64,000 nucleotides of DNA from Streptomyces iconiensis (GTDB lineage Bacteria; Actinomycetota; Actinomycetes; Streptomycetales; Streptomycetaceae): NCBI RefSeq assembly GCF_028657195.3, contig NZ_JANCPR020000005.1, positions 124,001-188,000 on the forward strand, written 5' to 3'. The position numbers and the translations under genes were made by a program. The notes beneath the pieces are model-generated. The model was not told where the DNA came from. It did no database searches and worked only from the letters and a program-made list of their open reading frames with translations. This document shows, in pieces, positions 1 through 64,000 of this stretch (positions are counted from its first letter, which is position 1; each line of letters opens with the position of its first letter).

Positions 1-59
1 CAGCGGGCACCAAGGGCGCCGATGGCACGGAGGACGACGGTACGGAAGACGGGTCATGA
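1..59 (+). CDS. 3' end of an upstream gene (partial)
   Basis: Only the last 18 codons are present, in the frame that begins at base 3 and ends with TGA at 57-59. They encode an acidic Gly/Asp/Glu/Thr tail ending GTEDGS. The stop overlaps the ATG of moeA (ATGA), so the two genes are translationally coupled. In related actinomycetes a MobA-like nucleotidyltransferase gene often precedes this moeA, which would fit, but nothing in the 18 residues proves it. Confidence 0.6.
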   Translation, partial: AGTKGADGTEDDGTEDGS

Positions 60-1525
60 GCGGCTCCGACGAACTCGACGAGGCCATCGCCCTGGCCAAC
101 AGCGGCAGGTCCAGGCCCGCCACCCCACCGGCACCGCGCCTCAAGCGCATCCGGCGCATCCAGTGGGCGGACGAACAGGCGGAGGCCGCGGCGCACGGCG
201 AACGTGCCGAGGGCACCGCGCACACCGACGGGGCATCCAGTAGCGGTGCGCGCCGGCAGGACCGCGCGCACACGTCTGATTCTCCCGAAGGGCCGGGCCG
301 CACCGAAGAGGCGCCGACCCCCACCTGGGAGGAGGCGCGCGCCCTCGCCGCCGGCGCCGTCGGCGCACTGCCTCCCACGAAGCTCCCCCTCGACCGTGCG
401 CGCGGTCACACGCTCGCCGCTGCGCTGGAAGCGCTCACCGACCTGCCGTCGTTCGACACCTCGGCGATGGACGGCTGGGCCGTATCGGGCCCGGGCCCCT
501 GGGAGTTGGCCCGCGGTGCCGACGGCGCTGAGGCGGGTGGTCTCCTCGCGGGACACCGCGGCGAACCGCGCCAACTCGCCGACGGCCAGGCCGTACGCAT
601 CGCCACAGGCGCCCGTATCCCGGCAGGGACCAGCGCGGTCCTGCGCTCCGAACAGGCCCAGCTGACCGCCAAGGGACGGCTGCGCACCGACAGCCCTCCC
701 CAGCCGGGAACGGACATCCGCCCGCGCGGCCAGGAGTGCCGTAAGGGCGACGAGTTGCTGCCCGCCGGCGCTCCTGTCACCCCGGCCGTGCTCGGCCTGG
801 CCGCCGCCGCCGGGTACGACGAGCTGGAGGTCGTGCGCCGCCCGCGCGCCGAAATCCTCGTACTGGGCGACGAACTGCTGCACAAGGGCCGCCCACAGGA
901 CGGCCGTATCCGTGACGCGCTCGGCCCGATGGTCGGCCCGTGGCTGGAGGCGTTCGGCGGCGATGTCATCGTCACGCGCCGCCTCGGTGACGACGCCGAG
1001 GCGCTGTACGAGGCCGTGGCCACCACCACGGCCGACGTGGTGGTCACCACTGGCGGTACGGCTGCGGGGCCCGTCGACCACCTCCAGCCCACGCTGCGCC
1101 GCCTGGGCGCCGAACTCCTCGTCAGGGGCGTACGCGTACGCCCGGGCCACCCCATGCTGCTGGCCACGCTCCCGGGCGCCGATCCGCGCGGTGGCGCCTA
1201 CTTGGTCGGGCTGCCGGGCAACCCGCTCGCCGCGCTCTCAGGGCTCGTCACGCTCGCGGTCCCGCTGCTGCGCACCCTCGCGGGCCTGCCCGAACGAGCG
1301 GTTCCGCAGGCCACGTTGGGCGAGGAGGTGGCGGGCCACCCGCACGACACACGCCTGGTACCCGTAGTGCGCGAGGGCTCGGGCATCCGGGCACGCATCC
1401 GGCCGCTGCGGTACGCGGGGCCCGCCATGCTGCGCGGTATCGCCTCGGCCGACGCGCTCGCCGCCGTACCCCCCGGTGGGGCCGCACCAGGCACGGACGT
1501 ACCCGTGCTGGACCTGCCATGGTGA
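56..1525 (+). CDS. moeA: Molybdopterin molybdenumtransferase MoeA
   Basis: MoeA inserts molybdate into adenylated molybdopterin in the last step of molybdenum cofactor synthesis, in the cytosol. The 489-residue product has the family signature SAMDGWAV near residue 137, a MoCF-type nucleotide/pterin motif (TTGGTAAGP) near 340, and GLPGNPLAALSG before the C-terminal beta-barrel domain. About 90 N-terminal residues before the conserved TWEEARALA start are low-complexity and charged, longer than in the usual ~400-residue enzyme; they may be a disordered tail or partly an over-called start. The ATG at 56 overlaps the upstream stop, and the 3' end overlaps the channel gene by 7 bases, so all three look co-translated. 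Confidence 0.9.
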   Translation: MSGSDELDEAIALANSGRSRPATPPAPRLKRIRRIQWADEQAEAAAHGERAEGTAHTDGASSSGARRQDRAHTSDSPEGPGRTEEAPTPTWEEARALAAGAVGALPPTKLPLDRARGHTLAAALEALTDLPSFDTSAMDGWAVSGPGPWELARGADGAEAGGLLAGHRGEPRQLADGQAVRIATGARIPAGTSAVLRSEQAQLTAKGRLRTDSPPQPGTDIRPRGQECRKGDELLPAGAPVTPAVLGLAAAAGYDELEVVRRPRAEILVLGDELLHKGRPQDGRIRDALGPMVGPWLEAFGGDVIVTRRLGDDAEALYEAVATTTADVVVTTGGTAAGPVDHLQPTLRRLGAELLVRGVRVRPGHPMLLATLPGADPRGGAYLVGLPGNPLAALSGLVTLAVPLLRTLAGLPERAVPQATLGEEVAGHPHDTRLVPVVREGSGIRARIRPLRYAGPAMLRGIASADALAAVPPGGAAPGTDVPVLDLPW

Positions 1526-2601
1526 GGCGCCTGCGCGGCCCTGCGGAGGACAGCGAGGAACGGCACGGCAACGTACTGCTGCCGCGCCCCGACGTCAGCC
1601 CGTTCCGGCAGGTGGCACGGCGCCTGCTGGCGGCGGTCGGTGTGCTGTGCCTGACCGTGCTGCTGGTCTACCTGGACCGCGCGGGCTACGCGGACGACGC
1701 CGACAACGACGTGTCGTTCATGGACTGCGTCTACTACACGACCGTCACGCTCTCGACCACCGGATACGGCGACATCGCCCCGGTCACCGACAGCGCACGC
1801 CTGGTCAACACCCTGCTCGTCACGCCCCTGCGCGTGCTCTTCCTGATCATCCTCATCGGCACCACGCTCGAAGCGCTGACGGACCGCACCCGCCAGCAGT
1901 GGCGCCTGTCCCGCTGGAGGTCCGCATTGCGCGACCACACCGTAGTCGTCGGATTCGGTACGAAGGGCAGGTCAGCGACCCAGACGCTGCTGTCGACCGG
2001 TACGGGCCGCAACCAGATCGTGGTCATCGACCCCCACCAGTTCGCCGTGAAGGCCGCCAACGCCGAGGGGTTCGCCGGCATCGAGGGCGACGGCACGCGC
2101 AGCGAGGTACTGGTGCGCGCCGAGGTCCAGCGCGCCAAGCAGATCGTCATCGCGCCCCAGCGCGACGACACCTCCGTTCTGGTCACGCTGACGGCGCGGC
2201 AGCTCAACCCCCGTATCAAGATCGTCGCAGCGGTGCGCGAGGAGGAGAACGCCCCGCTGCTGCGGCAGTCGGGCGCCGACGCGGTCATCACCAGCGCGAG
2301 CGCCGCCGGCAGGCTGCTCGGCCTGGCGATGCTCAGCCCGTACGCGAGCACGGTCATGGAGGACCTCATCCAGCAGGGCACCGGGCTCGACCTCAAGGAG
2401 CGCCCGGTGACCAAGGCCGAGGCGGGTCACTCGCCGCGCGAGTGCGCTGACCTGGTCGTCTCCGTTGTACGTGGCCACCGGATACTCGCCTTCGACGACC
2501 CGGAGGCCGCGACACTGCAGCTGACGGACCGTGTCGTGGTCATCCACCGCGCGACTCCCACGATGCGCGAACCCGACGGCCGCAGGGGCGAGTTCAGGTA
2601 G
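1519..2601 (+). CDS. Potassium channel with RCK (TrkA-N) domain
   Basis: A 360-residue two-TM potassium channel subunit of the inner membrane. Hydrophobic TM1 is at about residues 33-52, then the pore helix and the selectivity filter TTGYGDIAP near 80, then TM2 (LLVTPLRVLFLIILIGT). The C-terminal half is a cytosolic RCK domain opening with VVVGFGTKGRSA, a Rossmann glycine motif that binds nucleotide or cation and gates the pore. Such channels work as tetramers. The ATG lies inside the end of moeA (7-base overlap) in an operon-like arrangement, although no functional link to molybdopterin synthesis is known. Confidence 0.92.
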   Translation: MVRRLRGPAEDSEERHGNVLLPRPDVSPFRQVARRLLAAVGVLCLTVLLVYLDRAGYADDADNDVSFMDCVYYTTVTLSTTGYGDIAPVTDSARLVNTLLVTPLRVLFLIILIGTTLEALTDRTRQQWRLSRWRSALRDHTVVVGFGTKGRSATQTLLSTGTGRNQIVVIDPHQFAVKAANAEGFAGIEGDGTRSEVLVRAEVQRAKQIVIAPQRDDTSVLVTLTARQLNPRIKIVAAVREEENAPLLRQSGADAVITSASAAGRLLGLAMLSPYASTVMEDLIQQGTGLDLKERPVTKAEAGHSPRECADLVVSVVRGHRILAFDDPEAATLQLTDRVVVIHRATPTMREPDGRRGEFR

Positions 2602-2703
2602 CGGCAGCCGTCGTCACCGTCCCTGATCGCCCTACTCATCCCTTCGGGTGGCCATGGTGGCGCCGGAGGCGTGCGGGCAGGCGTGAGGCGTGACGATGTC
2701 GCG

Positions 2704-2910
2704 ATGGACCCGCCTCCCACCTGCCCCAACTGTCCCGACAGGCTCCTGTGGAAGGACACCCGCGAGACCGGGCCCGGCAAGGACGACTCCTGGTTCTGGT
2801 TCTGCACGGGCTGCCTTCAGGGGTACGTGCCGACGCCCGACCAGAAGCTCAGATTCACCTATGCGACGTGCGGCCCGGGGGAGCGCGGCGTGCGGGGCGC
2901 GTGCGGGTAG
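2704..2910 (+). CDS. Small zinc-ribbon protein, unknown function
   Basis: A 68-residue protein with CPNC at residues 7-10 and CTGC at 34-37, the four-cysteine layout of a zinc ribbon, separated by a Trp/Phe-rich strand (DSWFWFC). It is not a shadow: no other gene occupies this stretch and the cysteine pairs are well ordered. The start is uncertain: ATG at 2704 gives the compact ribbon, and GTG at 2683, 13 bases after GGAGG, is the main alternative. It sits alone between the potassium channel and the quinone oxidoreductase. No partner or substrate can be inferred. Confidence 0.6.
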   Translation: MDPPPTCPNCPDRLLWKDTRETGPGKDDSWFWFCTGCLQGYVPTPDQKLRFTYATCGPGERGVRGACG

Positions 2911-2920
2911 CGTCGGCCGT

Positions 2921-3898
2921 ATGCATGCGATCACGATTCCCGAACCCGGCGGCCCCGAGGCCCTGGTCTGGGCAGAGGTCCCCGACCCCGTGCCCGGGGA
3001 CGGCGAAGTCCTCGTCGACGTCGCGGCCAGCGCCGTCAACCGCGCCGACCTCCTCCAGCGGCAGGGCTTCTACGACCCGCCGCCCGGCAGCAGCCCGTAT
3101 CCCGGCCTGGAGTGTTCCGGACGCATCTCAGCAGTGGGCCCCGGCGTGACCGGCTGGGCGATCGGCGACGAAGTCTGCGCACTACTGGCAGGCGGCGGTT
3201 ACGCGGAGAAGGTCGCGGTCCCCACAGGGCAGCTGCTCCCCGTACCGGACGGCGTGGACGTGACGACGGCCGCCGGGCTCCCCGAGGTGACGTGCACGAT
3301 CTGGTCGAACGTCTTCATGGTCGCCCACCTGCGCCCCGGCGAGACACTCCTTGTGCACGGCGGCTCCAGCGGGATCGGCACGATGGCCATCCAGCTCGGC
3401 AAGGCCGTCGGCGCGCGGGTCGCGGTCACCGCCGGCAGCGCGGAGAAGCTGGAGCGGTGCGCGCGGCTGGGCGCCGACATCCTGATCAACTACCGCGAGC
3501 AGGACTTCGTCGAGGAACTGCGCTCAGCGACGGCAGGCGAGGGCGCCGACGTGATCCTCGACATCATGGGCGCGAAGTACCTGGAACCGAACGTCAAGGC
3601 CCTCGCCGTCAACGGCCGACTGGCGATCATCGGGATGCAGGGCGGCGCCAAGGGCGAGCTGAACCTGGGCACACTGCTCGCCAAGCGCGGTGCCGTCACG
3701 GCGACTTCGCTGCGCGGGCGGCCCCCGTCCGAGAAGGCGGCGATCGTCGCCGCGGTACGCGAGCACGTGTGGCCGCTGCTGGCCGACGGCAGGCTGCACG
3801 CCGTGGTGGACAGCACGGTGCCGATGCGCGACGCGGCGGAGGCGCATCGCGCACTGGAGGAGAGCGGCCACGTCGGCAAGATCCTGCTGACGCCGTGA
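2921..3898 (+). CDS. NADPH:quinone oxidoreductase, zinc-free MDR family
   Basis: A 325-residue medium-chain dehydrogenase/reductase of the zeta-crystallin/PIG3 type, expected to reduce quinones with NADPH in the cytosol. The N-terminal GroES-like fold holds NRADLLQRQGFY and PGLECSGRI, and the nucleotide fold begins with VHGGSSGIGTMAIQLGKAVG. The cysteine/histidine cluster of zinc alcohol dehydrogenases is absent, as expected. A reading frame stays open upstream to 2690, but the conserved protein begins MHAITIPEPGG at 2921; ATG at 2925 is in another frame. The stop codon lies inside the first unit of a tandem repeat that continues to about 4050. Confidence 0.92.
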   Translation: MHAITIPEPGGPEALVWAEVPDPVPGDGEVLVDVAASAVNRADLLQRQGFYDPPPGSSPYPGLECSGRISAVGPGVTGWAIGDEVCALLAGGGYAEKVAVPTGQLLPVPDGVDVTTAAGLPEVTCTIWSNVFMVAHLRPGETLLVHGGSSGIGTMAIQLGKAVGARVAVTAGSAEKLERCARLGADILINYREQDFVEELRSATAGEGADVILDIMGAKYLEPNVKALAVNGRLAIIGMQGGAKGELNLGTLLAKRGAVTATSLRGRPPSEKAAIVAAVREHVWPLLADGRLHAVVDSTVPMRDAAEAHRALEESGHVGKILLTP

Positions 3899-4050
3899 CC
3901 GGTTGGGCCACGACTGGTTGACGGTGCCCGTGGCGGGTTGGCGCGGGCACGACGCCGTGACCGGTTGGCCGGGCCGGTTGGCCGTGACCGGTTGGCGCGG
4001 GCCGGACGCCGTGACCGGTTGACCGTGGCTGATCGACCGTGACCGGTTGG
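3889..4050. repeat. Degenerate tandem repeat starting at the oxidoreductase stop codon
   Basis: The 17-base unit GACGCCGTGACCGGTTG occurs at 3889, 3951 and 4005, and shorter copies of CCGTGACCGGTTGG lie near 3982 and 4037. The first copy spans the last codons and TGA of the upstream gene; spacing is about 24-31 bases per unit. It forms most of the 320-base gap before the next gene; otherwise I see nothing in that gap except a ribosome binding site near 4205. Confidence 0.75.
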
Positions 4051-4218
4051 CGGAGCCGGATGACCGCAGGCCGTCCGGACGAGGGCCCGGGCGGCCAGGC
4101 CGGCCCGCGATACGGGGCGCAGGTTCCGGCCCGCCGTTCGTGCCCGGAATGCCGGATACTCCCCTTCGTGTGACGCTGGATACGTCTCTGGACCATCCAG
4201 CCTGGGAGGGTCACGGCC

Positions 4219-5103
4219 GTGGGGCACGCTCAGCCGAGGCGCGGGGGAGTCACCCTGGTGACCTGTGCGCTGCTGGCCCTTCCGGCTCAGCTCGCCCTCG
4301 CGCAGACGGGCCCGGAACAGTCGGGAGCCCGGCCCGGCGCCCGGACCGAGAGGGCCGAGAGCAGAACTGAGGCCAGGGCCGAGACCAGGAGCGAGGCCCG
4401 GACACGGAGGTCGCCCGCTTCGGGTGCGTTCACAGGAGCCGGGCCCGGCCCCGAATCGGGCCGCGACACCCTTCCGAGTGCACCGCGCCCCGGCATACCC
4501 GTACGGCCGGATCTCGCTCCCCCTCCCGCCACCGACGACCTCGCTCCCGGCTTTCCGGGACACGCACCCATGCACACTCCCTCGGCCCCCGGTACGAGGC
4601 CCGCCTCCCCGGTCCGGCCCGGCGAACCCCGTCAGCGGCCGGAGGCGGGGCACCCCGGGCAGAACGAGCACCCAGCACGGCGCGAGGCGCCAAGCGACCG
4701 CCCCACCACGCCTCCACGCTCCCCCACGGAACGCCCCGGGCACTCCGCCGACGAGGAACCCACCGACCGCCCCGGCGCCCAGGGCCCCCGCCCACGCGAG
4801 GAGCACGGGCACGGCGAGCACCCTCTGCGCACCGGCGAGACCGGACGCAGGCCGGCGCAGCCACCGCCCCCGTCCGGCAACCGTCCCGCGCCCCGTTCCT
4901 CTGACCAGGGCCTCGGCAGGCCCGACCCGCACGAGTCCGAAGGGCGCCGCTCCGAGCACCCCCGCGAGAACGGTGCCGGCCGGGGTGCCCGGGTCGCCGC
5001 GCAGCCGTCGGGACAGGTGCTGCCCGTGCTGCCGCTGGGCGCCGGTATGACGCTGATCGGGCTGGGGCTGGCCTTCCTGGGCCTGCGGTTGCGGCGCGGC
5101 TGA
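4219..5103 (+). CDS. Secreted or membrane-anchored Pro/Gly/Arg-rich protein
   Basis: A 294-residue protein with a hydrophobic N-terminal segment (VTLVTCALLALPAQLALAQ, ending in a plausible AxA-like signal cleavage site), a long disordered middle rich in Pro, Arg, Glu, Gly and Thr, and a C-terminal transmembrane helix (LPLGAGMTLIGLGLAFLGL) followed by a basic end. It is probably a single-pass envelope protein with a flexible extracellular region. No LAxTG or LPxTG sorting motif precedes the helix. The GTG start at 4219 follows GGGAGGG by about 9 bases. The family is not recognised. Confidence 0.7.
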   Translation: MGHAQPRRGGVTLVTCALLALPAQLALAQTGPEQSGARPGARTERAESRTEARAETRSEARTRRSPASGAFTGAGPGPESGRDTLPSAPRPGIPVRPDLAPPPATDDLAPGFPGHAPMHTPSAPGTRPASPVRPGEPRQRPEAGHPGQNEHPARREAPSDRPTTPPRSPTERPGHSADEEPTDRPGAQGPRPREEHGHGEHPLRTGETGRRPAQPPPPSGNRPAPRSSDQGLGRPDPHESEGRRSEHPRENGAGRGARVAAQPSGQVLPVLPLGAGMTLIGLGLAFLGLRLRRG

Positions 5104-5175
5104 GCAGCAGCGCTCACCCGGCCAAGGGGCCCCCTCGCTCGGCGCGGGGGGTAGGTCAGGATGCAGAATGGGGGC

Positions 5176-5748
5176 ATGACACAGCCGAGCAACGAACAGT
5201 CGCAGGAGAGCCCCCAGGTCCTGGTTGTGGGCCCGGATGGAATGGCACTCAGCGGTACCGCGGCCAAGGGCGGTGACGGTGAAGGCGATGAGCAGGCTGA
5301 GGTCCCCGTGACGGAGATGGTGGAACAGCCCGCGAAGGTCATGCGGATCGGAAGCATGATCAAGCAGCTGCTGGAGGAAGTGAAGGCGGCGCCGCTGGAC
5401 GAGGCCAGCAGGGCGCGGCTCAAGGAGATCCACACCAGCTCGATCAAGGAGCTGGAGGACGGCCTCGCGCCCGAGCTGATCGAGGAACTGGAACGGCTCT
5501 CCCTCCCGTTCACCGAGGGTTCCACGCCGACGGACGCCGAGCTGCGTATCGCGCAGGCCCAGTTGGTCGGCTGGCTCGAAGGGCTCTTCCACGGCATCCA
5601 GACCGCACTGTTCGCGCAGCAGATGGCGGCGCGCGCCCAGTTGGAGCAGATGCGCAGGGCGCTGCCGCCCGGCGCCGTGCCCGAGGACCTCGCGGGCGCC
5701 GGTGAGGCGGACCCCCGCCAGGCACGCACAGGCGGCCCGTACCTCTGA
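5176..5748 (+). CDS. bpa: Bacterial proteasome activator Bpa (PafE-like)
   Basis: The 190-residue product matches the Bpa/PafE family (DUF2587), an ATP-independent ring that docks on the actinobacterial 20S proteasome and opens its gate for unfolded proteins. The helical core runs from VTEMVEQPAKVMRIGSM (about residue 47) through LAPELIEELERLSLPF to a long helix containing QTALFAQQMAARAQLEQMR. The chain ends GGPYL, like the C-terminal docking tail used to insert between proteasome alpha subunits. ATG 5176 gives MTQPSNEQSQ and is preferred; ATG 5161 is in frame and possible. The stop codon is duplicated in a 15-bp tandem repeat. Confidence 0.88.
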   Translation: MTQPSNEQSQESPQVLVVGPDGMALSGTAAKGGDGEGDEQAEVPVTEMVEQPAKVMRIGSMIKQLLEEVKAAPLDEASRARLKEIHTSSIKELEDGLAPELIEELERLSLPFTEGSTPTDAELRIAQAQLVGWLEGLFHGIQTALFAQQMAARAQLEQMRRALPPGAVPEDLAGAGEADPRQARTGGPYL

Positions 5749-5813
5749 GCACATTGCGGCTGAGCACACCGCGGCACGCAAGTAGTCGGCAACTGTGGAC
5801 TGCGCACCAGTAG
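5746..5813. repeat. 15-bp stop-codon repeat plus 28-bp-spaced AGTAG repeat
   Basis: The sequence TGAGCAC(A)(T/C)(T/C)GCGGC occurs twice head to tail at 5746-5760 and 5761-5775, the first copy starting with the stop codon of bpa. It runs into two copies of (CA)AGTAGTCG, at 5781 and 5809, spaced exactly 28 bases. The CACCAGTAG element at 5805-5813 is the same core that recurs four times with 27-28-base spacing at 43179-43270. Confidence 0.7.
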
Positions 5814-5895
5814 TCGTACGACAACGGGACCCGTCCGCATGGACGGTCGCCATGAACGCCCGGCGGACACGCGCCAGTAGGAACGCGAAAACAGG

Positions 5896-5938
5896 AACGC
5901 CCCGTAGGCGCGAGCCAACGCCTCAGTAGGCGCGAGCC
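5896..5938. repeat. 21/22-bp tandem duplication of the SpoU methylase 3' end
   Basis: Read on the minus strand, GGCTCGCGCC-TAC-TGA-GGCGTT (5938 down to 5917), which contains the terminal codons and the TGA of the methylase gene, is followed directly by GGCTCGCGCCTACGGGGCGTT (5916 down to 5896). The second copy has lost the stop codon. Confidence 0.75.
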
Positions 5939-6642
5939 ATCCAGTGGTAGAGCGCCATGGCCACGCTGGTGGCCAGGTTGTAGCTGGAGACCTGGGGCCG
6001 CATCGGCAGCGCGACGAGATGGTCGGCACGGGCCCGGACATCGTCCGAGAGCCCGTGCCGCTCCGAGCCGAAGGCGAGCATCGCACCGGCCGGAAGGTCG
6101 AGGGACCGCAGGTCGTCGCCCTCCGGGTCGAAGGCGAAGAGCTGTCCCCCGGGCAGCTCCGGCACCTGCCGATGCTCGACCGTGGTCGCGAAGTGCAGCC
6201 CCGCGCTCGCGCGTACGGCCGCGGGGTGCCAGGGGTCCGCGTCACCAGTAGTGAGCACGCCGCCCGCTCCCGCACCCGCGGCCAGGCGCACCACGGCGCC
6301 GACGTTGCCGAGGTTGCGCGGGTTGTCGAGCACTACCAGGGGCTCGTCGCGATCGGCCGCCACAGAAGACGTACCGCGCAGGGCGAGCGCTGCCACGCCC
6401 GTGGGGTGCGGCCGGGGTACGAGGCGGCGCAACACCTCCGCGGGCACCTCGCGCAGCAGCCCGTCGAGTGTGCCCGTCAGGTCGGGGGCCAGCTCGCTGG
6501 AGAGCGCGAGCGCCGCCTTACGGTCCCGCGCCACCGCCACAGGTACCCGTGCACCGAAGCGGAGTGCGTGCTTCAACGCATGGAACCCGTCCAGCAGCAC
6601 GCCGCCGTCGGCGTACCTCTCCCACTCCGCATCACCGGTCAC
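5923..6642 (-). CDS. TrmH/SpoU-family RNA 2'-O-methyltransferase
   Basis: A 239-residue SPOUT methylase that transfers a methyl group from S-adenosylmethionine to a ribose 2'-OH in rRNA or tRNA; the target cannot be read from sequence. All three SpoU motifs are present: LDNPRNLGNVGAVVRLA (residues about 104-120, with the catalytic Arg), LAFGSERHGLS (about 190), and LPMRPQVSSYNLATSVAMAL near the C-terminus, which forms the trefoil-knot cofactor pocket. The N-terminal part resembles the RNA-binding substrate domain. It is a single gene; its 3' end is tandemly duplicated just after the stop codon. Confidence 0.88.
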   Translation of the reverse strand: MTGDAEWERYADGGVLLDGFHALKHALRFGARVPVAVARDRKAALALSSELAPDLTGTLDGLLREVPAEVLRRLVPRPHPTGVAALALRGTSSVAADRDEPLVVLDNPRNLGNVGAVVRLAAGAGAGGVLTTGDADPWHPAAVRASAGLHFATTVEHRQVPELPGGQLFAFDPEGDDLRSLDLPAGAMLAFGSERHGLSDDVRARADHLVALPMRPQVSSYNLATSVAMALYHWMARAY

Positions 6643-6856
6643 AGACTCACCATACGGCCGCCTGACGTGCGCCTACCCCGACGCCCATGCCGTCAGCGCC
6701 CTACAGGTACGCACACCGACCTCCCCCTCCCATGGGGCGGGGCGTCTCCCGGCGCTGGGCATCTCCCATGCGCTGGGCGTCTCGGCCGGAGCGCGCCACC
6801 GGGAAGCGGCTGCCTCGACCCGGGGTCCCTGGACCGCCCAGCCGCGACCGGGCGGC

Positions 6857-8287
6857 TCAGCGCCGCGCGTGCAGCGAGGAGGGCCCGTCCCCGCTCTCCG
6901 CGGGCGCTCCGTCCGACCGTTCCACGGTCTCCTGGGAGCCGCCCTGCCCGGAGCCGCCGCCGTCCTCAGAGGCAACGGCGGCGCCGGAGCCACTGGTAGC
7001 GCCGCCACGCCTGCCGGTGCCAGGGCCGGTGTCCAGCCCCGCCTCCGGCCCGTCTCCGCGCGCCTCCTGGTCGTCCGTGCGCTTCCCACGTCCCGCGCCG
7101 GGCAGCCGTCGTCCGAGGCGTCCCGTGATCCCCGAGGCGTGACGGCCCGCCCACAGGAGGAAGACGGTGGGCAGGAACACCATGTCGGCGGCGATCATGG
7201 CCATCGAGAAGAACGGCAGTCCCAGGAGGAAGGCGATGCTGAGATGCTCGACGATCATCATGGCCAGCAGCACGTTCTTCACGCGCCTGTTGAACAGGGC
7301 GAACGGGAAGGCGACTTGGACGGCCACCGTGCCGTAGGTGATCAGGAAGATCATGAGCCCGCTGCCTGCGAGCACCTGGTTCAGATCGGGCCAGGGCGCG
7401 AAGTAGTCGAGATGCATCGGGTAGTAGACGGCGGTGCCGTCCTGCCAGCGCGAGCCCTGGATCTTGAACCATCCGGCGGTCGAGTAGATCAGACAGACCT
7501 CGACCATGATGATCAACAACGCACCGTTGTGTGCCAGGTTGGCGAGGATGTCGCACACGTCGCGGAACTCGCGCACACGGTGACCGCCGTCGGCCGCCAG
7601 CCTGTTGAGCAGCCACCACAGGCCGTACACCGCCCACAGGGCCCAGAAGAAGAGCCCCCAGCCGAGGGTGAAGCCGCCCGCCACCGTGCCGCCCAGTAGT
7701 ACGGCGCCCAGGACGGCCCACAGTACGGTTCCGCCCACTCCGCGCGCGTGTGCGCTCATCCCCCGCTCACGCAGGCGTGCGGCGCGGCGCGCGTCCAGTG
7801 ACCACACCTGGCCGCAGCGCGTGAGCATCAGGTAGAGGGACATCAGGTGGATGACGTTGTCCCCGCCGTCGCCCATGAAGACGCTGCGGTTCTGGAGCGA
7901 GAGCACGCCGACCATGAAGAGCACCGAGGAAGCACGCGTGTGCCAGCCCAGCATCAGTGCCGCGGAGGAGGCGAGCGCGACGAGGTACACGAGCTGGAAC
8001 CAGCTGTCGCTACCGGACCACATCAGCACCGAGAAAGCCTGGTTGGAGTCGATCAGCCGCTCGGCCATGCCCCAACTCCAGGGCCCCGATGGCCCGTACA
8101 GCTCTTCGCGGTGCGGCCACTCCCGCAGCAGGAAGAAGAGCCATGTGGCACCGAATCCGATGCGTACGATCGCCGTCTGGTACGGGCCGAGCGCGTGCGC
8201 CGTGATGCGCGCCAGGCCACGCGAGACGCTCCGCTCGACGCGCGCGCGTGGACTGCCGACCGCCATGTACCGCCCCTGGTCCGTCAT
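6857..8287 (-). CDS. HTTM-domain multipass membrane protein
   Basis: A 476-residue integral membrane protein with an HTTM (horizontally transferred transmembrane) domain, the fold shared with the membrane part of vitamin K-dependent gamma-carboxylase. Recognisable stretches are the N-terminal YQTAIVRIGFGATWLFFLL, GDNVIHLMSLYLMLTR and a helix-rich region to about residue 390; the last ~80 residues are a Gly/Asp-rich disordered tail. Whether it carboxylates anything is unknown. The GTG/ATG start overlaps the stop of the upstream DUF5819 gene by four bases, so the two are translated as a pair and probably form a complex. Confidence 0.85.
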   Translation of the reverse strand: MTDQGRYMAVGSPRARVERSVSRGLARITAHALGPYQTAIVRIGFGATWLFFLLREWPHREELYGPSGPWSWGMAERLIDSNQAFSVLMWSGSDSWFQLVYLVALASSAALMLGWHTRASSVLFMVGVLSLQNRSVFMGDGGDNVIHLMSLYLMLTRCGQVWSLDARRAARLRERGMSAHARGVGGTVLWAVLGAVLLGGTVAGGFTLGWGLFFWALWAVYGLWWLLNRLAADGGHRVREFRDVCDILANLAHNGALLIIMVEVCLIYSTAGWFKIQGSRWQDGTAVYYPMHLDYFAPWPDLNQVLAGSGLMIFLITYGTVAVQVAFPFALFNRRVKNVLLAMMIVEHLSIAFLLGLPFFSMAMIAADMVFLPTVFLLWAGRHASGITGRLGRRLPGAGRGKRTDDQEARGDGPEAGLDTGPGTGRRGGATSGSGAAVASEDGGGSGQGGSQETVERSDGAPAESGDGPSSLHARR

Positions 8288-9147
8288 TTGGAGACTCCCG
8301 GAAGGTCAGCGCTGGTGACCTGCCACCAGGGCTGCACGTGGTACTGGGTCTTCACGTCCGTACGCTCCTGGCTCCACTCGGGCGCGGCGACCGGTGTGGT
8401 GGCGGAGCGGAGCTGGATGCGCTCGACGCTGCCGCCGTTCAGTTCGGTTCCGAAGCGCAGCATGACGATGCGCTTCATGTAGCGCTCGGACAGCTGCCCG
8501 CGCAGCCCTATGGGCCTGGATTTGTCGTCGTGGTAGTTGGTGTAGAACTCCCAGCCGCGGCGCAGTTCGTTCTGCTGGGTGTGGCTGGGGGCGAGATTGC
8601 CACGGATGGCCTTGCCGTCCATGGCGGAGAGGTTGACCCAGCCGGTCGTCTCCGTCGAGCCGTCGTTCTTGGCGACGGTGGCCCGGGCGTGCACGGCGAT
8701 GTTCTGCTGGAGCGGGTTGGGCGCGAAGAGCTTCCAGTTCCGCTCGAACTCCGGGTACACGTAGGCGTCTACGACATCCGCGTGCTGCTTGCTGACGGTG
8801 TTTTCCGGGGCGGTTTGCAAAAAGACCATCGCCACGTGGAACGCGACCGCGACCGCGACGACGGCCACGGCTATCGCCACGAAGATCCGCGCGGGCAGCG
8901 AGAGTGCGGCGATCCCGCCTCCGCCCTCACCGCTGGCGCCACCACCGCCGGTGTCCCCACCGGGCTCACCGGGTCCACCACCGTGCCCCTCGGCACCACC
9001 GGCCGGGCCTGACCTGCCGGTTCCGTAGTCCCCATGGGACCCGCTCGCGTCACCGGGCGCGACCGTCCCGCCGTCCGGCACCGCTCCGGGCACCTGGTGC
9101 GCTGCTGGCTCCATGCCCTCCCTGCTCCCCTGTTTCTCCATGCCCAT
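8284..9147 (-). CDS. DUF5819-family membrane protein, partner of HTTM protein
   Basis: A 287-residue protein with a Gly-rich disordered N-terminus of about 80 residues, a single transmembrane segment (IFVAIAVAVVAVAVAFHVAMVF, about 90-111, split here only by Val/Ala runs), and an extracellular domain containing YPEFERNWKLFAPNP and a Trp-rich end. DUF5819 proteins habitually sit beside HTTM proteins, and the four-base stop/start overlap supports co-translation. Function unknown; a role presenting substrate to the HTTM protein is inference. The gene is transcribed divergently from paaA. A downstream in-frame start around MEPAAHQVPG is also possible. Confidence 0.78.
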   Translation of the reverse strand: MGMEKQGSREGMEPAAHQVPGAVPDGGTVAPGDASGSHGDYGTGRSGPAGGAEGHGGGPGEPGGDTGGGGASGEGGGGIAALSLPARIFVAIAVAVVAVAVAFHVAMVFLQTAPENTVSKQHADVVDAYVYPEFERNWKLFAPNPLQQNIAVHARATVAKNDGSTETTGWVNLSAMDGKAIRGNLAPSHTQQNELRRGWEFYTNYHDDKSRPIGLRGQLSERYMKRIVMLRFGTELNGGSVERIQLRSATTPVAAPEWSQERTDVKTQYHVQPWWQVTSADLPGVSK

Positions 9148-9262
9148 GACTGGGCCGGTCCGCCTCAGAGACTGTCAGAGCCTACTGGGGCATGGCAGTC
9201 CGGCCCCGTGGGTCCGGAGCATTCGGCCTTGACACGTCCCGAGTCCGCACCTCACCATTGAA

Positions 9263-9278
9263 CCGAACGATCGGTCGG
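9263..9278. promoter_or_regulatory. TetR-type operator upstream of paaA
   Basis: CCGAACGATCGGTCGG is a near-perfect 16-bp palindrome (7 of 8 positions per arm) about 30 bases before the paaA start. TetR-family repressors of aromatic acid and acyl-CoA pathways, including PaaR, bind palindromes of this style. No tetR gene lies next to it in the window, so the regulator would act from elsewhere. Confidence 0.55.
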
Positions 9279-9307
9279 TCGGCTGCCGGGAGATCAGGGG
9301 GCTCGTA

Positions 9308-10384
9308 ATGACATCGGTGACATCGGCGCTGCGCGGACCGGGCACGGGCGGGACCGACGCCGCGCACCGCGCTGACGGCGACAACGGCGACGAGCACGCC
9401 TTCCAGGCCGCCTTCGACGCCGCCGTCGCAGCGGACGAGCGCATCGAGCCGCGCGACTGGATGCCCGACGCCTACCGCTCCACCCTCGTGCGCCAGATCG
9501 CCCAGCACGCACACTCCGAGATCATCGGCATGCAGCCGGAGGCGAACTGGATCACGCGCGCGCCGTCCCTGCGCCGCAAGGCGATCCTGATGGCGAAGGT
9601 CCAGGACGAGGCGGGCCACGGGCTGTATCTGTACGGCGCGGCGGAGACGCTCGGCGCCGGCCGCGACGAGCTGCTCGACAAGCTGCACACGGGCCGCCAG
9701 AAGTACTCCTCGATCTTCAACTACCCCACTCTCACCTGGGCGGACGTCGGCGCGATCGGCTGGCTCGTGGACGGCGCCGCGATCACCAACCAAGTGCCGC
9801 TCTGCCGCTGTTCGTACGGTCCCTACGCACGCGCGATGGTCCGCGTGTGCAAGGAGGAGTCCTTCCACCAGCGCCAGGGGTACGAACTGCTGCTCGCCCT
9901 CAGCAGGGGCACCGAGGCCCAGCACGCCATGGCGCAGGACGCGGTGGACCGCTGGTGGTGGCCCTCGCTGATGATGTTCGGGCCGCCCGACGACGAGTCG
10001 GCGCACAGCGCGCAGTCGATGGCCTGGAAGATCAAACGGCACTCCAACGACGAGCTGCGTCAGCGCTTCGTGGACATCTGCGTCCCCCAGGCCGAAGCGC
10101 TGGGCCTCACCCTCCCCGACCCCGACCTGCGGTGGAACGAGGAGCGGGGAGCGCATGACTTCGGTGCGATCGACTGGCAGGAGTTCCGCGACGTGCTGAA
10201 GGGCAACGGGCCCTGCAACGAGCAGCGGATCACCCAGCGCCGCACGGCACACGAGGACGGCGCCTGGGTACGCGAGGCCGCAGCGGCGCACGCAGCCAAG
10301 CACGCGCCCCGACCGCCCCGGCCCACCGACGGCCCGGCCCGCGACCCCGCCGGAGCCACCGCGACCCGGAAACCGAGGAGTTGA
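9308..10384 (+). CDS. paaA: Phenylacetyl-CoA epoxidase catalytic subunit PaaA
   Basis: The catalytic di-iron subunit of the multicomponent monooxygenase that converts phenylacetyl-CoA to the ring-1,2-epoxide with oxygen and electrons delivered by PaaE. The 358-residue chain carries ferritin-like iron motifs: [10 protein letters not shown] (Glu and His, about 99-106) and [13 protein letters not shown] (about 182-194). The conserved [18 protein letters not shown] lies between. The first ~35 residues and the last ~40 are low-complexity additions. ATG 9308 follows a GGAG/AGGGGG purine stretch. It is the first of five tightly packed paa genes. Confidence 0.96.
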
Positions 10385-10389
10385 GCCCC

Positions 10390-10674
10390 ATGAGTGCCGA
10401 CTGGCCCCTGTGGGAGGTCTTCGTACGCAGCAGGCGCGGCCTCTCGCACACGCACGCGGGCAGCCTGCACGCGCCGGACGCGCAGATGGCGCTCCGCAAC
10501 GCCCGTGACCTGTACACACGCCGCTCCGAAGGCGTCTCCCTGTGGGTCGTACCCTCCCGCGAGATCACCGCCTCCTCGCCGGACGAGAAGGACCCCTTCT
10601 TCGAACCGGCCGCCGACAAGGCGTACCGCCATCCGACCTTCTACGAGGTCCCGGACGGGGTGAAGAACCTGTGA
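10390..10674 (+). CDS. paaB: Phenylacetyl-CoA epoxidase subunit PaaB
   Basis: A 94-residue structural subunit of the epoxidase, thought to connect PaaA/PaaC heterodimers into the larger complex. Recognised by WEVFVRSRRGLSHTHAGSLH at the N-terminus, ALRNARDLYTRRSEGVSLWV in the middle, and the C-terminal KAYRHPTFYEVPDGVKNL. ATG at 10390 (MSADWPLWE) is chosen over the TTG at 10381, which lies at the stop codon of paaA. The stop overlaps the GTG of paaC. Confidence 0.95.
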   Translation: MSADWPLWEVFVRSRRGLSHTHAGSLHAPDAQMALRNARDLYTRRSEGVSLWVVPSREITASSPDEKDPFFEPAADKAYRHPTFYEVPDGVKNL

Positions 10675-11393
10675 CAGCGACGGCCCCTCCGGCCCTGGCC
10701 ACGCTCCCCCTGGCCGACGACGCGCTCGTTCTCTCCCACCGCCTCGGCGAATGGGCGGGCCATGCCCCCGTCCTGGAGGAGGAGATGGCGCTCGCCAACA
10801 TCGCGCTCGACCTGCTCGGCCAGGCACGCGCGCTCTACGCCGGCCTGCGGGACGAGTTGGGCACCGAGGACGAGATCGCCTACTTGCGTGAGGAACGGAC
10901 CTTCCTCAACTGCCAGTTGGTCGAACAGCCCAACGGCGACTTCGCGCACACCATCGTCCGCCAGCTCTTCTTCTCCACCTACCAGCAGCCGCTGTACGCG
11001 CAGCTCGCGCCGAAGCTCCCCCTCGCCGAGAAGGCGGTCAGCGAGACGGCGTACCACCGGGACCACGCCGAGCAGTGGACCGTACGCCTCGGAGACGGCA
11101 CCGAGGAGAGCCATGCGCGGATGCAGCGCGCGGCGAACGCGCTGTGGCGGTTCACAGGCGAACTCTTTCAGCCCGTCGAGGGCCTGGACCTGCGCTGGCA
11201 GGAGCTGGAGGGGGAGTGGGCCGCGAGCATCACCGAGGTCTTCGGCCGGGCGGGGCTCGACCTGCCCGAGGGGCAGCGGAGCGGCGCGTGGACGGCGGGC
11301 GCGGGACGCCAGGGGCTGCACACCGAGCCGTTCGGACCGATGATCGCCGAGATGCAGCATCTGCACCGCAGCCACCCGGGGGCCACATGGTGA
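10671..11393 (+). CDS. paaC: Phenylacetyl-CoA epoxidase subunit PaaC
   Basis: A 240-residue ferritin-like subunit that pairs with PaaA as a structural, non-catalytic partner. Conserved stretches include LSHRLGEWAGHAPVLEEEMA, ALDLLGQARALY and the iron-ligand-like region ETAYHRDHAEQWTVRLGDGT. The frame stays open upstream to 10542, but GTG 10671, overlapping the paaB stop (GTGA), gives the family's usual length and is the coupled start. It ends by overlapping paaD by 7 bases. Confidence 0.95.
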   Translation: MTATAPPALATLPLADDALVLSHRLGEWAGHAPVLEEEMALANIALDLLGQARALYAGLRDELGTEDEIAYLREERTFLNCQLVEQPNGDFAHTIVRQLFFSTYQQPLYAQLAPKLPLAEKAVSETAYHRDHAEQWTVRLGDGTEESHARMQRAANALWRFTGELFQPVEGLDLRWQELEGEWAASITEVFGRAGLDLPEGQRSGAWTAGAGRQGLHTEPFGPMIAEMQHLHRSHPGATW

Positions 11394-12037
11394 CCGCCAG
11401 TAGTGTGCACAGCCCGACAGGACATGCGCCGGAACGGCTGAAGTCCCTGACGAAGCTGGCCGGTTCGGTGCCCGACCCCGAACTGCCCGTCGTCACCCTC
11501 GCCGAGCTGGGCGTGCTGCGCCGGGTCAGCGAGCCCTCGCCCGGCCATGTCGAGGTCGAGCTGACCCCGACCTACACCGGCTGCCCCGCGATCGAGGCGA
11601 TGGCGGCCGACATCGAACAGGCCCTGCGCGAGGGCGGCGCCGAGCGGGTCACGGTGCGCACGGTCCTGACACCCCTGTGGTCGACCGACGACATCAGCCC
11701 CGAGGGCCGCCGCAAGCTCGCGGCACACGGCGTCGCCCCGCCCCGCCCCGGCGCCCGCGCCAGTGCGCCGGTAACGGTCGGCCTGTCCCCCACCCGGCAC
11801 GCCACACCCGAACCCGAACCCGAGACCGGGCCCGAACCCGACCCCGAGACGGCGCCCGGGACAGAGGCAGGGACAGGAGCAGGAGCAGGGACAGGGACAG
11901 CGCCCGAGCCTGTCCGCTGCCCCCTCTGCGGCTCGGCCGACACCGTGCTGCTGGCCCGCTTCTCCTCCACCGCCTGCAAGGCGCTCCGCCGCTGCGAGGC
12001 GTGCCGCGAACCCTTCGACCACTTCAAGGAGGTGTGA
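11387..12037 (+). CDS. paaD: PaaD, MIP18-domain Fe-S assembly factor of the epoxidase
   Basis: A 216-residue protein needed in related systems for an active epoxidase, probably for cluster assembly in PaaE. The N-terminal MIP18/DUF59 domain contains VPDPELPVVTLAELGVLR and LTPTYTGCPAIEAM; the C-terminal zinc-binding domain has CPLCGSADT and CEACREPFDHFKEV. Between them, at about residues 135-165, lies an unusual Glu-Pro then Gly-Thr-Ala repetitive linker. ATG 11387 overlaps paaC by 7 bases; GTG 11390 is equally usable. Upstream in-frame sequence is a shadow of paaC. Confidence 0.93.
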   Translation: MVTASSVHSPTGHAPERLKSLTKLAGSVPDPELPVVTLAELGVLRRVSEPSPGHVEVELTPTYTGCPAIEAMAADIEQALREGGAERVTVRTVLTPLWSTDDISPEGRRKLAAHGVAPPRPGARASAPVTVGLSPTRHATPEPEPETGPEPDPETAPGTEAGTGAGAGTGTAPEPVRCPLCGSADTVLLARFSSTACKALRRCEACREPFDHFKEV

Positions 12038-12039
12038 GC

Positions 12040-13101
12040 GTGTTCCACGCGCTGCGCGTCACGGCGGTCGAGCGGCTCACGGACGACGCCGCCGCGCTCA
12101 CCCTCGCCGTACCACCCGGCCTCCGCGAGACGTACCGCTACGCCCCCGGACAGCACATCGCCCTGCGGCGCGTGAACGAACACGGCGAGGAGATCCGCCG
12201 TACGTACTCGCTGTGCGACCCCGCCACGCCCGAACCGGCGACGCTGCGGGTCGGCGTACGGCTGGTGGAGGGGGGCGAGTTCTCGACGTACGCCCTCAAG
12301 GAACTGCTGGAGGGCGACACCGTCGAAGTGCTGCCGCCCACGGGCAGGTTCGTCCTTCCGCCGCGCCGCGGGCACTTCGCCGCGATCGTCGGCGGGAGCG
12401 GCATCACGCCCGTTCTCTCCATCGCGGCCACGCTGCTCGGGCGGGAGCCCGGCGCGCGCTTCTGCCTGGTACGCAGCGACCGCACGACGGCCTCGACGAT
12501 GTTTCTGGAGGAGGTGGCGGACCTCAAGGACCGCTACCCGGACCGGTTCCAGCTCGTCACGGTCCTCTCCCGCGAGGATCAGCGCACCGGGCTCGCCTCC
12601 GGCCGCCTCGACCAGGAACGCCTCACCGCACTGCTGCCCGCGCTTCTGCCCGGGGAGGGCGTCGAGGGCATCGACGGCTGGTATCTGTGCGGCCCGCTCG
12701 GCCTCGTCGAGAGCGCGTCCGCTGCCCTGCGCGCCCTGGACGTGCCGCGCGCCCGTGTCCACCAGGAGATATTCCACGCCGAGCCGGCGCCGACCGCCCC
12801 ACCGCGCGTCACGTTGCCCGACGGCGCCGCGACCGTGAGCGCGACGCTGGAGGGGCGCGGAGGGACATGGATGGCGAAGGAGGGGGAGTCGGTCCTGGAA
12901 ACGGTCCTGCGGAACCGCACCGACGCCCCCTACGCCTGCAAGGGCGGCGTCTGCGGCACCTGCCGGGTCCGGCTGCTCGCCGGGGAGGTCCACATGGACC
13001 GGAACTACGCCCTGGAACCCGAGGAGCTCGACGCCGGCTACGTACTCGCGTGCCAGTCGCATCCCGTCACGCCGGTGGTGTCGGTCGACTTCGACGCCTA
13101 G
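12040..13101 (+). CDS. paaE: Phenylacetyl-CoA epoxidase reductase PaaE
   Basis: The 353-residue electron-transfer subunit passes electrons from NADPH through FAD and a [2Fe-2S] cluster to PaaA. Domain order is FAD-binding (TYRYAPGQHIALRR, then RRTYSLC near residue 53), NAD-binding (GGSGITPVLSIAATLL), and a plant-type ferredoxin domain with CKGGVCGTCRVRL and a distal LACQSHP cysteine. The GTG start at 12040 lies three bases beyond the paaD stop, with AAGGAGG just upstream. It is the last gene of the operon; other paa catabolic genes (hydratase, ring hydrolase, thiolase) are not nearby. Confidence 0.96.
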   Translation: MFHALRVTAVERLTDDAAALTLAVPPGLRETYRYAPGQHIALRRVNEHGEEIRRTYSLCDPATPEPATLRVGVRLVEGGEFSTYALKELLEGDTVEVLPPTGRFVLPPRRGHFAAIVGGSGITPVLSIAATLLGREPGARFCLVRSDRTTASTMFLEEVADLKDRYPDRFQLVTVLSREDQRTGLASGRLDQERLTALLPALLPGEGVEGIDGWYLCGPLGLVESASAALRALDVPRARVHQEIFHAEPAPTAPPRVTLPDGAATVSATLEGRGGTWMAKEGESVLETVLRNRTDAPYACKGGVCGTCRVRLLAGEVHMDRNYALEPEELDAGYVLACQSHPVTPVVSVDFDA

Positions 13102-13345
13102 AACACGCGCACCCTCACGCCCCGCCGCACCCGCGCACCTCGCCGATCCTCACACCTCGCCGCGACCTCACGCCTGAACGCGTGCCCGCACCACCACGCG
13201 GGCCCGCGCCTCAACGCGTGCCCATAACCAGGCGTGCCCGCGTCCCGCGTCCCCGCACCGCTACGCGTCTCCACACCGTGCGCCCGCCACGTGCCCGCCA
13301 CGTGCCAGCCCGCATGTATGGCCAAGCGCATGCCGCGACGCTAAC

Positions 13346-13360
13346 CTGACGGCGCGTCAG
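13346..13360. promoter_or_regulatory. Palindromic operator before acyl-CoA dehydrogenase
   Basis: CTGACG-GCG-CGTCAG is a perfect 6-bp inverted repeat with a 3-base centre, 15 bases before the GTG start of the dehydrogenase. Such TGACG/CGTCA dyads fit a TetR-type repressor. The preceding 13102-13340 is GC-rich low-complexity sequence with repeated 'cgcgtgccc' and 'gcacc' words and no gene I can support. Confidence 0.5.
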
Positions 13361-13375
13361 ACACGAGGAGGCAGC

Positions 13376-14491
13376 GTGGACTTCAGCTTCGGTGAAGAGC
13401 AGGAGGCGGCGCGGGAGGCCGCGCGTGCGGTGTTCGCGGGGATCGACCCCGCGCACGTCGGCAGCCCGGCGCTCACGCGCGGAACGGTCGCGGACGACTT
13501 CGACCGCACGCTGTGGCGGCAGCTGGCCGAGACCGACCTGCTGGGCCTGTTCGTGCCGCCGGAACACGGGGGTTCGGGCCTCGACGCCGTCGCGCTGTGC
13601 CTCGTACTGCGCGAGGCGGGGCGCGCACTCGCGCGGGTGCCGCTGCTGGAGACGAGCGCGGCTGCGCTCACCCTCGGCGCTTACGGCGGCGAGGAGTTGC
13701 GTGCGGCCCTGCTGCCCCGTATCGCGGCGGGCGATCTCGCGCTGACGGCGGCGGCGCACGGCAGGAGCGGGCACGAGCCCCCCGAACAGGCCGTCACGGC
13801 CACACCGGCGCCCGACGGCACCGGCTGGGTCCTCGACGGCGTACAGACCGCCGTCCCCTGGGCACCCACCGCCGATCTCGTGGTCGTCCCCGCGCACACA
13901 CCCGAGGGCAGTCCCGTGCTGGCGCTCGTCGCCCCGACGGAGACCCCCGGTGTCACGCTCGCGGAACAGGCGTCGACCAACGGCGAGCGCTACGCCGAGA
14001 TCCACCTGGACTCGGCCCGTATACCGGCCGGGGACCTTGTCGAGCACCCCGCCGCCGCGGCGCATCTGCACCGGCTGCTCGCCACGGGAACCTGCGCGCT
14101 GGCGTTGGGACTTGGCGAACGGGTACTGGAAATGACCAGCGCATATGTGAGCAAACGCGAACAGTTCGGGTATCCGGTCGCCACGTTCCAGGCGGTCGCC
14201 GTCCAGGCTGCCGACAGCTACATCGACCTGCGTGCCATGGAGGCGACGCTCTGGCAGGCCGCGTGGCGGCTGGATCCGGCCGATGTCGCGGTGGCCAAGA
14301 TCTGGGCCTCCGACGGGGTACGCAACGTGGTGCAGACAGCACAGCACCTGCACGGAGGCATGGGCGCCGACACGGACTACCCGCTGCACCGCTTCCACGC
14401 GTGGGCCAAGCAACTCGAACTGTCCGTGGGCTCCGCCGCCGCGCACGAGGAGGCACTCGGCGACCTACTGGCCGCCCAACAGCCCGCCTAG
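13376..14491 (+). CDS. Acyl-CoA dehydrogenase family protein
   Basis: A 371-residue FAD-dependent acyl-CoA dehydrogenase expected to oxidise a CoA thioester at the alpha-beta bond. The N-terminal helical domain begins DFSFGEEQEAAREAARAVF; the C-terminal domain has TSAYVSKREQFGYPVATFQA and the flavin-contact motif HLHGGMGADTDYPLHR. The substrate is not readable. Compared with typical ~380-400-residue enzymes it is slightly short in the middle beta domain. GTG 13376 follows GAGGAGG. It stands alone after the paa operon, with its own palindromic operator. Confidence 0.9.
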   Translation: MDFSFGEEQEAAREAARAVFAGIDPAHVGSPALTRGTVADDFDRTLWRQLAETDLLGLFVPPEHGGSGLDAVALCLVLREAGRALARVPLLETSAAALTLGAYGGEELRAALLPRIAAGDLALTAAAHGRSGHEPPEQAVTATPAPDGTGWVLDGVQTAVPWAPTADLVVVPAHTPEGSPVLALVAPTETPGVTLAEQASTNGERYAEIHLDSARIPAGDLVEHPAAAAHLHRLLATGTCALALGLGERVLEMTSAYVSKREQFGYPVATFQAVAVQAADSYIDLRAMEATLWQAAWRLDPADVAVAKIWASDGVRNVVQTAQHLHGGMGADTDYPLHRFHAWAKQLELSVGSAAAHEEALGDLLAAQQPA

Positions 14492-14547
14492 CGACGGAAG
14501 TTAACCGTCACACACGCAAAGCAAGGAGCAAGAAGGCAAGGGAGCAA

Positions 14548-14597
14548 GGACCGCTCGGCCCTGCGCCGCACACCGGACCGCTCGGCCCGGCGCCGCA
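14548..14597. repeat. Two 23-bp direct repeats in the convergent gap
   Basis: GGACCGCTCGGCCC-(T/G)-GCGCCGCA occurs at 14548-14570 and 14575-14597 with one mismatch, period 27. A purine-rich stretch of AGCAAGG words (14519-14550) precedes it. The block separates the convergent acyl-CoA dehydrogenase and rhodanese genes. Confidence 0.7.
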
Positions 14598-14610
14598 GCG
14601 CCCCCGCGCG

Positions 14611-14958
14611 TCAGCGCACGAACGCCGGGTCCGTCTCGCCGACCAGGGGGCGGCCGGCGCTCTCCCATGCGAGCATGCCGCCGTCGACGTTCACCGCGTC
14701 GATCCCCTGCCGCAGCAGATACGCGGCGACCTGCGCCGACCGACCGCCGACGCGGCAGACCACATACACCCGCTCGTCCTCACCGAGACGCTCGGTCAGT
14801 TCGCCGAAGCGTCCGGTGAACTCGCTCATGGGGATGTGCAGCGCGCCCTCCGCGTGCCCCGCCGACCACTCGTCGTCCTCGCGGACGTCCAGCAGCAGCG
14901 CGTCCGAAGGCAGCGAGGCGATATCGGTCTGGGGCACCTGCCCCGGGAGGGCGTTCAT
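14611..14958 (-). CDS. Single-domain rhodanese-like protein
   Basis: A 115-residue rhodanese domain, expected to move sulfur through a persulfide on its active-site cysteine. The loop CRVGGRS (about residues 68-74) has the catalytic Cys and the family C-x-x-G-x-R-S pattern; the LLLDVREDDEWSAGHAEGALH and NVDGGMLAWESAGRPL signatures flank it. The ATG overlaps the stop codon of the upstream J-domain gene (ATGA), indicating translational coupling, although the functional link is unclear. Confidence 0.9.
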   Translation of the reverse strand: MNALPGQVPQTDIASLPSDALLLDVREDDEWSAGHAEGALHIPMSEFTGRFGELTERLGEDERVYVVCRVGGRSAQVAAYLLRQGIDAVNVDGGMLAWESAGRPLVGETDPAFVR

Positions 14959-15776
14959 CCCTGCTCCGTCTCTGTCAGTCGCGCCAGCTCACGCTCGCGC
15001 TCGGCGACCTGACCGAGCAGTTGCTCGGCGATCTCCTCCAGCAGGGCGTCGGGGTCGTCCGGCGCCATCTTCATCATCGCGCCGATGGCGCTCTGCTCCA
15101 GCTCGGCCGCCACCTCGGTGAGCGACTCCTTGCGGCGTGCGAGCCACTCCAGGCGCGCGTACAGCTCCTCGCCGCGCAGCAGTTCAGCGAGCGGCTCGGG
15201 CAGCGGGCCCGCCTCCCATTCCTCGTCGAGCGCCGCGAGCGCCGCCGCGTCGCCCTCCACGTACGCCTTGTTGACCCGTACGAGGAACTCCTCGCGGCGC
15301 GTGCGCTCCGCCTCGTCCTGCACCAGGTCGGGGTGTGCCTTGCGCACCAGGTCGCGGTACGCCTTACGGGCCTCCTCGCTGGGCCGTACGCGGCTGGGGG
15401 GCTGGACGGGCTGTTCATTGAGCATGGCCTGGGCCTCGGGGAGCATGCCGTCCGAGTCGATCCAGCCGAAGAACAGCTCCTCGACGCGTGGCATGGGCAG
15501 CACGGCGCCGCGCGCCTCCTCGGCCTTGCGCACGTCCTCGGGATCGCCGGTGCGTGCGGCGACCGCTTCGGCGATCTGTGCGTCCAGCTCGTCGAGGCGC
15601 GCGTAGACGGGCCCGAGGCGCTGGTGGTGCAGCCGGGAGAAGTTCTCCACCTCCACCCGGAAGGTCTCGACCGCGATCTCGTACTCGATCAGCGCGGTCT
15701 CCGCGGCCCGCACGGCTTTCTCAAGCCGCTCGGTGCCGGGCTCGTCGCGCGCGTGCGTCGGGGAGTTGGCGTTCAT
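14955..15776 (-). CDS. J-domain-containing coiled-coil protein
   Basis: A 273-residue protein with an N-terminal coiled coil (about 15-100, heptads of Ala/Leu/Glu), a degenerate J-domain around EEARKAYRDLVRKAHPDLVQ (the HPD motif that stimulates Hsp70 ATPase), and a second acidic helical region to the C-terminus. There is no Gly/Phe or zinc-finger region, so it is not a canonical DnaJ. MNANSP at 15776 is preferred; seven in-frame residues upstream (to 15797) are possible. The stop overlaps the rhodanese start. Confidence 0.8.
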   Translation of the reverse strand: MNANSPTHARDEPGTERLEKAVRAAETALIEYEIAVETFRVEVENFSRLHHQRLGPVYARLDELDAQIAEAVAARTGDPEDVRKAEEARGAVLPMPRVEELFFGWIDSDGMLPEAQAMLNEQPVQPPSRVRPSEEARKAYRDLVRKAHPDLVQDEAERTRREEFLVRVNKAYVEGDAAALAALDEEWEAGPLPEPLAELLRGEELYARLEWLARRKESLTEVAAELEQSAIGAMMKMAPDDPDALLEEIAEQLLGQVAERERELARLTETEQG

Positions 15777-15893
15777 CCCGTCCACCCTACGACCCACACG
15801 GAAGCACCCGTGGCGCGCGCCTCCCCCGCGCCTCCGCCGGCGCTCAGGATCCCCGGCACACGCACCCCACCCGTATCCGTTCCGCTCCCGTGG

Positions 15894-16292
15894 TCACTCC
15901 TGGAACGCCGAGGGGCAGGAGGCTCCGCCCTCCGGAAGGTTCGCGTCCGCCCAGCGCGTCAGCTCCACCATGGCGGGCTTGAGCGCGTGCCCCGAGTCGG
16001 TGAGGCAGTAGCGCACCCGCAGCGGCGGTCCGTCCTCGACCGACCGCACGACCAGGCCCAGCGAGGCCAGCTCGGTCAGCCGGTCGGAGAGCATGCGTTC
16101 GCTGATGCCGGGAACGGCGCGGCGCAGCTCGGTGAAGTGTCCTGGGCCACTCATCAACGCGGCCAGTATCAGCCCGGTCCACCGCTTCCCCAGCAGATGG
16201 AACACCCGCGTGATGGCGTTCTCGGGCTCGGTGCAGGCCCGAGCAGGGGACCGCTCGTGCGGCTGGTCCTGAAGCTCTCGAAGCTCTGACAT
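15894..16292 (-). CDS. HxlR-family winged-helix regulator
   Basis: A 132-residue HxlR-type regulator with the N-terminal cysteine typical of redox- or electrophile-sensing members (ARACTEPENAITRVFHLLGK). The winged helix spans KRWTGLILAALMSG through ISERMLSDRLTELASLGLV, then the wing VRYCLTDSGHALKPAM. Start MSELREL at 16292 is preferred over an upstream ATG at 16328, which would enter the operator region. The divergent azoreductase gene is the obvious target: HxlR regulators commonly control quinone and azo reductases encoded next to them. Confidence 0.88.
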   Translation of the reverse strand: MSELRELQDQPHERSPARACTEPENAITRVFHLLGKRWTGLILAALMSGPGHFTELRRAVPGISERMLSDRLTELASLGLVVRSVEDGPPLRVRYCLTDSGHALKPAMVELTRWADANLPEGGASCPSAFQE

Positions 16293-16324
16293 GTCTTCAG
16301 AGTACTGCGTCGGAACAAGGGGGT

Positions 16325-16365
16325 GCAAAAAAGTAAGTGACTGTGTTAGAAATAGTTACGTCGGA
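16325..16365. promoter_or_regulatory. AT-rich divergent promoter/operator between hxlR and azoreductase
   Basis: This stretch is strikingly AT-rich for this chromosome and contains GTAAGTGACT and, about 20 bases later, AGTTACGTC, an imperfect GTAA/TTAC dyad. HxlR proteins bind such dyads. Both promoters of the divergent pair must lie in this 110-base gap. Confidence 0.45.
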
Positions 16366-16402
16366 AAGTACCCCCTGCTTACGAAGCACTAGGAGCACCC
16401 TC

Positions 16403-17059
16403 ATGGCCACACTGCTGCACCTCGACACCTCTCTGTTCCCGCGCGAGGGTTCCGTCTCCCGCGATGTCGCGGCGTCCTTCCGCGCGGCCTGGGAGGAGCA
16501 GCACCCCGACGGCACGGTCATCTACCGCGACCTCGCCGCCAACCCGGTCCCGCACCTGGACGGCGTCGGCGCCGCCGCGGGATTCACCGCCGCGGCCGAC
16601 CGTACTCCTGAGCAGGCCGCCGCCTTCGAGATCCGCGAGGAGCTGGTGAGCGAGCTGGAGCGCGCCGACGCGATCCTCATAGGCGCACCCATGTACAACT
16701 TCACGATCCCCTCCACCCTGAAGGCATGGCTGGACCAGGTGATCATCATGGGCCGTACGTTCGGCACGGGCCCGCGCTCGGCCGAGGGCACGCCCGTCAC
16801 GGTCGTCGCCAGCCGGGGCGGTGGCTACGGCCCGGGCACGCCCCGCGAGAGCTTCGAGTTCGTCCAGAACTACCTCGGCAAGGTGCTGGGCGAGGACGGC
16901 TTCGGCCTGGACGTCGAGTTCATCGTGCCGGAGCTGACGCTCGCCGAGTCGTCTCCCGGCATGGAGGGCCTGATCGAGCTGGCCAAGTCGTCCCGCGCCC
17001 AGGCACACGAGGCGGCGGAGACCCGCGCCAAGACCCTCGCCTCCAGCCTCGTCGGCTGA
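16403..17059 (+). CDS. FMN-dependent NADH azoreductase (AzoR-like)
   Basis: A 218-residue flavodoxin-fold enzyme of the AzoR family, which reduces quinones and azo dyes with NADH using FMN. The phosphate loop is LLHLDTSLFPREGSVSRDVA, the active region includes IGAPMYNFTIPSTLKAWLDQ, and VTVVASRGGGYGPGTP provides the second flavin contact. ATG 16403 follows AGGAG; the frame extends upstream to 16337 into the operator and is rejected. It is divergent from the HxlR gene and likely induced by quinone or electrophile stress. Confidence 0.92.
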   Translation: MATLLHLDTSLFPREGSVSRDVAASFRAAWEEQHPDGTVIYRDLAANPVPHLDGVGAAAGFTAAADRTPEQAAAFEIREELVSELERADAILIGAPMYNFTIPSTLKAWLDQVIIMGRTFGTGPRSAEGTPVTVVASRGGGYGPGTPRESFEFVQNYLGKVLGEDGFGLDVEFIVPELTLAESSPGMEGLIELAKSSRAQAHEAAETRAKTLASSLVG

Positions 17060-17196
17060 GCACGGGCCCGCCGACCCGAGCCGGTCGGCCGTCGCAGGAC
17101 CCGCGGGGCCCGTCACCCGCCGCCGCCTCGCGGCGTACGCAGCCCCCGTACGGAACCCGCACCCACCACGACAGCACGGAGCCCCCCGCCCCCGGA

Positions 17197-17231
17197 GCCC
17201 CGCGCGCCTCCCCCTCTGGCGCGCGGGGCTC
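17197..17231 (+). terminator. Hairpin terminator after azoreductase
   Basis: GAGCCCCGCGCGCC and GGCGCGCGGGGCTC form a 14-bp perfect stem around a ten-base C/T-rich loop. It lies about 140 bases beyond the azoreductase stop inside the 371-base gap to the MFS gene; the rest of that gap holds C-rich sequence and the dyad at 17351. Confidence 0.75.
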
Positions 17232-17350
17232 GTGGTTTCCAGCCCGGACCCCGCACGCGGCCCGACCCTCCCTTGCCGTCCGGTACGTCCGGCCCGGAAC
17301 TGGCCGGAACCGACCGCTCCCGGATGCCCGGTGGCTGATCAAGTACCTTG

Positions 17351-17370
17351 ACTTCAAGCTCAGTTGAAGT
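17351..17370. promoter_or_regulatory. 20-bp MerR-style dyad upstream of MFS exporter
   Basis: ACTTCAA-GCTCAG-TTGAAGT is a perfect 7-bp inverted repeat with a 6-base centre. It overlaps a TTGACT -35-like hexamer at 17348, the position MerR-family activators occupy between -35 and -10. No merR gene is adjacent. It lies 60 bases before the MFS start. Confidence 0.55.
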
Positions 17371-17430
17371 TCCACCCTGTGGGTTGCCGCCCCTTCTCTT
17401 CGCATGCCCGAGAGACAGGAGAACCTCCCC

Positions 17431-18945
17431 ATGGGGACCACCACGTCCCGACCCGATCCCCGCGTGACCCTGCTGGCCGTCCTGCTCGGTGTGCTGGTCG
17501 TGGCGATGTCCATCGCGGGCACCGCCGTCGCCGTTCCCCGTATCGGCGCCGACCTGCACGCCTCCGGCACCCCTCTGCAGTGGGTCGTCGCCGGGTACAA
17601 CCTCGCGTTCGCCGCCTTCACGCTGGTGTGCGGTTCGCTCGCCGACACGGTCGGAAGGCGCCGCACCTTCGCCGCCGGGGCCACCCTGTTCGCGGCCGGC
17701 GCGCTGGTGAGCGCGGCGGCACACGACATCTGGCTGCTCGACGCGGCACGGATCCTCGCCGGAATCGGCGGCGCCGCCGTGATGGCAAGCGGTGGCGCGC
17801 TGCTCGCGAACACCTTCGAGGGCCCGGCACGCACCCGCGCCTTCGCCGCCATGGGCACGATGGCCGGTGTGGGCATCGCCATCGGCCCCAGCCTCTCCGG
17901 CTGGCTGGTCGACGCGCTCGGCTGGCGAGCGAGCTTCGTCGTGTACGCCGTCGTGGGCGCCGTCATCCTCCTCGGCACCATGAAGATCGCCGAGTCCCGC
18001 GCGGCCGAGCGGACCCGGCTGGACAAGGCAGGCGCCGTGACGTTCGTCGCCGGCCTTGCGCTGGTGATGTTCGGCATCATGCAGGGCCCCGAGTCCGGCT
18101 GGAGCAGCCCGCTCGTCCTCGGCACGCTGGCCGCCGGGCTGGTGGTGCTGGTGTTCTTCACGGCACTGCAGCGCCACCGCGAGCACCCCGTGCTCGACCT
18201 CACACTGGTGCGCGACCCCCGCTTCCTGGGCTGGAACCTGGCCACGCTCACCACGTCCGTCGGCTTCCTCGGCGTCCTGGTGTTCCTGCCCACCTATCTC
18301 CAGGGCGTCAACGGCGCCTCGGCCCAGGCAGCGGGCGCGACCATGCTGATGCTCACGGCCCCCGTTCTCGCACTCCCGCCACTGGGCGGTGCGCTCGTCA
18401 ACCGCGGTGTACCGGCGCGCGGTCTGATGACGGCGGCACTGCTGCTGGTCGCGGGCGGCAACGCATGGCTGAGCGTGCTGCGTCCCGGCATCGGTACGGC
18501 GGCGCTGCTGGGCCCGCTGCTGCTGATCGGGATCGGCATGGGCATCTCGTTCGGCATCACCGACGGGCAGGCGATGAGCGTGGTCGAACCCAGCCGCGCG
18601 GGGATGGCGGCCGGCTTCCTCAACACCGTGCGCGGTGCGGCCGAGGCCCTGGTGATCGCCGTGTTCAGCGCCGGGCTGCTGAGCCTGCTCAGCTCCCGGC
18701 TGGGCTCGCCCGAACTCGCGGGCCGCGTGGCCTCAGGAGAGCTGTCCGGCGGCCAACGGGCCCTGCTCGCCGACGCGTTCACCGATGCCTGGCGGGTGAT
18801 GCTGTGGACGACGGCGGCTCTCTGCGCGATTGCGGCATGCGTCGTACACGCATTGCTCGCCTCCCGGCGGACGCCAGGGGGTAACGGTACGGCGACGGTA
18901 CGGAGTCGGGAGGCCGATACGGCGAACACCGCCGACGCGGTGTAG
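17431..18945 (+). CDS. MFS drug exporter, DHA2 (14-TM) type
   Basis: A 504-residue proton-driven exporter of the cytoplasmic membrane. It has about 14 hydrophobic helices; the DHA2 signature regions are visible: LQWVVAGYNLAFAAFTLVCG after TM1, the motif-A loop GSLADTVGRRRTF, and the antiporter motif C-like GIAIGPSLSGWLVDALGWR. The final ~30 residues are a charged cytosolic tail. ATG 17431 follows AGGAG; ATG 17404 in the same frame lacks a good site. Expression is probably controlled by the dyad at 17351. The substrate is unknown. Confidence 0.9.
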   Translation: MGTTTSRPDPRVTLLAVLLGVLVVAMSIAGTAVAVPRIGADLHASGTPLQWVVAGYNLAFAAFTLVCGSLADTVGRRRTFAAGATLFAAGALVSAAAHDIWLLDAARILAGIGGAAVMASGGALLANTFEGPARTRAFAAMGTMAGVGIAIGPSLSGWLVDALGWRASFVVYAVVGAVILLGTMKIAESRAAERTRLDKAGAVTFVAGLALVMFGIMQGPESGWSSPLVLGTLAAGLVVLVFFTALQRHREHPVLDLTLVRDPRFLGWNLATLTTSVGFLGVLVFLPTYLQGVNGASAQAAGATMLMLTAPVLALPPLGGALVNRGVPARGLMTAALLLVAGGNAWLSVLRPGIGTAALLGPLLLIGIGMGISFGITDGQAMSVVEPSRAGMAAGFLNTVRGAAEALVIAVFSAGLLSLLSSRLGSPELAGRVASGELSGGQRALLADAFTDAWRVMLWTTAALCAIAACVVHALLASRRTPGGNGTATVRSREADTANTADAV

Positions 18946-18967
18946 ACGCGGGCGGGAGAGCACACGA

Positions 18968-19003
18968 AGAAGGCCCTCATCGTGATCACGATGTGGGCCT
19001 TCT
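18968..19003. terminator. 36-base near-perfect palindrome, bidirectional terminator
   Basis: AGAAGGCCC and GGGCCTTCT enclose CATCGTGATCACGATG, which is itself a perfect 16-base palindrome. The whole forms one long hairpin with a single mismatched pair. It sits between the convergent MFS gene and tRNA-Leu and can end transcription from both sides. Confidence 0.85.
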
Positions 19004-19009
19004 CTGCTG

Positions 19010-19093
19010 TGCGCGAGGGGGGAGTTGAACCCCCACGTCCTTTCGGACACTGGAACCTGAATCCAGCGCGTCTGCCTATTCCGCCACCCGCGC
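19010..19093 (-). tRNA. tRNA-Leu (CAG anticodon)
   Basis: Read on the minus strand, GCGCGGG...CTCGCGC gives a 7-bp acceptor stem with discriminator A at 19010. The D-arm is GTGGCGGAATAGGCAGAC, the anticodon stem-loop CTGGA-TTCAGGT-TCCAG exposes CAG, a long variable arm (GTGTCCGAAAGGACGT) marks a class II tRNA, and the T-arm is GGGGGTTCAACTCCCCC. No CCA is encoded in the DNA. Length 84 bases. Confidence 0.95.
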
Positions 19094-19404
19094 ATTGGGT
19101 GTTGTCGGTGCGGTGCCGGGCGGGCGCCTGCCGACATCGAGAAGATTAGCACGGTGACGGGGGTGGACTCACATCCGTATCCCGAGGCTCTGCGGGACAC
19201 TCGACACGAGGCCCTTACGATCCATGCAAGGGTGTGAGGCACTGTGAGGGGCAACACTTGAGCGCCCGGCCCCAGCAGGGAACCAGCCGATTTCCCCGCG
19301 CGTGGATACGATCAGTAAGCAGTACCGGAGACACGTCGTGCCCGCATCCGGGGACACTGGTAAGCGGGCACTAGGTCCGAGGGCATCTGGGAAGGAGGTG
19401 CACC

Positions 19405-20241
19405 GTGGGAGTTCTGAAGCGCTTCGAGCAGCGACTCGAAGGTCTCGTCAACGGCACCTTCGCGAAGGTGTTCAAATCGGAGGTGCAACCCGTGGAGATC
19501 GCGGGTGCCCTCCAGCGCGAGTGCGACAACAACGCGACCATCTGGAACCGCGAGCGCACCGTCGTACCCAACGACTTCATCGTCGAGCTGAGCGCTCCCG
19601 ACCATGAGCGGCTCAGCCCGTACTCGGGCCAGCTCGGGGACGAACTGTCGAGCATGGTGCGCGACTACGCCAAGCAACAGCGCTACACCTTCATGGGCCC
19701 CATCAAGGTCCACCTGGAGAAGGCCGACGACCTCGACACGGGGCTCTACCGTGTACGCAGCCGGACCCTGGCCTCCAGCACCTCACAGCAGCAGTCACCG
19801 CCGCAGTCGCCGCCGCAGCGCGGGGGCGCAGCTCCCGGTGGTGCCACGGCAGCGGGCAGTTACCCTCCCCGCCCCGCCTCCACGCCTCCCGTGCCGTCCG
19901 GACCCCCGTCCTACGCACCGGGAGGCGGCGCCGGTCCCGCCGGGCCGCTGCCCGGCGCCGAGACCAGACGCTGGATCGAGATCAACGGCAACCGGCATCA
20001 GATCTCCGGGCCGACCCTCGTCCTCGGTCGCAGCACCGAGGCCGATGTCCGTATCGACGACCCGGGCGTCTCGCGTCGCCACTGCGAGATCCGGGCCGGA
20101 AACCCCTCCTCGATCCAGGATCTGGGCTCCACAAACGGAATCGTGGTAGACGGACAGCACACAACGCGCGCTACGCTCCGCGACGGCTCACGCGTCGTCG
20201 TGGGCAGTACCACGATCATTTACCGGCAAGCCGAAGGGTGA
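19405..20241 (+). CDS. fhaA: FhaA: DUF3662 and FHA domain protein
   Basis: A 278-residue reader of threonine phosphorylation. The N-terminal DUF3662 domain (GVLKRFEQRLEGLVNGTFAK onward, to about 120) is followed by a Pro/Gly/Gln-rich linker and a C-terminal FHA domain (about 190-278) with the phosphothreonine-pocket residues in LGRSTEADV, SRRHCEI and LGSTNGIVVDG. In mycobacteria the homologue binds phosphorylated MviN to control peptidoglycan synthesis. GTG 19405 follows AAGGAGG. It opens the fhaA-pknB operon. The 311-base gap before it holds no gene; a TACGAT near 19307 is a possible -10. Confidence 0.93.
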   Translation: MGVLKRFEQRLEGLVNGTFAKVFKSEVQPVEIAGALQRECDNNATIWNRERTVVPNDFIVELSAPDHERLSPYSGQLGDELSSMVRDYAKQQRYTFMGPIKVHLEKADDLDTGLYRVRSRTLASSTSQQQSPPQSPPQRGGAAPGGATAAGSYPPRPASTPPVPSGPPSYAPGGGAGPAGPLPGAETRRWIEINGNRHQISGPTLVLGRSTEADVRIDDPGVSRRHCEIRAGNPSSIQDLGSTNGIVVDGQHTTRATLRDGSRVVVGSTTIIYRQAEG

Positions 20242-20251
20242 AGCGGGGGCA

Positions 20252-20776
20252 ATGTCAGAGCTGACCCTCACGGTCATGCGGTTGGGATTTCTCGCCGTAC
20301 TGTGGCTGTTCGTCATCGTGTCCATCCAGGTCATCAGAAGTGACCTGTTCGGCACCCGTGTCACCCAGCGCACCGCCAGGCGCGCGGAAGGGCAGCGTCA
20401 GCAGCAACAGCAGCGGCCCCAGCAACAGCAGCGCCAGCCACAGGGCGGCGGTGGCCGCCGCGCGCGTGGTGGCGGCCGGAACGCCCCCACCAAGCTGGTG
20501 GTGTCCGAGGGTTCCCTGACCGGAACCACGGTCGCCCTTCAGGGGCAGACCATCTCCCTCGGCCGCGCGCACGATTCCACGATCGTGCTGGACGACGACT
20601 ACGCGTCCAGCAGGCATGCCAGGATCTATCCGGACCGTGACGGCCAGTGGATCGTCGAGGACCTCGGGTCGACCAACGGCACGTATCTCGACAGGACCCG
20701 GCTCACCACACCGACGCCGATCCCGCCCGGAGCGCCGATCCGTATCGGCAAGACGGTCATCGAGCTGCGGAAGTAG
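20252..20776 (+). CDS. fhaB: FhaB: membrane-anchored FHA protein (FipA-like)
   Basis: A 174-residue protein with one N-terminal transmembrane helix (LTVMRLGFLAVLWLFVIVSI, residues 5-24), a Gln-rich then Gly/Arg-rich linker (about 45-80), and a C-terminal FHA domain with LGRAHDSTIV, SSRHARIY and LGSTNGTYLD. It reads phosphothreonine at the membrane; related FhaB proteins associate with FtsZ/FtsQ and the Pkn kinases. It follows fhaA by 10 bases and precedes the phosphatase by about 30. Confidence 0.93.
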   Translation: MSELTLTVMRLGFLAVLWLFVIVSIQVIRSDLFGTRVTQRTARRAEGQRQQQQQRPQQQQRQPQGGGGRRARGGGRNAPTKLVVSEGSLTGTTVALQGQTISLGRAHDSTIVLDDDYASSRHARIYPDRDGQWIVEDLGSTNGTYLDRTRLTTPTPIPPGAPIRIGKTVIELRK

Positions 20777-20806
20777 TACCGACATGACGACCGGAGGGTG
20801 GGCACC

Positions 20807-22453
20807 GTGCGGATGTACCCCGAGCCGACGGGCGAGGTGCGCATGAGCCTGTCACTGCGCTTTGCCGCCGGATCACACGACGGCATGATCCGCGAGCACA
20901 ACGAGGACTCGGGATACGCCGGTCCACGGTTGCTCGCGGTCGCCGACGGCATGGGCGGCCAGGCCGCCGGCGAGGTCGCCTCCTCAGAGGTGATCTCCAC
21001 CATGGTCCAGCTCGACGAGGACATTCCCGGATCGGACATCCTCACCTCGCTCGGCACCGCCGTTCAGCAGGCCAACGACCAGCTACGAGTCATGGTCGAA
21101 GAGGACCCGCAGCTGGAGGGCATGGGCACCACGCTCACCGCGCTGCTGTGGACCGGCCAGCGCCTCGGGCTCGTACACGTCGGCGACTCGCGCGCCTACC
21201 TGCTGCGTGACGGACAGCTGTCGCAGATCACCCAGGACCACACATGGGTGCAGCGGCTGGTGGACGAGGGCCGGATCACGGAAGAAGAGGCCACCACCCA
21301 CCCGCAGCGCTCCCTGCTGATGCGCGCGCTGGGCAGCGGCGACCATGTGGAGCCCGACCTGTCGATCCGCGAGGTGCGCACGGGCGACCGCTATCTGCTG
21401 TGTTCGGACGGGCTCTCCGGGGTCGTCTCGCACCAGACGATGGAGGACACGCTCGCCAGCTACCAGGGCCCGCAGGAGACCGTGCAGGAGCTGATCCAGC
21501 TCGCGCTGCGCGGAGGCGGGCCGGACAACATCACGTGCATCGTCGCCGACGTGCTGGACGTCGACGCCATGGGCAGCGAGGACACCCTCGCCGGCCGGCT
21601 CAACGACACCCCCGTCATCGTCGGCGCCGTCGCCGAGACCCAGCAGCCGCTGGGCGGCGACCCCGGCACGCTGCGCACCCCGGCGGCGCGCGCCGCCGAG
21701 CTGGGCAGGGGCGGCGGAGTGCCGCCGCAGCAGGGCCAGGGGAACGGCGCCCCCGAGGGATTCGGACCGCCCAACGGCGACCCCTCGATGGCCTCGGCAG
21801 CCGGCACGTTCGGGCCGTACTCGGACGAGGACTTCACCAAGCCGCGGCGCAAGGGGCGCTGGGTCAAGCGCTCCCTGTGGATCGTGCTGGCCCTCGCCGT
21901 CGTCGGTGGCGGCCTCTACGGCGGCTACCGCTGGACGCAGACGCAGTACTACGTGGGCTCCAACGACGAACACGTGGCTCTCTACAGAGGCATCAGCCAG
22001 GAGCTGGCGGGCGTCACGCTCAACGAGGTGTACCAGGACCGGCCCGAGATCGAACTCAAGTACCTGCCGCTGTTCCAGCGCAAGCAGGTGCGCGAGACGA
22101 TCGCGCTGAACAACCTCGACGAGGCGAAGACCAAGATCGACGAACTCGGCAAGCAGGCCGAGGTCTGCAAGATCGTCGCGGAGCAGAAGCAGCAGCCCAA
22201 GAAGCCGCCGGGCGACAAGCAGCGCAAGGACGAGCAGAACAAGCCTGGGGACGCCGGCAAGCAGAACGGCGGGGCCGGGACCGGAACCAGCGCGGGCACC
22301 GGCACAGGCACCGGAACCCCGGCCGCCTTCAGCCCGGACTCCACCAGCTCCACCACCAGCGAACCCACTCGTGCCAGCACCAGCACTCCGACACCGAGCC
22401 CAGAGCTCTCGGAGAAGCAGCAGGAGCTGGCCAAGCAGTGCACCGCGCCGTAG
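20807..22453 (+). CDS. pstP: PstP, PP2C-type Ser/Thr protein phosphatase
   Basis: A 548-residue membrane phosphatase that reverses PknB-type phosphorylation. The PP2C domain (to about residue 245) shows the metal ligands in RFAAGSHDGMIREHNEDSG and VADGMGGQAAGE, then GDSRAYLL, LCSDGLSG and PDNITCIV. A transmembrane helix (about 354-373) leads to an extracellular part and a disordered tail of Gln/Lys, Gly-Thr and Ser/Thr repeats. GTG 20807 lies 9 bases after GGAGG; GTG 20798, ATG 20813 and ATG 20843 (MSLSLRF) are alternatives. Confidence 0.93.
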   Translation: MRMYPEPTGEVRMSLSLRFAAGSHDGMIREHNEDSGYAGPRLLAVADGMGGQAAGEVASSEVISTMVQLDEDIPGSDILTSLGTAVQQANDQLRVMVEEDPQLEGMGTTLTALLWTGQRLGLVHVGDSRAYLLRDGQLSQITQDHTWVQRLVDEGRITEEEATTHPQRSLLMRALGSGDHVEPDLSIREVRTGDRYLLCSDGLSGVVSHQTMEDTLASYQGPQETVQELIQLALRGGGPDNITCIVADVLDVDAMGSEDTLAGRLNDTPVIVGAVAETQQPLGGDPGTLRTPAARAAELGRGGGVPPQQGQGNGAPEGFGPPNGDPSMASAAGTFGPYSDEDFTKPRRKGRWVKRSLWIVLALAVVGGGLYGGYRWTQTQYYVGSNDEHVALYRGISQELAGVTLNEVYQDRPEIELKYLPLFQRKQVRETIALNNLDEAKTKIDELGKQAEVCKIVAEQKQQPKKPPGDKQRKDEQNKPGDAGKQNGGAGTGTSAGTGTGTGTPAAFSPDSTSSTTSEPTRASTSTPTPSPELSEKQQELAKQCTAP

Positions 22454-22468
22454 GGGGCGGCACAAGGC

Positions 22469-23875
22469 ATGAGCAGCAACCTCACCAACACCGGTAGCAA
22501 CACCACGGTGTCCCCGGGCGGACTTCCGAGCCGCCGCAACACCGAGCTGGCGATGCTCGTCTTCGCGGTGCTCATTCCCGTGTTCGCGTACGCCAACGTG
22601 GGACTGGCCAAGGAGGGCTCACTCCCCACCGGCATGCTCAGCTACGGGCTCGGGCTCGGGCTGCTCGCGGGAGTGGCACACCTGGTCGTACGCCGCTGGG
22701 CGCCGTACGCCGACCCGCTGATGCTCCCCATCGCCACCCTGCTCAACGGCATGGGCCTGATCTTCATCTGGCGGCTCGACCAGGAGCCGAGCATCACCCA
22801 CAAGGCCACCGGCGGTGAGGCGGCGCCCACCCAGATGATGTGGTCCGCGCTGGCCGTCGGGCTGTTCGTGCTCGTACTGGTCTTCCTCAAGGACCACCGC
22901 GTACTCCAGCGCTACACCTACATCTCCATGGCAGCGGCCCTGGTGCTGCTCGCGGCACCGATCTTCTTCCCCGCCAAATACGGCGCGAAGATCTGGATCA
23001 CCATCCCCGGGGTCGGCTCACTCCAGCCGGCGGAGTTCGCGAAGATCATCATCGCGGTCTTCTTCGCCGGCTATCTGATGGTCAAACGGGACGCGCTCGC
23101 GCTCGCCTCACGCCGCTTCATGGGCCTGTACCTGCCCCGTGGCCGCGACCTCGGCCCCATCATCGTCATCTGGGCGCTCAGCCTGATGATCCTGGTCTTC
23201 GAGACCGACCTGGGCACCTCGCTCCTGTTCTTCGGCCTGTTCGTGGTGATGCTCTACGTCGCCACCGAGCGCACCAGCTGGATCGTCTTCGGGCTGGGCC
23301 TCTCAGCCGTCGGCGCCATCGCGGTCGCCAGCTTCGAGCCGCACGTCCAGGGCCGCGTCCAGGACTGGCTGGACCCCATGCAGGCGTTCAAGGACGGCTC
23401 CGAGCAGCCCATGCAGGCCCTGTGGGCGTTCGGCTCCGGCGGAACGCTCGGCTCCGGGCTCGGCCAGGGCTTCTCGCGACTGATCAACTTCGCCGCCAAG
23501 AGCGACTACATCTTCGCCACCGTCGGCGAGGAACTGGGCCTGGCCGGCCTCATGGCGATCATCCTGCTGTACGGGCTGATCGTGGAGCGCGGCATCCGCA
23601 CCTCGCTGGCCGCCCGTGACCCCTTCGGCAAGCTGCTGGCCGTCGGCCTCGCCTCGGCCTTCGGCCTCCAGGTCTTCATCGTCGCCGGCGGCGTCATGGG
23701 GCTGATTCCGCTCACGGGTATGACCCTCCCATTCATGGCGCAGGGTGGTTCGTCCGTGGTCGCGAACTGGGCACTGATCGCGGTGTTGCTCAAGATCAGC
23801 GATACCGCCCGGCGCCCGGCCCCGGCCCCAGCTCCCTCACCCGATGCCGAGATGACCCAGGTGGTCCGTCCATGA
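22469..23875 (+). CDS. SEDS peptidoglycan polymerase, FtsW/RodA family
   Basis: A 468-residue multipass membrane protein of the SEDS family, which polymerises glycan strands from lipid II. Family signatures are GAKIWITIPGVGSLQPAEFAK (the extracellular RodA/FtsW loop plus helix), ILVFETDLGTSLLFFG, and the catalytic-side KSDYIFATVGEELGLAGL with the conserved Asp/Glu. The final ~20 residues are Pro-rich. It overlaps pbpA by four bases (ATGA), the usual SEDS and class B PBP pairing. Whether it serves division or elongation cannot be told; in Streptomyces this copy is the one beside pbpA, apart from the dcw-cluster ftsW. Confidence 0.93.
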   Translation: MSSNLTNTGSNTTVSPGGLPSRRNTELAMLVFAVLIPVFAYANVGLAKEGSLPTGMLSYGLGLGLLAGVAHLVVRRWAPYADPLMLPIATLLNGMGLIFIWRLDQEPSITHKATGGEAAPTQMMWSALAVGLFVLVLVFLKDHRVLQRYTYISMAAALVLLAAPIFFPAKYGAKIWITIPGVGSLQPAEFAKIIIAVFFAGYLMVKRDALALASRRFMGLYLPRGRDLGPIIVIWALSLMILVFETDLGTSLLFFGLFVVMLYVATERTSWIVFGLGLSAVGAIAVASFEPHVQGRVQDWLDPMQAFKDGSEQPMQALWAFGSGGTLGSGLGQGFSRLINFAAKSDYIFATVGEELGLAGLMAIILLYGLIVERGIRTSLAARDPFGKLLAVGLASAFGLQVFIVAGGVMGLIPLTGMTLPFMAQGGSSVVANWALIAVLLKISDTARRPAPAPAPSPDAEMTQVVRP

Positions 23876-25350
23876 ACAAGCCCCTGCGCCGGATCGCGAT
23901 CTTCTGCGGTCTGCTCGTCCTGGCCCTGCTCGTACGGTCCAACTGGCTCCAGTTCGTCCAGGCCGACGACCTGAAGACCGACCCGAAGAACCGCCGCGTC
24001 GACATCGCGCGCTACGCACAGCCGCGCGGCAACATCATCGTCGACGGCAAGAACATCACCGGCTCGACGGTCGTCAACGGCAACGACTTCAAGTACAAGC
24101 GCACGTACAAGAACGGCGAGCTGTGGTCCCCCGTGACCGGCTACGCGTCGCAGGCGTTCGGTGCCAACCAGCTGGAGAAGCTGTACGACCCGATACTGAC
24201 CGGCGACGACGACCGGCTGTTCTTCAACCGCACGATCGACATGCTCACCGGCAAGCAGCAAAAGGGCGGCAACGTCGTCACGACGCTCAACGCCAAGGCG
24301 CAGAAGGCGGCGTTCGACGGGCTCGGTGACAAGAAGGGCGCTGTCGCGGCGATCAACCCGAAGACCGGTGCCATCCTCGCGCTGGCCAACAAGCCCTCGT
24401 ACGACCCCTCGGTCTTCGCGGGCAACAGCGAGAAGGACGGCGAGAAATACAAGGCGCTCCAGAGGAAGAACGACAAGGACGACCCCACGCTGAACAGGGC
24501 GCTGCGCCAGACGTACCCGCCCGGTTCGACGTTCAAGGTCGTCACGGCCGCGGCCGGCCTGGAGAGCGGCAATTACGACCTGGACGGCAAGACGGACTCG
24601 CCCGATCCCTACCGGCTGCCCGACTCCAGCACCGACCTCGGCAACGAGGGCAACAACCCGGCGTGCAAGAACGCCAGCGTCCGGGTCGCGCTCCAGTGGT
24701 CGTGCAACACCGTCTTCGCCAAGATGAGCAACGATCTCGGCAACGACGAAATGATGAAGATGTCCGAGCAGTTCGGGTTCAACCGCGACCTGGACGATGA
24801 CTCGCAGGACACCCCCGTACGCCCGGCCGTCAGCGAGTACCCCAAGGACAACAAGCCGCAGAACGCCCAGGCGGGCATCGGCCAGGCGTCCAACCGCGCC
24901 ACCCCGCTCCAGATGGCCATGGTCGCCTCGGCCGTCGCCAACGACGGCAAGCTCATGAAGCCGTACATGGTCGACCAGCTCGTCGCGCCGAACCTCAACG
25001 TCCTGGAGCAGACCAAGCCCAAGAAGCTGAGCCAGCCGGTCTCGGCCGAGAACGCGCAGAAGCTCCAGCAGGGCATGGAAACGGTTGTGAACGACGGCAC
25101 AGGAACCGCGGGCAAGATCCCCGGCGTCACCGTCGGTGGCAAGACCGGCACCGCACAGCACGGTGAGGACAACAAGGACAACCCGTACGCCTGGTTCATC
25201 TCCTACGCGAAGACCGGTGACGGATCTCCCGTCGCCGTCGCTGTCGTGGTGGAGAGTTCCGACACACTCCGTGGCGACATCGCGGGCGGCAAGCTCGCGG
25301 CCCCGATCGCGAAGAGCGTGATGGAAGCCGTGCTCGACGGGAAGCGGTGA
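23872..25350 (+). CDS. pbpA: Class B penicillin-binding protein PbpA
   Basis: A 492-residue transpeptidase that cross-links peptidoglycan outside the membrane. An N-terminal anchor (RIAIFCGLLVLALLVRSNWLQ) precedes the dimerisation region and the transpeptidase domain, where the three active-site motifs appear as PPGSTFK (SxxK nucleophile, about residue 219), WSCNT (SxN) and GGKTGTAQ (KTG). It is the cognate partner of the upstream SEDS protein, whose stop it overlaps. A 150-base gap separates it from pknB. Confidence 0.95.
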   Translation: MNKPLRRIAIFCGLLVLALLVRSNWLQFVQADDLKTDPKNRRVDIARYAQPRGNIIVDGKNITGSTVVNGNDFKYKRTYKNGELWSPVTGYASQAFGANQLEKLYDPILTGDDDRLFFNRTIDMLTGKQQKGGNVVTTLNAKAQKAAFDGLGDKKGAVAAINPKTGAILALANKPSYDPSVFAGNSEKDGEKYKALQRKNDKDDPTLNRALRQTYPPGSTFKVVTAAAGLESGNYDLDGKTDSPDPYRLPDSSTDLGNEGNNPACKNASVRVALQWSCNTVFAKMSNDLGNDEMMKMSEQFGFNRDLDDDSQDTPVRPAVSEYPKDNKPQNAQAGIGQASNRATPLQMAMVASAVANDGKLMKPYMVDQLVAPNLNVLEQTKPKKLSQPVSAENAQKLQQGMETVVNDGTGTAGKIPGVTVGGKTGTAQHGEDNKDNPYAWFISYAKTGDGSPVAVAVVVESSDTLRGDIAGGKLAAPIAKSVMEAVLDGKR

Positions 25351-25502
25351 GAAGCGGCCAGCACCACGGGTGACCCCGGTCACCACGACCACTCCGGGCA
25401 CGTAGGGGCGGTTGGGTACCGTATGCCGAGCAGCACACCGCCGTGTCGTAGCCGGACGTTCCACACGCCGCGGCACGGAAGACCGGAGAGGGCTGGAGAC
25501 TT

Positions 25503-27515
25503 ATGGAAGAGCCGCGTCGCCTCGGCGGCCGGTACGAGCTGGGCTCGGTGCTCGGCCGGGGAGGTATGGCCGAGGTCTACTTGGCCCAGGACACCCGGTT
25601 GGGCCGTACGGTCGCCGTCAAGACACTCCGCGTCGACCTCGCCCGTGACCCGTCGTTCCAGGCCCGCTTCCGCCGTGAGGCCCAGTCGGCCGCCTCGCTC
25701 AACCACCCGACGGTCGTCGCGGTCTACGACACCGGCGAGGACTACGTGGATGGCGTGTCCATCCCGTACATCGTCATGGAGTACGTCGACGGCTCCACGC
25801 TGAGGGAGCTGCTCCACTCCGGGCGCAAACTCCTGCCCGAGCGGTCGATGGAGATGTGCGTCGGCATCCTCCAGGCGCTGGAGTACTCGCACCGCAGTGG
25901 CATCGTGCACCGCGACATCAAGCCGGCGAACGTCATGCTGACGCGCAACGGCCAGGTCAAGGTCATGGACTTCGGCATCGCCCGCGCGATGGGTGACTCC
26001 GGGATGACGATGACCCAGACATCGGCCGTCATCGGCACCGCGCAGTACCTCTCGCCTGAGCAGGCCAAGGGCGAGTCCGTCGACTCCCGCTCCGACCTGT
26101 ACTCGACCGGCTGCCTCCTGTACGAGCTGCTGACCGTACGGCCGCCCTTCGTGGGCGACTCCCCGGTCGCCGTCGCGTACCAGCACGTGCGCGAGGAACC
26201 GCAGCCGCCCAGCGCCTTCGACCCCGAGATCACGCCCGAAATGGACGCGATCGTGATGAAGGCCCTGGTCAAAGACCCGGACTACCGTTACCAGAGCGCC
26301 GATGAGATGCGCGCCGACATCGAGGCATGCCTCGACGGGCAGCCCGTCGCCGCGACAGCGGCCATGGGCGCGGCGGGCTACGGCGGCTACCCCGAGGACC
26401 AGCCGACGGCCGCGCTGCGCGCGCAGGACCCGCAGACCTCGATGCTGCCGCCCATGCGCCCCGACGACGGCGGCTTCTACGACGAGGGGCGCGGGCGCCG
26501 CAAGCCCCGTAAGAGCCCCCTCTCCACGATCCTGCTGGCGCTCGCGGTGATCCTGGTGCTCGTCGGCGCGATCTTCGTCGGCAAGGCGCTGCTCAGCTCG
26601 CCTCCGAACGATCCGTCGGTGCCCGACGTCAAGGGCCTCTCCGCCTCCGATGCCAAGACCCAGTTGAAGAACTCGGGTCTGAAGGCCAGCGTGGGGGAGA
26701 GCGTCTACTGCAAGGCCAAGAAGAACACCGTCTGCCGCACCGACCCCGTCACCGGCAAGCGGGTCGACCGTGACAGCACGGTCAGCCTCCTGATGTCCAA
26801 GGGCACGGCGCCCCGCGCGGTGCCCGACGTCGAGGGCGATGTCTTCGCCGACGCCAAGCAGGAGTTGAGCGAGGCGGGCTTCAAGGTCGGCAAGAAGACG
26901 CAGGAGTCCGAGGAGACCGCCGGTACGGTCCTGGACCAGGACCCCTCAGGCGGCCAGAAGATCCAGAAGGGCTCGAAGGTCACGCTGACCGTCGCCACCG
27001 AGGCCCGGCCCACCGTGCCCAACGTCGTCGGCAAGAGCTACTCCGAGGCCGAGAACCAGCTCACCTCGCTGGGCTTCAAGGTGACCAAGGAAGAGCAGGA
27101 CGACGAGTCCAAGCCCGCCGACACCGTCCTGAAGCAGTCCCCGGGCCCCGGCAAGGCAGCCGAGGGCACGGAGATCACCCTGAGCGTCGCCAAGGCACCG
27201 GACGACGAGCCCGCCACCGTTCCTGACGTCACCAACAAGACGCTCGGTGACGCCAAGAGCGAGCTGGAGGGAGCCGGCTTCACCGTCGGCGCCGTACACG
27301 GCGACCAGTCCGACGAGGCGATCGTCGTCACCACCAACCCCGGCGCCAACTCCGAGGGCAAGAAGGGCGACTCGATCGAGGTCATGACCCGGCCGCCCGG
27401 TCCGGACGAGGGCGAGGACGGCGGCGACGACGGTGGCGGCCTGCTCGGCGGCCTGAGCCACCACGAGCGGGACAAGTGGAAGCAGGAGCGGGACAAGTGG
27501 AAGCACGGAGGGTGA
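25503..27515 (+). CDS. pknB: PknB, PASTA-domain Ser/Thr protein kinase
   Basis: A 670-residue membrane kinase sensing muropeptides or lipid II. The cytosolic kinase domain has LGRGGMAEVYLA, AVKTLR (ATP lysine), VHRDIKPANVML (catalytic loop) and MDFGIARAMG, with a TMTQTSAVIGT activation loop carrying likely autophosphorylated threonines. A helix at about 338-360 crosses the membrane; four PASTA repeats follow (about 372, 439, 502 and 569 onward). The chain ends in two copies of the 7-residue unit ERDKWK(Q/H). ATG 25503 follows GGAGA. It is the last gene of the operon with its opposing phosphatase and substrates upstream. Confidence 0.96.
   Translation: MEEPRRLGGRYELGSVLGRGGMAEVYLAQDTRLGRTVAVKTLRVDLARDPSFQARFRREAQSAASLNHPTVVAVYDTGEDYVDGVSIPYIVMEYVDGSTLRELLHSGRKLLPERSMEMCVGILQALEYSHRSGIVHRDIKPANVMLTRNGQVKVMDFGIARAMGDSGMTMTQTSAVIGTAQYLSPEQAKGESVDSRSDLYSTGCLLYELLTVRPPFVGDSPVAVAYQHVREEPQPPSAFDPEITPEMDAIVMKALVKDPDYRYQSADEMRADIEACLDGQPVAATAAMGAAGYGGYPEDQPTAALRAQDPQTSMLPPMRPDDGGFYDEGRGRRKPRKSPLSTILLALAVILVLVGAIFVGKALLSSPPNDPSVPDVKGLSASDAKTQLKNSGLKASVGESVYCKAKKNTVCRTDPVTGKRVDRDSTVSLLMSKGTAPRAVPDVEGDVFADAKQELSEAGFKVGKKTQESEETAGTVLDQDPSGGQKIQKGSKVTLTVATEARPTVPNVVGKSYSEAENQLTSLGFKVTKEEQDDESKPADTVLKQSPGPGKAAEGTEITLSVAKAPDDEPATVPDVTNKTLGDAKSELEGAGFTVGAVHGDQSDEAIVVTTNPGANSEGKKGDSIEVMTRPPGPDEGEDGGDDGGGLLGGLSHHERDKWKQERDKWKHGG
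27466..27507 (+). repeat. In-frame 21-bp tandem duplication at the pknB 3' end
   Basis: GAGCGGGACAAGTGGAAGCA occurs twice, head to tail, with period 21, encoding ERDKWKQ-ERDKWKH just before the final GG and stop. In the following gap GACGGGTCCCGTA is also repeated twice (27543 and 27558 area). Confidence 0.85.
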
Positions 27516-27599
27516 ACGCCCTCGTCCTACGGGCCACGGCAGGACGGGTCCCGTAAGACGGGTCCCGTAGAGCGGCTCCCGGCTCCCGTGGAACGCCCC

Positions 27600-27648
27600 G
27601 AGGACGCCCCCGGAGGACTGCTAGCGCAGTTCCTTCGGGGGCGTCCTC
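27600..27648. terminator. Convergent terminator overlapping the sortase stop codon
   Basis: GAGGACGCCCCCGGAGG and CCTTCGGGGGCGTCCTC form a long stem with a 15-base loop that contains the stop codon of the minus-strand sortase (27621-27623). The sortase's last residues (KRTPPKELR) are encoded by one arm. It separates pknB from the sortase cluster. Confidence 0.85.
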
Positions 27649-28457
27649 TTGTCGTCCACGTCCTGCGTACGCACCAGTTCGCCCCAAACGACGTACCGGT
27701 AGCGCGACGTGTAGACCGGGGTGCACGTAGTCAGCGTGATGTAGCGCCCGGCCTTCTTCTTGCCGGACTCCTTGGGTACGGGAGAGAGGACGTCGACGTT
27801 GTACTTGGAGGTCTGCGGGAGCGTGGCGTAGACCTTGTAGACGAACCAGGTGTTCTTCGTCTCGAAGACGACCGCGTCGCCCTTGCCGATCTTGTCGATG
27901 TCGTGGAACTTCGCTCCGTGCCCGTCGCGGTGCGCGGCGAGCGAGAAGTTGCCCGACTGATCCTGCGGGAGCGCGGACTTGACCGGCTTGTCGTAGTAGC
28001 CGGCGATGCCCTGGTTCAGCTCCTTGGGGTTGGTCCCCTTCTTCACGAGGATGTCCTTCTCGGACATCGAGGGCACGTGCAGAAAGCCGATTCCGTCCTT
28101 GGTGTCCAGGCTCCCCGGCGTCCTGTCGGCCGCCCAGTTGTCGCGCACCCGGTCGCCCTCGCGCTTGGAGTCCCGGTCGGCGAGCACGTTCGTCCACCAC
28201 AGCGAGTAGACGACGAAGAGCGCCAGCACCAGGCCCGCGGTGATCAGCAGTTCGCCGAAGACCCCGACAACGGTCGCGATCACGCCACGTGTACCGCCGC
28301 CACCGTCCCGCGCCGCTGCGGGCGTACCGCTGCCGCCGCCGTCCTCTCCCGGGGGCGCGGCGCCGTCGCCGGTGCCGTCGATCCGGCGCTCGCCGTCCGC
28401 GCCCTCCCCGGCGCTGCCTGGGCCTTCCGGATCTCCCTGTGTGGTGGTCTCTGTCAC
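27621..28457 (-). CDS. Class E sortase (1 of 3)
   Basis: A 278-residue transpeptidase that anchors surface proteins bearing LAxTG-type signals to peptidoglycan. A disordered Gly/Asp-rich N-terminus is followed by a transmembrane helix (about 70-92) and the sortase barrel with the triad residues in LAAHRDGHG (His), TLTTCTPVY (Cys) and YTSRYRYVVWG (Arg). Start GTG 28457 lies 10 bases after GGAGG; GTG 28475 also fits. No substrate with a sorting motif is encoded in the window. It is downstream of the second sortase on the same strand. Confidence 0.9.
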   Translation of the reverse strand: MTETTTQGDPEGPGSAGEGADGERRIDGTGDGAAPPGEDGGGSGTPAAARDGGGGTRGVIATVVGVFGELLITAGLVLALFVVYSLWWTNVLADRDSKREGDRVRDNWAADRTPGSLDTKDGIGFLHVPSMSEKDILVKKGTNPKELNQGIAGYYDKPVKSALPQDQSGNFSLAAHRDGHGAKFHDIDKIGKGDAVVFETKNTWFVYKVYATLPQTSKYNVDVLSPVPKESGKKKAGRYITLTTCTPVYTSRYRYVVWGELVRTQDVDDKRTPPKELR

Positions 28458-28509
28458 CTGGTCCGCCGCCTCCACGCTGTCGCACTCGCTGCCCGGGCGA
28501 CCGATCCGT

Positions 28510-29895
28510 TCAGTCGACGAGCGCGTCCGGCTTCCCCTCGCTGCGCGGACGCTCGTCCACCATTTTGCCCCAGACGATCAGACGGTACTTGGATGTGTAT
28601 TCCGGGGTGCACGTGGTCAACGTGACGAACCTTCCCGGCCCCTTGAAGCCCGACTCGGCCGGAACCGGGTCGATCACACCCGTATTGGACGGCGAGGTGG
28701 ACGGGAGCTGGCGGGTGACCTTGTAGGTGTAGAACTTCGACTGCGTCTCCACCACGACCTCGTCGCCGGTCTCCAGCTTGTTGATGTAACGGAACGGTTC
28801 ACCATGGGTGTTGCGGTGACCCGCGAGCGCGAAGTTGCCCTTCTTGTCCCACGGCATCGCGGTCTTCAGCGGCTTCTCGCCGTAGTGCCCGACCATGCCC
28901 TTGTCCAGAACGGCGCTCTTGGAGACGCCTTCCGCGACCGGTGCCGTGATGCCGATCTTCGGAATGTGGATGACGGCGAAGCCCTCGCCCGGCTCGAAGG
29001 CGCCCGCCTTGCGCTCCGGGTCGACGCCCTTCTTGCCCTGCTTCTTCTCGTCCCACTGCTTCTGGAGATCGCTGGTCGCTCCGCCTGCCTGCTGACCGGC
29101 GCGCACATTGCTCCACCACACCTGGTACACCACGAAGAGCAGCATCAGCACGCCGAAGCTGATGAACGCCTCGCCTATGAAGCGGCTCGCGATGATGCCG
29201 GGCCCGGGACGTGCGGCGCGCAGCGCCCTGCGCGCCTCCAACCGCGTGGGCCCCGGGGGCCGTTCGACACGCGGCGCCGCCGGTACGTCACGCCCTGGCG
29301 CCCCGGCCCTGCGCGCCTCCAGCTCCTCCACCCCCGGCTGCCGCAACCCGACGGTCCTGCGGTCCCCCTCCCCCTGCCGCCCGTACGGGACGTGGGGAGC
29401 GGGTGCCGGGGCGGGTCTCGGGGCCGGTGCGGGTGCGGGTGCGTGTGCCGGTGCGGGAGCGGGTGCGGGTGCCGGTGGTGTCGGACCCGGTGCCGGTATG
29501 CGGGGGTCCGCGTACGCCGCGCCGTCCCAGTACACCGTCTCGGGCTGGACCGGCTGGACCGGCTCGGCATACTGGACCGGCTCGGCCTGCTGGACGTGCT
29601 GGGCCTGCTGGACGTGCTGGGCCCGCTGCGGCTGGTACTGCCCGTGCTGGGGCGGTGACGGGTACTGCTGAGGCGGTCCCGGGTGTTGCTGCGGCTGAGG
29701 CTCCGGCTCCGGTTGGCGCTGGCCGGGTAGGGGATCGTTCAGCGGGTCGGCGAGTGCGTCGACGGCCTCGCGGTACGGGTCGCGGTCCTGATCCGGTCCT
29801 TCGGCGCTCGCCCGGGTATACGGATCTCCTCCGTACGGATCGCCCCCATAGGGCTCGCCGTACGCGCCGCCGTGCTCAGGGCGCACGGACGTCAC
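28510..29895 (-). CDS. Class E sortase with long repetitive N-terminal region (2 of 3)
   Basis: A 461-residue sortase. The C-terminal barrel has ALAGHRNTHG (His), TLTTCTPEYTSKYR (Cys and Arg) and ends LIVWGKMVDERP; a transmembrane helix lies at about 240-262. The first ~230 residues are cytosolic and disordered: Gly-Asp-Pro-Tyr repeats, then Gln/His-rich and Pro-Ala-rich repeats, far longer than in typical ~250-residue class E sortases. GTG 29895 overlaps the TGA of the upstream amidotransferase gene (GTGA), so the two are co-translated. Frame extension to 30012 is a shadow. Confidence 0.9.
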   Translation of the reverse strand: MTSVRPEHGGAYGEPYGGDPYGGDPYTRASAEGPDQDRDPYREAVDALADPLNDPLPGQRQPEPEPQPQQHPGPPQQYPSPPQHGQYQPQRAQHVQQAQHVQQAEPVQYAEPVQPVQPETVYWDGAAYADPRIPAPGPTPPAPAPAPAPAHAPAPAPAPRPAPAPAPHVPYGRQGEGDRRTVGLRQPGVEELEARRAGAPGRDVPAAPRVERPPGPTRLEARRALRAARPGPGIIASRFIGEAFISFGVLMLLFVVYQVWWSNVRAGQQAGGATSDLQKQWDEKKQGKKGVDPERKAGAFEPGEGFAVIHIPKIGITAPVAEGVSKSAVLDKGMVGHYGEKPLKTAMPWDKKGNFALAGHRNTHGEPFRYINKLETGDEVVVETQSKFYTYKVTRQLPSTSPSNTGVIDPVPAESGFKGPGRFVTLTTCTPEYTSKYRLIVWGKMVDERPRSEGKPDALVD

Positions 29896-30560
29896 CCGCC
29901 GACCGTCCCCAGACCGGCTGCGCGCGGCACCCCTGTCAGACCGGCCGACCGCTCGACTGCGCCCTCGTCCCCGCACCGCACCAGCCAGTTGGCCAGCATC
30001 CTGTGCCCCCACTCGGTGAGCACCGATTCGGGGTGGAACTGCACGCCTTCTACGGGGAGTTCACGGTGGCGCAGGCCCATCACGAGGGCGTCGTCGGCGT
30101 CGGGAGCCGAGCCCGTCCAGGCGGTCGCCTCCAGTGCGCCGGGCACGGCACCCCGTACGGCGAGCGAGTGGTAGCGGGTCGCGGTGAACGGCGAGGGCAG
30201 CCCGGCGAACACCCCGGAGCCCTCGTGCGAGACCCGCGAGGTCTTGCCGTGGAGCAGTTCGGGAGCGCGGCCGACCACACCGCCGTAGGCGACGGCCATG
30301 GACTGCATGCCCAGGCACACACCGAAGACGGGAAGGCGGCGCCGCGCGCAGTGCTCCACCATGGAGATGCACACCCCGGCCTCCTCCGGCACCCCGGGCC
30401 CCGGCGAGAGCAGCACGCCGTCGAAGCCCTCGTCGGCATGGCGGAGTTCGACCTCGTCGTTCCGCACGACCTCGCACTCGGCGCCGAGTTGGTAGAGGTA
30501 CTGGACGAGGTTGAAGACGAAGCTGTCGTAGTTGTCCACGACCAGGACGCGGGCGCTCAC
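29892..30560 (-). CDS. Class I glutamine amidotransferase (TrpG/PabA type)
   Basis: A 222-residue glutaminase subunit that supplies ammonia for anthranilate or 4-amino-4-deoxychorismate synthesis. VVDNYDSFVFNLVQYL opens the domain; the nucleophile lies in FGVCLGMQSMAVAYGG, the oxyanion region in LLSPGPGVPEEAG, and the His-Glu pair in GVQFHPESVLTEWG. The chorismate-binding large subunit is not in the window, so TrpG and PabA cannot be told apart. It is wedged between two sortase genes and overlaps both neighbours at start/stop, a conserved but functionally puzzling position. GTG 30560 is the coupled start. Confidence 0.9.
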   Translation of the reverse strand: MSARVLVVDNYDSFVFNLVQYLYQLGAECEVVRNDEVELRHADEGFDGVLLSPGPGVPEEAGVCISMVEHCARRRLPVFGVCLGMQSMAVAYGGVVGRAPELLHGKTSRVSHEGSGVFAGLPSPFTATRYHSLAVRGAVPGALEATAWTGSAPDADDALVMGLRHRELPVEGVQFHPESVLTEWGHRMLANWLVRCGDEGAVERSAGLTGVPRAAGLGTVGG

Positions 30561-30775
30561 GCGACGATCCCCGTCCCGGCGGAAGCGGCGCCCTCGGCAC
30601 CGCCGGCCGCACCGGCAGCGCCGTCGACGGTCACGTCGTTGAACGGGAGCATCGGTTCGGCCCAGGGGAAGACGTACTGGAAGAGCAGGAAGACGACCCC
30701 GGCGACCAGCACCAGCGAAATCAGTGCGCGCACGATCACATTGCCCGGCAGATGCCGCCAGATCCAGCCGTACAT
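30557..30775 (-). CDS. Small single-pass membrane protein
   Basis: A 72-residue protein: MYGWIWRHLPGN, then a transmembrane helix (VRALISLVLVAGVVFLLFQYVF, about 14-35), PWAEPMLPFND, and an Ala/Gly-rich external tail. Its TGA overlaps the GTG of the amidotransferase gene. The inner start at 30775 is chosen because MYGW begins the structured part; ATG 30817 is possible. No family name is recognised. Its place inside the sortase operon suggests an envelope role. Confidence 0.7.
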   Translation of the reverse strand: MYGWIWRHLPGNVIVRALISLVLVAGVVFLLFQYVFPWAEPMLPFNDVTVDGAAGAAGGAEGAASAGTGIVA

Positions 30776-30850
30776 CCCGCGATGCCGTCCTCTCTCCTCC
30801 CGTGCCCCACGGGGCACGCGTGCCGTCCAGGCCCACCCCAGAGTACGGCG

Positions 30851-31666
30851 TCAGCGGGTGAGCGCGTCCGGCTTCCCCGCAGAGACCGGCTGGGTCGCGT
30901 CCAGGTGGGCCCAGGCGATGAGCCGGTGGCTGCTGCCCCACTCTGGATCACAGGTCGTAAGAGTGAGGTAACGACCAGGCTTGGAGAACGGCGCCACCCC
31001 CTTGTCGAGCGGCGAGGGAACGGAGTTGAGCACTCCGGTGTCGCTGGGGAGCGTGCGGTACGGCCGTTTGGTGATCGTGTACGTGTACCAGGTGGCGCCG
31101 TCCGTCACCACGACCGGATCGCCGGAGCGCAGCTGGGGGAAGTCCTTGAAGGGGTCGCCGTAGGTGCGCCGGTGGCCCGCGACGGCGAAGTTTCCCTTCT
31201 GTCCCAGGCCGGCCGTACGAGAGTAGTGACCGAGGCCCTTGCGCAGGGTCTGTTCACCGGTGTTCTGGAGAACGGGCCTCGACCAGTCGCGCCCGAAGCG
31301 CGGGATGTACATCACGGCGAAGGACTTGCCGTCCTGGTAGGCGCGGGGGCCCGGAGGCGTTCCCGGAGTGGCCGCCGAGCCGCCCGCCTGGCCCTCGTCC
31401 CCGCTCCCCGCTTCCTGTCCGGCTCCGTCCCCCTGTCCGGCGCCGGAATCCGCGTCCCCGGCGCCGGCTTCGTCTCCCGCGCCGCCTTCCAGGGGTGCGT
31501 CGGCCCACTGGTCCTGGAGGCGTTCGATCTCACCGTCGGCGGCGTTGTCGGCGCGCATTCCCGTCCAGTAGAGGACGTAGACGACGAACAGCACGATCAG
31601 TACGCCGATGGTGATGCACAGTTCGCTGAAGCTTCTGACTACCGCTCGTAACGTCACCGCCGTCAC
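30851..31666 (-). CDS. Class E sortase (3 of 3)
   Basis: A 271-residue sortase with an N-terminal membrane helix (LCITIGVLIVLFVVYVLYW, about 16-34), a Gly/Asp/Glu-rich spacer (about 58-95), and the barrel with VAGHRRTYGDPF (His), TLTTCDPEWGSSHR (Cys and Arg). Near-identical C-terminal wording to the second sortase (GKPDALTR versus GKPDALVD) suggests duplication within the cluster. GTG 31666 is used; GTG 31657 has better spacing from GGGAG. It leads the sortase operon after the DUF881 gene. Confidence 0.9.
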   Translation of the reverse strand: MTAVTLRAVVRSFSELCITIGVLIVLFVVYVLYWTGMRADNAADGEIERLQDQWADAPLEGGAGDEAGAGDADSGAGQGDGAGQEAGSGDEGQAGGSAATPGTPPGPRAYQDGKSFAVMYIPRFGRDWSRPVLQNTGEQTLRKGLGHYSRTAGLGQKGNFAVAGHRRTYGDPFKDFPQLRSGDPVVVTDGATWYTYTITKRPYRTLPSDTGVLNSVPSPLDKGVAPFSKPGRYLTLTTCDPEWGSSHRLIAWAHLDATQPVSAGKPDALTR

Positions 31667-31701
31667 TCACTCCCGACCGCTCGCCGATCCCAGTCAGCCG
31701 C

Positions 31702-32439
31702 TCACCGCAGGGGCTTCGCGTGCTGGAGATCCACTGTGCCGGAGTAGCCCGGAAGAGTCATCGCCTTCTCCTCGTCGACTTTCCAGCCGAGGCCGTAGGC
31801 GTCCACGTATTCCTGGTAGTTGCGGATCGCGGGTGACTTCTCCAGTGCCTCGTTGAGCTTTCCTGTGTCGCCCACGGCGGTGACGGTGTAGGGCGGCGAG
31901 TAGACCCGGCCCTGGAGGATCAGCGTATTGCCGACACAGCGCACGGCGCTGGTCGTGATGAGCCGCTGGTCCATGACCTTGATGCCCTTGGCCCCGCCCT
32001 TCCACAGCGCGTTGACGACGGCCTGGAGGTCCTGTTGGTGGATCACGAGGTCGTTGGGCTGCGGATCGGGAAGCCCCGGCACCTTGGCCGTCGCGTTGGT
32101 CGGCGCGTCATCCAGCGTGACGGTCAGTCCGGAGCCCTTCACCTTCCTCAGGCCGGCGCCCTTCTCCAGCGAGCCCAGTTGGCGCTTCTGCTCCTTGGTG
32201 GTGCCGTCGTCGCGCTGCGCGAGCGCGTCGACCTGACGGCGCACGGCGGCGGACGAGCTGTCGAGTTCGGCGTTCTTCCTGCTGCGTTCCTGGATCAGGT
32301 CCGAGAGCCGCAGCATCGAGTCGTCGCTGCGGATGTTCGTCCCTTGCGCTGTGTTGAAGCTGACCCAGAAGATAAGTCCTGCCAGGGCGAAAACGCCGAG
32401 TGCGGCCAGCCGGGCAGGCCGGATGAACGATCTGGTCAC
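31702..32439 (-). CDS. DUF881-family membrane coiled-coil protein
   Basis: A 245-residue protein with one N-terminal transmembrane helix (LAALGVFALAGLIFWVSF), a coiled coil (about 45-90), and the DUF881 domain with GSGLTVTLDDAP, LVIHQQDLQAVVNALWKGGA and ISPPYTVTAVGD-like text (VYSPPYTVTAVGD). DUF881 genes are frequent beside division or envelope genes in Gram-positives; biochemical function unknown. It is divergent from crgA, sharing a 100-base promoter region, and heads the leftward sortase block. Confidence 0.88.
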   Translation of the reverse strand: MTRSFIRPARLAALGVFALAGLIFWVSFNTAQGTNIRSDDSMLRLSDLIQERSRKNAELDSSSAAVRRQVDALAQRDDGTTKEQKRQLGSLEKGAGLRKVKGSGLTVTLDDAPTNATAKVPGLPDPQPNDLVIHQQDLQAVVNALWKGGAKGIKVMDQRLITTSAVRCVGNTLILQGRVYSPPYTVTAVGDTGKLNEALEKSPAIRNYQEYVDAYGLGWKVDEEKAMTLPGYSGTVDLQHAKPLR

Positions 32440-32541
32440 CGTACCCTTGTCTCCCTCCGCCCCGGGAAACCACTACGCTAACGGACCACCCTCCCCGTGG
32501 ACCGTACGGCGGTCAGCAGCGCATCGACAGGAGAGTCTCTC

Positions 32542-32802
32542 GTGCCGAAGTCACGGATCCGAAAGAAAGCCGACTTCACGCCTCCGCCGGAGAAGAAGGC
32601 CACGAACATCGACCTCCGTGGCGGTGGTCGCCGGTGGGTGGCACCGCTCATGCTGGCGATGTTCGGCATCGGCCTCGCCTGGATCGTGGTGTTCTACGTC
32701 ACGGACGGCGGGCTGCCGATCGACCCACTGGGCAACTGGAACATCGTGGTCGGCTTCGGCTTCATCGCGACCGGGTTCGTGGTCTCCACCCAGTGGAAGT
32801 GA
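32542..32802 (+). CDS. crgA: Cell division protein CrgA
   Basis: An 86-residue two-helix membrane protein that coordinates FtsZ-ring assembly with hyphal growth and sporulation septation in Streptomyces. [19 protein letters not shown] is the conserved cytosolic start, followed by helix 1 ([21 protein letters not shown]), the short external loop [14 protein letters not shown], and helix 2 ending STQWK. GTG 32542 follows AGGAGAG. The upstream in-frame residues from 32497 are not family-like. Its stop abuts a DnaA-box cluster. Confidence 0.95.
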
Positions 32803-32805
32803 GAG

Positions 32806-33059
32806 TTATCCACAGGCTGATCCACAGCCTTGGAAAACTCACAAGATCTGTGGATAACTTTCCGAGTGTTGACGCCGATGTGACCGGGGCTCCGTAGGGA
32901 CGAGCCCCGGTCGCCCCGTAATTGCAGGGGAAACGGACGTCTGAACGACTACGGACGGCGGTACCGCGCCCCCCGTACTCCATGCACAAGATCCCGCACT
33001 CGCTGTGGACAACTCACCCGGAGCGAGGCTCTGTCCACCGTTGGGAGCGGTTCTCCACC
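32806..33059. promoter_or_regulatory. DnaA-box cluster downstream of crgA
   Basis: Perfect TTATCCACA at 32806-32814, TGATCCACA at 32818-32826 (one mismatch), and inverted TGTGGATAA at 32849-32857 lie within 52 bases. A perfect inverted Streptomyces-type box (TGTGGACAA) follows at 33004-33012, with weaker CTGTCCACC at 33031 and TTCTCCACC at 33051. The 281-base gap contains no gene. It is about 24 kb from oriC and could titrate DnaA. Confidence 0.7.
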
Positions 33060-33083
33060 GCTGCCGGGGCGTGGGCAGCGGCG

Positions 33084-33980
33084 TCATGGGGTGAGCTGCA
33101 TCGTGCGCACCACCAGTACGGCGACGGTCGCCAGCAGGGCCAGCGCGAAGGCCCCGTACTGCACCAGCTTCCGCTTCTCGCGCGGCGCGTGAACCATCGC
33201 GTAGGCGAGCAGCACGCCCACGACGAGGCCGCCGATGTGAGCCTCCCACGCGATGTTGTTCCAGGTGAAGGTGAAGACCAGGTTGATCGCGAGCAGGATC
33301 AGTACCGGCCGCATGTCGTAGCGCATGCGCCGCATCAGGATGGCCGTCGCGCCGAACAGCCCGAAGATCGCTCCCGAGGCGCCCAGCGAGGGCTGCTGGG
33401 GCGCCGCGATCATGTAGGTGAGCGCGCCGCCGCCGAGCCCCGAGACCAAGTAGAGCCCGAGGAAGCGCACCCGGCCCAGCGCCGCCTCCAGCGGCGGGCC
33501 CAGGAACCACAGCCCCAGCATGTTCATCGCGATGTGCCAGATCTCCTGGTGCAGGAACATCGAGGTGAGCAGGCGGTACCACTGGCCCTCGGCGACGCCC
33601 TCGACGGGCCCGTACGCCTCGGTGGCCGCTTGCCCGAACAGCAGCATGCGGTCCAGTAGCTGGTTCCCGCCGGCCAGGACCGCGAGGAACACCGCCACAT
33701 TGACGCCGAGCAGCGCCTTGGTGACCAGTCGGGGGTCCGACGTGAGGCTGCCGCCCGCTATCGTCCTCGGCTGATTCGCGCCCGGCGGGTGTCCGGTGCC
33801 CGAGCCTGAGCTGACGCACTCGGGGCACTGGAACCCGACGGAGGCGGGGATCATGCAATCGGTGCAGATCGCACGCTCGCACCGGGCGCAGGAGATCCCC
33901 GTTTCCCTGTCGGGGTGCCGGTAACAGAACGCCGGGCCCCGCTGCTCCGCCCGGTCCCCCGGCTGTCCGTTCTGCTCCAT
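33084..33980 (-). CDS. Rhomboid intramembrane serine protease with N-terminal zinc finger
   Basis: A 298-residue rhomboid protease. A B-box-like zinc finger comes first (CYRHPDRETGISCARCERAICTDC in two halves, about 19-42, then CPEC), a linker, and six to seven membrane helices. Catalytic Ser is in SLGASGAIFGLFG, catalytic His in WEAHIGGLVVG, with the HxxxN-like helix HIAMNMLGLWFLG. It cleaves membrane proteins within the bilayer; targets unknown. ATG 33980 gives MEQNGQPGDR. Confidence 0.92.
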   Translation of the reverse strand: MEQNGQPGDRAEQRGPAFCYRHPDRETGISCARCERAICTDCMIPASVGFQCPECVSSGSGTGHPPGANQPRTIAGGSLTSDPRLVTKALLGVNVAVFLAVLAGGNQLLDRMLLFGQAATEAYGPVEGVAEGQWYRLLTSMFLHQEIWHIAMNMLGLWFLGPPLEAALGRVRFLGLYLVSGLGGGALTYMIAAPQQPSLGASGAIFGLFGATAILMRRMRYDMRPVLILLAINLVFTFTWNNIAWEAHIGGLVVGVLLAYAMVHAPREKRKLVQYGAFALALLATVAVLVVRTMQLTP

Positions 33981-34006
33981 CGCTCCGACCCCTCCGTCTC
34001 GTTCAC

Positions 34007-34051
34007 GCGCCGCCCCACCTGTCCTCTCTCTACGGACAGGTGGGGCGGCGC
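34007..34051 (-). terminator. Hairpin terminator of ppiA
   Basis: An 18-bp perfect stem (GCGCCGCCCCACCTGTCC / GGACAGGTGGGGCGGCGC) with a 9-base loop lies between the ppiA stop and the rhomboid start, both on the minus strand. Confidence 0.85.
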
Positions 34052-34085
34052 GGTTCCCCGGCTGTATTCAGCGGTGACAAGCCGC

Positions 34086-34613
34086 TCAGCGGCGCTCGAT
34101 CACGACCGACTCGATGACGACGTCCTCCAGCGGACGGTCGGTGCGCGGGTTGGTCGCGGTCCCGCCGATGGCGTCGACGACCTTCTTGCCCGCCTCGCTG
34201 GTGACCTCACCGAAAATGGTGTGCTTGCCGGTCAGCCACGTGGTGGGTGCCAGGGTGACGAAGAACTGCGAGCCGTTCGTGCCCGGGCCCGCGTTCGCCA
34301 TCGCCAGCAAGTAGGGCTTGGTGAAGGCCAGGTCCGGGTGGATCTCGTCCTGGAACTCGTATCCAGGGCCGCCGGTTCCGTTGCCCAGCGGGTCTCCGCC
34401 CTGGATCATGAAGCCGCTGATCACGCGGTGGAAGACCGTGTTGTCATACAGCTTGTCGGTGGACTTCTGGCCCGTTGCCGGGTGGGTCCACTCGCGGGAA
34501 CCCTCGGCGAGCTCCACGAAGTTCTTGACCGTCTTCGGCGCGTGGTTGGGGAAGAGCTGTACCTCGATATCGCCTTGGTTCGTCTTCAGGGTGGCGTAGA
34601 GCTGCTCGGCCAC
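34086..34613 (-). CDS. ppiA: Cyclophilin-type peptidyl-prolyl isomerase
   Basis: A 175-residue cytosolic prolyl isomerase that speeds protein folding. The cyclophilin core shows TVFHRVISGFMIQGGDP (active Phe/Arg/Phe/Gln region), LAMANAGPGTNGSQFFVTL and HTIFGEV. There is no signal peptide, and the tryptophan of cyclosporin-sensitive types appears as TWLTGKHTIFG, so binding is plausible. It is transcribed leftward and ended by the hairpin at 34007. The reading frame upstream of 34613 (to about 34968) is a shadow. Confidence 0.95.
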   Translation of the reverse strand: MAEQLYATLKTNQGDIEVQLFPNHAPKTVKNFVELAEGSREWTHPATGQKSTDKLYDNTVFHRVISGFMIQGGDPLGNGTGGPGYEFQDEIHPDLAFTKPYLLAMANAGPGTNGSQFFVTLAPTTWLTGKHTIFGEVTSEAGKKVVDAIGGTATNPRTDRPLEDVVIESVVIERR

Positions 34614-34828
34614 GATCTACCTTCCATCTGTCTGCATTGACTCTCCCGATCCTCCCACGGACGCTGAGGAGGGGGCTGCGCCCCGTAATGACCCGGATGC
34701 CCGCCCGTGGCATGCCGGGCAGGGCAGCCACAGGCATGATCTTCGAAACGGGTGGAAAACGACTTCCTGTCCCCTCCGTATCTCCGGAGAGACACCCCAG
34801 AGCCAGAGCCACCGAGGAGGAGGAACCC

Positions 34829-35611
34829 GTGACCCGCAAGGACAGCGCGTGCGCCGGCAACGGCAGCGCCAGGGCAGCCAAGGCCGCTGAGGCGGCGAAG
34901 GCGGCCAAGGGCACAGCGCGCCATGCAGCGGAGGCGATGGCGCCGCATGTGGAGAGCGCCAGGGACACCGCTGCGCGCTACGCACAGGAGGCGGGTGCGC
35001 GGCTGGGCCCCAAGGTCTCGCACGCCGCACACAACGCCCGCCACACGGCACGCGAGGGCTACGACCAGTACGTCGTTCCCCGTGTCTCGCAGGCCCGTGA
35101 GGCGTTGCCCGCCGAGGTGGACAGGGCAGCGGCGCGCGCGGCCAAGCGCACCCGCCGCGCGGCACGCGAGGCCGCCCGTTACGCGGGACCGCGCCTCGAA
35201 CACGCCATGTCGGACGTACGCGCCGCCGCTGGGCCCGCACGCGAGGAGGCCACGGCACGGGGTGCGGCGGCCGTCGCGGCGCTGCGCGGCGAGGTGACGG
35301 TCGAGGAGATCGAGAAGGTCACACGCCGCCGCCGTCGCCGCGCACGCACCGGAACGTTCCTGAGGCGCGCTGCCGTCGTGGGCCTGGTGGCAGGGGGCGC
35401 CTACGCGGCGTGGCGCTGGTGGGACCGGCAGACGAACCCGGACTGGCTGGTGGAGCCGCCGGCCGCGACCGAGGTCAGTGACCGTGGCTCGCTGACGACG
35501 GTTCCGACGGTGAACGGCTCGCACTCCGAGACGGGCGGGGAAGCGCCGCTCGACCCGGAGGTACAGGCCAAGCAGGCCGACGCCGAGGCCGATGAACGGC
35601 GTGACCAGTAG
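34829..35611 (+). CDS. Ala/Arg-rich membrane protein, DUF5324-like
   Basis: A 260-residue protein made largely of amphipathic Ala/Arg/Glu helices (AARYAQEAGARLGPKV, AREAARYAGPRL), then a basic run [10 protein letters not shown], one membrane helix (AAVVGLVAGGAYAAWRW, about 184-200) and a disordered acidic tail. This composition matches the actinobacterial DUF5324 family; no function is known. GTG 34829 is preceded by GGAGGAGGA; earlier in-frame sequence from 34637 is unlikely coding. The last codons and TAG stop are repeated downstream. Confidence 0.72.
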   Translation: MTRKDSACAGNGSARAAKAAEAAKAAKGTARHAAEAMAPHVESARDTAARYAQEAGARLGPKVSHAAHNARHTAREGYDQYVVPRVSQAREALPAEVDRAAARAAKRTRRAAREAARYAGPRLEHAMSDVRAAAGPAREEATARGAAAVAALRGEVTVEEIEKVTRRRRRRARTGTFLRRAAVVGLVAGGAYAAWRWWDRQTNPDWLVEPPAATEVSDRGSLTTVPTVNGSHSETGGEAPLDPEVQAKQADAEADERRDQ

Positions 35612-35660
35612 CGTTCAACCCGAACGTGACCAGCGGCATGCCGGAAGCGCGACCAGTGGC
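35593..35660. repeat. Threefold repeat of the DUF5324-like gene's 3' end
   Basis: GAACGGCGTGACCAGTAGC (containing the TAG stop), GAACGTGACCAGCGGC and GAAGCGCGACCAGTGGC follow one another, the GACCAG core spaced 25 and 23 bases apart (35603, 35628, 35651). Confidence 0.7.
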
Positions 35661-35669
35661 ACTCAGAAA

Positions 35670-35710
35670 GCGAAAGGGGCGGGAGCCCTCAGGTCTCCCG
35701 CCCCTTTCGC
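35670..35710. terminator. Convergent terminator overlapping the STAS gene stop
   Basis: A perfect 16-bp stem (GCGAAAGGGGCGGGAG / CTCCCGCCCCTTTCGC) with a 9-base loop. The minus-strand STAS gene's TGA (35689-35691) lies in the loop, so its last residues MRKGRET are encoded by one arm. Confidence 0.9.
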
Positions 35711-36207
35711 ATGCCCGGCCTCTCCGTACCTGGCCCGGCGCCCTCGTCGGCGCACGGGCCACCTTCGCCGTCCAGTGCCGGGCCGTCCGGTGCGGGCTCT
35801 TCCAGCGTCGGTACGGGGGCGAGCAGCGTCGCCAGGCCCGTGATCCGCAGGAGTCTGAGCACCTTGGGGTCGTCGCAGACCATCGTGAACGTTCCGTCGC
35901 TCGCGAGTACGCGGGCACGCACGTCGACCAGCAGCGCGAGGCCGCTGCAGTCGATGAAGCTGACCTGGCGCAGGTCGGCGACGATCCACGGCCGCTGAAC
36001 CGCCGTCAGGGCGTAGAGCTGCGGCGTCGTCGCGAGCACGACGGCGAGGTCGATCTCGCCGTACAGCTCTACGACGGTGCGCCCCCGCGCGGTCCGTGCC
36101 AACACCGTTCCCCCCGGGCTGTCGTCCGGCCGGTCCGGCCGTCCCGGCCCGTCCGGCCAGGTGAGGGACCGGTCGCTCTCGTCCCTGTGTCGTGCCATCG
36201 GTGCCAT
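35689..36207 (-). CDS. STAS-domain anti-sigma factor antagonist
   Basis: A 172-residue SpoIIAA/RsbV-like protein. The STAS fold (about 35-135) includes VVELYGEIDLAVVLATTP and VSFIDCSGLALLVD, whose Ser is the residue phosphorylated by an anti-sigma kinase to switch partner binding. Around it are a basic N-terminus and a Pro/Gly/Asp-rich tail. Streptomyces encodes many such proteins; the sigma factor addressed is unknown and no kinase gene is adjacent. Start MAPMARHRDE at 36207 (or 36198) is chosen; the frame stays open to 36318 without a ribosome site. Confidence 0.87.
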   Translation of the reverse strand: MAPMARHRDESDRSLTWPDGPGRPDRPDDSPGGTVLARTARGRTVVELYGEIDLAVVLATTPQLYALTAVQRPWIVADLRQVSFIDCSGLALLVDVRARVLASDGTFTMVCDDPKVLRLLRITGLATLLAPVPTLEEPAPDGPALDGEGGPCADEGAGPGTERPGMRKGRET

Positions 36208-36382
36208 GACGTATGACCTTGTGACCCTTTGACCTTGTGATGCGCGGTTCCCTGAAATCGGCCCGTCAGCATAGGCAGCGCCTCCGGGGGTGGCGCTGCG
36301 CCACCCCTCCACAGTCACCCGATCGAGTGGATTTCGCCAACTCTCCTTGCGGGATGGCTTCTGACGAACCGTTACGAAGACG

Positions 36383-37738
36383 GTGAGTACGCATAGCGAT
36401 GAGGGACTGCCCCTGCTCGACCCGCAGCGGGAACTGTGCGGGCTACTGGGAACCGGTTCGGGGAAACACCGGCGGGAACGGGACGCGACGTCGACGGCGG
36501 AGGCGTTCGCCGAGGTGCGGGAGCGCGTGGCCGCCGAGCGGCTGTGGAAGGCCGAGCCGGCGCCGGGGCACGGCCGGGAGCCCCTGGACGCGCTCCCCGC
36601 ACTCGCCGCGCTGGACCCACGCTCCGAGCCCGTACTGCGCGCGCGTGCCGAGACGGCTGTGGCCTGCCTCCAACTGCTGGTGCGCCGCTATCAGGACGAC
36701 GAGGAGCTGCGGGACTTCCTCGCCGTACCGCCCGTACTGCGCCGCTGGGTCCTCGACCAGCCCGATCCCGCCGGGCTCAGCGTTGATCTGTGCCGCCTGG
36801 ACCTGCTGGGCGACACACTCGGCACGGTCAGGGTCCTGGAGTTCAACGCGAGCTGCCCCGGCGGTGTGCTCTCCGCCGGCATGCTCAACCGCTTCTGGCG
36901 CGAGTCCTCGCTCAGCCCTCTGCTGGAGGAGTGGGCGCTGCCCGAGGCGCCCATCGAGCGCCCCACGTGGTTCGCCGACTGGCTGCTGCGGTACGGGCTT
37001 TCGCACGGGCTGGCCGAGGAGGAGACGCACCGGGTGGGCCTGTTCCGCCCGCCGCACGGCACCACGTTCGAGTTCGGGCTCATGACGGACCAGTTGCGCG
37101 CGCTCGGCAGGAAGGTCGTCGAACTGGACCCCGCCGACCCGGAGCCGGCTCGGGGAGTCCGGCTGGGCTACCTCAAGTACATCCCCGTGGACGCGCGGCC
37201 TGCCGCCGAGTGGGACACCTTCTGCGACCGCGTACGCCGCGGCGACCTCGCCGTTCCCAACGTGCCGGGGGAGCGCTGGGTGGCCGAGAACAAGCTGTGC
37301 CTGGCCGCGCTCTCCGACCCCCGCTTCCGGCGCCTGTTCACGGACCCGCAGCGCGCGACCCTCGACGCGCTGGTCCCGTACAGCCGCAAGCTGGGTGACG
37401 GCATCACCGAGGACGAGGCCGTGCGGGAGCGCGCGCTGCTCGTGCTCAAGGCCCCGTACAGCTGCCGCGGGCAGTCCGTCCTCATCGGCGCCGACACCGC
37501 GCCGGAGGAGTGGGAACGGGCCGTACGTGACCCGGCACGCAAGGGCTGGCTGGTGCAGGAGAAGGTGAGCACGCCGGCGCTGGAGACGGCCGAGGGCCCG
37601 TACTTCCGCGACCTGGTCGTGCCGGTGCTGGAGGGCCGCGTCATCGGCTACGGCAGCCGGATGAGCCATGGACACCTGCTGAACACGGCACGCGGCGGCG
37701 GCACCCCCGTGCTCTTCGCGCCCCACCCGCTGACGTGA
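36383..37738 (+). CDS. Putative stand-alone ATP-grasp-like protein
   Basis: A 451-residue protein I cannot assign firmly. Residues about 145-170 (LDLLGDTLGTVRVLEFNASCPGG) resemble the pre-ATP-grasp region of glutathionylspermidine-synthase-like and circularly permuted ATP-grasp enzymes, and about 350-400 (VLKAPYSCRGQSVLIGAD ... GWLVQEKVSTPAL) resembles the ATP-binding lysine and the QExV hinge of that fold. It would then ligate a carboxylate to an amine or thiol using ATP. The start GTG 36383 has only a weak GAAGA site. It is not in an operon. Confidence 0.6.
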   Translation: MSTHSDEGLPLLDPQRELCGLLGTGSGKHRRERDATSTAEAFAEVRERVAAERLWKAEPAPGHGREPLDALPALAALDPRSEPVLRARAETAVACLQLLVRRYQDDEELRDFLAVPPVLRRWVLDQPDPAGLSVDLCRLDLLGDTLGTVRVLEFNASCPGGVLSAGMLNRFWRESSLSPLLEEWALPEAPIERPTWFADWLLRYGLSHGLAEEETHRVGLFRPPHGTTFEFGLMTDQLRALGRKVVELDPADPEPARGVRLGYLKYIPVDARPAAEWDTFCDRVRRGDLAVPNVPGERWVAENKLCLAALSDPRFRRLFTDPQRATLDALVPYSRKLGDGITEDEAVRERALLVLKAPYSCRGQSVLIGADTAPEEWERAVRDPARKGWLVQEKVSTPALETAEGPYFRDLVVPVLEGRVIGYGSRMSHGHLLNTARGGGTPVLFAPHPLT

Positions 37739-37745
37739 GGCGCGA

Positions 37746-37807
37746 GGGGCCCGACCGGACTCGGGGCCCGACCAGGCTCAGGGCCCGACCGGGCTCAGGG
37801 CTCGACC
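37746..37807. repeat. 17-bp tandem repeat containing the response-regulator stop codon
   Basis: On the minus strand GGTCGAGCCCTGAGCCC (37807-37791, with the regulator's last codons and TGA) is followed by GGTCGGGCCCTGAGCCT, GGTCGGGCCCCGAGTCC and a partial GGTCGGGCCCC, giving about 3.6 copies with exact 17-base period. Confidence 0.9.
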
Positions 37808-38460
37808 AAGCCGGCCCGGATCGCGTAGCGGGTGAGGGCCAGGCGGTCGCGCAGGCCCAGCTTGGCCAGGAGGTTCGCGCGGTGGCGCTGGACCGTCTTG
37901 ACGCTGATGACGAGCATCTCGGCGATCTCCTTGGACGAGTGCCCCTCGGCGACCAGCTTGAGCACCTCCTCCTCCCGGGCCGTCACCAGCGTGTCCGGGG
38001 TCTCCTCGCCACGGCTCGCGCGGTCGAGGAAGTTACGGATCAGCGCGGTGACGGCGCCCGGGTAGAGGAACGGTTCACCGCGCACAGCTGCCCGGCAGGC
38101 GGCGACCAGGTCCCGGTCCGCGACGGACTTGAGTACGTAGCCGGACGCTCCCGCCTTCAGCGCCTGGAACAGGTACTGCTCGTTGTCGTACATCGTCAGC
38201 ATGAGGATGCGCATCCTCGGGGCCAGAACGGCCAGTTCGCGTGCGGCCTGGAGGCCCGTGAGCCGGGGCATGGCGATGTCCAGCACCGCGAGGTCGATCT
38301 CGTGTTCCTTCGCGGCCCTGACCGCCTCTGCGCCGTCTCCGGCCTCGGCCACGACACGCATGTCGGGTTCGCCGTCGAGGATGAGCCGCACGCCCCGGCG
38401 TACGAGCGTGTGGTCGTCGGCCAGCAGGACGCGCGTGGTGGGGGATTCGCTGGTTGTCAT
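37795..38460 (-). CDS. NarL/LuxR-family response regulator
   Basis: A 221-residue DNA-binding response regulator. The receiver domain starts TRVLLADDHTLVRRGVRLIL (acidic pair DD) and has the phosphoacceptor Asp in LAVLDIAMPRLTG; VLKSV carries the conserved Lys. The C-terminal LuxR helix-turn-helix is LVTAREEEVLKLVAEGHS followed by SKEIAEMLVISVKTVQRHR. It is downstream of, and overlaps by four bases, the sensor kinase gene, forming a standard pair. The end of the gene seeds a 17-bp tandem repeat. Confidence 0.95.
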   Translation of the reverse strand: MTTSESPTTRVLLADDHTLVRRGVRLILDGEPDMRVVAEAGDGAEAVRAAKEHEIDLAVLDIAMPRLTGLQAARELAVLAPRMRILMLTMYDNEQYLFQALKAGASGYVLKSVADRDLVAACRAAVRGEPFLYPGAVTALIRNFLDRASRGEETPDTLVTAREEEVLKLVAEGHSSKEIAEMLVISVKTVQRHRANLLAKLGLRDRLALTRYAIRAGLVEP

Positions 38461-39413
38461 GGCTTCCGTTCCTCGACCGCCGGCGCGGTCAGCACAAGCT
38501 GCGTGCCACGCTCCGGCTCGTGGGCGATCTCCAGTGTGGCCCCGACGAACAGGGCACGTTCGCGCATACCGCGTATACCGGCACCTTCCCGGATGATGCC
38601 CAGGCCACGACCGTCGTCGCGCAGGCTGAGCACCACGCCGCCGTCCCCCCGCCGCAGGCGCAGCTCGGCGTGCTCGGCCTCCGCGTGCCGGGCGATGTTG
38701 GTCAGGCCCTCCTGGGCGACTCGGTAGACGACCAGTTCGGTCTCCGGCGTCATCGGCGGAAGCCCCGCCTCGAAACGGTGCCGCACCCGCAGCCCCGTGT
38801 GGGTGGCGAAGTCGGTTGCCAGCGCCGTGAGCGCGCTGACCAGGCCGAGGTCCTCCAGCACGCCCGGCCTCAGCCGCCGGGCGATCCTGCGGACCTCGTC
38901 GAGGCTGTCGCGGGTGACCTCCTGCGCCTGGTGCAGTTCCGTACGCAGCGGGTCGGGTGCCTGGTCGGCAGCGCGGCCCAGCTCCAGCAGGACCGCGGTC
39001 AGGCTCTGCCCCACCTCGTCGTGCAGCTCCCGTGCGATCCGGCGCCGTTCGGCCTCCTGCGCGGAGAGCGCACGCGCGCTGCTCGCCGCGCGCTCGGCCT
39101 CCAGGCGATCGAGCATGGCGTTGAAGGTGCGGATCAGTTCCGCCACGTCCCCGTGACCGCGCACCGTCAGCCGCTGGCCTGGACGCAGCAGGTCGATCGT
39201 CGTCATCAGCCGGGCCAGCCGCCCCAGCGGGGTCAGACCGATGCGCAGCAGCGCCGCGTTGGCGACCAGCATCACGCTCAGCCCGCCGAGGAGGATCACC
39301 GCCTCGGTCACCAGGATCGGTACCGACACCGTGATCGGGGCCCACAGCAGCAGGACCGTGGCCGCCCCCAGCACCACGGCGTTGAGCCCGAAGATCCGCC
39401 AGAACAGTGACAC
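38457..39413 (-). CDS. HisKA_3-type sensor histidine kinase
   Basis: A 318-residue membrane kinase. Two N-terminal helices (FGLNAVVLGAATVLLLWAP and EAVILLGGLSVMLVANAALL) are joined by a very short external loop, so it may sense the membrane itself or an internal signal. A HAMP linker leads to RRRIARELHDEVGQSLTAVL (phosphorylated His) and the ATP domain with LSLRDDGRGLG and GIRGMRERAL. GTG 39413 has GGAGG about 10 bases upstream; the longer frame to 39548 is rejected. It pairs with the adjacent LuxR-type regulator. Confidence 0.92.
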   Translation of the reverse strand: MSLFWRIFGLNAVVLGAATVLLLWAPITVSVPILVTEAVILLGGLSVMLVANAALLRIGLTPLGRLARLMTTIDLLRPGQRLTVRGHGDVAELIRTFNAMLDRLEAERAASSARALSAQEAERRRIARELHDEVGQSLTAVLLELGRAADQAPDPLRTELHQAQEVTRDSLDEVRRIARRLRPGVLEDLGLVSALTALATDFATHTGLRVRHRFEAGLPPMTPETELVVYRVAQEGLTNIARHAEAEHAELRLRRGDGGVVLSLRDDGRGLGIIREGAGIRGMRERALFVGATLEIAHEPERGTQLVLTAPAVEERKP

Positions 39414-39687
39414 CGTGCCCTGCCTCCTCCACGCGCCCAAACCTCCAGTATCGGCCACGCGGCAAGGCGCCAGGACCGAGCGGCGCATCCCTGGGGAGGC
39501 CGGGGCGCCCCCCGAAGTGGCGGGGCCCCGGAAACCCCGGAAGCGCATGAGGCCCCACGAGCGGCTACACCATGCGACCCCCCGGAGATGGGTGCCGGAG
39601 CCGATGGCCCGCCTCGTGCGCTGCGCCCAGGATGGAAGGCCGGGCAGCTCACGTCCCGGCTTGCTCTACGAAGAGACTGGAAGGCCC

Positions 39688-39999
39688 ATGGCACCCGAGA
39701 CGGCCCGTCACGCACGCCTGACCGTGCAGGAGGCCCGCCGACGCCTGGAGCACGAGCGCGAGGCGCGGCTGGAACAGCTCCGGACCCTGGCGAAGGCGGG
39801 AGAGGAGGCGGACGGGAACCTCGTGGCCGCCCAGGAGGCGACGATCCGGCGCGTACTGGCCGAGGTCGACGCCGCCTTCGCACGTCTGGGCACACCGGCG
39901 CACGGCCTGTGCGAGGGCTGTGCGGCGCCGATCCCGGACGAACGGCTGGAGATCCTCCCGTACACACGTCACTGCGTCGCCTGCCGCTCCCGCGCCTGA
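39688..39999 (+). CDS. TraR/DksA-family zinc-finger protein (1)
   Basis: A 103-residue protein with an N-terminal coiled coil (TVQEARRRLEHEREARLEQL, about 12-60) and a DksA-type zinc finger CEGCAAPIPDERLEILPYTR followed by HCVAC. DksA/TraR proteins insert the coiled coil into the RNA polymerase secondary channel; small actinobacterial members are poorly studied. ATG 39688 follows GGAAGG; upstream in-frame sequence runs through the kinase promoter and is excluded. A 153-base gap of repeats separates it from a second member. Confidence 0.88.
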   Translation: MAPETARHARLTVQEARRRLEHEREARLEQLRTLAKAGEEADGNLVAAQEATIRRVLAEVDAAFARLGTPAHGLCEGCAAPIPDERLEILPYTRHCVACRSRA

Positions 40000-40143
40000 C
40001 GCCGCCCCGCCCTGCGCCGCCGCGCCCTACGCCACCCAGCCCCTACGCCGCCGCGCCCCGGCACGGCCCGGCACGGCCCCGGCGCCGCGCTCGCCGAATC
40101 GCTGAATCGCCGCCGTGAAGCTCGCCGAATCACCGCCCTGAAG
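39991..40143. repeat. 15-bp tandem repeat seeded by the DksA stop codon, plus a second repeat
   Basis: CGCGCCTGACGCCGC (39991-40005, with the stop TGA), CCCGCCCTGCGCCGC (40006-40020), CGCGCCCTACGCCAC (40021-40035) and CCAGCCCCTACGCCGC (40036-40051) form a head-to-tail array. Further on CTCGCCGAATC-GCC-TGAAG occurs twice (40090 and 40121). The whole intergenic gap is repeat sequence. Confidence 0.75.
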
Positions 40144-40152
40144 GGTGCATCA

Positions 40153-40551
40153 GTGAAACACCAGGTCATCAGCCCCGATGTCCTCGCACTTGGCCCCGAA
40201 GACCACGCCGTACTCGGCTCCGAAGACCACGCCGTACTCCGCCCCGAAGACCTCGCCGCTTTCCGCGCGGCTCTCCTCGCACAGCGCCGCTTCCATCTCG
40301 CGCGGCTGCGTGACGTCCAGGCCACCGGCACGGTCCGCACCGGGACACCGGAGGCGGCGGCCCACGCCCGTAAAGCCGCGTCGGCACGGATGATGCTCAC
40401 CGACGTGGAAGCCGCCCTGATCCGGATCGACGAGGGACGTTACGGCGCCTGCCACAGGTGCGCGGAGCCGATTCCCCGCGCCCAGCTGGAGGTCGTCCCG
40501 CACGCCCGCTACTGCGGAAGCTGTCGGCGCGGGAGGGGGGCACGGCGGTGA
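40153..40551 (+). CDS. TraR/DksA-family zinc-finger protein (2)
   Basis: A 132-residue paralogue-like protein with the zinc finger CHRCAEPIPRAQLEVVPHAR followed by YCGSC, and a coiled-coil segment (about 38-100). The N-terminus contains three imperfect copies of an eight-residue unit, PEDHAVLG, SEDHAVLR, PEDLAAFR, encoded by a 24-bp tandem repeat at 40195-40266. The GTG 40153 start has only a weak site. The TGA overlaps the GTG of the next gene. Confidence 0.87.
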   Translation: MKHQVISPDVLALGPEDHAVLGSEDHAVLRPEDLAAFRAALLAQRRFHLARLRDVQATGTVRTGTPEAAAHARKAASARMMLTDVEAALIRIDEGRYGACHRCAEPIPRAQLEVVPHARYCGSCRRGRGARR

Positions 40552-41372
40552 ACACGGCGCGTTCCCTCCTGCCCGCACGCCTGCCCCTACGCTTCCCTGG
40601 GCGCCTCACCGGACGCCGACCAGTGCGGACGCCGCGTCCCGGCATCGCACTCGATCTCGGCAGCACCCGCACCCGCGCCTACGTCCCCGGCCGCGGCGTC
40701 ATCCTCGACGTCCCCACCGTCACGTTCCCCGGGACCTTCTATCCCGTACAGCGCGGCGCCATCATCGACCCGGCGGGCACGGCCCGGATGCTGCACAGGC
40801 TGCTCCACCGGCACACCTCCCGGTTCGCCCGGCCGGTGTTCGTCGTGACGACGCCCGTGCTGGGCGGGGTCATCTACCGGGAGGCCGCCCGCGCCGCGCT
40901 GCGTTCCCTGCGCCCGTACGCCGTGCACACCGTGCCCACCGCGCGGGCGATCGCGCTCGGTGCGGGCGCCGACACCTCCCGGCCTCTGCTCGTCGCGGAC
41001 CTCGGCGCGCACCTCACCGAGGTGTTCGTGCTGAACGACGGCGCCGTCACCGACGCCCGCAGAACGCCGCTGGGCACCAGCGACCTGGGGGAGGCCACCA
41101 CCCCTGAGGGGCTCGTGGACGCCGTGGCCTCCATGGTGACCGGCATGCTGCGGCAGGACCGTACACCGACGGCCCTCGACGCACTCCGGCGCGGAGTGCT
41201 CCTGGCCGGGGGCGGCGCCCTGCGCCCCGCCGCGCCCCAGCTGCTCGGTGAACGGCTCCACACGGCGGTCCATACGGTCCCCGCGCCCCAGGCGGTCGCC
41301 GTACGGGGAGCCGCCACGCTCCTGGCCTCGCTGCGCCGCGCCCCCTCCGTCGCGGGGCGACCGGCCCGATAG
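40548..41372 (+). CDS. MreB/Hsp70-fold (actin-like ATPase) protein
   Basis: A 274-residue protein with the three nucleotide motifs of the actin/Hsp70 fold: phosphate 1 IALDLGSTRTRAYVPGRG (about 29-46), phosphate 2 LLVADLGAHLTEVFVLN (about 147-163), and adenosine motif LLAGGGALRPAAPQLLG (about 222-238). The opening DLGSTRTR and PTVTFP resemble MreB more than DnaK, but it is shorter than MreB (~340) and probably lacks a subdomain. GTG 40548 overlaps the stop of the DksA gene, implying a shared job. Confidence 0.8.
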   Translation: MNTARSLLPARLPLRFPGRLTGRRPVRTPRPGIALDLGSTRTRAYVPGRGVILDVPTVTFPGTFYPVQRGAIIDPAGTARMLHRLLHRHTSRFARPVFVVTTPVLGGVIYREAARAALRSLRPYAVHTVPTARAIALGAGADTSRPLLVADLGAHLTEVFVLNDGAVTDARRTPLGTSDLGEATTPEGLVDAVASMVTGMLRQDRTPTALDALRRGVLLAGGGALRPAAPQLLGERLHTAVHTVPAPQAVAVRGAATLLASLRRAPSVAGRPAR

Positions 41373-41421
41373 TCAGCCCTGGTCCAGGACCGGGCGCCCC
41401 GTCGCTACGGAAGGAAGGGCC

Positions 41422-42036
41422 GTGCCTGACCTCGTTCCCCACAGCCAGCCCCCGCCGCGCCGCCTGCTGCCATGGCGCAGGCGGCACAACCCACTGCGGC
41501 GCCCCACCGACCGGTTGGAGTCCTGCCTGGCGCTGACCGTGGCCCTGGCCGTCCTCGTCGCGGCCCCCGCCGCGATGCTGCTGACCGCCTCGGTCGCCCA
41601 CCGCACGTACGAGCGCACCGCTCACCGGCAGGCCGAGGAGCGGCACCATGTCCCTGCGACCCTGCTGCAGGCGTCACTCCGGCACCCCGAGCCCGGCTCC
41701 GACGAGGCCGGGCACACCCGCTATCCCACGCGGGTCCGCTACACCGCCCCGGCAGGACGCACCCGCACCGCCACGGCCGACGTGCCCGGCGGCCTCCCGT
41801 CCGGCGCCACCGTCGACCTGTGGTGCGACGAGTCCGGCTCCCTCACGGCCCCGCCCATGCGGCCCGACGAGATCCGCAACCGCACCGCCGGCTGGTCCCT
41901 GACCGCAGGTGTGGTGACGGTGCTCACAGGGTTCCTCGCCTTCACGGTCGCCCGCCGCCGCCTGGAGCGCCGCAACCTGGCGTCGTGGGGGGAGGACTGG
42001 GCCACGTGGGGCCCACGGTGGACGCTCCCCCGGTGA
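41422..42036 (+). CDS. Rv1733c-like two-helix membrane protein
   Basis: A 204-residue protein with an Arg/Pro-rich cytosolic start (NPLRRPTDRLESC), helix 1 (LALTVALAVLVAAPAAMLLTA, about 39-59), an external domain with RYTAPAGRTRTATADVPGGL and LWCDESGSLTAPP, and helix 2 (LTAGVVTVLTGFLAFTVARR). The layout and wording match the actinobacterial Rv1733c family, a dormancy-regulon membrane protein in mycobacteria. GTG 41422 follows GGAAGGAAGG. The next 320 bases (to 42358) hold no gene I can support. Confidence 0.82.
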   Translation: MPDLVPHSQPPPRRLLPWRRRHNPLRRPTDRLESCLALTVALAVLVAAPAAMLLTASVAHRTYERTAHRQAEERHHVPATLLQASLRHPEPGSDEAGHTRYPTRVRYTAPAGRTRTATADVPGGLPSGATVDLWCDESGSLTAPPMRPDEIRNRTAGWSLTAGVVTVLTGFLAFTVARRRLERRNLASWGEDWATWGPRWTLPR

Positions 42037-42360
42037 CCGGCGCGCGACCGGCCGGAGCGGTGGCGGCGTTACGCGAACTCTTCGGCGGGCGAAGGGAGTT
42101 GACGACCGGCGGCGGTCTTACTGACCGGCCTTCCGGGCCGCCGGACGGAACGGCCACAGGGCGCACCGGCACCGCGCGTACGGCGGGCCGCCCCGAAGCG
42201 GAACGGGCCCGGGCGGGCTCCCGCACTCCCGTGACCCGTGTCCTTCCGCCCTCGCGCCCACCGCCCCGGACGCGGGCCGTACGGGCCCCTTGAGGGGAGC
42301 GCGCCCACGCCGTGCCCCCGGCGCTTACCCGCACAGGCAGCCTCACCAGCCCCGACAACA

Positions 42361-42403
42361 AACAGCCCCTCCGGCCGCGTTTCCGCAGGCCGGAGGGGCT
42401 GTT
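42361..42403. terminator. Hairpin terminator between Rv1733c-like gene and tRNA-Ala
   Basis: AACAGCCCCTCCGGCC and GGCCGGAGGGGCTGTT form a perfect 16-bp stem with an 11-base loop, just beyond the 3' end of the minus-strand tRNA. Confidence 0.9.
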
Positions 42404-42408
42404 CGACG

Positions 42409-42481
42409 TGGAGCCAAGGGGAGTCGAACCCCTGACATCTGCCATGCAAAGACAGCGCTCTACCAACTGAGCTATGGCCCC
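42409..42481 (-). tRNA. tRNA-Ala (TGC anticodon)
   Basis: On the minus strand GGGGCCA pairs with TGGCTCC (with one G-T pair) and A73 at 42409. D-arm TAGCTCAGTTGGTAGAGCG, anticodon loop of TCTTTGCATGGCAGA exposing TGC, T-arm AGGGGTTCGACTCCCCT. Length 73 bases, no encoded CCA. GGGGCCATAGCTCAG is the classic tRNA-Ala opening. Confidence 0.96.
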
Positions 42482-42611
42482 GTCGCCGACCAGGGTACCG
42501 GCTTCCGGAGCCGAATTCCGACCGGGTATCGCCCCGCACCTGTCACCCTCCGTAGGATGCACGGCAAGTTCGCGCGAGCGAAGTGAAGTAGGGGAGCCCA
42601 GGGGAGACGTG

Positions 42612-43163
42612 ATGGACGCAGCAGCACAGGAAGCCACCGCGAAAGCGCGGGAGCTCCAGAGTCAGTGGTACGGCGAGCCGTTGGGGACTCTGTTCCGGCG
42701 TCTGATCGAAGACCTGGGGCTCAACCAGGCCAGGCTCGCGACGGTGCTCGGACTGTCCGCGCCTATGCTTTCGCAGCTCATGAGCGGGCAGCGCGCAAAG
42801 ATCGGCAATCCGGCCGTCGTGCAGCGCGTGCAGTCGCTCCAGGAGCTGGCCGCCGAGGTCGCGCGGGGAGACATCAGCGCGGGGGACGCGACGAACCGTA
42901 TGGACGAGATCCGCCGCACCGCCGGCGGAAGTGTGCTCAACAACACCACGCAGACCGCGTCCTCCGGCGCCTCGCAGACCCCCGTCAAGCGCGTGGTCCG
43001 GGAGATCCAGGCGCTGCTGCGCTCGGTGTCGGACGCGGCCGACATCATCGATGCCTCGAACGCCCTCGCACCCTCACACCCGGAACTGGCAGAGTTCCTC
43101 CGTGTCTACGGCGCGGGGCGCACCTCGGACGCGGTCAAGCACTACGAGGCACACCAGAGCTGA
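42612..43163 (+). CDS. HTH DNA-binding protein
   Basis: A 183-residue probable regulator. A lambda-repressor-like helix-turn-helix is visible at about 30-60 (LGLNQARLATVLGLSAPMLS, then QLMSGQRAKIGNPAVV), followed by a helical segment containing ISAGDATNRMDEIRRT and a C-terminal helix pair (VKRVVREIQALLRSVSDAAD). ATG 42612 follows GGGGAG by about 6 bases; GTG 42609 is possible. It precedes a Ser/Thr kinase gene on the same strand and may be its substrate or regulator, which is inference. Its 3' end leads into a 28-bp-period repeat. Confidence 0.82.
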   Translation: MDAAAQEATAKARELQSQWYGEPLGTLFRRLIEDLGLNQARLATVLGLSAPMLSQLMSGQRAKIGNPAVVQRVQSLQELAAEVARGDISAGDATNRMDEIRRTAGGSVLNNTTQTASSGASQTPVKRVVREIQALLRSVSDAADIIDASNALAPSHPELAEFLRVYGAGRTSDAVKHYEAHQS

Positions 43164-43280
43164 GCGACGGAAGCCGAGCACCAGTAGGTAAGCGCGGACA
43201 GCTGTGCACCAGTAGGTGGGCGCCGGTGGTTGAACACCAGTAGTGGTGCGCCAGAACTGTGCACCAGTAGCTGTCACCAG
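43149..43280. repeat. 28-bp-period CACCAGTAG repeat after the HTH gene
   Basis: CACCAGTAG occurs at 43179, 43207, 43235 and 43262 (spacing 28, 28, 27), preceded by CACCAGAGCTGA at 43152 spanning the HTH gene's stop codon and followed by CACCAG at 43275. The bases between cores are only loosely similar (g-c-g-c-c then t-g-t-g). The same core with the same 28-base spacing appears at 5781-5813. Confidence 0.85.
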
Positions 43281-43318
43281 CCATCGACGAGAGCGGAAGC
43301 AGGGGGCGGCGCAGCACC

Positions 43319-44773
43319 ATGGGAGAGATCTTCGCCGGGCGGTACGAACTGATCGATCCGATCGGCCGTGGCGGCGTGGGCATGGTCTGGCGCTCCTGGG
43401 ACCACAGGCGCAGGCGCTACGTAGCGGCCAAGGTGCTCCAGCAGAGCGACGCGCACACCCTGTTGCGGTTCGTGCGGGAGCAGGCCCTGCGCATCGACCA
43501 CCCGCACGTACTCGCGCCCGCGAGCTGGGCGGCCGACGACGACAAGGTCCTGTTCACCATGGACCTGGTCAGCGGCGGCTCGCTCTCGCACCTCATCAGC
43601 GACTACGGGCCACTGCCGCCGACGTTCGTGTGCACACTGCTGGACCAGCTCCTGTCCGGCCTCTCGGCCGTGCACGCCGAGGACGTGGTGCACAGGGACA
43701 TCAAGCCGGCGAACATCCTGCTGGAGCCCACGGGCGTCGGCAGACCTCATCTGCGCCTGTCGGACTTCGGCATCTCCATGCGCATCGGCGACCCCCGGCT
43801 CACCGAGACCAACTATGTGCTCGGCACGCCCGGTTACTTCGCCCCCGAGCAGATGCTGGGCGCCGAGGTGGACTTCACCTCCGACCTGTACGCGGTCGGC
43901 CTGGTCGGCCTCTACCTGCTGACGGGACAGAAGCCCGACTCACGCGCGCTGTTCGAGCAGTACGAGCACGGAATGCCCGCCGCTCCCCAGGGCGTTCCCG
44001 AGCCGATGTGGCAGGTGCTGGGGCAACTGCTCCAGCCCGACCCCGAGGCGCGCTTCCGTACGGCGACCGGCGCGCGCAAGGCCGTGGTGAGCGCCTCGGA
44101 GATGCTGGACACGGACGCGACCCTGGAGTTCGAGACGGTCGAGGTGTTCGACCATCTCGGGCCGCTCCCCGAGGGGTTCGGCCCCGAAGGGCCCACGGCT
44201 GCCCCACAGGGCCAGGGCCCGATCGCCTCCCCGGGGCCCGCCCCCGCGGTGCCCCCGCCCTCGTCGACGGGCAGCTTCCACCTCCAGCCGCCCCTGACGG
44301 CTCCCGCGCCGGCCCCGGCGCCCGCGGCCCAGGGCATACCGGAGCAGCCCGGCACACCGCCCACACCGACGCCCTCGGGCCCCACACAGCCGCACCCGTA
44401 CCAGCCGGCCCCGGGCGGCGGCACCCGCCCGTACACCGAGTACCAGCAGGGCCCGTACAGCGAGCATGGCCCGTACAGCCAACAGGCCCCGCAGTACCAG
44501 CAGGCCCAGGCACCGGCCCAGTCGGCGGCCCACGCCCCGCCCCCGGGACAGCAGCCCGCCGCACCGCAGGCGGCAGGCCGGCACATGCCCGCCACCCCTG
44601 GCGCCTATCCGGGCCAAGGACCCGTACCCGGCCCCGGTCCTGGCCCCACCCCCGGCCCAGGTCCGGCCGCGACCGCGCGTAAGCCCGGGCCGCCGCTGAA
44701 GGTCGCGCTACCGGTGCTGATCGTGGCCCTGTTGTGCCTGGTCGCGGGCTTCTGGGCGCTGTCGTCCGCCTGA
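43319..44773 (+). CDS. Membrane Ser/Thr protein kinase with Pro-rich linker
   Basis: A 484-residue Hanks-type kinase. The catalytic domain (about 8-265) has IGRGGVGMVW, AAKVLQQ (ATP lysine), VHRDIKPANILL and LSDFGISMRIG, then APEQML. A long Pro/Gly/Gln/Ala linker (about 285-460) leads to a single C-terminal membrane helix (LKVALPVLIVALLCLVAGFW) with almost nothing beyond it, so unlike PknB it has no external sensor. ATG 43319 follows GGGGGCGGCGC. It lies beside the HTH gene; the secreted membrane protein gene converges on it. Confidence 0.92.
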   Translation: MGEIFAGRYELIDPIGRGGVGMVWRSWDHRRRRYVAAKVLQQSDAHTLLRFVREQALRIDHPHVLAPASWAADDDKVLFTMDLVSGGSLSHLISDYGPLPPTFVCTLLDQLLSGLSAVHAEDVVHRDIKPANILLEPTGVGRPHLRLSDFGISMRIGDPRLTETNYVLGTPGYFAPEQMLGAEVDFTSDLYAVGLVGLYLLTGQKPDSRALFEQYEHGMPAAPQGVPEPMWQVLGQLLQPDPEARFRTATGARKAVVSASEMLDTDATLEFETVEVFDHLGPLPEGFGPEGPTAAPQGQGPIASPGPAPAVPPPSSTGSFHLQPPLTAPAPAPAPAAQGIPEQPGTPPTPTPSGPTQPHPYQPAPGGGTRPYTEYQQGPYSEHGPYSQQAPQYQQAQAPAQSAAHAPPPGQQPAAPQAAGRHMPATPGAYPGQGPVPGPGPGPTPGPGPAATARKPGPPLKVALPVLIVALLCLVAGFWALSSA

Positions 44774-44788
44774 ACGGACGCGGACGGC

Positions 44789-44813
44789 AAGGGCCCGGGC
44801 GGAGTGGGCCCTT
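44789..44813. terminator. Convergent hairpin terminator
   Basis: AAGGGCCC and GGGCCCTT form an 8-bp stem followed by a T-rich tract (CTTCTTCGTG), between the kinase and the convergent membrane-protein gene. Confidence 0.75.
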
Positions 44814-44830
44814 CTTCGTGTCCGTGCACG

Positions 44831-46405
44831 CTACGGCGCCGCTCCGGGACCTTGCCGGTCCGGCGCCCGGTCGCCCCCTCCCTGGGACGGAGCGGACGGC
44901 CCGGGCGGCACGGACTGCCCGCCGGGCGGGTACCCCCCGGCGTACGGCGGCTGCGGCTGCCCCGAAAAGCCGGGCTGCCCGGACTGAACAGGCTGAACGG
45001 GCTGCCCGGACTGAACAGGCTGCCCCAGCTGCACAGTCGGCTGCCCCGGCACCCCGCCGAAACCGCCCTGCGGCGGCTGAGGCGGCCAGGGGCCGCCAGG
45101 AGCGCCTGCGGTGGCCCGGGCGGCCCGGCGCCGGGCCAGCAGCAGCCAGGCCGCCAGAACGGCGATCAGCGCCGCTCCCGCACCGATACCGGCGTAACCG
45201 AACGTCTTCATGTTCGCGCTGTCGCTCGCCTCGGCCGCCGTCTGGCCCTTCTCGGCCACCTCGCGGTCCTCGTCGCCGACCCCGATTCCGGCCGCCGCCG
45301 CGTCGCCGTCGTACTCGGGAGCGCCCTTCGGCTCGCCCTTGACCGCGATGCGCAGCGTGAGGGGCATGCCCTTGGGAAACGCCTTGGCCAGCTCGGAGTT
45401 GGCGGTCACGGCCACGTAGTACCAGCCGCCGAAGCGCGTCTGGGAGGCGTCGCCGGCGAAGCGGTTCTCGTATCTGACGGGGTTGGTGTAGCGGTCGAAC
45501 TTCCCGCCGTCGCCGTTGTAGCTCTTGAACGACTCCCGGTAGAGGGAGGCCCGTGCGGTGTTGAAGACGTTCATCCGGAAGCCCTGTCCGATGAACATGG
45601 AGAGTTCCTTCTGGGGTGAGTTGGGCACCTCAACCCCGGCGAAGAGCCGCTGCCCCCAGTCGACGGGCACCCTGTAGTAGCGCGTTTCGCCCGGCCGCAG
45701 CCGGTCCTTCCAGACGCCGTTGCCGACAGCGCGCGCGTCGTTGAACCCGGTACCGCCCCTGGCCTGCTTCGCCTTGCCGGTCGGCGGCGCCGGGCGCTTG
45801 TTGTTCTCGTCCGTCTCCTCGTCCGTGCCCGGGCGGGGCGCCGGGATGCTGCCCTTGAGGCCGGGCTCCTTCATGTACGACAGTTCCAGCGGCCAGGCGC
45901 CGGGGTCGGACCCCGGCGCCGGATCCCGCTTGACGTGCACGAGATAGGGGCCCTTGGCCAGGCAGTCCTCGTCGCTGTCCGGGCCGACGAGCCGGGATGC
46001 CAGCGCCGTCATGGGGTAGGCGGTTTCGCCCGTCGCGCTCACTTTCTCCGAGCCGCAGTCGGTCCCGCTGGTGCTCTGCAGGGAGACCTCGATGCCGTCC
46101 TTGAAGGAGACCTTGGAGCCCGGAGTGGGAACGGCCGTTCCTGTCACATGCGCCGAGGACTTGGCGTCCAGGATGACGGAGTAGAACTTCTCCTCGCCCG
46201 GCTTGATGGTGTCGGAGATGAGGCCCGTCCCGATCCGCGGCGCGTCGGCACTACTGGAGGTGCCCTTGACCTTCTTCGCCTCGTCCGACACCTCGTACGG
46301 TTCCGGCTTGTCCAGCGCGGCGGCGTGTGGTGCCACCAGCGCCACCGCGCAGAGCGCGGTGAGTGCGGGCCCCCCTCGCCGGATCCACCTGTGCTGCCTC
46401 ACCAC
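44831..46405 (-). CDS. Secreted single-pass membrane protein, unknown function
   Basis: A 524-residue protein with a signal peptide (ALTALCAVALVAPHAAALD), a large extracellular part made of two similar beta-rich halves (KPGEEKFYSVILDAKSSAHV and RPGETRYYRVPVDWGQRLFA share the pattern P-GE-x(2)-Y-x-V), a membrane helix (YAGIGAGAALIAVLAAWLLL, about 405-425), and a cytosolic Pro/Gln/Gly-rich tail with QPVQSGQ-type repeats. GTG 46405 overlaps the stop of the small upstream frame. I do not recognise the family. Confidence 0.82.
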   Translation of the reverse strand: MVRQHRWIRRGGPALTALCAVALVAPHAAALDKPEPYEVSDEAKKVKGTSSSADAPRIGTGLISDTIKPGEEKFYSVILDAKSSAHVTGTAVPTPGSKVSFKDGIEVSLQSTSGTDCGSEKVSATGETAYPMTALASRLVGPDSDEDCLAKGPYLVHVKRDPAPGSDPGAWPLELSYMKEPGLKGSIPAPRPGTDEETDENNKRPAPPTGKAKQARGGTGFNDARAVGNGVWKDRLRPGETRYYRVPVDWGQRLFAGVEVPNSPQKELSMFIGQGFRMNVFNTARASLYRESFKSYNGDGGKFDRYTNPVRYENRFAGDASQTRFGGWYYVAVTANSELAKAFPKGMPLTLRIAVKGEPKGAPEYDGDAAAAGIGVGDEDREVAEKGQTAAEASDSANMKTFGYAGIGAGAALIAVLAAWLLLARRRAARATAGAPGGPWPPQPPQGGFGGVPGQPTVQLGQPVQSGQPVQPVQSGQPGFSGQPQPPYAGGYPPGGQSVPPGPSAPSQGGGDRAPDRQGPGAAP

Positions 46406-46581
46406 GTGCCACCCCTCGTCACGTCCATCCCGTTGTTCCGGGCCCGCCGCCGCAGTACGTACCAGACACCACCGGCTGCCACCAGTACGACGGCCGCTCC
46501 ACCGCCGATGAGCACTACCGGGTCAAGACCCGAACCGTCCCTGAGCCGGCGCCCCGCCGGCCGGCTTCGCGCGCGTCGCAT
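46399..46581 (-). CDS. Small membrane protein or remnant of a larger one
   Basis: A 60-residue frame with a basic start (MRRARSRPAGRRLRDGSG), one membrane helix (LDPVVLIGGGAAVVLVAAGGVWYVL) and the tail RRRARNNGMDVTRGGTW. It overlaps the start of the downstream gene, as an intact upstream operon member would. The composition looks like the C-terminal anchor of a larger secreted protein, and the 100 bases before it are unusually AT-rich, so it may be what is left after a deletion. Start at 46581 is a choice; 46683 is the longest frame. Confidence 0.45.
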   Translation of the reverse strand: MRRARSRPAGRRLRDGSGLDPVVLIGGGAAVVLVAAGGVWYVLRRRARNNGMDVTRGGTW

Positions 46582-46697
46582 GTTCTCCGTCCCCCTGGAA
46601 CTCGCGGAGAGCGGTTCTCCTGAGCGCTTTGCGCGAGCACCGTATTGGTTTGCAAGCGCAAGCATCAAGGGGGTGGCTGTCACGGATCAGCAACGAC

Positions 46698-46732
46698 GAA
46701 GGCCCTGACCGCAAGCCGCGGTCAGGGCCTTC
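46698..46732. terminator. 15-bp perfect hairpin terminator
   Basis: GAAGGCCCTGACCGC and GCGGTCAGGGCCTTC with a 5-base loop, followed by TGTAAAT. It is downstream of the DLW-39 gene on the minus strand and could also block entry into the membrane-protein genes. Confidence 0.9.
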
Positions 46733-46748
46733 TGTAAATCGCTGAGCT

Positions 46749-46883
46749 TCACACACCCGAACCTGCAGGTACGGAGTCGGTCGCCTCCGTCCACAGATCC
46801 TGCTCGGCGCGGTCCGCCTGGATCTGGCGGTACACGAGGAAGCCGCCGACGGCGGCCAATGCGACCAGGAAAAGCTTCTTCAC
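46749..46883 (-). CDS. DLW-39-family small membrane peptide
   Basis: A 44-residue peptide: VKKLFLVALAAVGGFLVYRQI forms one membrane helix, followed by QADRAEQDLWTEATDSV, which contains the DLW motif that names this actinobacterial family. These peptides are typically encoded near gyrA and tRNA-Ile/Ala, as here; function unknown. GTG 46883 has AAGGACGAGG upstream. The longer frame to 46949 runs through the promoter side and is rejected. Confidence 0.88.
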   Translation of the reverse strand: MKKLFLVALAAVGGFLVYRQIQADRAEQDLWTEATDSVPAGSGV

Positions 46884-46958
46884 CGCGCTACCTCGTCCTT
46901 CTTTGACGTTGGGACCTCTATGGCGCCCGATGATACCCAACCACCTCATGGCACAAAG

Positions 46959-47000
46959 CGGTCGGCCCGGCCGGAGAAAGATCTCCGACCGGGCCGACCG
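46959..47000 (-). terminator. Terminator of tRNA-Ile
   Basis: CGGTCGGCCCGG-C-CGGAGA and TCTCCG-A-CCGGGCCGACCG form an 18-bp stem with one internal mismatch and a small loop, just past the 3' end of the minus-strand tRNA. Confidence 0.85.
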
Positions 47001-47005
47001 AGAAG

Positions 47006-47079
47006 TGCGGCTACCAGGACTTGAACCTGGGGCCTCTTCCTTATCAGGGAAGCGCTCTAACCGTCTGAGCTATAGCCGC
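47006..47079 (-). tRNA. tRNA-Ile (GAT anticodon)
   Basis: On the minus strand GCGGCTA pairs with TAGCCGC, A73 at 47006. D-arm TAGCTCAGACGGTTAGAGCG, anticodon stem-loop TTCCCTGATAAGGAA exposing GAT, T-arm CCAGGTTCAAGTCCTGG. Length 74 bases, no encoded CCA. It lies between gyrA/DUF3566 and the DLW-39 gene, the usual actinobacterial position. Confidence 0.96.
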
Positions 47080-47170
47080 GCGCTGCACGGAAAGATTAGC
47101 GCACATCAGGCCGTGCCCCAAATCGCTTCCCGTACGGGACGACCACGGCACTTCCCCGGCTCACCGGCGG

Positions 47171-47806
47171 CTACTCGTCCTCCGCCAGCGTCAGCTCGAC
47201 CCCGCCGACGAAGCCGGCGGAGAGGTTGTAGATGAAGGCACCCAGCGTCGCGAGTGCCGTGGCGAGCACGACGTTGATCACCGCGATCAGCGAGGTGAAG
47301 AGCAGCACCCGGGGCATCGACAGGAAGGACTCCAGATCGAAGCCGCCGCTTCCGTCGGCGCTGGTGGCCTCGCTCACGGTCCCGCCGATGGTGGAGAAGA
47401 CGCCCATGGCGTCCATCACCATCCACAGCACCGCGACGGCGACCACCGTGCACAGGCCCAGCGCGACCGACAGCAGGAAACCGACCTTCATCACCGACCA
47501 CGGGTCGGCCTTGGCCACCCGCAGCCGTGCCTTGCGTGTCCTGGGGACCGTACGCGCGCCCGTACGGGGCTTGCGCACGGCGCCCTGCCCACCGCCGTCC
47601 TGTCCGCCCCCACCTGCACCCGGACCGCCACCGGAGCCCCCGCCGGTGGCGCCGGACCCGTCGCCAGGTCCGGCCGCCGCCGACGCGGGAGCCGGATACG
47701 CCTGCGGAGGGCGGTGCGGCTGCTGCTCGGGCTGAGGCTGGGATTGAGGTGGGGATGGGGGCTGTGCCTGCGGCTGCGCCTGCGGCTGAGGCTGAGCACC
47801 ACTCAC
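47171..47806 (-). CDS. DUF3566 membrane protein downstream of gyrA
   Basis: A 211-residue protein with a Gln/Pro-rich then Gly-rich disordered N-terminus (about 1-95) and a two-helix DUF3566 domain: VAKADPWSVMKVGFLLSVAL, then AVLWMVMDAMGVFSTIGGTV, and FTSLIAVINVVLATALATLG, ending in ELTLAEDE. The family is found next to gyrA throughout actinobacteria; function unknown. It begins 10-20 bases after the gyrA stop on the same strand, so it is probably co-transcribed with gyrA. Confidence 0.92.
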   Translation of the reverse strand: MSGAQPQPQAQPQAQPPSPPQSQPQPEQQPHRPPQAYPAPASAAAGPGDGSGATGGGSGGGPGAGGGGQDGGGQGAVRKPRTGARTVPRTRKARLRVAKADPWSVMKVGFLLSVALGLCTVVAVAVLWMVMDAMGVFSTIGGTVSEATSADGSGGFDLESFLSMPRVLLFTSLIAVINVVLATALATLGAFIYNLSAGFVGGVELTLAEDE

Positions 47807-47824
47807 GCCCTGCTCCTAGTCGTC

Positions 47825-50425
<2,601 letters not shown>

Positions 50426-50492
50426 AGCTGAGATCAAGTCCTTCTCTGTGTGCGGCGCTTGGGCACCCGGTCGGTACGGGGTGGGCCGACGT

Positions 50493-52859
<2,367 letters not shown>

Positions 52860-52929
52860 CTACCAACCGGATCAGCCACCCATATCCCACCCGGCTCACC
52901 TGCGCACACGGGGCTCCGCGGCCTCCGGC

Positions 52930-53490
52930 TCACCCGTAGGTGTCGCCCGGCCCCTTGCTCCCGGGAGCCCGCAGCCGGCCGTAACTCGTCGGCGGCGCCT
53001 CGGGCCCCCGCACCTTGATCAGCTTCACGGTGCCCTGGCCCAGGTCCTCGTTCAGCCGCGCCACGAGCCGCGGCGCCAGCAGCCGAAGCTGCGTCGCCCA
53101 CGCCGTCGAGTCGCAGCGGACGACGAGGGTCCGCTCCTCCTCGTCGTACCGCTGCGGCTCACAGTGCTGCGCGACCTCGGGCCCCACGATCTGCGGCCAC
53201 CGGCCCATCACCCCGCCCACGGCCGCCGGGGCCTCCCAACCCCGTTCCGTGATCAGCCTGTTGACGGCCGCGCCCAGCGTCATCGGATCGCGCCCGTCCC
53301 GGCGTGCGCCCGAGCGCAGTCCGCCCCCGCGGCGTGCCTGCCGCCGCTGCTGCGCCTCATCTCCCCGCGCCCGCGCCTGTTCCTTGGCCGCGCGCAGGGC
53401 AACGCGTGCCAGGTCCACCCCGCTCGGCTCAGGTACCGGCTTGGCGTCCGGCTCCGGTGCCCCGTCGCCCGCCGGCGGCTCCGCGCTCAC
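52930..53490 (-). CDS. dciA: DciA (DUF721) helicase-loading factor
   Basis: A 186-residue protein of the DciA/DUF721 family, which loads or operates the replicative helicase in bacteria lacking DnaC/DnaI. A charged disordered N-terminus (about 1-75, Arg/Ala/Gln) is followed by the KH-like domain: [63 protein letters not shown] 53490 overlaps the recF stop by two bases, so both are translated together, and gyrB follows. Confidence 0.92.
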
Positions 53491-54602
53491 ACCCGGGTCA
53501 CCTCGCCCTCGGCGACGGCGAACCGGGTGCCCGCCAGCACGCCGGGCACGTCCTCCTCCACCGCTGCCGTCACCAGCACCTGCTCGGCGGGGGCCACCAA
53601 CTCGGCCAGCCGCTCCCGCCGTTTGACGTCCAGCTCGGCGAAGACATCGTCCAGCACCAGCACCGGCTCGTGCCCCTCGCTCTTGAGCAGCTCGTACGCC
53701 GCGAGCCGCAGCGACAGCGCGAACGACCACGACTCACCGTGGCTCGCGTACCCCTTCGCAGGCAGCTCGCCCAGCCGCAGCGACACATCGTCACGGTGCG
53801 GCCCGACCAGCGTCACGCCCCGCTCGATCTCCTGCTTGCGCGCCTCGCCCAGCGCTCCCAGCAGCCCCCCGTACAGCTCCTCGCGGGACGAACCCTCAAC
53901 GGGGCCGCGGTACTCCAGCGCCACCGGGCCACCGCCGGGCGCCAGGCGCTCGTACGCCTTGTCGGCCAACGGGCCCAGTACGGACAGCAGATCGAGCCGC
54001 TGTGCGAGCAACTCGGCGCCCACCCGCGCCAGATGCTGGTCCCACACGTCGAGCGTCGTCAGGTCCACGCCCTTGCCGCCGTGCCTGCGGGCCATCGCGG
54101 CGGACTTCAGCAGGGTGTTGCGCTGCTTGAGCACCCGCTCGTAGTCGCTGCGCACCCCCGCCATCCGGGGCGCGCGCGCCGTCAGCAGCTCGTCGGTGAA
54201 CTTACGCCGCTCGCCAGGATCGCCCTTGACCAGCGCCAGGTCCTCCGGCGCGAACAGCACGGTGCGGACGATCCCCAGCACATCACGCGGGCGGACCTGC
54301 GAACTCCGGTTGATCCGCGCCCTGTTGGCCTTCCCCGGGTTCAGCTCCAGCTCCACCAACTGCTGCCGCTCCCCCTGGCGCACCTGGGCCCGCACGACGG
54401 CGCGCTCGGCGCCCATCCGCACCAGCGGCGCGTCCGAGGACACCCGGTGACTGCCCAGCGTCGCGAGGTAGCCGACGGCCTCGACGAGGTTCGTCTTGCC
54501 CTGTCCGTTGGGGCCGATGAACGCGGTGACGCCCTGGTCGAGGGGTACCTCAGCCAGGGCGTACGACCGGAAATCGGCCAGCGAGAGATGCGTCACATGC
54601 AC
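53487..54602 (-). CDS. recF: DNA replication and repair protein RecF
   Basis: A 371-residue SMC-like ATPase that directs RecA loading at gapped DNA with RecO and RecR. It begins [19 protein letters not shown] and has Walker [21 protein letters not shown] (about 29-48), the RecF-specific [17 protein letters not shown], and Walker [22 protein letters not shown] 54602 gives the family start; the frame to 54698 is not conserved. It stands in the standard order between gnd/dnaN and dciA. Confidence 0.97.
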
Positions 54603-54672
54603 GGTGGTCGCCGACCTCCCCCGGTCCCGTTCTTCCTCACTCCTGCTCCGCCGACCATGCCGACCGTGCCTG

Positions 54673-55548
54673 CTACGAGCCCTCCACCGCGTGCCCACCG
54701 AACTGGTTACGCAGCGCGGACACCATCTTCATCTGCGGAGAGTCCTCCTGCTGCGAGCTGAAGCGCGCGAACAGCGAGGCCGTGATCGCGGGCAGCGGCA
54801 CGCCGTTGTCGATCGCGGCCTCCACCGTCCAGCGGCCCTCGCCCGAGTCGGCGGCGACGCCGCGCAGCGCCTGCAGGTGCTCGTCGTCGTCGAGCGCGTT
54901 GACGGCCAGGTCCAGCAGCCAGGAACGGATGACCGTGCCCTCCTGCCAGGAGCGGAAGACCTCGCGTACGTCCGTGACGGAGTCCGCCGCCTCCAGCAGC
55001 TCCCAGCCCTCGGCGAACGCCTGCATCATGGCGTACTCGATGCCGTTGTGGACCATCTTCGCGAAGTGGCCGGCGCCGACCTTGCCCGCGTGCACGGAGC
55101 CGAAGCGGCCCTCGGGCTTGAGCGTGTCGAAGATCGGCTGCACCTTCGCCACGTGCTCGGTGTCACCGCCGTACATCAGCGCGTAGCCGTTCTCCAGGCC
55201 CCATACGCCGCCGGAGACACCGCAGTCGACGAAGCCGATGCCCTTGGCGGCCAGCTCGCCCGCGTGCTTCTCGTCGTCCGTCCAGCGCGAGTTCCCGCCG
55301 TCCACGACCAGGTCGCCGGGCGAGAGCAGCTCGGCCAGCTCGTCCACCGTCGACTGCGTCGCGGCACCCGAAGGGACCATGACCCACACCACGCGGGGTG
55401 CGCTGAGCTTGCCGACCAGCTCCTTCAGGCTGCTCACATCGGCGACGTCCGGATTGCGGTCATACCCGATGACCGTGTGGCCCCCGCGGCGGATGCGCTC
55501 GCGCATGTTCCCGCCCATTTTCCCGAGACCTACCAGACCGAGCTCCAT
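54673..55548 (-). CDS. gnd: 6-phosphogluconate dehydrogenase, short decarboxylating form
   Basis: A 291-residue enzyme that oxidatively decarboxylates 6-phosphogluconate to ribulose 5-phosphate; this short (about 290-300) type is usually NAD-linked. It begins [18 protein letters not shown] (Rossmann GxGxxG), then [28 protein letters not shown] and the catalytic lysine region [26 protein letters not shown] at 55548 is the family start. Its place between dnaN and recF is conserved in Streptomyces and supplies pentose phosphates next to replication genes, probably by chance. Confidence 0.94.
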
Positions 55549-55659
55549 CACTGCCCCTTCGCTGAACACGTGCGATTCGTACCTCTATCCGACCCTACGC
55601 CCACCGACCCCGAGCCGATGTCAGCCGGAGAGCCGAGCCCCTGGCCCGGCCCCTCCCGG

Positions 55660-55804
55660 CCTTGCGAGCGACGGCTGCCGCGCTCCCAGCCGGGCCTGGG
55701 TGAGTCGGTCAGGCGGTCAGACGGACCGGCATGCTGCGACCTTGCGAGGGACGACCCTCGCGCTCCCAGCCAGTCCCCGGTCAGCCCGACAGACGGACCG
55801 GCAT
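55660..55804. repeat. Imperfect tandem duplication of the dnaN 3' end
   Basis: On the minus strand the block CATGCCGGTCCGTCTG ... GCTGGGAGCGCG ... CTCGCAAGG occurs twice: 55804 down to 55740 (dnaN's final codons, stop and downstream) and 55733 down to 55660. The first encodes MPVRLSG-stop and the second MPVRLTA-stop. Most of the 230-base dnaN-gnd gap is this repeat. Confidence 0.9.
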
Positions 55805-56914
55805 GATCAGGTACTTGTACGCGTCGTCCGGCTCGGCGTCCTTGGCGGCCCTGCCGCTCAGCAGCGCCGGCTTGGTCGACGTCGTGAAGGAGAGCTGGGC
55901 CACGGGCGAGTCGATCGCGCTGAGTCCCTCCAGCAGGAAACCGGGGTTGAAGGCGATCGAGATGTCGTCGCCCTCCAGGTCGGCGTCCACGCGCTCCACA
56001 GCCTGTGCGTCGTCGCTGGAGCCCGCCTCCAGGGTGAGCACGCCCTGTTCGAAGCTCAGCCGCACCGGGGTGTTCCGCTCGGCGACGAGCGCCACACGCT
56101 TGACGGCCTCGACGAACGGCGCTGTGTCGATGACCGCGACGGAGTTGAACTCCGTCGGGAACAGCGTGCGGTACTTGGGCAGATCGCCCTCCAGCAGCCG
56201 TGTCGTCGTACGGCGTCCCGCGCCCTCGAAGCCGATCAGCCCCTCGCCCGAGCCCGTCGAACCCGAGAGCGCCAGCGTCACGCTGTCGCCGCCGCTGAGC
56301 GACTTGGCGGTGTCCAGCAGCGTCTTGGCGGGCACCAGGGCAACCGCGGACGCGTCCGGCGTCTCCGGCTTCCACAGGAACTCCCGCACCGCGAACCGGT
56401 ACCGGTCCGTCGACGCCAGCGTGACCGTGTCCCCCTCGATCTCGATCCGTACACCGGTGAGCACCGGGAGGGTGTCGTCACGGCCTGCCGCGATGGCCAC
56501 CTGGGAAGCCGCTGCTGCGAACACCTCGCCGGGAACGGTGCCGGTCGCCGTGGGCATCTCCGGCAGCGCCGGGTACTCCTCCACGGGCAGCGTGTGGAGC
56601 GTGAACCGCGACGAGCCGCAGACGACGGTCGCCCGTACACCGTCTGTGGAGATCTCCACCGGGCGGTTGGGGAGGGCCCGGCAGATGTCGGCGAGCAGCC
56701 GACCCGAGACCAGGACCGTGCCGTCCTCCTCGACCTCTGCCTCGACGGACACCCGCGCCGAGACCTCGTAGTCGAAGCCGGAGAGGCTCAGGGTGCCGTC
56801 CTCCACCTTCAGCAACAAACCCGCGAGAACGGGTACCGGCGGTCGGGCTGGAAGGCTCTTGGCCGCCCAGGCCACCGCCTCCGCGAGTACATCGCGCTCT
56901 ACCCGGATCTTCAC
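55781..56914 (-). CDS. dnaN: DNA polymerase III sliding clamp (beta)
   Basis: The 377-residue processivity clamp, three similar domains forming a dimeric ring. It begins VKIRVERDVLAEAVAWAAKS, shows GFDYEVSARVSVEAEVEEDG, the domain-two stretch RYRFAVREFLWKPETPDASA, and ends YKYLIMPVRLSG with the conserved MPVRL that lines the peptide-binding cleft. GTG 56914 has AGGAGG 12 bases upstream; the long open frame to 57502 crosses oriC and is noncoding. It is the first gene left of oriC. Confidence 0.98.
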   Translation of the reverse strand: MKIRVERDVLAEAVAWAAKSLPARPPVPVLAGLLLKVEDGTLSLSGFDYEVSARVSVEAEVEEDGTVLVSGRLLADICRALPNRPVEISTDGVRATVVCGSSRFTLHTLPVEEYPALPEMPTATGTVPGEVFAAAASQVAIAAGRDDTLPVLTGVRIEIEGDTVTLASTDRYRFAVREFLWKPETPDASAVALVPAKTLLDTAKSLSGGDSVTLALSGSTGSGEGLIGFEGAGRRTTTRLLEGDLPKYRTLFPTEFNSVAVIDTAPFVEAVKRVALVAERNTPVRLSFEQGVLTLEAGSSDDAQAVERVDADLEGDDISIAFNPGFLLEGLSAIDSPVAQLSFTTSTKPALLSGRAAKDAEPDDAYKYLIMPVRLSG

Positions 56915-57029
56915 CTTCAGCCGCCTCCTGCTGCTGCTCCTGCTCGTGCTGTTGCCGGGGACCAGTCTGACGCACGGCACTGACAGTCGGTGCGGGTGCG
57001 GGTCAACTCGTCGGGATCCGGGTAGATGC

Positions 57030-57620
57030 CTGAGGCGCCGAGTTGTGCACAGCCCCGACTTCGAAGCGGTTCTCTGGCTCTCTAGGTGTAGTCGTAGTAG
57101 TAGGGGTTGTGGAAACGGTGGAAAAGCTCGTTTCCGCAGCTCAGCCCGGGAATTTTGTCCACCGCGCCTGTGGGTGGACCGGTGGAGGAACGGGGGGTCT
57201 CTGTGGACGCCCGAAAGTTCTGCACAGCCCGCCCACAGACAGAGCGGGGTTCCCCACAGCGGCGCCCACAGATTTACCCACCTTTCCCACAGGCCAATCC
57301 CTGCCCTCGGTGTGACCGCTTTCACTCGGACCGGTGAGAGGGCGCGTTGCCTTGCCGAACAGTGGACAGAGCTGTGGAGAAGGGGGTCGAAGCTGGGGAA
57401 AAGATCGTCCTGCTTGTGGGCGCCCGGTGGACAACCGGAAGAGCCGCTGCCCGCGCCCCGCGCCCTCCACACCCTGTGGAGGGCGTTCGCCCACAAATAC
57501 ACAGCCGCATGACCTCGGCATACCCTGTCCCGACCAGGCCAGTTGTGGACACAGTTGGGACAACTGACAACGTCCCCAGGGTGTGGAAGTAGGAAGCCCT
57601 GCGCATCTGTGGACCAGCGG
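57030..57620. other. oriC: Chromosomal replication origin oriC
   Basis: Between dnaN and dnaA lies a 997-base gap packed with DnaA-box-like 9-mers in both orientations. Closest to TTGTCCACA are TTGTGCACA 57043, TTGTCCACC 57155, TGTGGAGAA 57373, GGTGGACAA 57426 and TGTGGACAC 57544, each with one mismatch. Weaker ones include TTTCCCACA 57283, TTCCCCACA 57250, TTACCCACC 57274, TTCTGCACA 57218, TGTGGACGC 57202 and TGTGGACCA 57608. This many boxes at this position is the Streptomyces oriC pattern. The flanks 56950-57030 and 57690-57910 show nothing clear. Confidence 0.95.
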
Positions 57621-57649
57621 CCTCTCGGCGCATGTATTCGAACAGCGAA

Positions 57650-57680
57650 GAGCCCTCGGGCAGTTGCTCCCCGAGGGCTC
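57650..57680 (-). terminator. Terminator between dnaA and oriC
   Basis: GAGCCCTCGGG and CCCGAGGGCTC form an 11-bp perfect stem with a 9-base loop. It is about 230 bases beyond the dnaA stop and shields the origin from dnaA transcription. Confidence 0.8.
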
Positions 57681-57911
57681 GGTGGGTCTGAAGGAGGCTT
57701 CGCGCGACCGTGAGGCCGTCGGCTGAGCCTCCGTCGGGCGTTCAGTCAGCAGGGGCTCAGGCTTCGTAGGGCGTTCGCCGGAGTGCTGACGAGCCGTCGT
57801 CCCGGTCGCTGACGGGCCGCTGCTGGGGCACGCGGAAACGCCGGTTGAGCCCCCAGCCGGCCTCTGCTGAGGGCTCCGTAAAGCGGGCGCCGGGCGTCAG
57901 GCGGGCTGTGT

Positions 57912-59894
57912 TCAGGCGTTCTTGATGCGGTTGGTCAGCTCGGTGACCTGGTTGTAGATGGACCGGCGCTCTGCCATGAGGGCGCGGATCTTGCGGTCCG
58001 CGTGCATCACCGTCGTATGGTCCCTGCCGCCGAACTGGCCGCCGATCTTGGGCAGCGAGAGGTCCGTCAGCTCGCGGCACAGGTACATCGCGATCTGCCG
58101 CGCCGTCACCAGCACCCGGCTGCGCGAGGACCCGCACAGGTCGTCGACGGTCAGTCCGAAGTAGTCGGCCGTCGCGGCCATGATGGCCGGCGCCGTGATC
58201 TCAGGGGTGGCGTCCTCGCCGCCGGGGATCAGGTCCTTGAGGACGATCTCGGTCAGGCCGAGGTCGACGGGCTGCCGGTTGAGGCTCGCGAACGCGGTCA
58301 CGCGGATCAGCGCGCCCTCCAGCTCGCGGATGTTGCGCGAGATGCGGGAGGCGATGAACTCCAGCACCTCGGGCGGTGCGTTGAGCTGTTCCTGCACCGC
58401 TTTCTTCCGGAGGATCGCGATCCGCGTCTCCAGCTCGGGCGGCTGCACATCTGTGATGAGGCCCCACTCGAAGCGGTTGCGGAGCCTGTCCTCCAGCGTC
58501 TCCAGTGCCTTGGGCGGCCGGTCGCTGGAGAGCACGATCTGCTTGTTGGCGTTGTGCAGCGTGTTGAAGGTGTGGAAGAACTCCTCCTGCGTCGACTCCT
58601 TGTCGGCCAGGAACTGGACGTCGTCCACGAGCAGGATGTCCATGTCGCGGTAGCGCTTCCGGAACGTGTCCGCCTTGCCGTCGCGGATGGAGTTGATGAA
58701 CTCGTTGGTGAACTCCTCGGAGCTCACGTACCGCACCCGGGTGCCCGGATACAGGCTGCGTGCGTAGTGCCCGATCGCGTGCAGCAGGTGCGTCTTGCCG
58801 AGGCCGGACTCGCCGTAGATGAACAGCGGGTTGTACGCCTTGGCCGGCGCCTCGGCGACGGCGACGGCTGCGGCGTGCGCGAAGCGGTTCGAGGCGCCGA
58901 TCACGAAGGTGTCGAAGAGGTACTTCGGGTTCAGCCGTGCCGTGGGCTCGCCGGGACCCGTCGCGGGCGCCGGCTGCGCGGCCAGCGGGCCGGGGGCGCC
59001 GCTGGGAGCCGGAAGGTGCGCGGGACTGTCGTACGGCGGCGCCGGCGGTCTGCCCTGCGGGGGCACCTGGGGACGCTGTCGCTGCTGCTGGTCGTAGGGC
59101 TCGTACGCCGGTTGCTGGTCGTACTGCTGCTGGCGGTCGTACGGCTGTCGCTGCTGGTGCTGTGGGGGGTACTGCTCGCGCGGGGGCTGCTGCGGCCAGC
59201 CGGTGGGCCCTGGTACCGAGGCGGGGTTCGGGTGGTAGTCCGGGTACGCGCGGCGGGCCGCGGGGATGTCGCGGCTCTCGTACGGCTCGTATCCCTGGTC
59301 GTAGCCGCCCTGCTGCTGGCCGTAGCCCCCGGGCTGCCGGTTGTGCTGGCCCTGCTGTGCGGGCTGCTGGCCGGGCTGAGTCTGCGGGTCGGGTCGGCCG
59401 GGCTGGCCCGGCTGGGGGCGCTGGCCCTGCTGACCGTGCTGGTCATAGCCCTGCTGCTGGTCGTAACCCTGCTGCTCGTAGGACTCATACGTCTCATGGG
59501 GCTGCGCGGGGTACTGCTCGTATCCCCCGTCGTAGCCGCCCTCGGGGGGAGGGGGCTGAGGCGAGGGGTGCTGCTGCTCGGGCGGCGGGGGCTGGGGCTG
59601 GAGCTGAGGCGCCGCCGGCTCGGGGGCCGGGCCCGTGACGGTGATGGCCAGCCGGATCGGCTGCTGGCACTCGCGGCTGAGCGCGTCACTGATCATCGGT
59701 GCGAGGCGGCCTTCGAGCACGCCCTTCGCGTATTCGTTGGGCACGCCCAGCAGCGCGGTGCCCGAGACCAGGACGAGGGGCTGGCAGTCCCGCAGCCAGC
59801 GCTGATCCTTCGCTTCCACCCCCTGCCCCTCGGAGAGGAGATGCTCCAGTACATGTGGCCACACTGCGGCAAGATCGGCAGGCAGGTCAGCCAC
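57912..59894 (-). CDS. dnaA: Chromosomal replication initiator DnaA
   Basis: A 660-residue initiator, long as in Streptomyces because domain II is a disordered Pro/Gln/Tyr/Gly-rich linker of about 200 residues (about 110-310, many QQGYDQ-type repeats). Domain I begins [20 protein letters not shown]. The AAA+ domain has [20 protein letters not shown], Walker [21 protein letters not shown] (about 360) and Walker [17 protein letters not shown]. The DNA-binding domain carries the signature [15 protein letters not shown] (about 620). GTG 59894 is the family start. Two DnaA boxes upstream suggest autoregulation. Confidence 0.98.
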
Positions 59895-60034
59895 GGGGCA
59901 CGCTCTCTCACTCGCTGGGTGATGGGTCGTTCTGTGAGCTCGACCAGATCCCACGAATGTGTGGTTCTCGGGACGGTCGGGAAGGAAGGGAAGTTCGGCC
60001 ACGGTAGTCACGCGGACGTGCACCATTCAAGTCG

Positions 60035-60056
60035 TTGTCCACAGGCTGTGCACGAG
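60035..60056. promoter_or_regulatory. Opposed DnaA boxes in the dnaA promoter
   Basis: A perfect TTGTCCACA at 60035-60043 is followed by the inverted TGTGCACGA at 60048-60056. Paired opposing boxes in this region of Streptomyces bind DnaA cooperatively and repress dnaA. The 421-base dnaA-rpmH gap also holds the rpmH promoter. Confidence 0.75.
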
Positions 60057-60088
60057 TGCAGTAGCCCGGGTGCCTGGCTGACGCTGGT

Positions 60089-60118
60089 TTGACCGGATGG
60101 CGTAGCCGCGCGTACCTT
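60089..60118 (+). promoter_or_regulatory. Putative rpmH promoter
   Basis: TTGACC at 60089-60094 and TACCTT at 60113-60118 are spaced 18 bases, a fair housekeeping-sigma promoter pointing at rpmH, about 200 bases upstream of its start. Confidence 0.5.
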
Positions 60119-60315
60119 AACCAGGTCGAGCTGTCGACGGCTGCTGCCGCCTGCCTCCGATGGGCAAGGTCAAACGGGGTATCCCGACTGATCACGAAGC
60201 GGTGCACACACTCGGGCGTTGCGAGCTACTCGTGGGCGCACGGTGACAGCCAGTCGACTCCACACACCTCGTTCCGCGGTCTGCGCGGGACACGAAGCAT
60301 CTCTGGAGCCCCCGA

Positions 60316-60453
60316 GTGAGCAAGCGCACCTTCCAGCCGAACACCCGCCGCCGCGCGAAGACCCACGGCTTCCGGCTGCGCATGCGTACCCGCGCCGGCC
60401 GCGCTATCGTCGCCAACCGCCGCAGCAAGGGTCGCAGCCGTCTGTCGGCCTGA
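60316..60453 (+). CDS. rpmH: 50S ribosomal protein L34
   Basis: A 45-residue basic protein, [20 protein letters not shown] and [19 protein letters not shown], the near-universal L34 sequence. GTG 60316 is preceded by CTGGAG. It starts the rightward operon rpmH-rnpA-yidD-yidC-jag-rsmG. Confidence 0.98.
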
Positions 60454-60477
60454 GCAGCCTGACCACAGGTCCATGAC

Positions 60478-60906
60478 GTGCTGCCTACCGAGAACCGGCT
60501 GAGGCGGCGCGAGGACTTCGCGACCGCGGTACGCCGAGGACGCAGGGCCGGTCGCCCGCTTCTCGTCGTCCACCTACGCAGTCGAACGGACCCGCATGTG
60601 CCGGGGGGAGAGGTCCCCCCGGTGCGTGCGGGTTTCGTCGTGAGCAAGGCGGTCGGCAACGCGGTCGTCCGTAACCGTGTGAAGCGGCGCCTGCGGCATC
60701 TGATGCGGGACCGCCTCGACCAGTTGCCCCCGGGTAGCCTGGTGGTGGTACGGGCGCTGCCCGGCGCGGGAGAGGCGGACCACGCAGCATTGGTCCGGGA
60801 TCTGGACACCGCGCTGCGGAGGCTGCTTGGAGGGTCCCCGTGCTCCGAATCCTCGGGGGGCGACCCCCGAACCCCCGGCCGCAGACCGGGAGGGAGAGCT
60901 CAGTGA
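60478..60906 (+). CDS. rnpA: Ribonuclease P protein component
   Basis: A 142-residue basic protein that helps RNase P RNA bind pre-tRNA. It begins [20 protein letters not shown] and has the RNP signature [17 protein letters not shown] (about 60-76). The last ~25 residues ([20 protein letters not shown]) are a nonconserved tail that results from extension over the yidD start region. GTG 60478. The TGA overlaps the yidD GTG. Confidence 0.96.
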
Positions 60907-61190
60907 AGTACCCGCTGCTGTGGTTGATCAAGCTGTACCAGTGGACTGTGAGCCCGATGCTCGGCCCGGTCTGCCGGTACTACCCGTCGTGCTCGCACTT
61001 CGGCTACACGGCCATCCACCGCCACGGGGCCGTCAAGGGAACCGCACTGACGGCCTGGCGCATTCTGCGCTGCAACCCGTGGTCGCCAGGTGGCGTCGAC
61101 CACGTCCCCGCCCGGAAGCACCCGGTATGGCACCAGCGGATCCGGTCCCGCTGGCAGCACCGGACCCAGTCCAACGCCCAAGGAGCCTGA
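60903..61190 (+). CDS. yidD: Membrane protein insertion efficiency factor YidD
   Basis: A 95-residue YidD, an amphipathic helper of YidC-dependent insertion. [20 protein letters not shown] is the membrane-associating helix, and [20 protein letters not shown] with the later [11 protein letters not shown] carries the three conserved cysteines. GTG 60903, overlapping the rnpA stop and preceded by GGGAGGGAG, is preferred over GTG 60840. Confidence 0.95.
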
Positions 61191-61193
61191 TTC

Positions 61194-62399
61194 GTGGACA
61201 CGATCCTGAGTCCTCTTTATTACGCTGTCTCCTGGATCATCGTCCAGTTCCATTCGCTGTTCAGCCTGGTCTTTGACGAGGACGGCGGTTGGGCCTGGGG
61301 TCTGTCCATCTTCTTTCTGGTGGTGCTGATCCGGATCTGCCTGATCCCGCTGTTCGTGAAGCAGATCAAGTCGACCCGGAACATGCAGGCGCTCCAGCCG
61401 AAGATGAAGGCGATCCAGGAGCGCTACAAGAGCGACAAGCAGCGCCAGAGCGAAGAGATGATGAAGCTCTACAAGGAGACGGGTACGAACCCGCTCTCCA
61501 GCTGCCTGCCGATCCTGGCGCAGTCGCCGTTCTTCATCGCCCTCTTCCAGGTGCTGAACCACATCGCGCGGAACAACCCGGTCGGTGTGCTCACCAACTC
61601 GCAGGTGGAAAGCGCCCAGAACGCCAAGATCTTCGGCGCTCCGATCGCCGCGAAGTTCATGGACAGCGCCTCCAAGGCGCACGAGCTGTCCGCCTCGCTG
61701 ACCGACATCCGCGTCGTCACGGTGATCATGATCGTGATGATGTCGGCGTCGCAGTTCTACACGCAGCGTCAGCTCATGACGAAGAACGTCGACCTGACGG
61801 TCAAGACGCCGTTCATGCAGCAGCAGAAGATGCTGATGTACGTCTTCCCCATCATGTTCGCCGTCTTCGGCATCAACTTCCCCGTCGGTGTCCTCATCTA
61901 CTGGCTGACCACCAACGTGTGGACCATGGGCCAGCAGCTCTTCGTGATCAAGCGCAACCCGACTCCCGGTTCCCGTGCCTTCACCGAGCGCCAGGAGAAG
62001 CTGCGCAAGGCGGGCAAGCTCAAGGAGGACCCCAAGGAGGTCGAGGCGCGCGAGGCCGTCGAGGCGGCCCGAGCCAAGCGGCAGCAGCCCAAGCGGCAGC
62101 CGAAGTCGCGGCGCCAGACCGGTACGGGCGCAGCCAGCACGGCGGCTTCGGGTGCGGTGAAGGACGGCGCGGCCCACTCGTTGGAGAAGCAGGACACGAC
62201 CGCTGAGACGGGGACGGCGAAGGACAGCGAGAAGAAGGCCGGGCCCAAGCCCTCGCAGCAGAAGCAGTCGGGTCAGAAGCAGCAGACAGGCCAGCAGAAG
62301 TCCGGCCAGAAGCAGCAGGGCCAGCAGAAGTCGGGACAGAAGAAGTCCGGGCAGCAGCGCAAGGGCCCGCAGCGCCCCAAGCACCCGTCCAAGAAGTGA
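61194..62399 (+). CDS. yidC: Membrane protein insertase YidC
   Basis: A 401-residue Oxa1-type insertase that places proteins into the cytoplasmic membrane. TM1 precedes [20 protein letters not shown] (with the conserved Arg in the hydrophilic groove), the cytosolic hairpin [20 protein letters not shown], then [20 protein letters not shown], and the last helices around [20 protein letters not shown]. The C-terminal ~100 residues are Lys/Gln-rich with [13 protein letters not shown] repeats, likely ribosome- or RNA-contacting. No signal or P1 domain is present, as in Gram-positives. GTG 61194 follows AAGGAG. Confidence 0.96.
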
Positions 62400-62419
62400 G
62401 CACCGAAGGAGTCCCCGCC

Positions 62420-62923
62420 GTGACGGACACGACTGCCCCCGAAGAGGGCACCGACACCATGACCCGCCTGGAGCAGGAGGGTGAGATCGCGGCCGACTAC
62501 CTCGAAGGACTTCTCGACATCGCCGATCTGGACGGCGACATCGACATGGACGTCGAGGCCGACCGCGCAGCGGTGTCGATCATCAGCGAGGGCTCGGCCC
62601 GTGACCTGCAGAAGCTGGTCGGCCGGGATGGTGAGGTCCTGGAGGCACTTCAGGAGCTGACCCGTCTCGCCGTGAACCGCGAGACCGGCGACCGCAGCAG
62701 GCTCATGCTGGACATCGCCGGGTTCCGCGCGCGCAAGCGTGAGGAGCTGGCGGAGCTGGGCGCGAAGGCGGCGCAGGAGGCGGAGAGCACCGGCGAGCCG
62801 GTCAAGCTGCGGCCGATGACGCCCTTCGAGCGGAAGGTTGTCCACGACGCGGTGAAGGCCGCCGGACTGCGCAGTGAGTCCGAGGGCGAGGAACCGCAGC
62901 GCTGCGTGGTCGTGCTCCCGTGA
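62420..62923 (+). CDS. jag: Jag-like KH/R3H RNA-binding protein
   Basis: A 167-residue protein with a KH domain (GEIAADYLEGLLDIADLDGD through LVGRDGEVLEALQELTRLAV) and an R3H domain ending RPMTPFERKVVHDAVKAAGL. It binds RNA and in other Gram-positives affects cell elongation and sRNA. The N-terminal Jag_N domain is absent. GTG 62420 follows GAAGGAG by 9 bases; GTG 62396 overlapping yidC is the alternative. Confidence 0.93.
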   Translation: MTDTTAPEEGTDTMTRLEQEGEIAADYLEGLLDIADLDGDIDMDVEADRAAVSIISEGSARDLQKLVGRDGEVLEALQELTRLAVNRETGDRSRLMLDIAGFRARKREELAELGAKAAQEAESTGEPVKLRPMTPFERKVVHDAVKAAGLRSESEGEEPQRCVVVLP

Positions 62924-63693
62924 CGGAGCGATCGGAGGATCCGGAAGCGGAGGAGCAGGACGGGCTCGGGCTCGGGCCTGCTCCGGAGGCCGCACGCAAG
63001 GTCTTCGGTGAGAGCCTGCCCGATGTGGAGCGTTACGCCGAGCTGCTGGCCGATGTGGGCGTACGGCGTGGGCTGATCGGCCCGCGCGAGGTGCCGCGGC
63101 TGTGGGAGCGCCACCTGTTGAACTGCGTGGTGCTGTCCGAGGCGGTGCCCGAGGGCGTGACGGTCTGCGACGTGGGTTCGGGGGCCGGGCTGCCCGGCAT
63201 TCCGCTGGCGCTCGTACGGCCCGACCTCAAGATCACGCTGCTGGAGCCACTGCTGCGCCGTACGACCTTCCTGCAGGAGGTCGTGGAGCTGTTGGGCCTG
63301 GACCATGTGACGGTGATGCGGGGCCGCGCCGAAGAGGTGCTGGGCACGCTTCCGCCCGTGCATGTGGTGACGGCCCGTGCCGTGGCGCCGCTGGAGCGGC
63401 TGGCCGGCTGGGGCGTACCGCTGCTGCGGCCGTACGGCGAGATGGTGGCGATCAAGGGCGACACGGCCGAGGACGAGGTCAGGACGGCCCGGGACGCGCT
63501 GCACAAGCTCGGGGTCGTGGAGACCACCGTGGAGCAGATCGGCGAGGGCGTGGTGGACCCGCTCTCCACGGTCGTACGTGCCCGTGTGGGCGAGAGCCCC
63601 GGCGGTGTGCGCTTCGCGGCCAAGCGGGCCAAGGCGGCGAAGGTGGCCCGTGCGGGGAGTCGCTCCCCGCGCGCTGGGCGCCGTCGGCGCTGA
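62920..63693 (+). CDS. rsmG: 16S rRNA m7G527 methyltransferase RsmG
   Basis: A 257-residue SAM-dependent methylase that modifies G527 of 16S rRNA; loss gives low-level streptomycin resistance and, in Streptomyces, altered antibiotic production. ERYAELLADVGVRRGLIGPR and the SAM motif VCDVGSGAGLPGIPLALVRP (about 84-103) are clear, followed by VTARAVAPLERLAGWGVPLL. A basic tail (AKRAKAAKVARAGSRSPRAG) ends it. GTG 62920 overlaps the jag stop (GTGA). Confidence 0.97.
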   Translation: MTERSEDPEAEEQDGLGLGPAPEAARKVFGESLPDVERYAELLADVGVRRGLIGPREVPRLWERHLLNCVVLSEAVPEGVTVCDVGSGAGLPGIPLALVRPDLKITLLEPLLRRTTFLQEVVELLGLDHVTVMRGRAEEVLGTLPPVHVVTARAVAPLERLAGWGVPLLRPYGEMVAIKGDTAEDEVRTARDALHKLGVVETTVEQIGEGVVDPLSTVVRARVGESPGGVRFAAKRAKAAKVARAGSRSPRAGRRRR

Positions 63694-63770
63694 GGCGGAA
63701 GCAGGCGCCGACAGCGGCCGTCGCTCCTGGCTCGTGCGGAGGTATGGGCGCCGGTCATTGTCACGTCGTA

Positions 63771-63800
63771 GGTAAGGGGACCCCACGGGGTCCCCTTACT
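63771..63800 (+). terminator. Terminator of the rpmH-rsmG operon
   Basis: GGTAAGGGGACCCC and GGGGTCCCCTTACT form a 13-bp stem with a tiny loop, followed by CCATAAAAG, about 80 bases after the rsmG stop. Confidence 0.9.
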
Positions 63801-63867
63801 CCATAAAAGCCCTTAAGACTACGCATGACGGAGTGTCGCGGCTCGATGTCCGCAGGGCGCGTGCATC

Positions 63868-64000
63868 GTGTTTCACGTGAAACGCCGCTCACTTCTGCAC
63901 GGAATCATCAGCAGGGGCCGCGCCGCCGCCGGAGCGCGTGGCCGCACCGCCTATGAGCCCCGTTCCGGGGTGGATTCGTCCACAACGGAGCGGGGCTCGC
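63868..64000 (+). CDS. parA: Possible start of parA (partial)
   Basis: From GTG 63868 the frame is open to the window end: it starts FHVKRRSLLHGIISRGRAAA and continues through YEPRSGVDSSTTERG. The N-terminus FHVKR is encoded by the parS palindrome. Position after rsmG and parS is where Streptomyces parA lies, and ParA proteins there carry a variable disordered start. The ATPase motifs would be beyond the end, so the call is positional only. Confidence 0.45.
   Translation, partial: MFHVKRRSLLHGIISRGRAAAGARGRTAYEPRSGVDSSTTERGS
63870..63883. promoter_or_regulatory. parS: parS centromere site
   Basis: GTTTCACGTGAAAC is a perfect 14-bp palindrome identical to the Streptomyces parS consensus bound by ParB. 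It lies about 6.5 kb from oriC, where parS sites cluster. Confidence 0.97.

What the first reader, a model, noticed from the sequence alone, without database searches (positions are those of the whole stretch)
32806..33059. DnaA-box cluster beside crgA, 24 kb from oriC
Two perfect DnaA boxes, one with E. coli-type TTATCCACA and its inverted partner 35 bases later, plus a perfect TTGTCCACA-type box and three weaker ones, all in a gene-free gap. In a genome this GC-rich a perfect TTATCCACA is rare by chance. Placement just after a cell-division gene suggests a DnaA titration site or DnaA control linking initiation with division.
Basis: partly seen in the sequence, partly recalled or inferred. 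Interest (0 to 1): 0.62.

Follow-up and report, generated by a model that had tools for sequence, protein, structure and literature searches.

The report
Ancient DnaA site beside crgA
Just after the cell-division gene crgA, near the place where the chromosome starts to copy itself, sits a cluster of likely docking sites for the start-of-copying protein DnaA, and similar sites sit at the same spot in most of the related actinobacteria looked at, which suggests an old, shared regulator of chromosome copying.

Summary
The 281-bp gap between convergent crgA and rhomboid genes carries three perfect DnaA boxes (32806+, 32849-, 33004-) and a one-mismatch box (32818+), 23.8 kb from oriC. The other two 'weak' boxes are noise-level. 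All 136 distinct same-genus loci read keep at least two perfect boxes, with box C invariant and spacings mostly in helical steps. Outside the genus, 54 of 80 loci of the class (30 families) have a perfect box within 200 bp of the crgA stop and 75 of 80 one within one mismatch; control windows gave 0-3 perfect. Mycobacterial loci: 78 of 80, 0 perfect in 471 kb of flank. A second cluster (serS-pheA) is genus-only: 8 of 8 inside, 0 of 22 outside.

Best reading: a DnaA-binding site that limits initiator activity after oriC fires (datA-like). Promoter-type control of crgA is not supported. DnaA-box clusters are known in S. coelicolor, and a paper dominated by Rv0010c/Rv0011c (crgA by recall) names a DnaA interaction site in M. 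tuberculosis. That these are one ancient element was not remarked in what I could search. No binding or function was tested here.

The parts
32542..32802 (+). crgA, 86 aa, septation protein; its 3' end is the conserved address of the site (start codon chosen by likeness to other CrgA; the longest ORF starts at 32497)
   Evidence: ORF; PF06781 CrgA E 2.7e-28
32803..33083 (.). Gap between convergent crgA and rhomboid genes, holding the cluster; first 83 bp are 49% GC, the gap 63%, the window 70%
32806..32814 (+). DnaA box A, TTATCCACA (perfect)
   Evidence: a perfect plus box precedes C in 134 of 136 distinct genus loci
32818..32826 (+). DnaA box B, TGATCCACA (one mismatch); slot 12-13 bp after A, variable in sequence
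32849..32857 (-). DnaA box C, TTATCCACA (perfect), identical in all 136 distinct genus loci; GATCTGTGGATAAC in 131 of 136
32868..32884 (+). Conserved 17-bp block, here GTTGACGCCGATGTGAC, 20 bp after the start of C; on the other strand it resembles an MtrA direct repeat (lead only)
   Evidence: TTGACG in 118 and TTGACGCC in 110 of 136 loci; MtrA consensus from a PMC13189361 passage
32880..32914 (+). GC-rich hairpin, possible terminator between the convergent genes; no T-run
   Evidence: RNA fold of 32875-32925: -30 kcal/mol, z -4.9; terminator scan found none
32983..32993 (.). Block TGCACAAGATC before box D; contains a degenerate TTGTGCA box on the minus strand
   Evidence: CACAAGATC before D in 82 of the 120 loci (of 136) where that script found D
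33004..33012 (-). DnaA box D, TTGTCCACA (perfect)
   Evidence: a second minus perfect box in 130 of 136 distinct loci, TTGTCCACA in 114 of them
33084..33980 (-). Rhomboid protease gene, convergent with crgA
   Evidence: PF01694 E 4.6e-39
56915..57911 (.). oriC interval between dnaN and dnaA: no perfect TTRTCCACA, six one-mismatch boxes (reference point)

Best explanation
The gap holds an ancient, oriC-linked DnaA-binding control site. SHOWN BY SEQUENCE: strong DnaA boxes A, C and D plus weak ones sit just 3' of crgA, keep orientation and mostly helical spacing in the genus, and box sites recur at the same address across the class and in part beyond it. INFERRED: DnaA binds the strong boxes, spreads to the weak phased ones and builds a small oligomer. 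Because the site is about 25 kb from oriC it is duplicated soon after initiation, so fresh copies capture DnaA, or promote its conversion to the inactive form, and help prevent early re-initiation. This would work like E. coli datA or the DnaA-box clusters of B. subtilis and S. coelicolor. The neighbouring conserved motif may bind a partner (candidate MtrA in Streptomyces; another factor in mycobacteria), as IHF does at datA.
For: Genus: 136 of 136 distinct loci (135 genomes) have at least 2 perfect boxes in the 420 bp after crgA, 129 at least 3, box C is identical in all. A-C spacings fall only at 31-35, 41-46 and 52-57 (134 loci); C-D spacings at 135-137, 146-150 or 157-161 in 120 of 130, with at least 21 and 24 changes of class on a tree. 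Class: 54 of 80 loci perfect and 75 of 80 within one mismatch, 19 and 27 of 30 families; seven control windows gave 0-3 perfect and 1-6 within one mismatch, of 77-80. Mycobacterial loci: 78 of 80, with 0 perfect (92 one-mismatch) in 471 kb flank. Unasked, the box is the commonest 9-mer of the stretch, or ties for it. crgA lies 18-57 kb from dnaA in 56 of 57 genomes. Literature passages: DnaA-box clusters of S. coelicolor repress untimely initiation (PMC5742627, PMC4585315, PMC10950094). A paper titled on a cryptic DnaA interaction site holds Rv0010c 61 and Rv0011c 58 times (listing only).
Against: No binding, copy-number or timing data were obtained here. 73 of 80 mycobacterial loci have just one perfect box, which is too few for simple titration and points to a nucleating or catalytic site. 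There the box lies shortly 5' of a co-directional gene, so a transcriptional role is open. 26 of 80 class loci have no perfect box and 5 of 80 none within one mismatch. Of 20 loci from other classes, 7 have a perfect box and 14 one within one mismatch. By recall, the cluster with the highest affinity and the deletion phenotype in S. coelicolor was D78, not this one. Spacing statistics are not corrected for relatedness beyond counting changes on a quick tree, and part of the A-C classes reflects which slot holds the perfect box.
Confidence: 0.52

Rival explanations
1. The site acts on local transcription: DnaA bound in the gap stops read-through between convergent crgA and rhomboid, or tunes crgA or its neighbour with the replication cycle.
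For: Fixed address at the crgA 3' end across families. In 63 of 80 mycobacterial loci a co-directional ORF, a PH-domain gene (PF10756) in the one tested (L258), starts about 155 bp after crgA in the examples printed, while the box is usually at 111-113, so there the box lies just 5' of that gene. A hairpin is also present in the window.
Against: The box persists with both a convergent rhomboid (51 of 80 class loci recognised, all convergent) and the co-directional mycobacterial neighbour. Promoter and terminator scans of the gap found none, though they expect about none by chance. Outside the genus perfect boxes are mostly on one strand (of 60 loci: 22 minus only, 15 plus only, 6 both, 17 none), so an RNA hairpin of paired boxes is not conserved.
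Confidence: 0.17
2. DARS-like reactivation site: the small DnaA complex releases ADP and raises active DnaA, a positive rather than negative control.
For: Compact few-box layout with an inverted strong box; one perfect box in 73 of 80 mycobacterial loci; an adjacent conserved motif could hold a helper.
Against: The closest literature passages assign repression, not activation, to clusters in S. coelicolor. Nucleotide exchange was not tested.
Confidence: 0.12
3. Origin-domain site: DnaA bridges this locus and oriC (looping or handcuffing) or helps segregation, with little effect on free DnaA.
For: Proximity to oriC (median 25.2 kb, 56 of 57 genomes); helical spacing suggests a shaped complex.
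Against: No contact data; synteny alone can keep the distance.
Confidence: 0.12
4. Remnant or secondary replication origin.
For: DnaA boxes in a low-GC stretch (49% against 70%).
Against: The stretch is short, and oriC lies intact 24 kb away. A DNA-unwinding element was not searched for.
Confidence: 0.04
5. Chance boxes.
For: None after controls.
Confidence: 0.01

Closest known systems
S. coelicolor DnaA-box clusters (Smulczyk-Krawczyszyn et al. 2006, not held; cluster names H69, H24, D78 recalled)
   Same: DnaA boxes outside oriC, close to it by a PMC4585315 passage. crgA is number 3854 in the S. coelicolor column of a PMC4255298 table; by recall that gene is on cosmid H69, so this may be the H69 cluster itself. 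The serS-pheA cluster seen here may be D78 (recall).
   Different: I could not read the paper, so identity is not proven. As recalled it treats Streptomyces only; the class-wide recurrence, invariance of box C and helical spacing come.
M. tuberculosis 'cryptic interaction site' of DnaA (PMC7738170, seen in search listings only)
   Same: The paper holds Rv0010c 61 and Rv0011c 58 times. Rv0011c is crgA, and the site lies between the two genes, by recall. 78 of 80 mycobacterial loci carry a perfect box after crgA, and the next gene is a PH-domain gene in the locus tested, as Rv0010c is by recall.
   Different: Mostly one perfect box and a neighbouring palindrome instead of three perfect boxes. 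The paper contains 'crgA' 0 times and 'Streptomyces' 0 times, so it does not appear to link the two.
E. coli datA / DDAH
   Same: Non-coding DnaA-box cluster that represses untimely initiation; passages call the S. coelicolor clusters analogous or similar in function.
   Different: datA depends on IHF; no such site was looked for here. DnaA-ATP hydrolysis untested.
B. subtilis DnaA-box clusters (Okumura 2012, as cited)
   Same: DnaA-box clusters that repress untimely initiation.
   Different: Different gene addresses (recall); no homology expected.

Membership tests
Chromosomal DnaA-box cluster outside oriC | Several consensus boxes in a short stretch, beyond chance | tested here: met
   3 perfect boxes in 207 bp; shuffles give 0.24 per 64 kb
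Chromosomal DnaA-box cluster outside oriC | Conserved in relatives at the same address | tested here: met
   136 of 136 distinct genus loci with at least two perfect boxes; 75 of 80 class loci with a box within one mismatch
Chromosomal DnaA-box cluster outside oriC | DnaA binds it | not testable with these tools
   No binding data; literature link for mycobacteria from listing and recall only
S. coelicolor H69 cluster | Same locus as the published cluster | tested here: inconclusive
   crgA = 3854; cosmid name is recall; paper not held
datA / DDAH | IHF-type helper site beside the boxes | not tested
   A conserved neighbour block exists (118 of 136) but its protein is unknown; no IHF consensus was searched
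datA / DDAH | Stimulates DnaA-ATP hydrolysis | not testable with these tools
   Biochemistry needed
DARS | Stimulates ADP release from DnaA | not testable with these tools
   Biochemistry needed
Replication origin (oriC) | DNA-unwinding element and autonomous replication | not tested
   Only GC content was measured
Promoter-type DnaA regulation of crgA | Boxes overlap the crgA promoter | tested here: not met
   Boxes are 3' of crgA in a convergent gap

The most novel reading that the evidence does not exclude
Actinomycetota share one ancestral DnaA-control element locked to the 3' end of crgA near oriC: a phased DnaA assembly site with a clade-specific partner motif beside it (MtrA-like repeat in Streptomyces, ATCACA-N4-TGTGAT palindrome in mycobacteria). 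The S. coelicolor cluster and the mycobacterial cryptic DnaA site would be the same element, and this would be the phylum's counterpart of datA.
Probability: 0.45. Interest if true: 0.8.

Novelty: new member of a known kind. Interest (0 to 1): 0.62.

Why it matters
How actinobacteria stop re-initiation is less well understood than in E. coli (general knowledge). A non-coding site kept at one gene address across the class, apparently the same address as a DnaA site named in a mycobacterial paper, gives a small defined target: edit the boxes while keeping crgA, and measure initiation. It would also connect two lines of work (Streptomyces DnaA-box clusters and mycobacterial DnaA sites) and suggest a reason why crgA stays close to oriC.

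Tried and rejected
Chance: rejected. Plain oriC proximity: rejected, since flanks in the same loci nearly lack boxes and the serS-pheA cluster is genus-only (8 of 8 genus loci, 0 perfect boxes in 90 kb of 22 non-genus loci; the 30 loci are the best-scoring of 117 genomes with a match, not random). The script mislocated or missed some serS starts, so the whole-locus count is the one to use. RNA hairpin A/C: in the window it folds well alone (z -4.0), but with the next stem included the A/C pairing is not in the minimum, and outside the genus perfect boxes are mostly on one strand. MtrA as partner: the block fits the published repeat only partly; strict GTNAC-N6-GTNAC hits 0 of 136 while GTCAC-N6-GTCAM hits 75 of 136. 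The MtrA papers whose passages I saw name crgA 0, 0 and 0 times and, in one, twice, where the passage shown is a reference; their supplements were not seen. One faulty regex returned 0 and was replaced. The regex missed 89 of 140 loci; one search replaced it (140 of 140 found). The first alignment for the genome scan was too diverse. A first Pfam test of a downstream mycobacterial gene (L291) used a poor fragment and found nothing; L258 gave PF10756.

Sampling limits: genus loci are the 30 best and 80 next-ranked places listed plus the 30 best, not a random draw; 140 loci become 136 distinct after dropping 4 repeats of the same locus. 10 of 199 genomes lack the strict A-C pattern; I read two of them, G043 (A is TTGTCCACA) and G120 (A is TTATCCACC). 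Class loci were picked by me: 80 of 118 non-genus matches. Other-class loci: 20 of 57 genomes with a CrgA match. crgA-dnaA distance: 57 of the 63 genomes; for the other six I entered no crgA position. The genus is called Streptomyces from gene content and because CrgA of L130 equals the S. coelicolor protein as I recall it; no tool named it.

Full report
What is there. The gap 32803-33083 lies between crgA (+) and a rhomboid gene (-), so two genes end into it. It holds three perfect TTRTCCACA boxes and one with a single mismatch. The window expects 0.24 perfect boxes and has 4, three of them here; the whole assembly has 57 in 9.83 Mb. oriC in this window has no perfect box but six one-mismatch boxes, so by consensus alone the crgA cluster has the stronger individual sites. 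The gap is 23.8 kb from oriC.

Conservation in the genus. I took 140 loci (30 best and 80 next-ranked DNA matches, 30 best protein matches), which reduce to 136 distinct loci in 135 genomes. Within 420 bp of the crgA stop every one has at least two perfect boxes; 129 have three or four; 7 have two. Box C is TTATCCACA on the minus strand in all 136, and its ten positions are the best conserved of the stretch. A perfect plus box precedes it in 134, and a second minus box follows in 130. Six loci (L039, L055, L074, L078, L095, L109) lack the second minus box; L123 lacks a perfect plus box and the only one of L043 lies after C. An exact A-C pattern was found in 189 of 199 genus genomes, once in 183, twice in 6, and never for the reversed control; the list of places is capped, so I did not place every hit.

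Spacing. A-C spacings in 134 loci fall in 31-35 (26), 41-46 (82) and 52-57 (26), with none at 36-40 or 47-51. C-D spacings in 130 loci fall in 135-137 (4), 146-150 (96) and 157-161 (20); ten lie elsewhere (112, 115 twice, 143, 154, 155 twice, 167, 180, 244). The classes are about 11 bp apart, roughly one helical turn. On a quick tree of the neighbouring DNA (330-600 bp after crgA) the A-C class changes at least 21 times and the C-D class at least 24 times, so the pattern is not one inherited event. Caution: part of the A-C classes reflects which of several plus slots carries the perfect box; counting only distinct spacing values the concentration is weaker (resultant 0.57 for A-C and 0.40 for C-D at 10.5 bp, against 0.79 and 0.73 over all loci); and I did not simulate a null on the tree.

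Beyond the genus. For 60 loci of other families of the order and class, the 200 bp after the crgA stop hold 68 perfect and 89 one-mismatch boxes in 12 kb, against 6 and 45 in the other 154 kb; random flank windows give on average 0.48 of 60 loci with a perfect box, against 43 observed. With 20 more class loci, 54 of 80 have a perfect box and 75 of 80 one within one mismatch; by family 19 and 27 of 30. Seven control windows at other offsets gave 0-3 perfect loci and 1-6 within one mismatch, of 77-80. Without asking for the motif, TTATCCACA is the commonest 9-mer by loci (35 of 80) and TTGTCCACA the commonest by families (16 of 30) in that stretch. In 20 loci from other classes of the phylum, 7 have a perfect box and 14 one within one mismatch within 200 bp, with 1 perfect and 9 one-mismatch in 50 kb of flank. 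In 80 mycobacterial loci (best 80 of 556), 78 have a perfect box within 200 bp; the 471 kb of flank hold no perfect box and 92 with one mismatch.

Controls for trivial causes. Proximity to oriC does not explain it, because the flanks are just as near. A second cluster of the same genome, in the serS-pheA gap, has perfect boxes in 8 of 8 genus loci but none in 90 kb of 22 non-genus loci, so deep conservation is not a general property of such clusters. Gene arrangement does not explain it either: where recognised, the downstream gene in class loci is a convergent rhomboid (51 of 80), while in mycobacterial loci no rhomboid was recognised, a co-directional ORF follows crgA in 63 of 80 (a PH-domain gene, PF10756, in L258) and a convergent cyclophilin gene lies beyond in 78 of 80. 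crgA lies 18.2-57.4 kb from dnaA in 56 of 57 genomes with both on one contig (55 of the 57 are of the genus); G012 is the exception.

Neighbour motifs. Genus loci carry TTGACG 19-21 bp after the start of box C in 117 of 136 (118 including one at 31), extended to TTGACGCC in 110. Its complement, GTCACA-N5-GTCAAC, resembles the MtrA direct repeat quoted in PMC13189361. MtrA binds oriC and dnaA in S. venezuelae and M. tuberculosis by the abstract and passages of PMC5487470, so MtrA is a reasonable but untested candidate. Mycobacterial loci instead carry ATCACA-N4-TGTGAT near the box in 72 of 80, and never in the flanks; of 100 other loci five have it, four of them of the Mycobacterium-like family f6 and one from another class.

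Mechanism. Shown: conserved boxes, orientation, spacing, address. Inferred: DnaA binding, oligomer formation, and a role in limiting DnaA after initiation. I prefer a nucleating or activity-control site over a passive sink, because 73 of 80 mycobacterial loci keep just one perfect box. In mycobacteria the box also lies shortly 5' of the PH-domain gene, so a transcriptional role there is open.

Prior knowledge. Passages of three papers state that S. coelicolor has DnaA-box clusters that repress untimely initiation, one of them adding that they are close to oriC, citing Smulczyk-Krawczyszyn 2006; that paper is not held. That its cluster names are H69, H24 and D78, that crgA is on cosmid H69 and that serS-pheA is on D78 is recall; crgA being number 3854 is from PMC4255298 (passage). 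PMC7738170, on dnaA and a cryptic interaction site in M. tuberculosis, was seen in search listings only: Rv0010c 61, Rv0011c 58, crgA 0, Streptomyces 0 occurrences. That Rv0011c is crgA and that DnaA was shown to bind between the two genes is recall. In the listings of my ten searches I saw no paper that joins these facts, but the library is open-licence only and most hits were not opened. So the kind is known, this instance may be a published cluster, and the new part is that the site looks like one deeply conserved element.

Noticed in passing
L257-L336 (mycobacterial loci), within 200 bp after the crgA stop: Palindrome ATCACA-N4-TGTGAT beside the DnaA box in 72 of 80 loci, 0 in their flanks; elsewhere in L203, L206, L244, L245 (family f6) and L229 (another class) of 100 loci. 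Binding protein unknown.
   Followed up: partly
window 32868-32884: Conserved 17-bp block after box C whose complement resembles an MtrA direct repeat.
   Followed up: partly
L257-L336, 200-299 bp after the crgA stop: A CRP-type TGTGA-N6-TCACA site occurs once in 68 of 80 mycobacterial loci, all in the same 100-bp bin.
   Followed up: no
L210 (G000:C56:26343 and 26632): Second DnaA-box cluster between serS and pheA, genus-only; may be the S. coelicolor D78 cluster (recall).
   Followed up: yes
L212 (G000:C30:164693 and 164952): Two perfect DnaA boxes around the 5' end of a recD2-like helicase gene.
   Followed up: no
L039, L055, L074, L078, L095, L109: Six genus loci lack box D while keeping A and C; relatedness not checked.
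   Followed up: no
G012 (L039): crgA and the dnaA match are 6.3 Mb apart on one contig, unlike 56 other genomes: rearrangement, odd record start or a wrong dnaA match.
   Followed up: no
L067 and L087 (G196): One genome has two different crgA loci, each with the cluster, on two contigs: duplication or contamination.
   Followed up: no
L279: Record titled as an Acidobacteria MAG carries a mycobacterial-type crgA locus (83% identity): probably mislabelled or contaminated.
   Followed up: no
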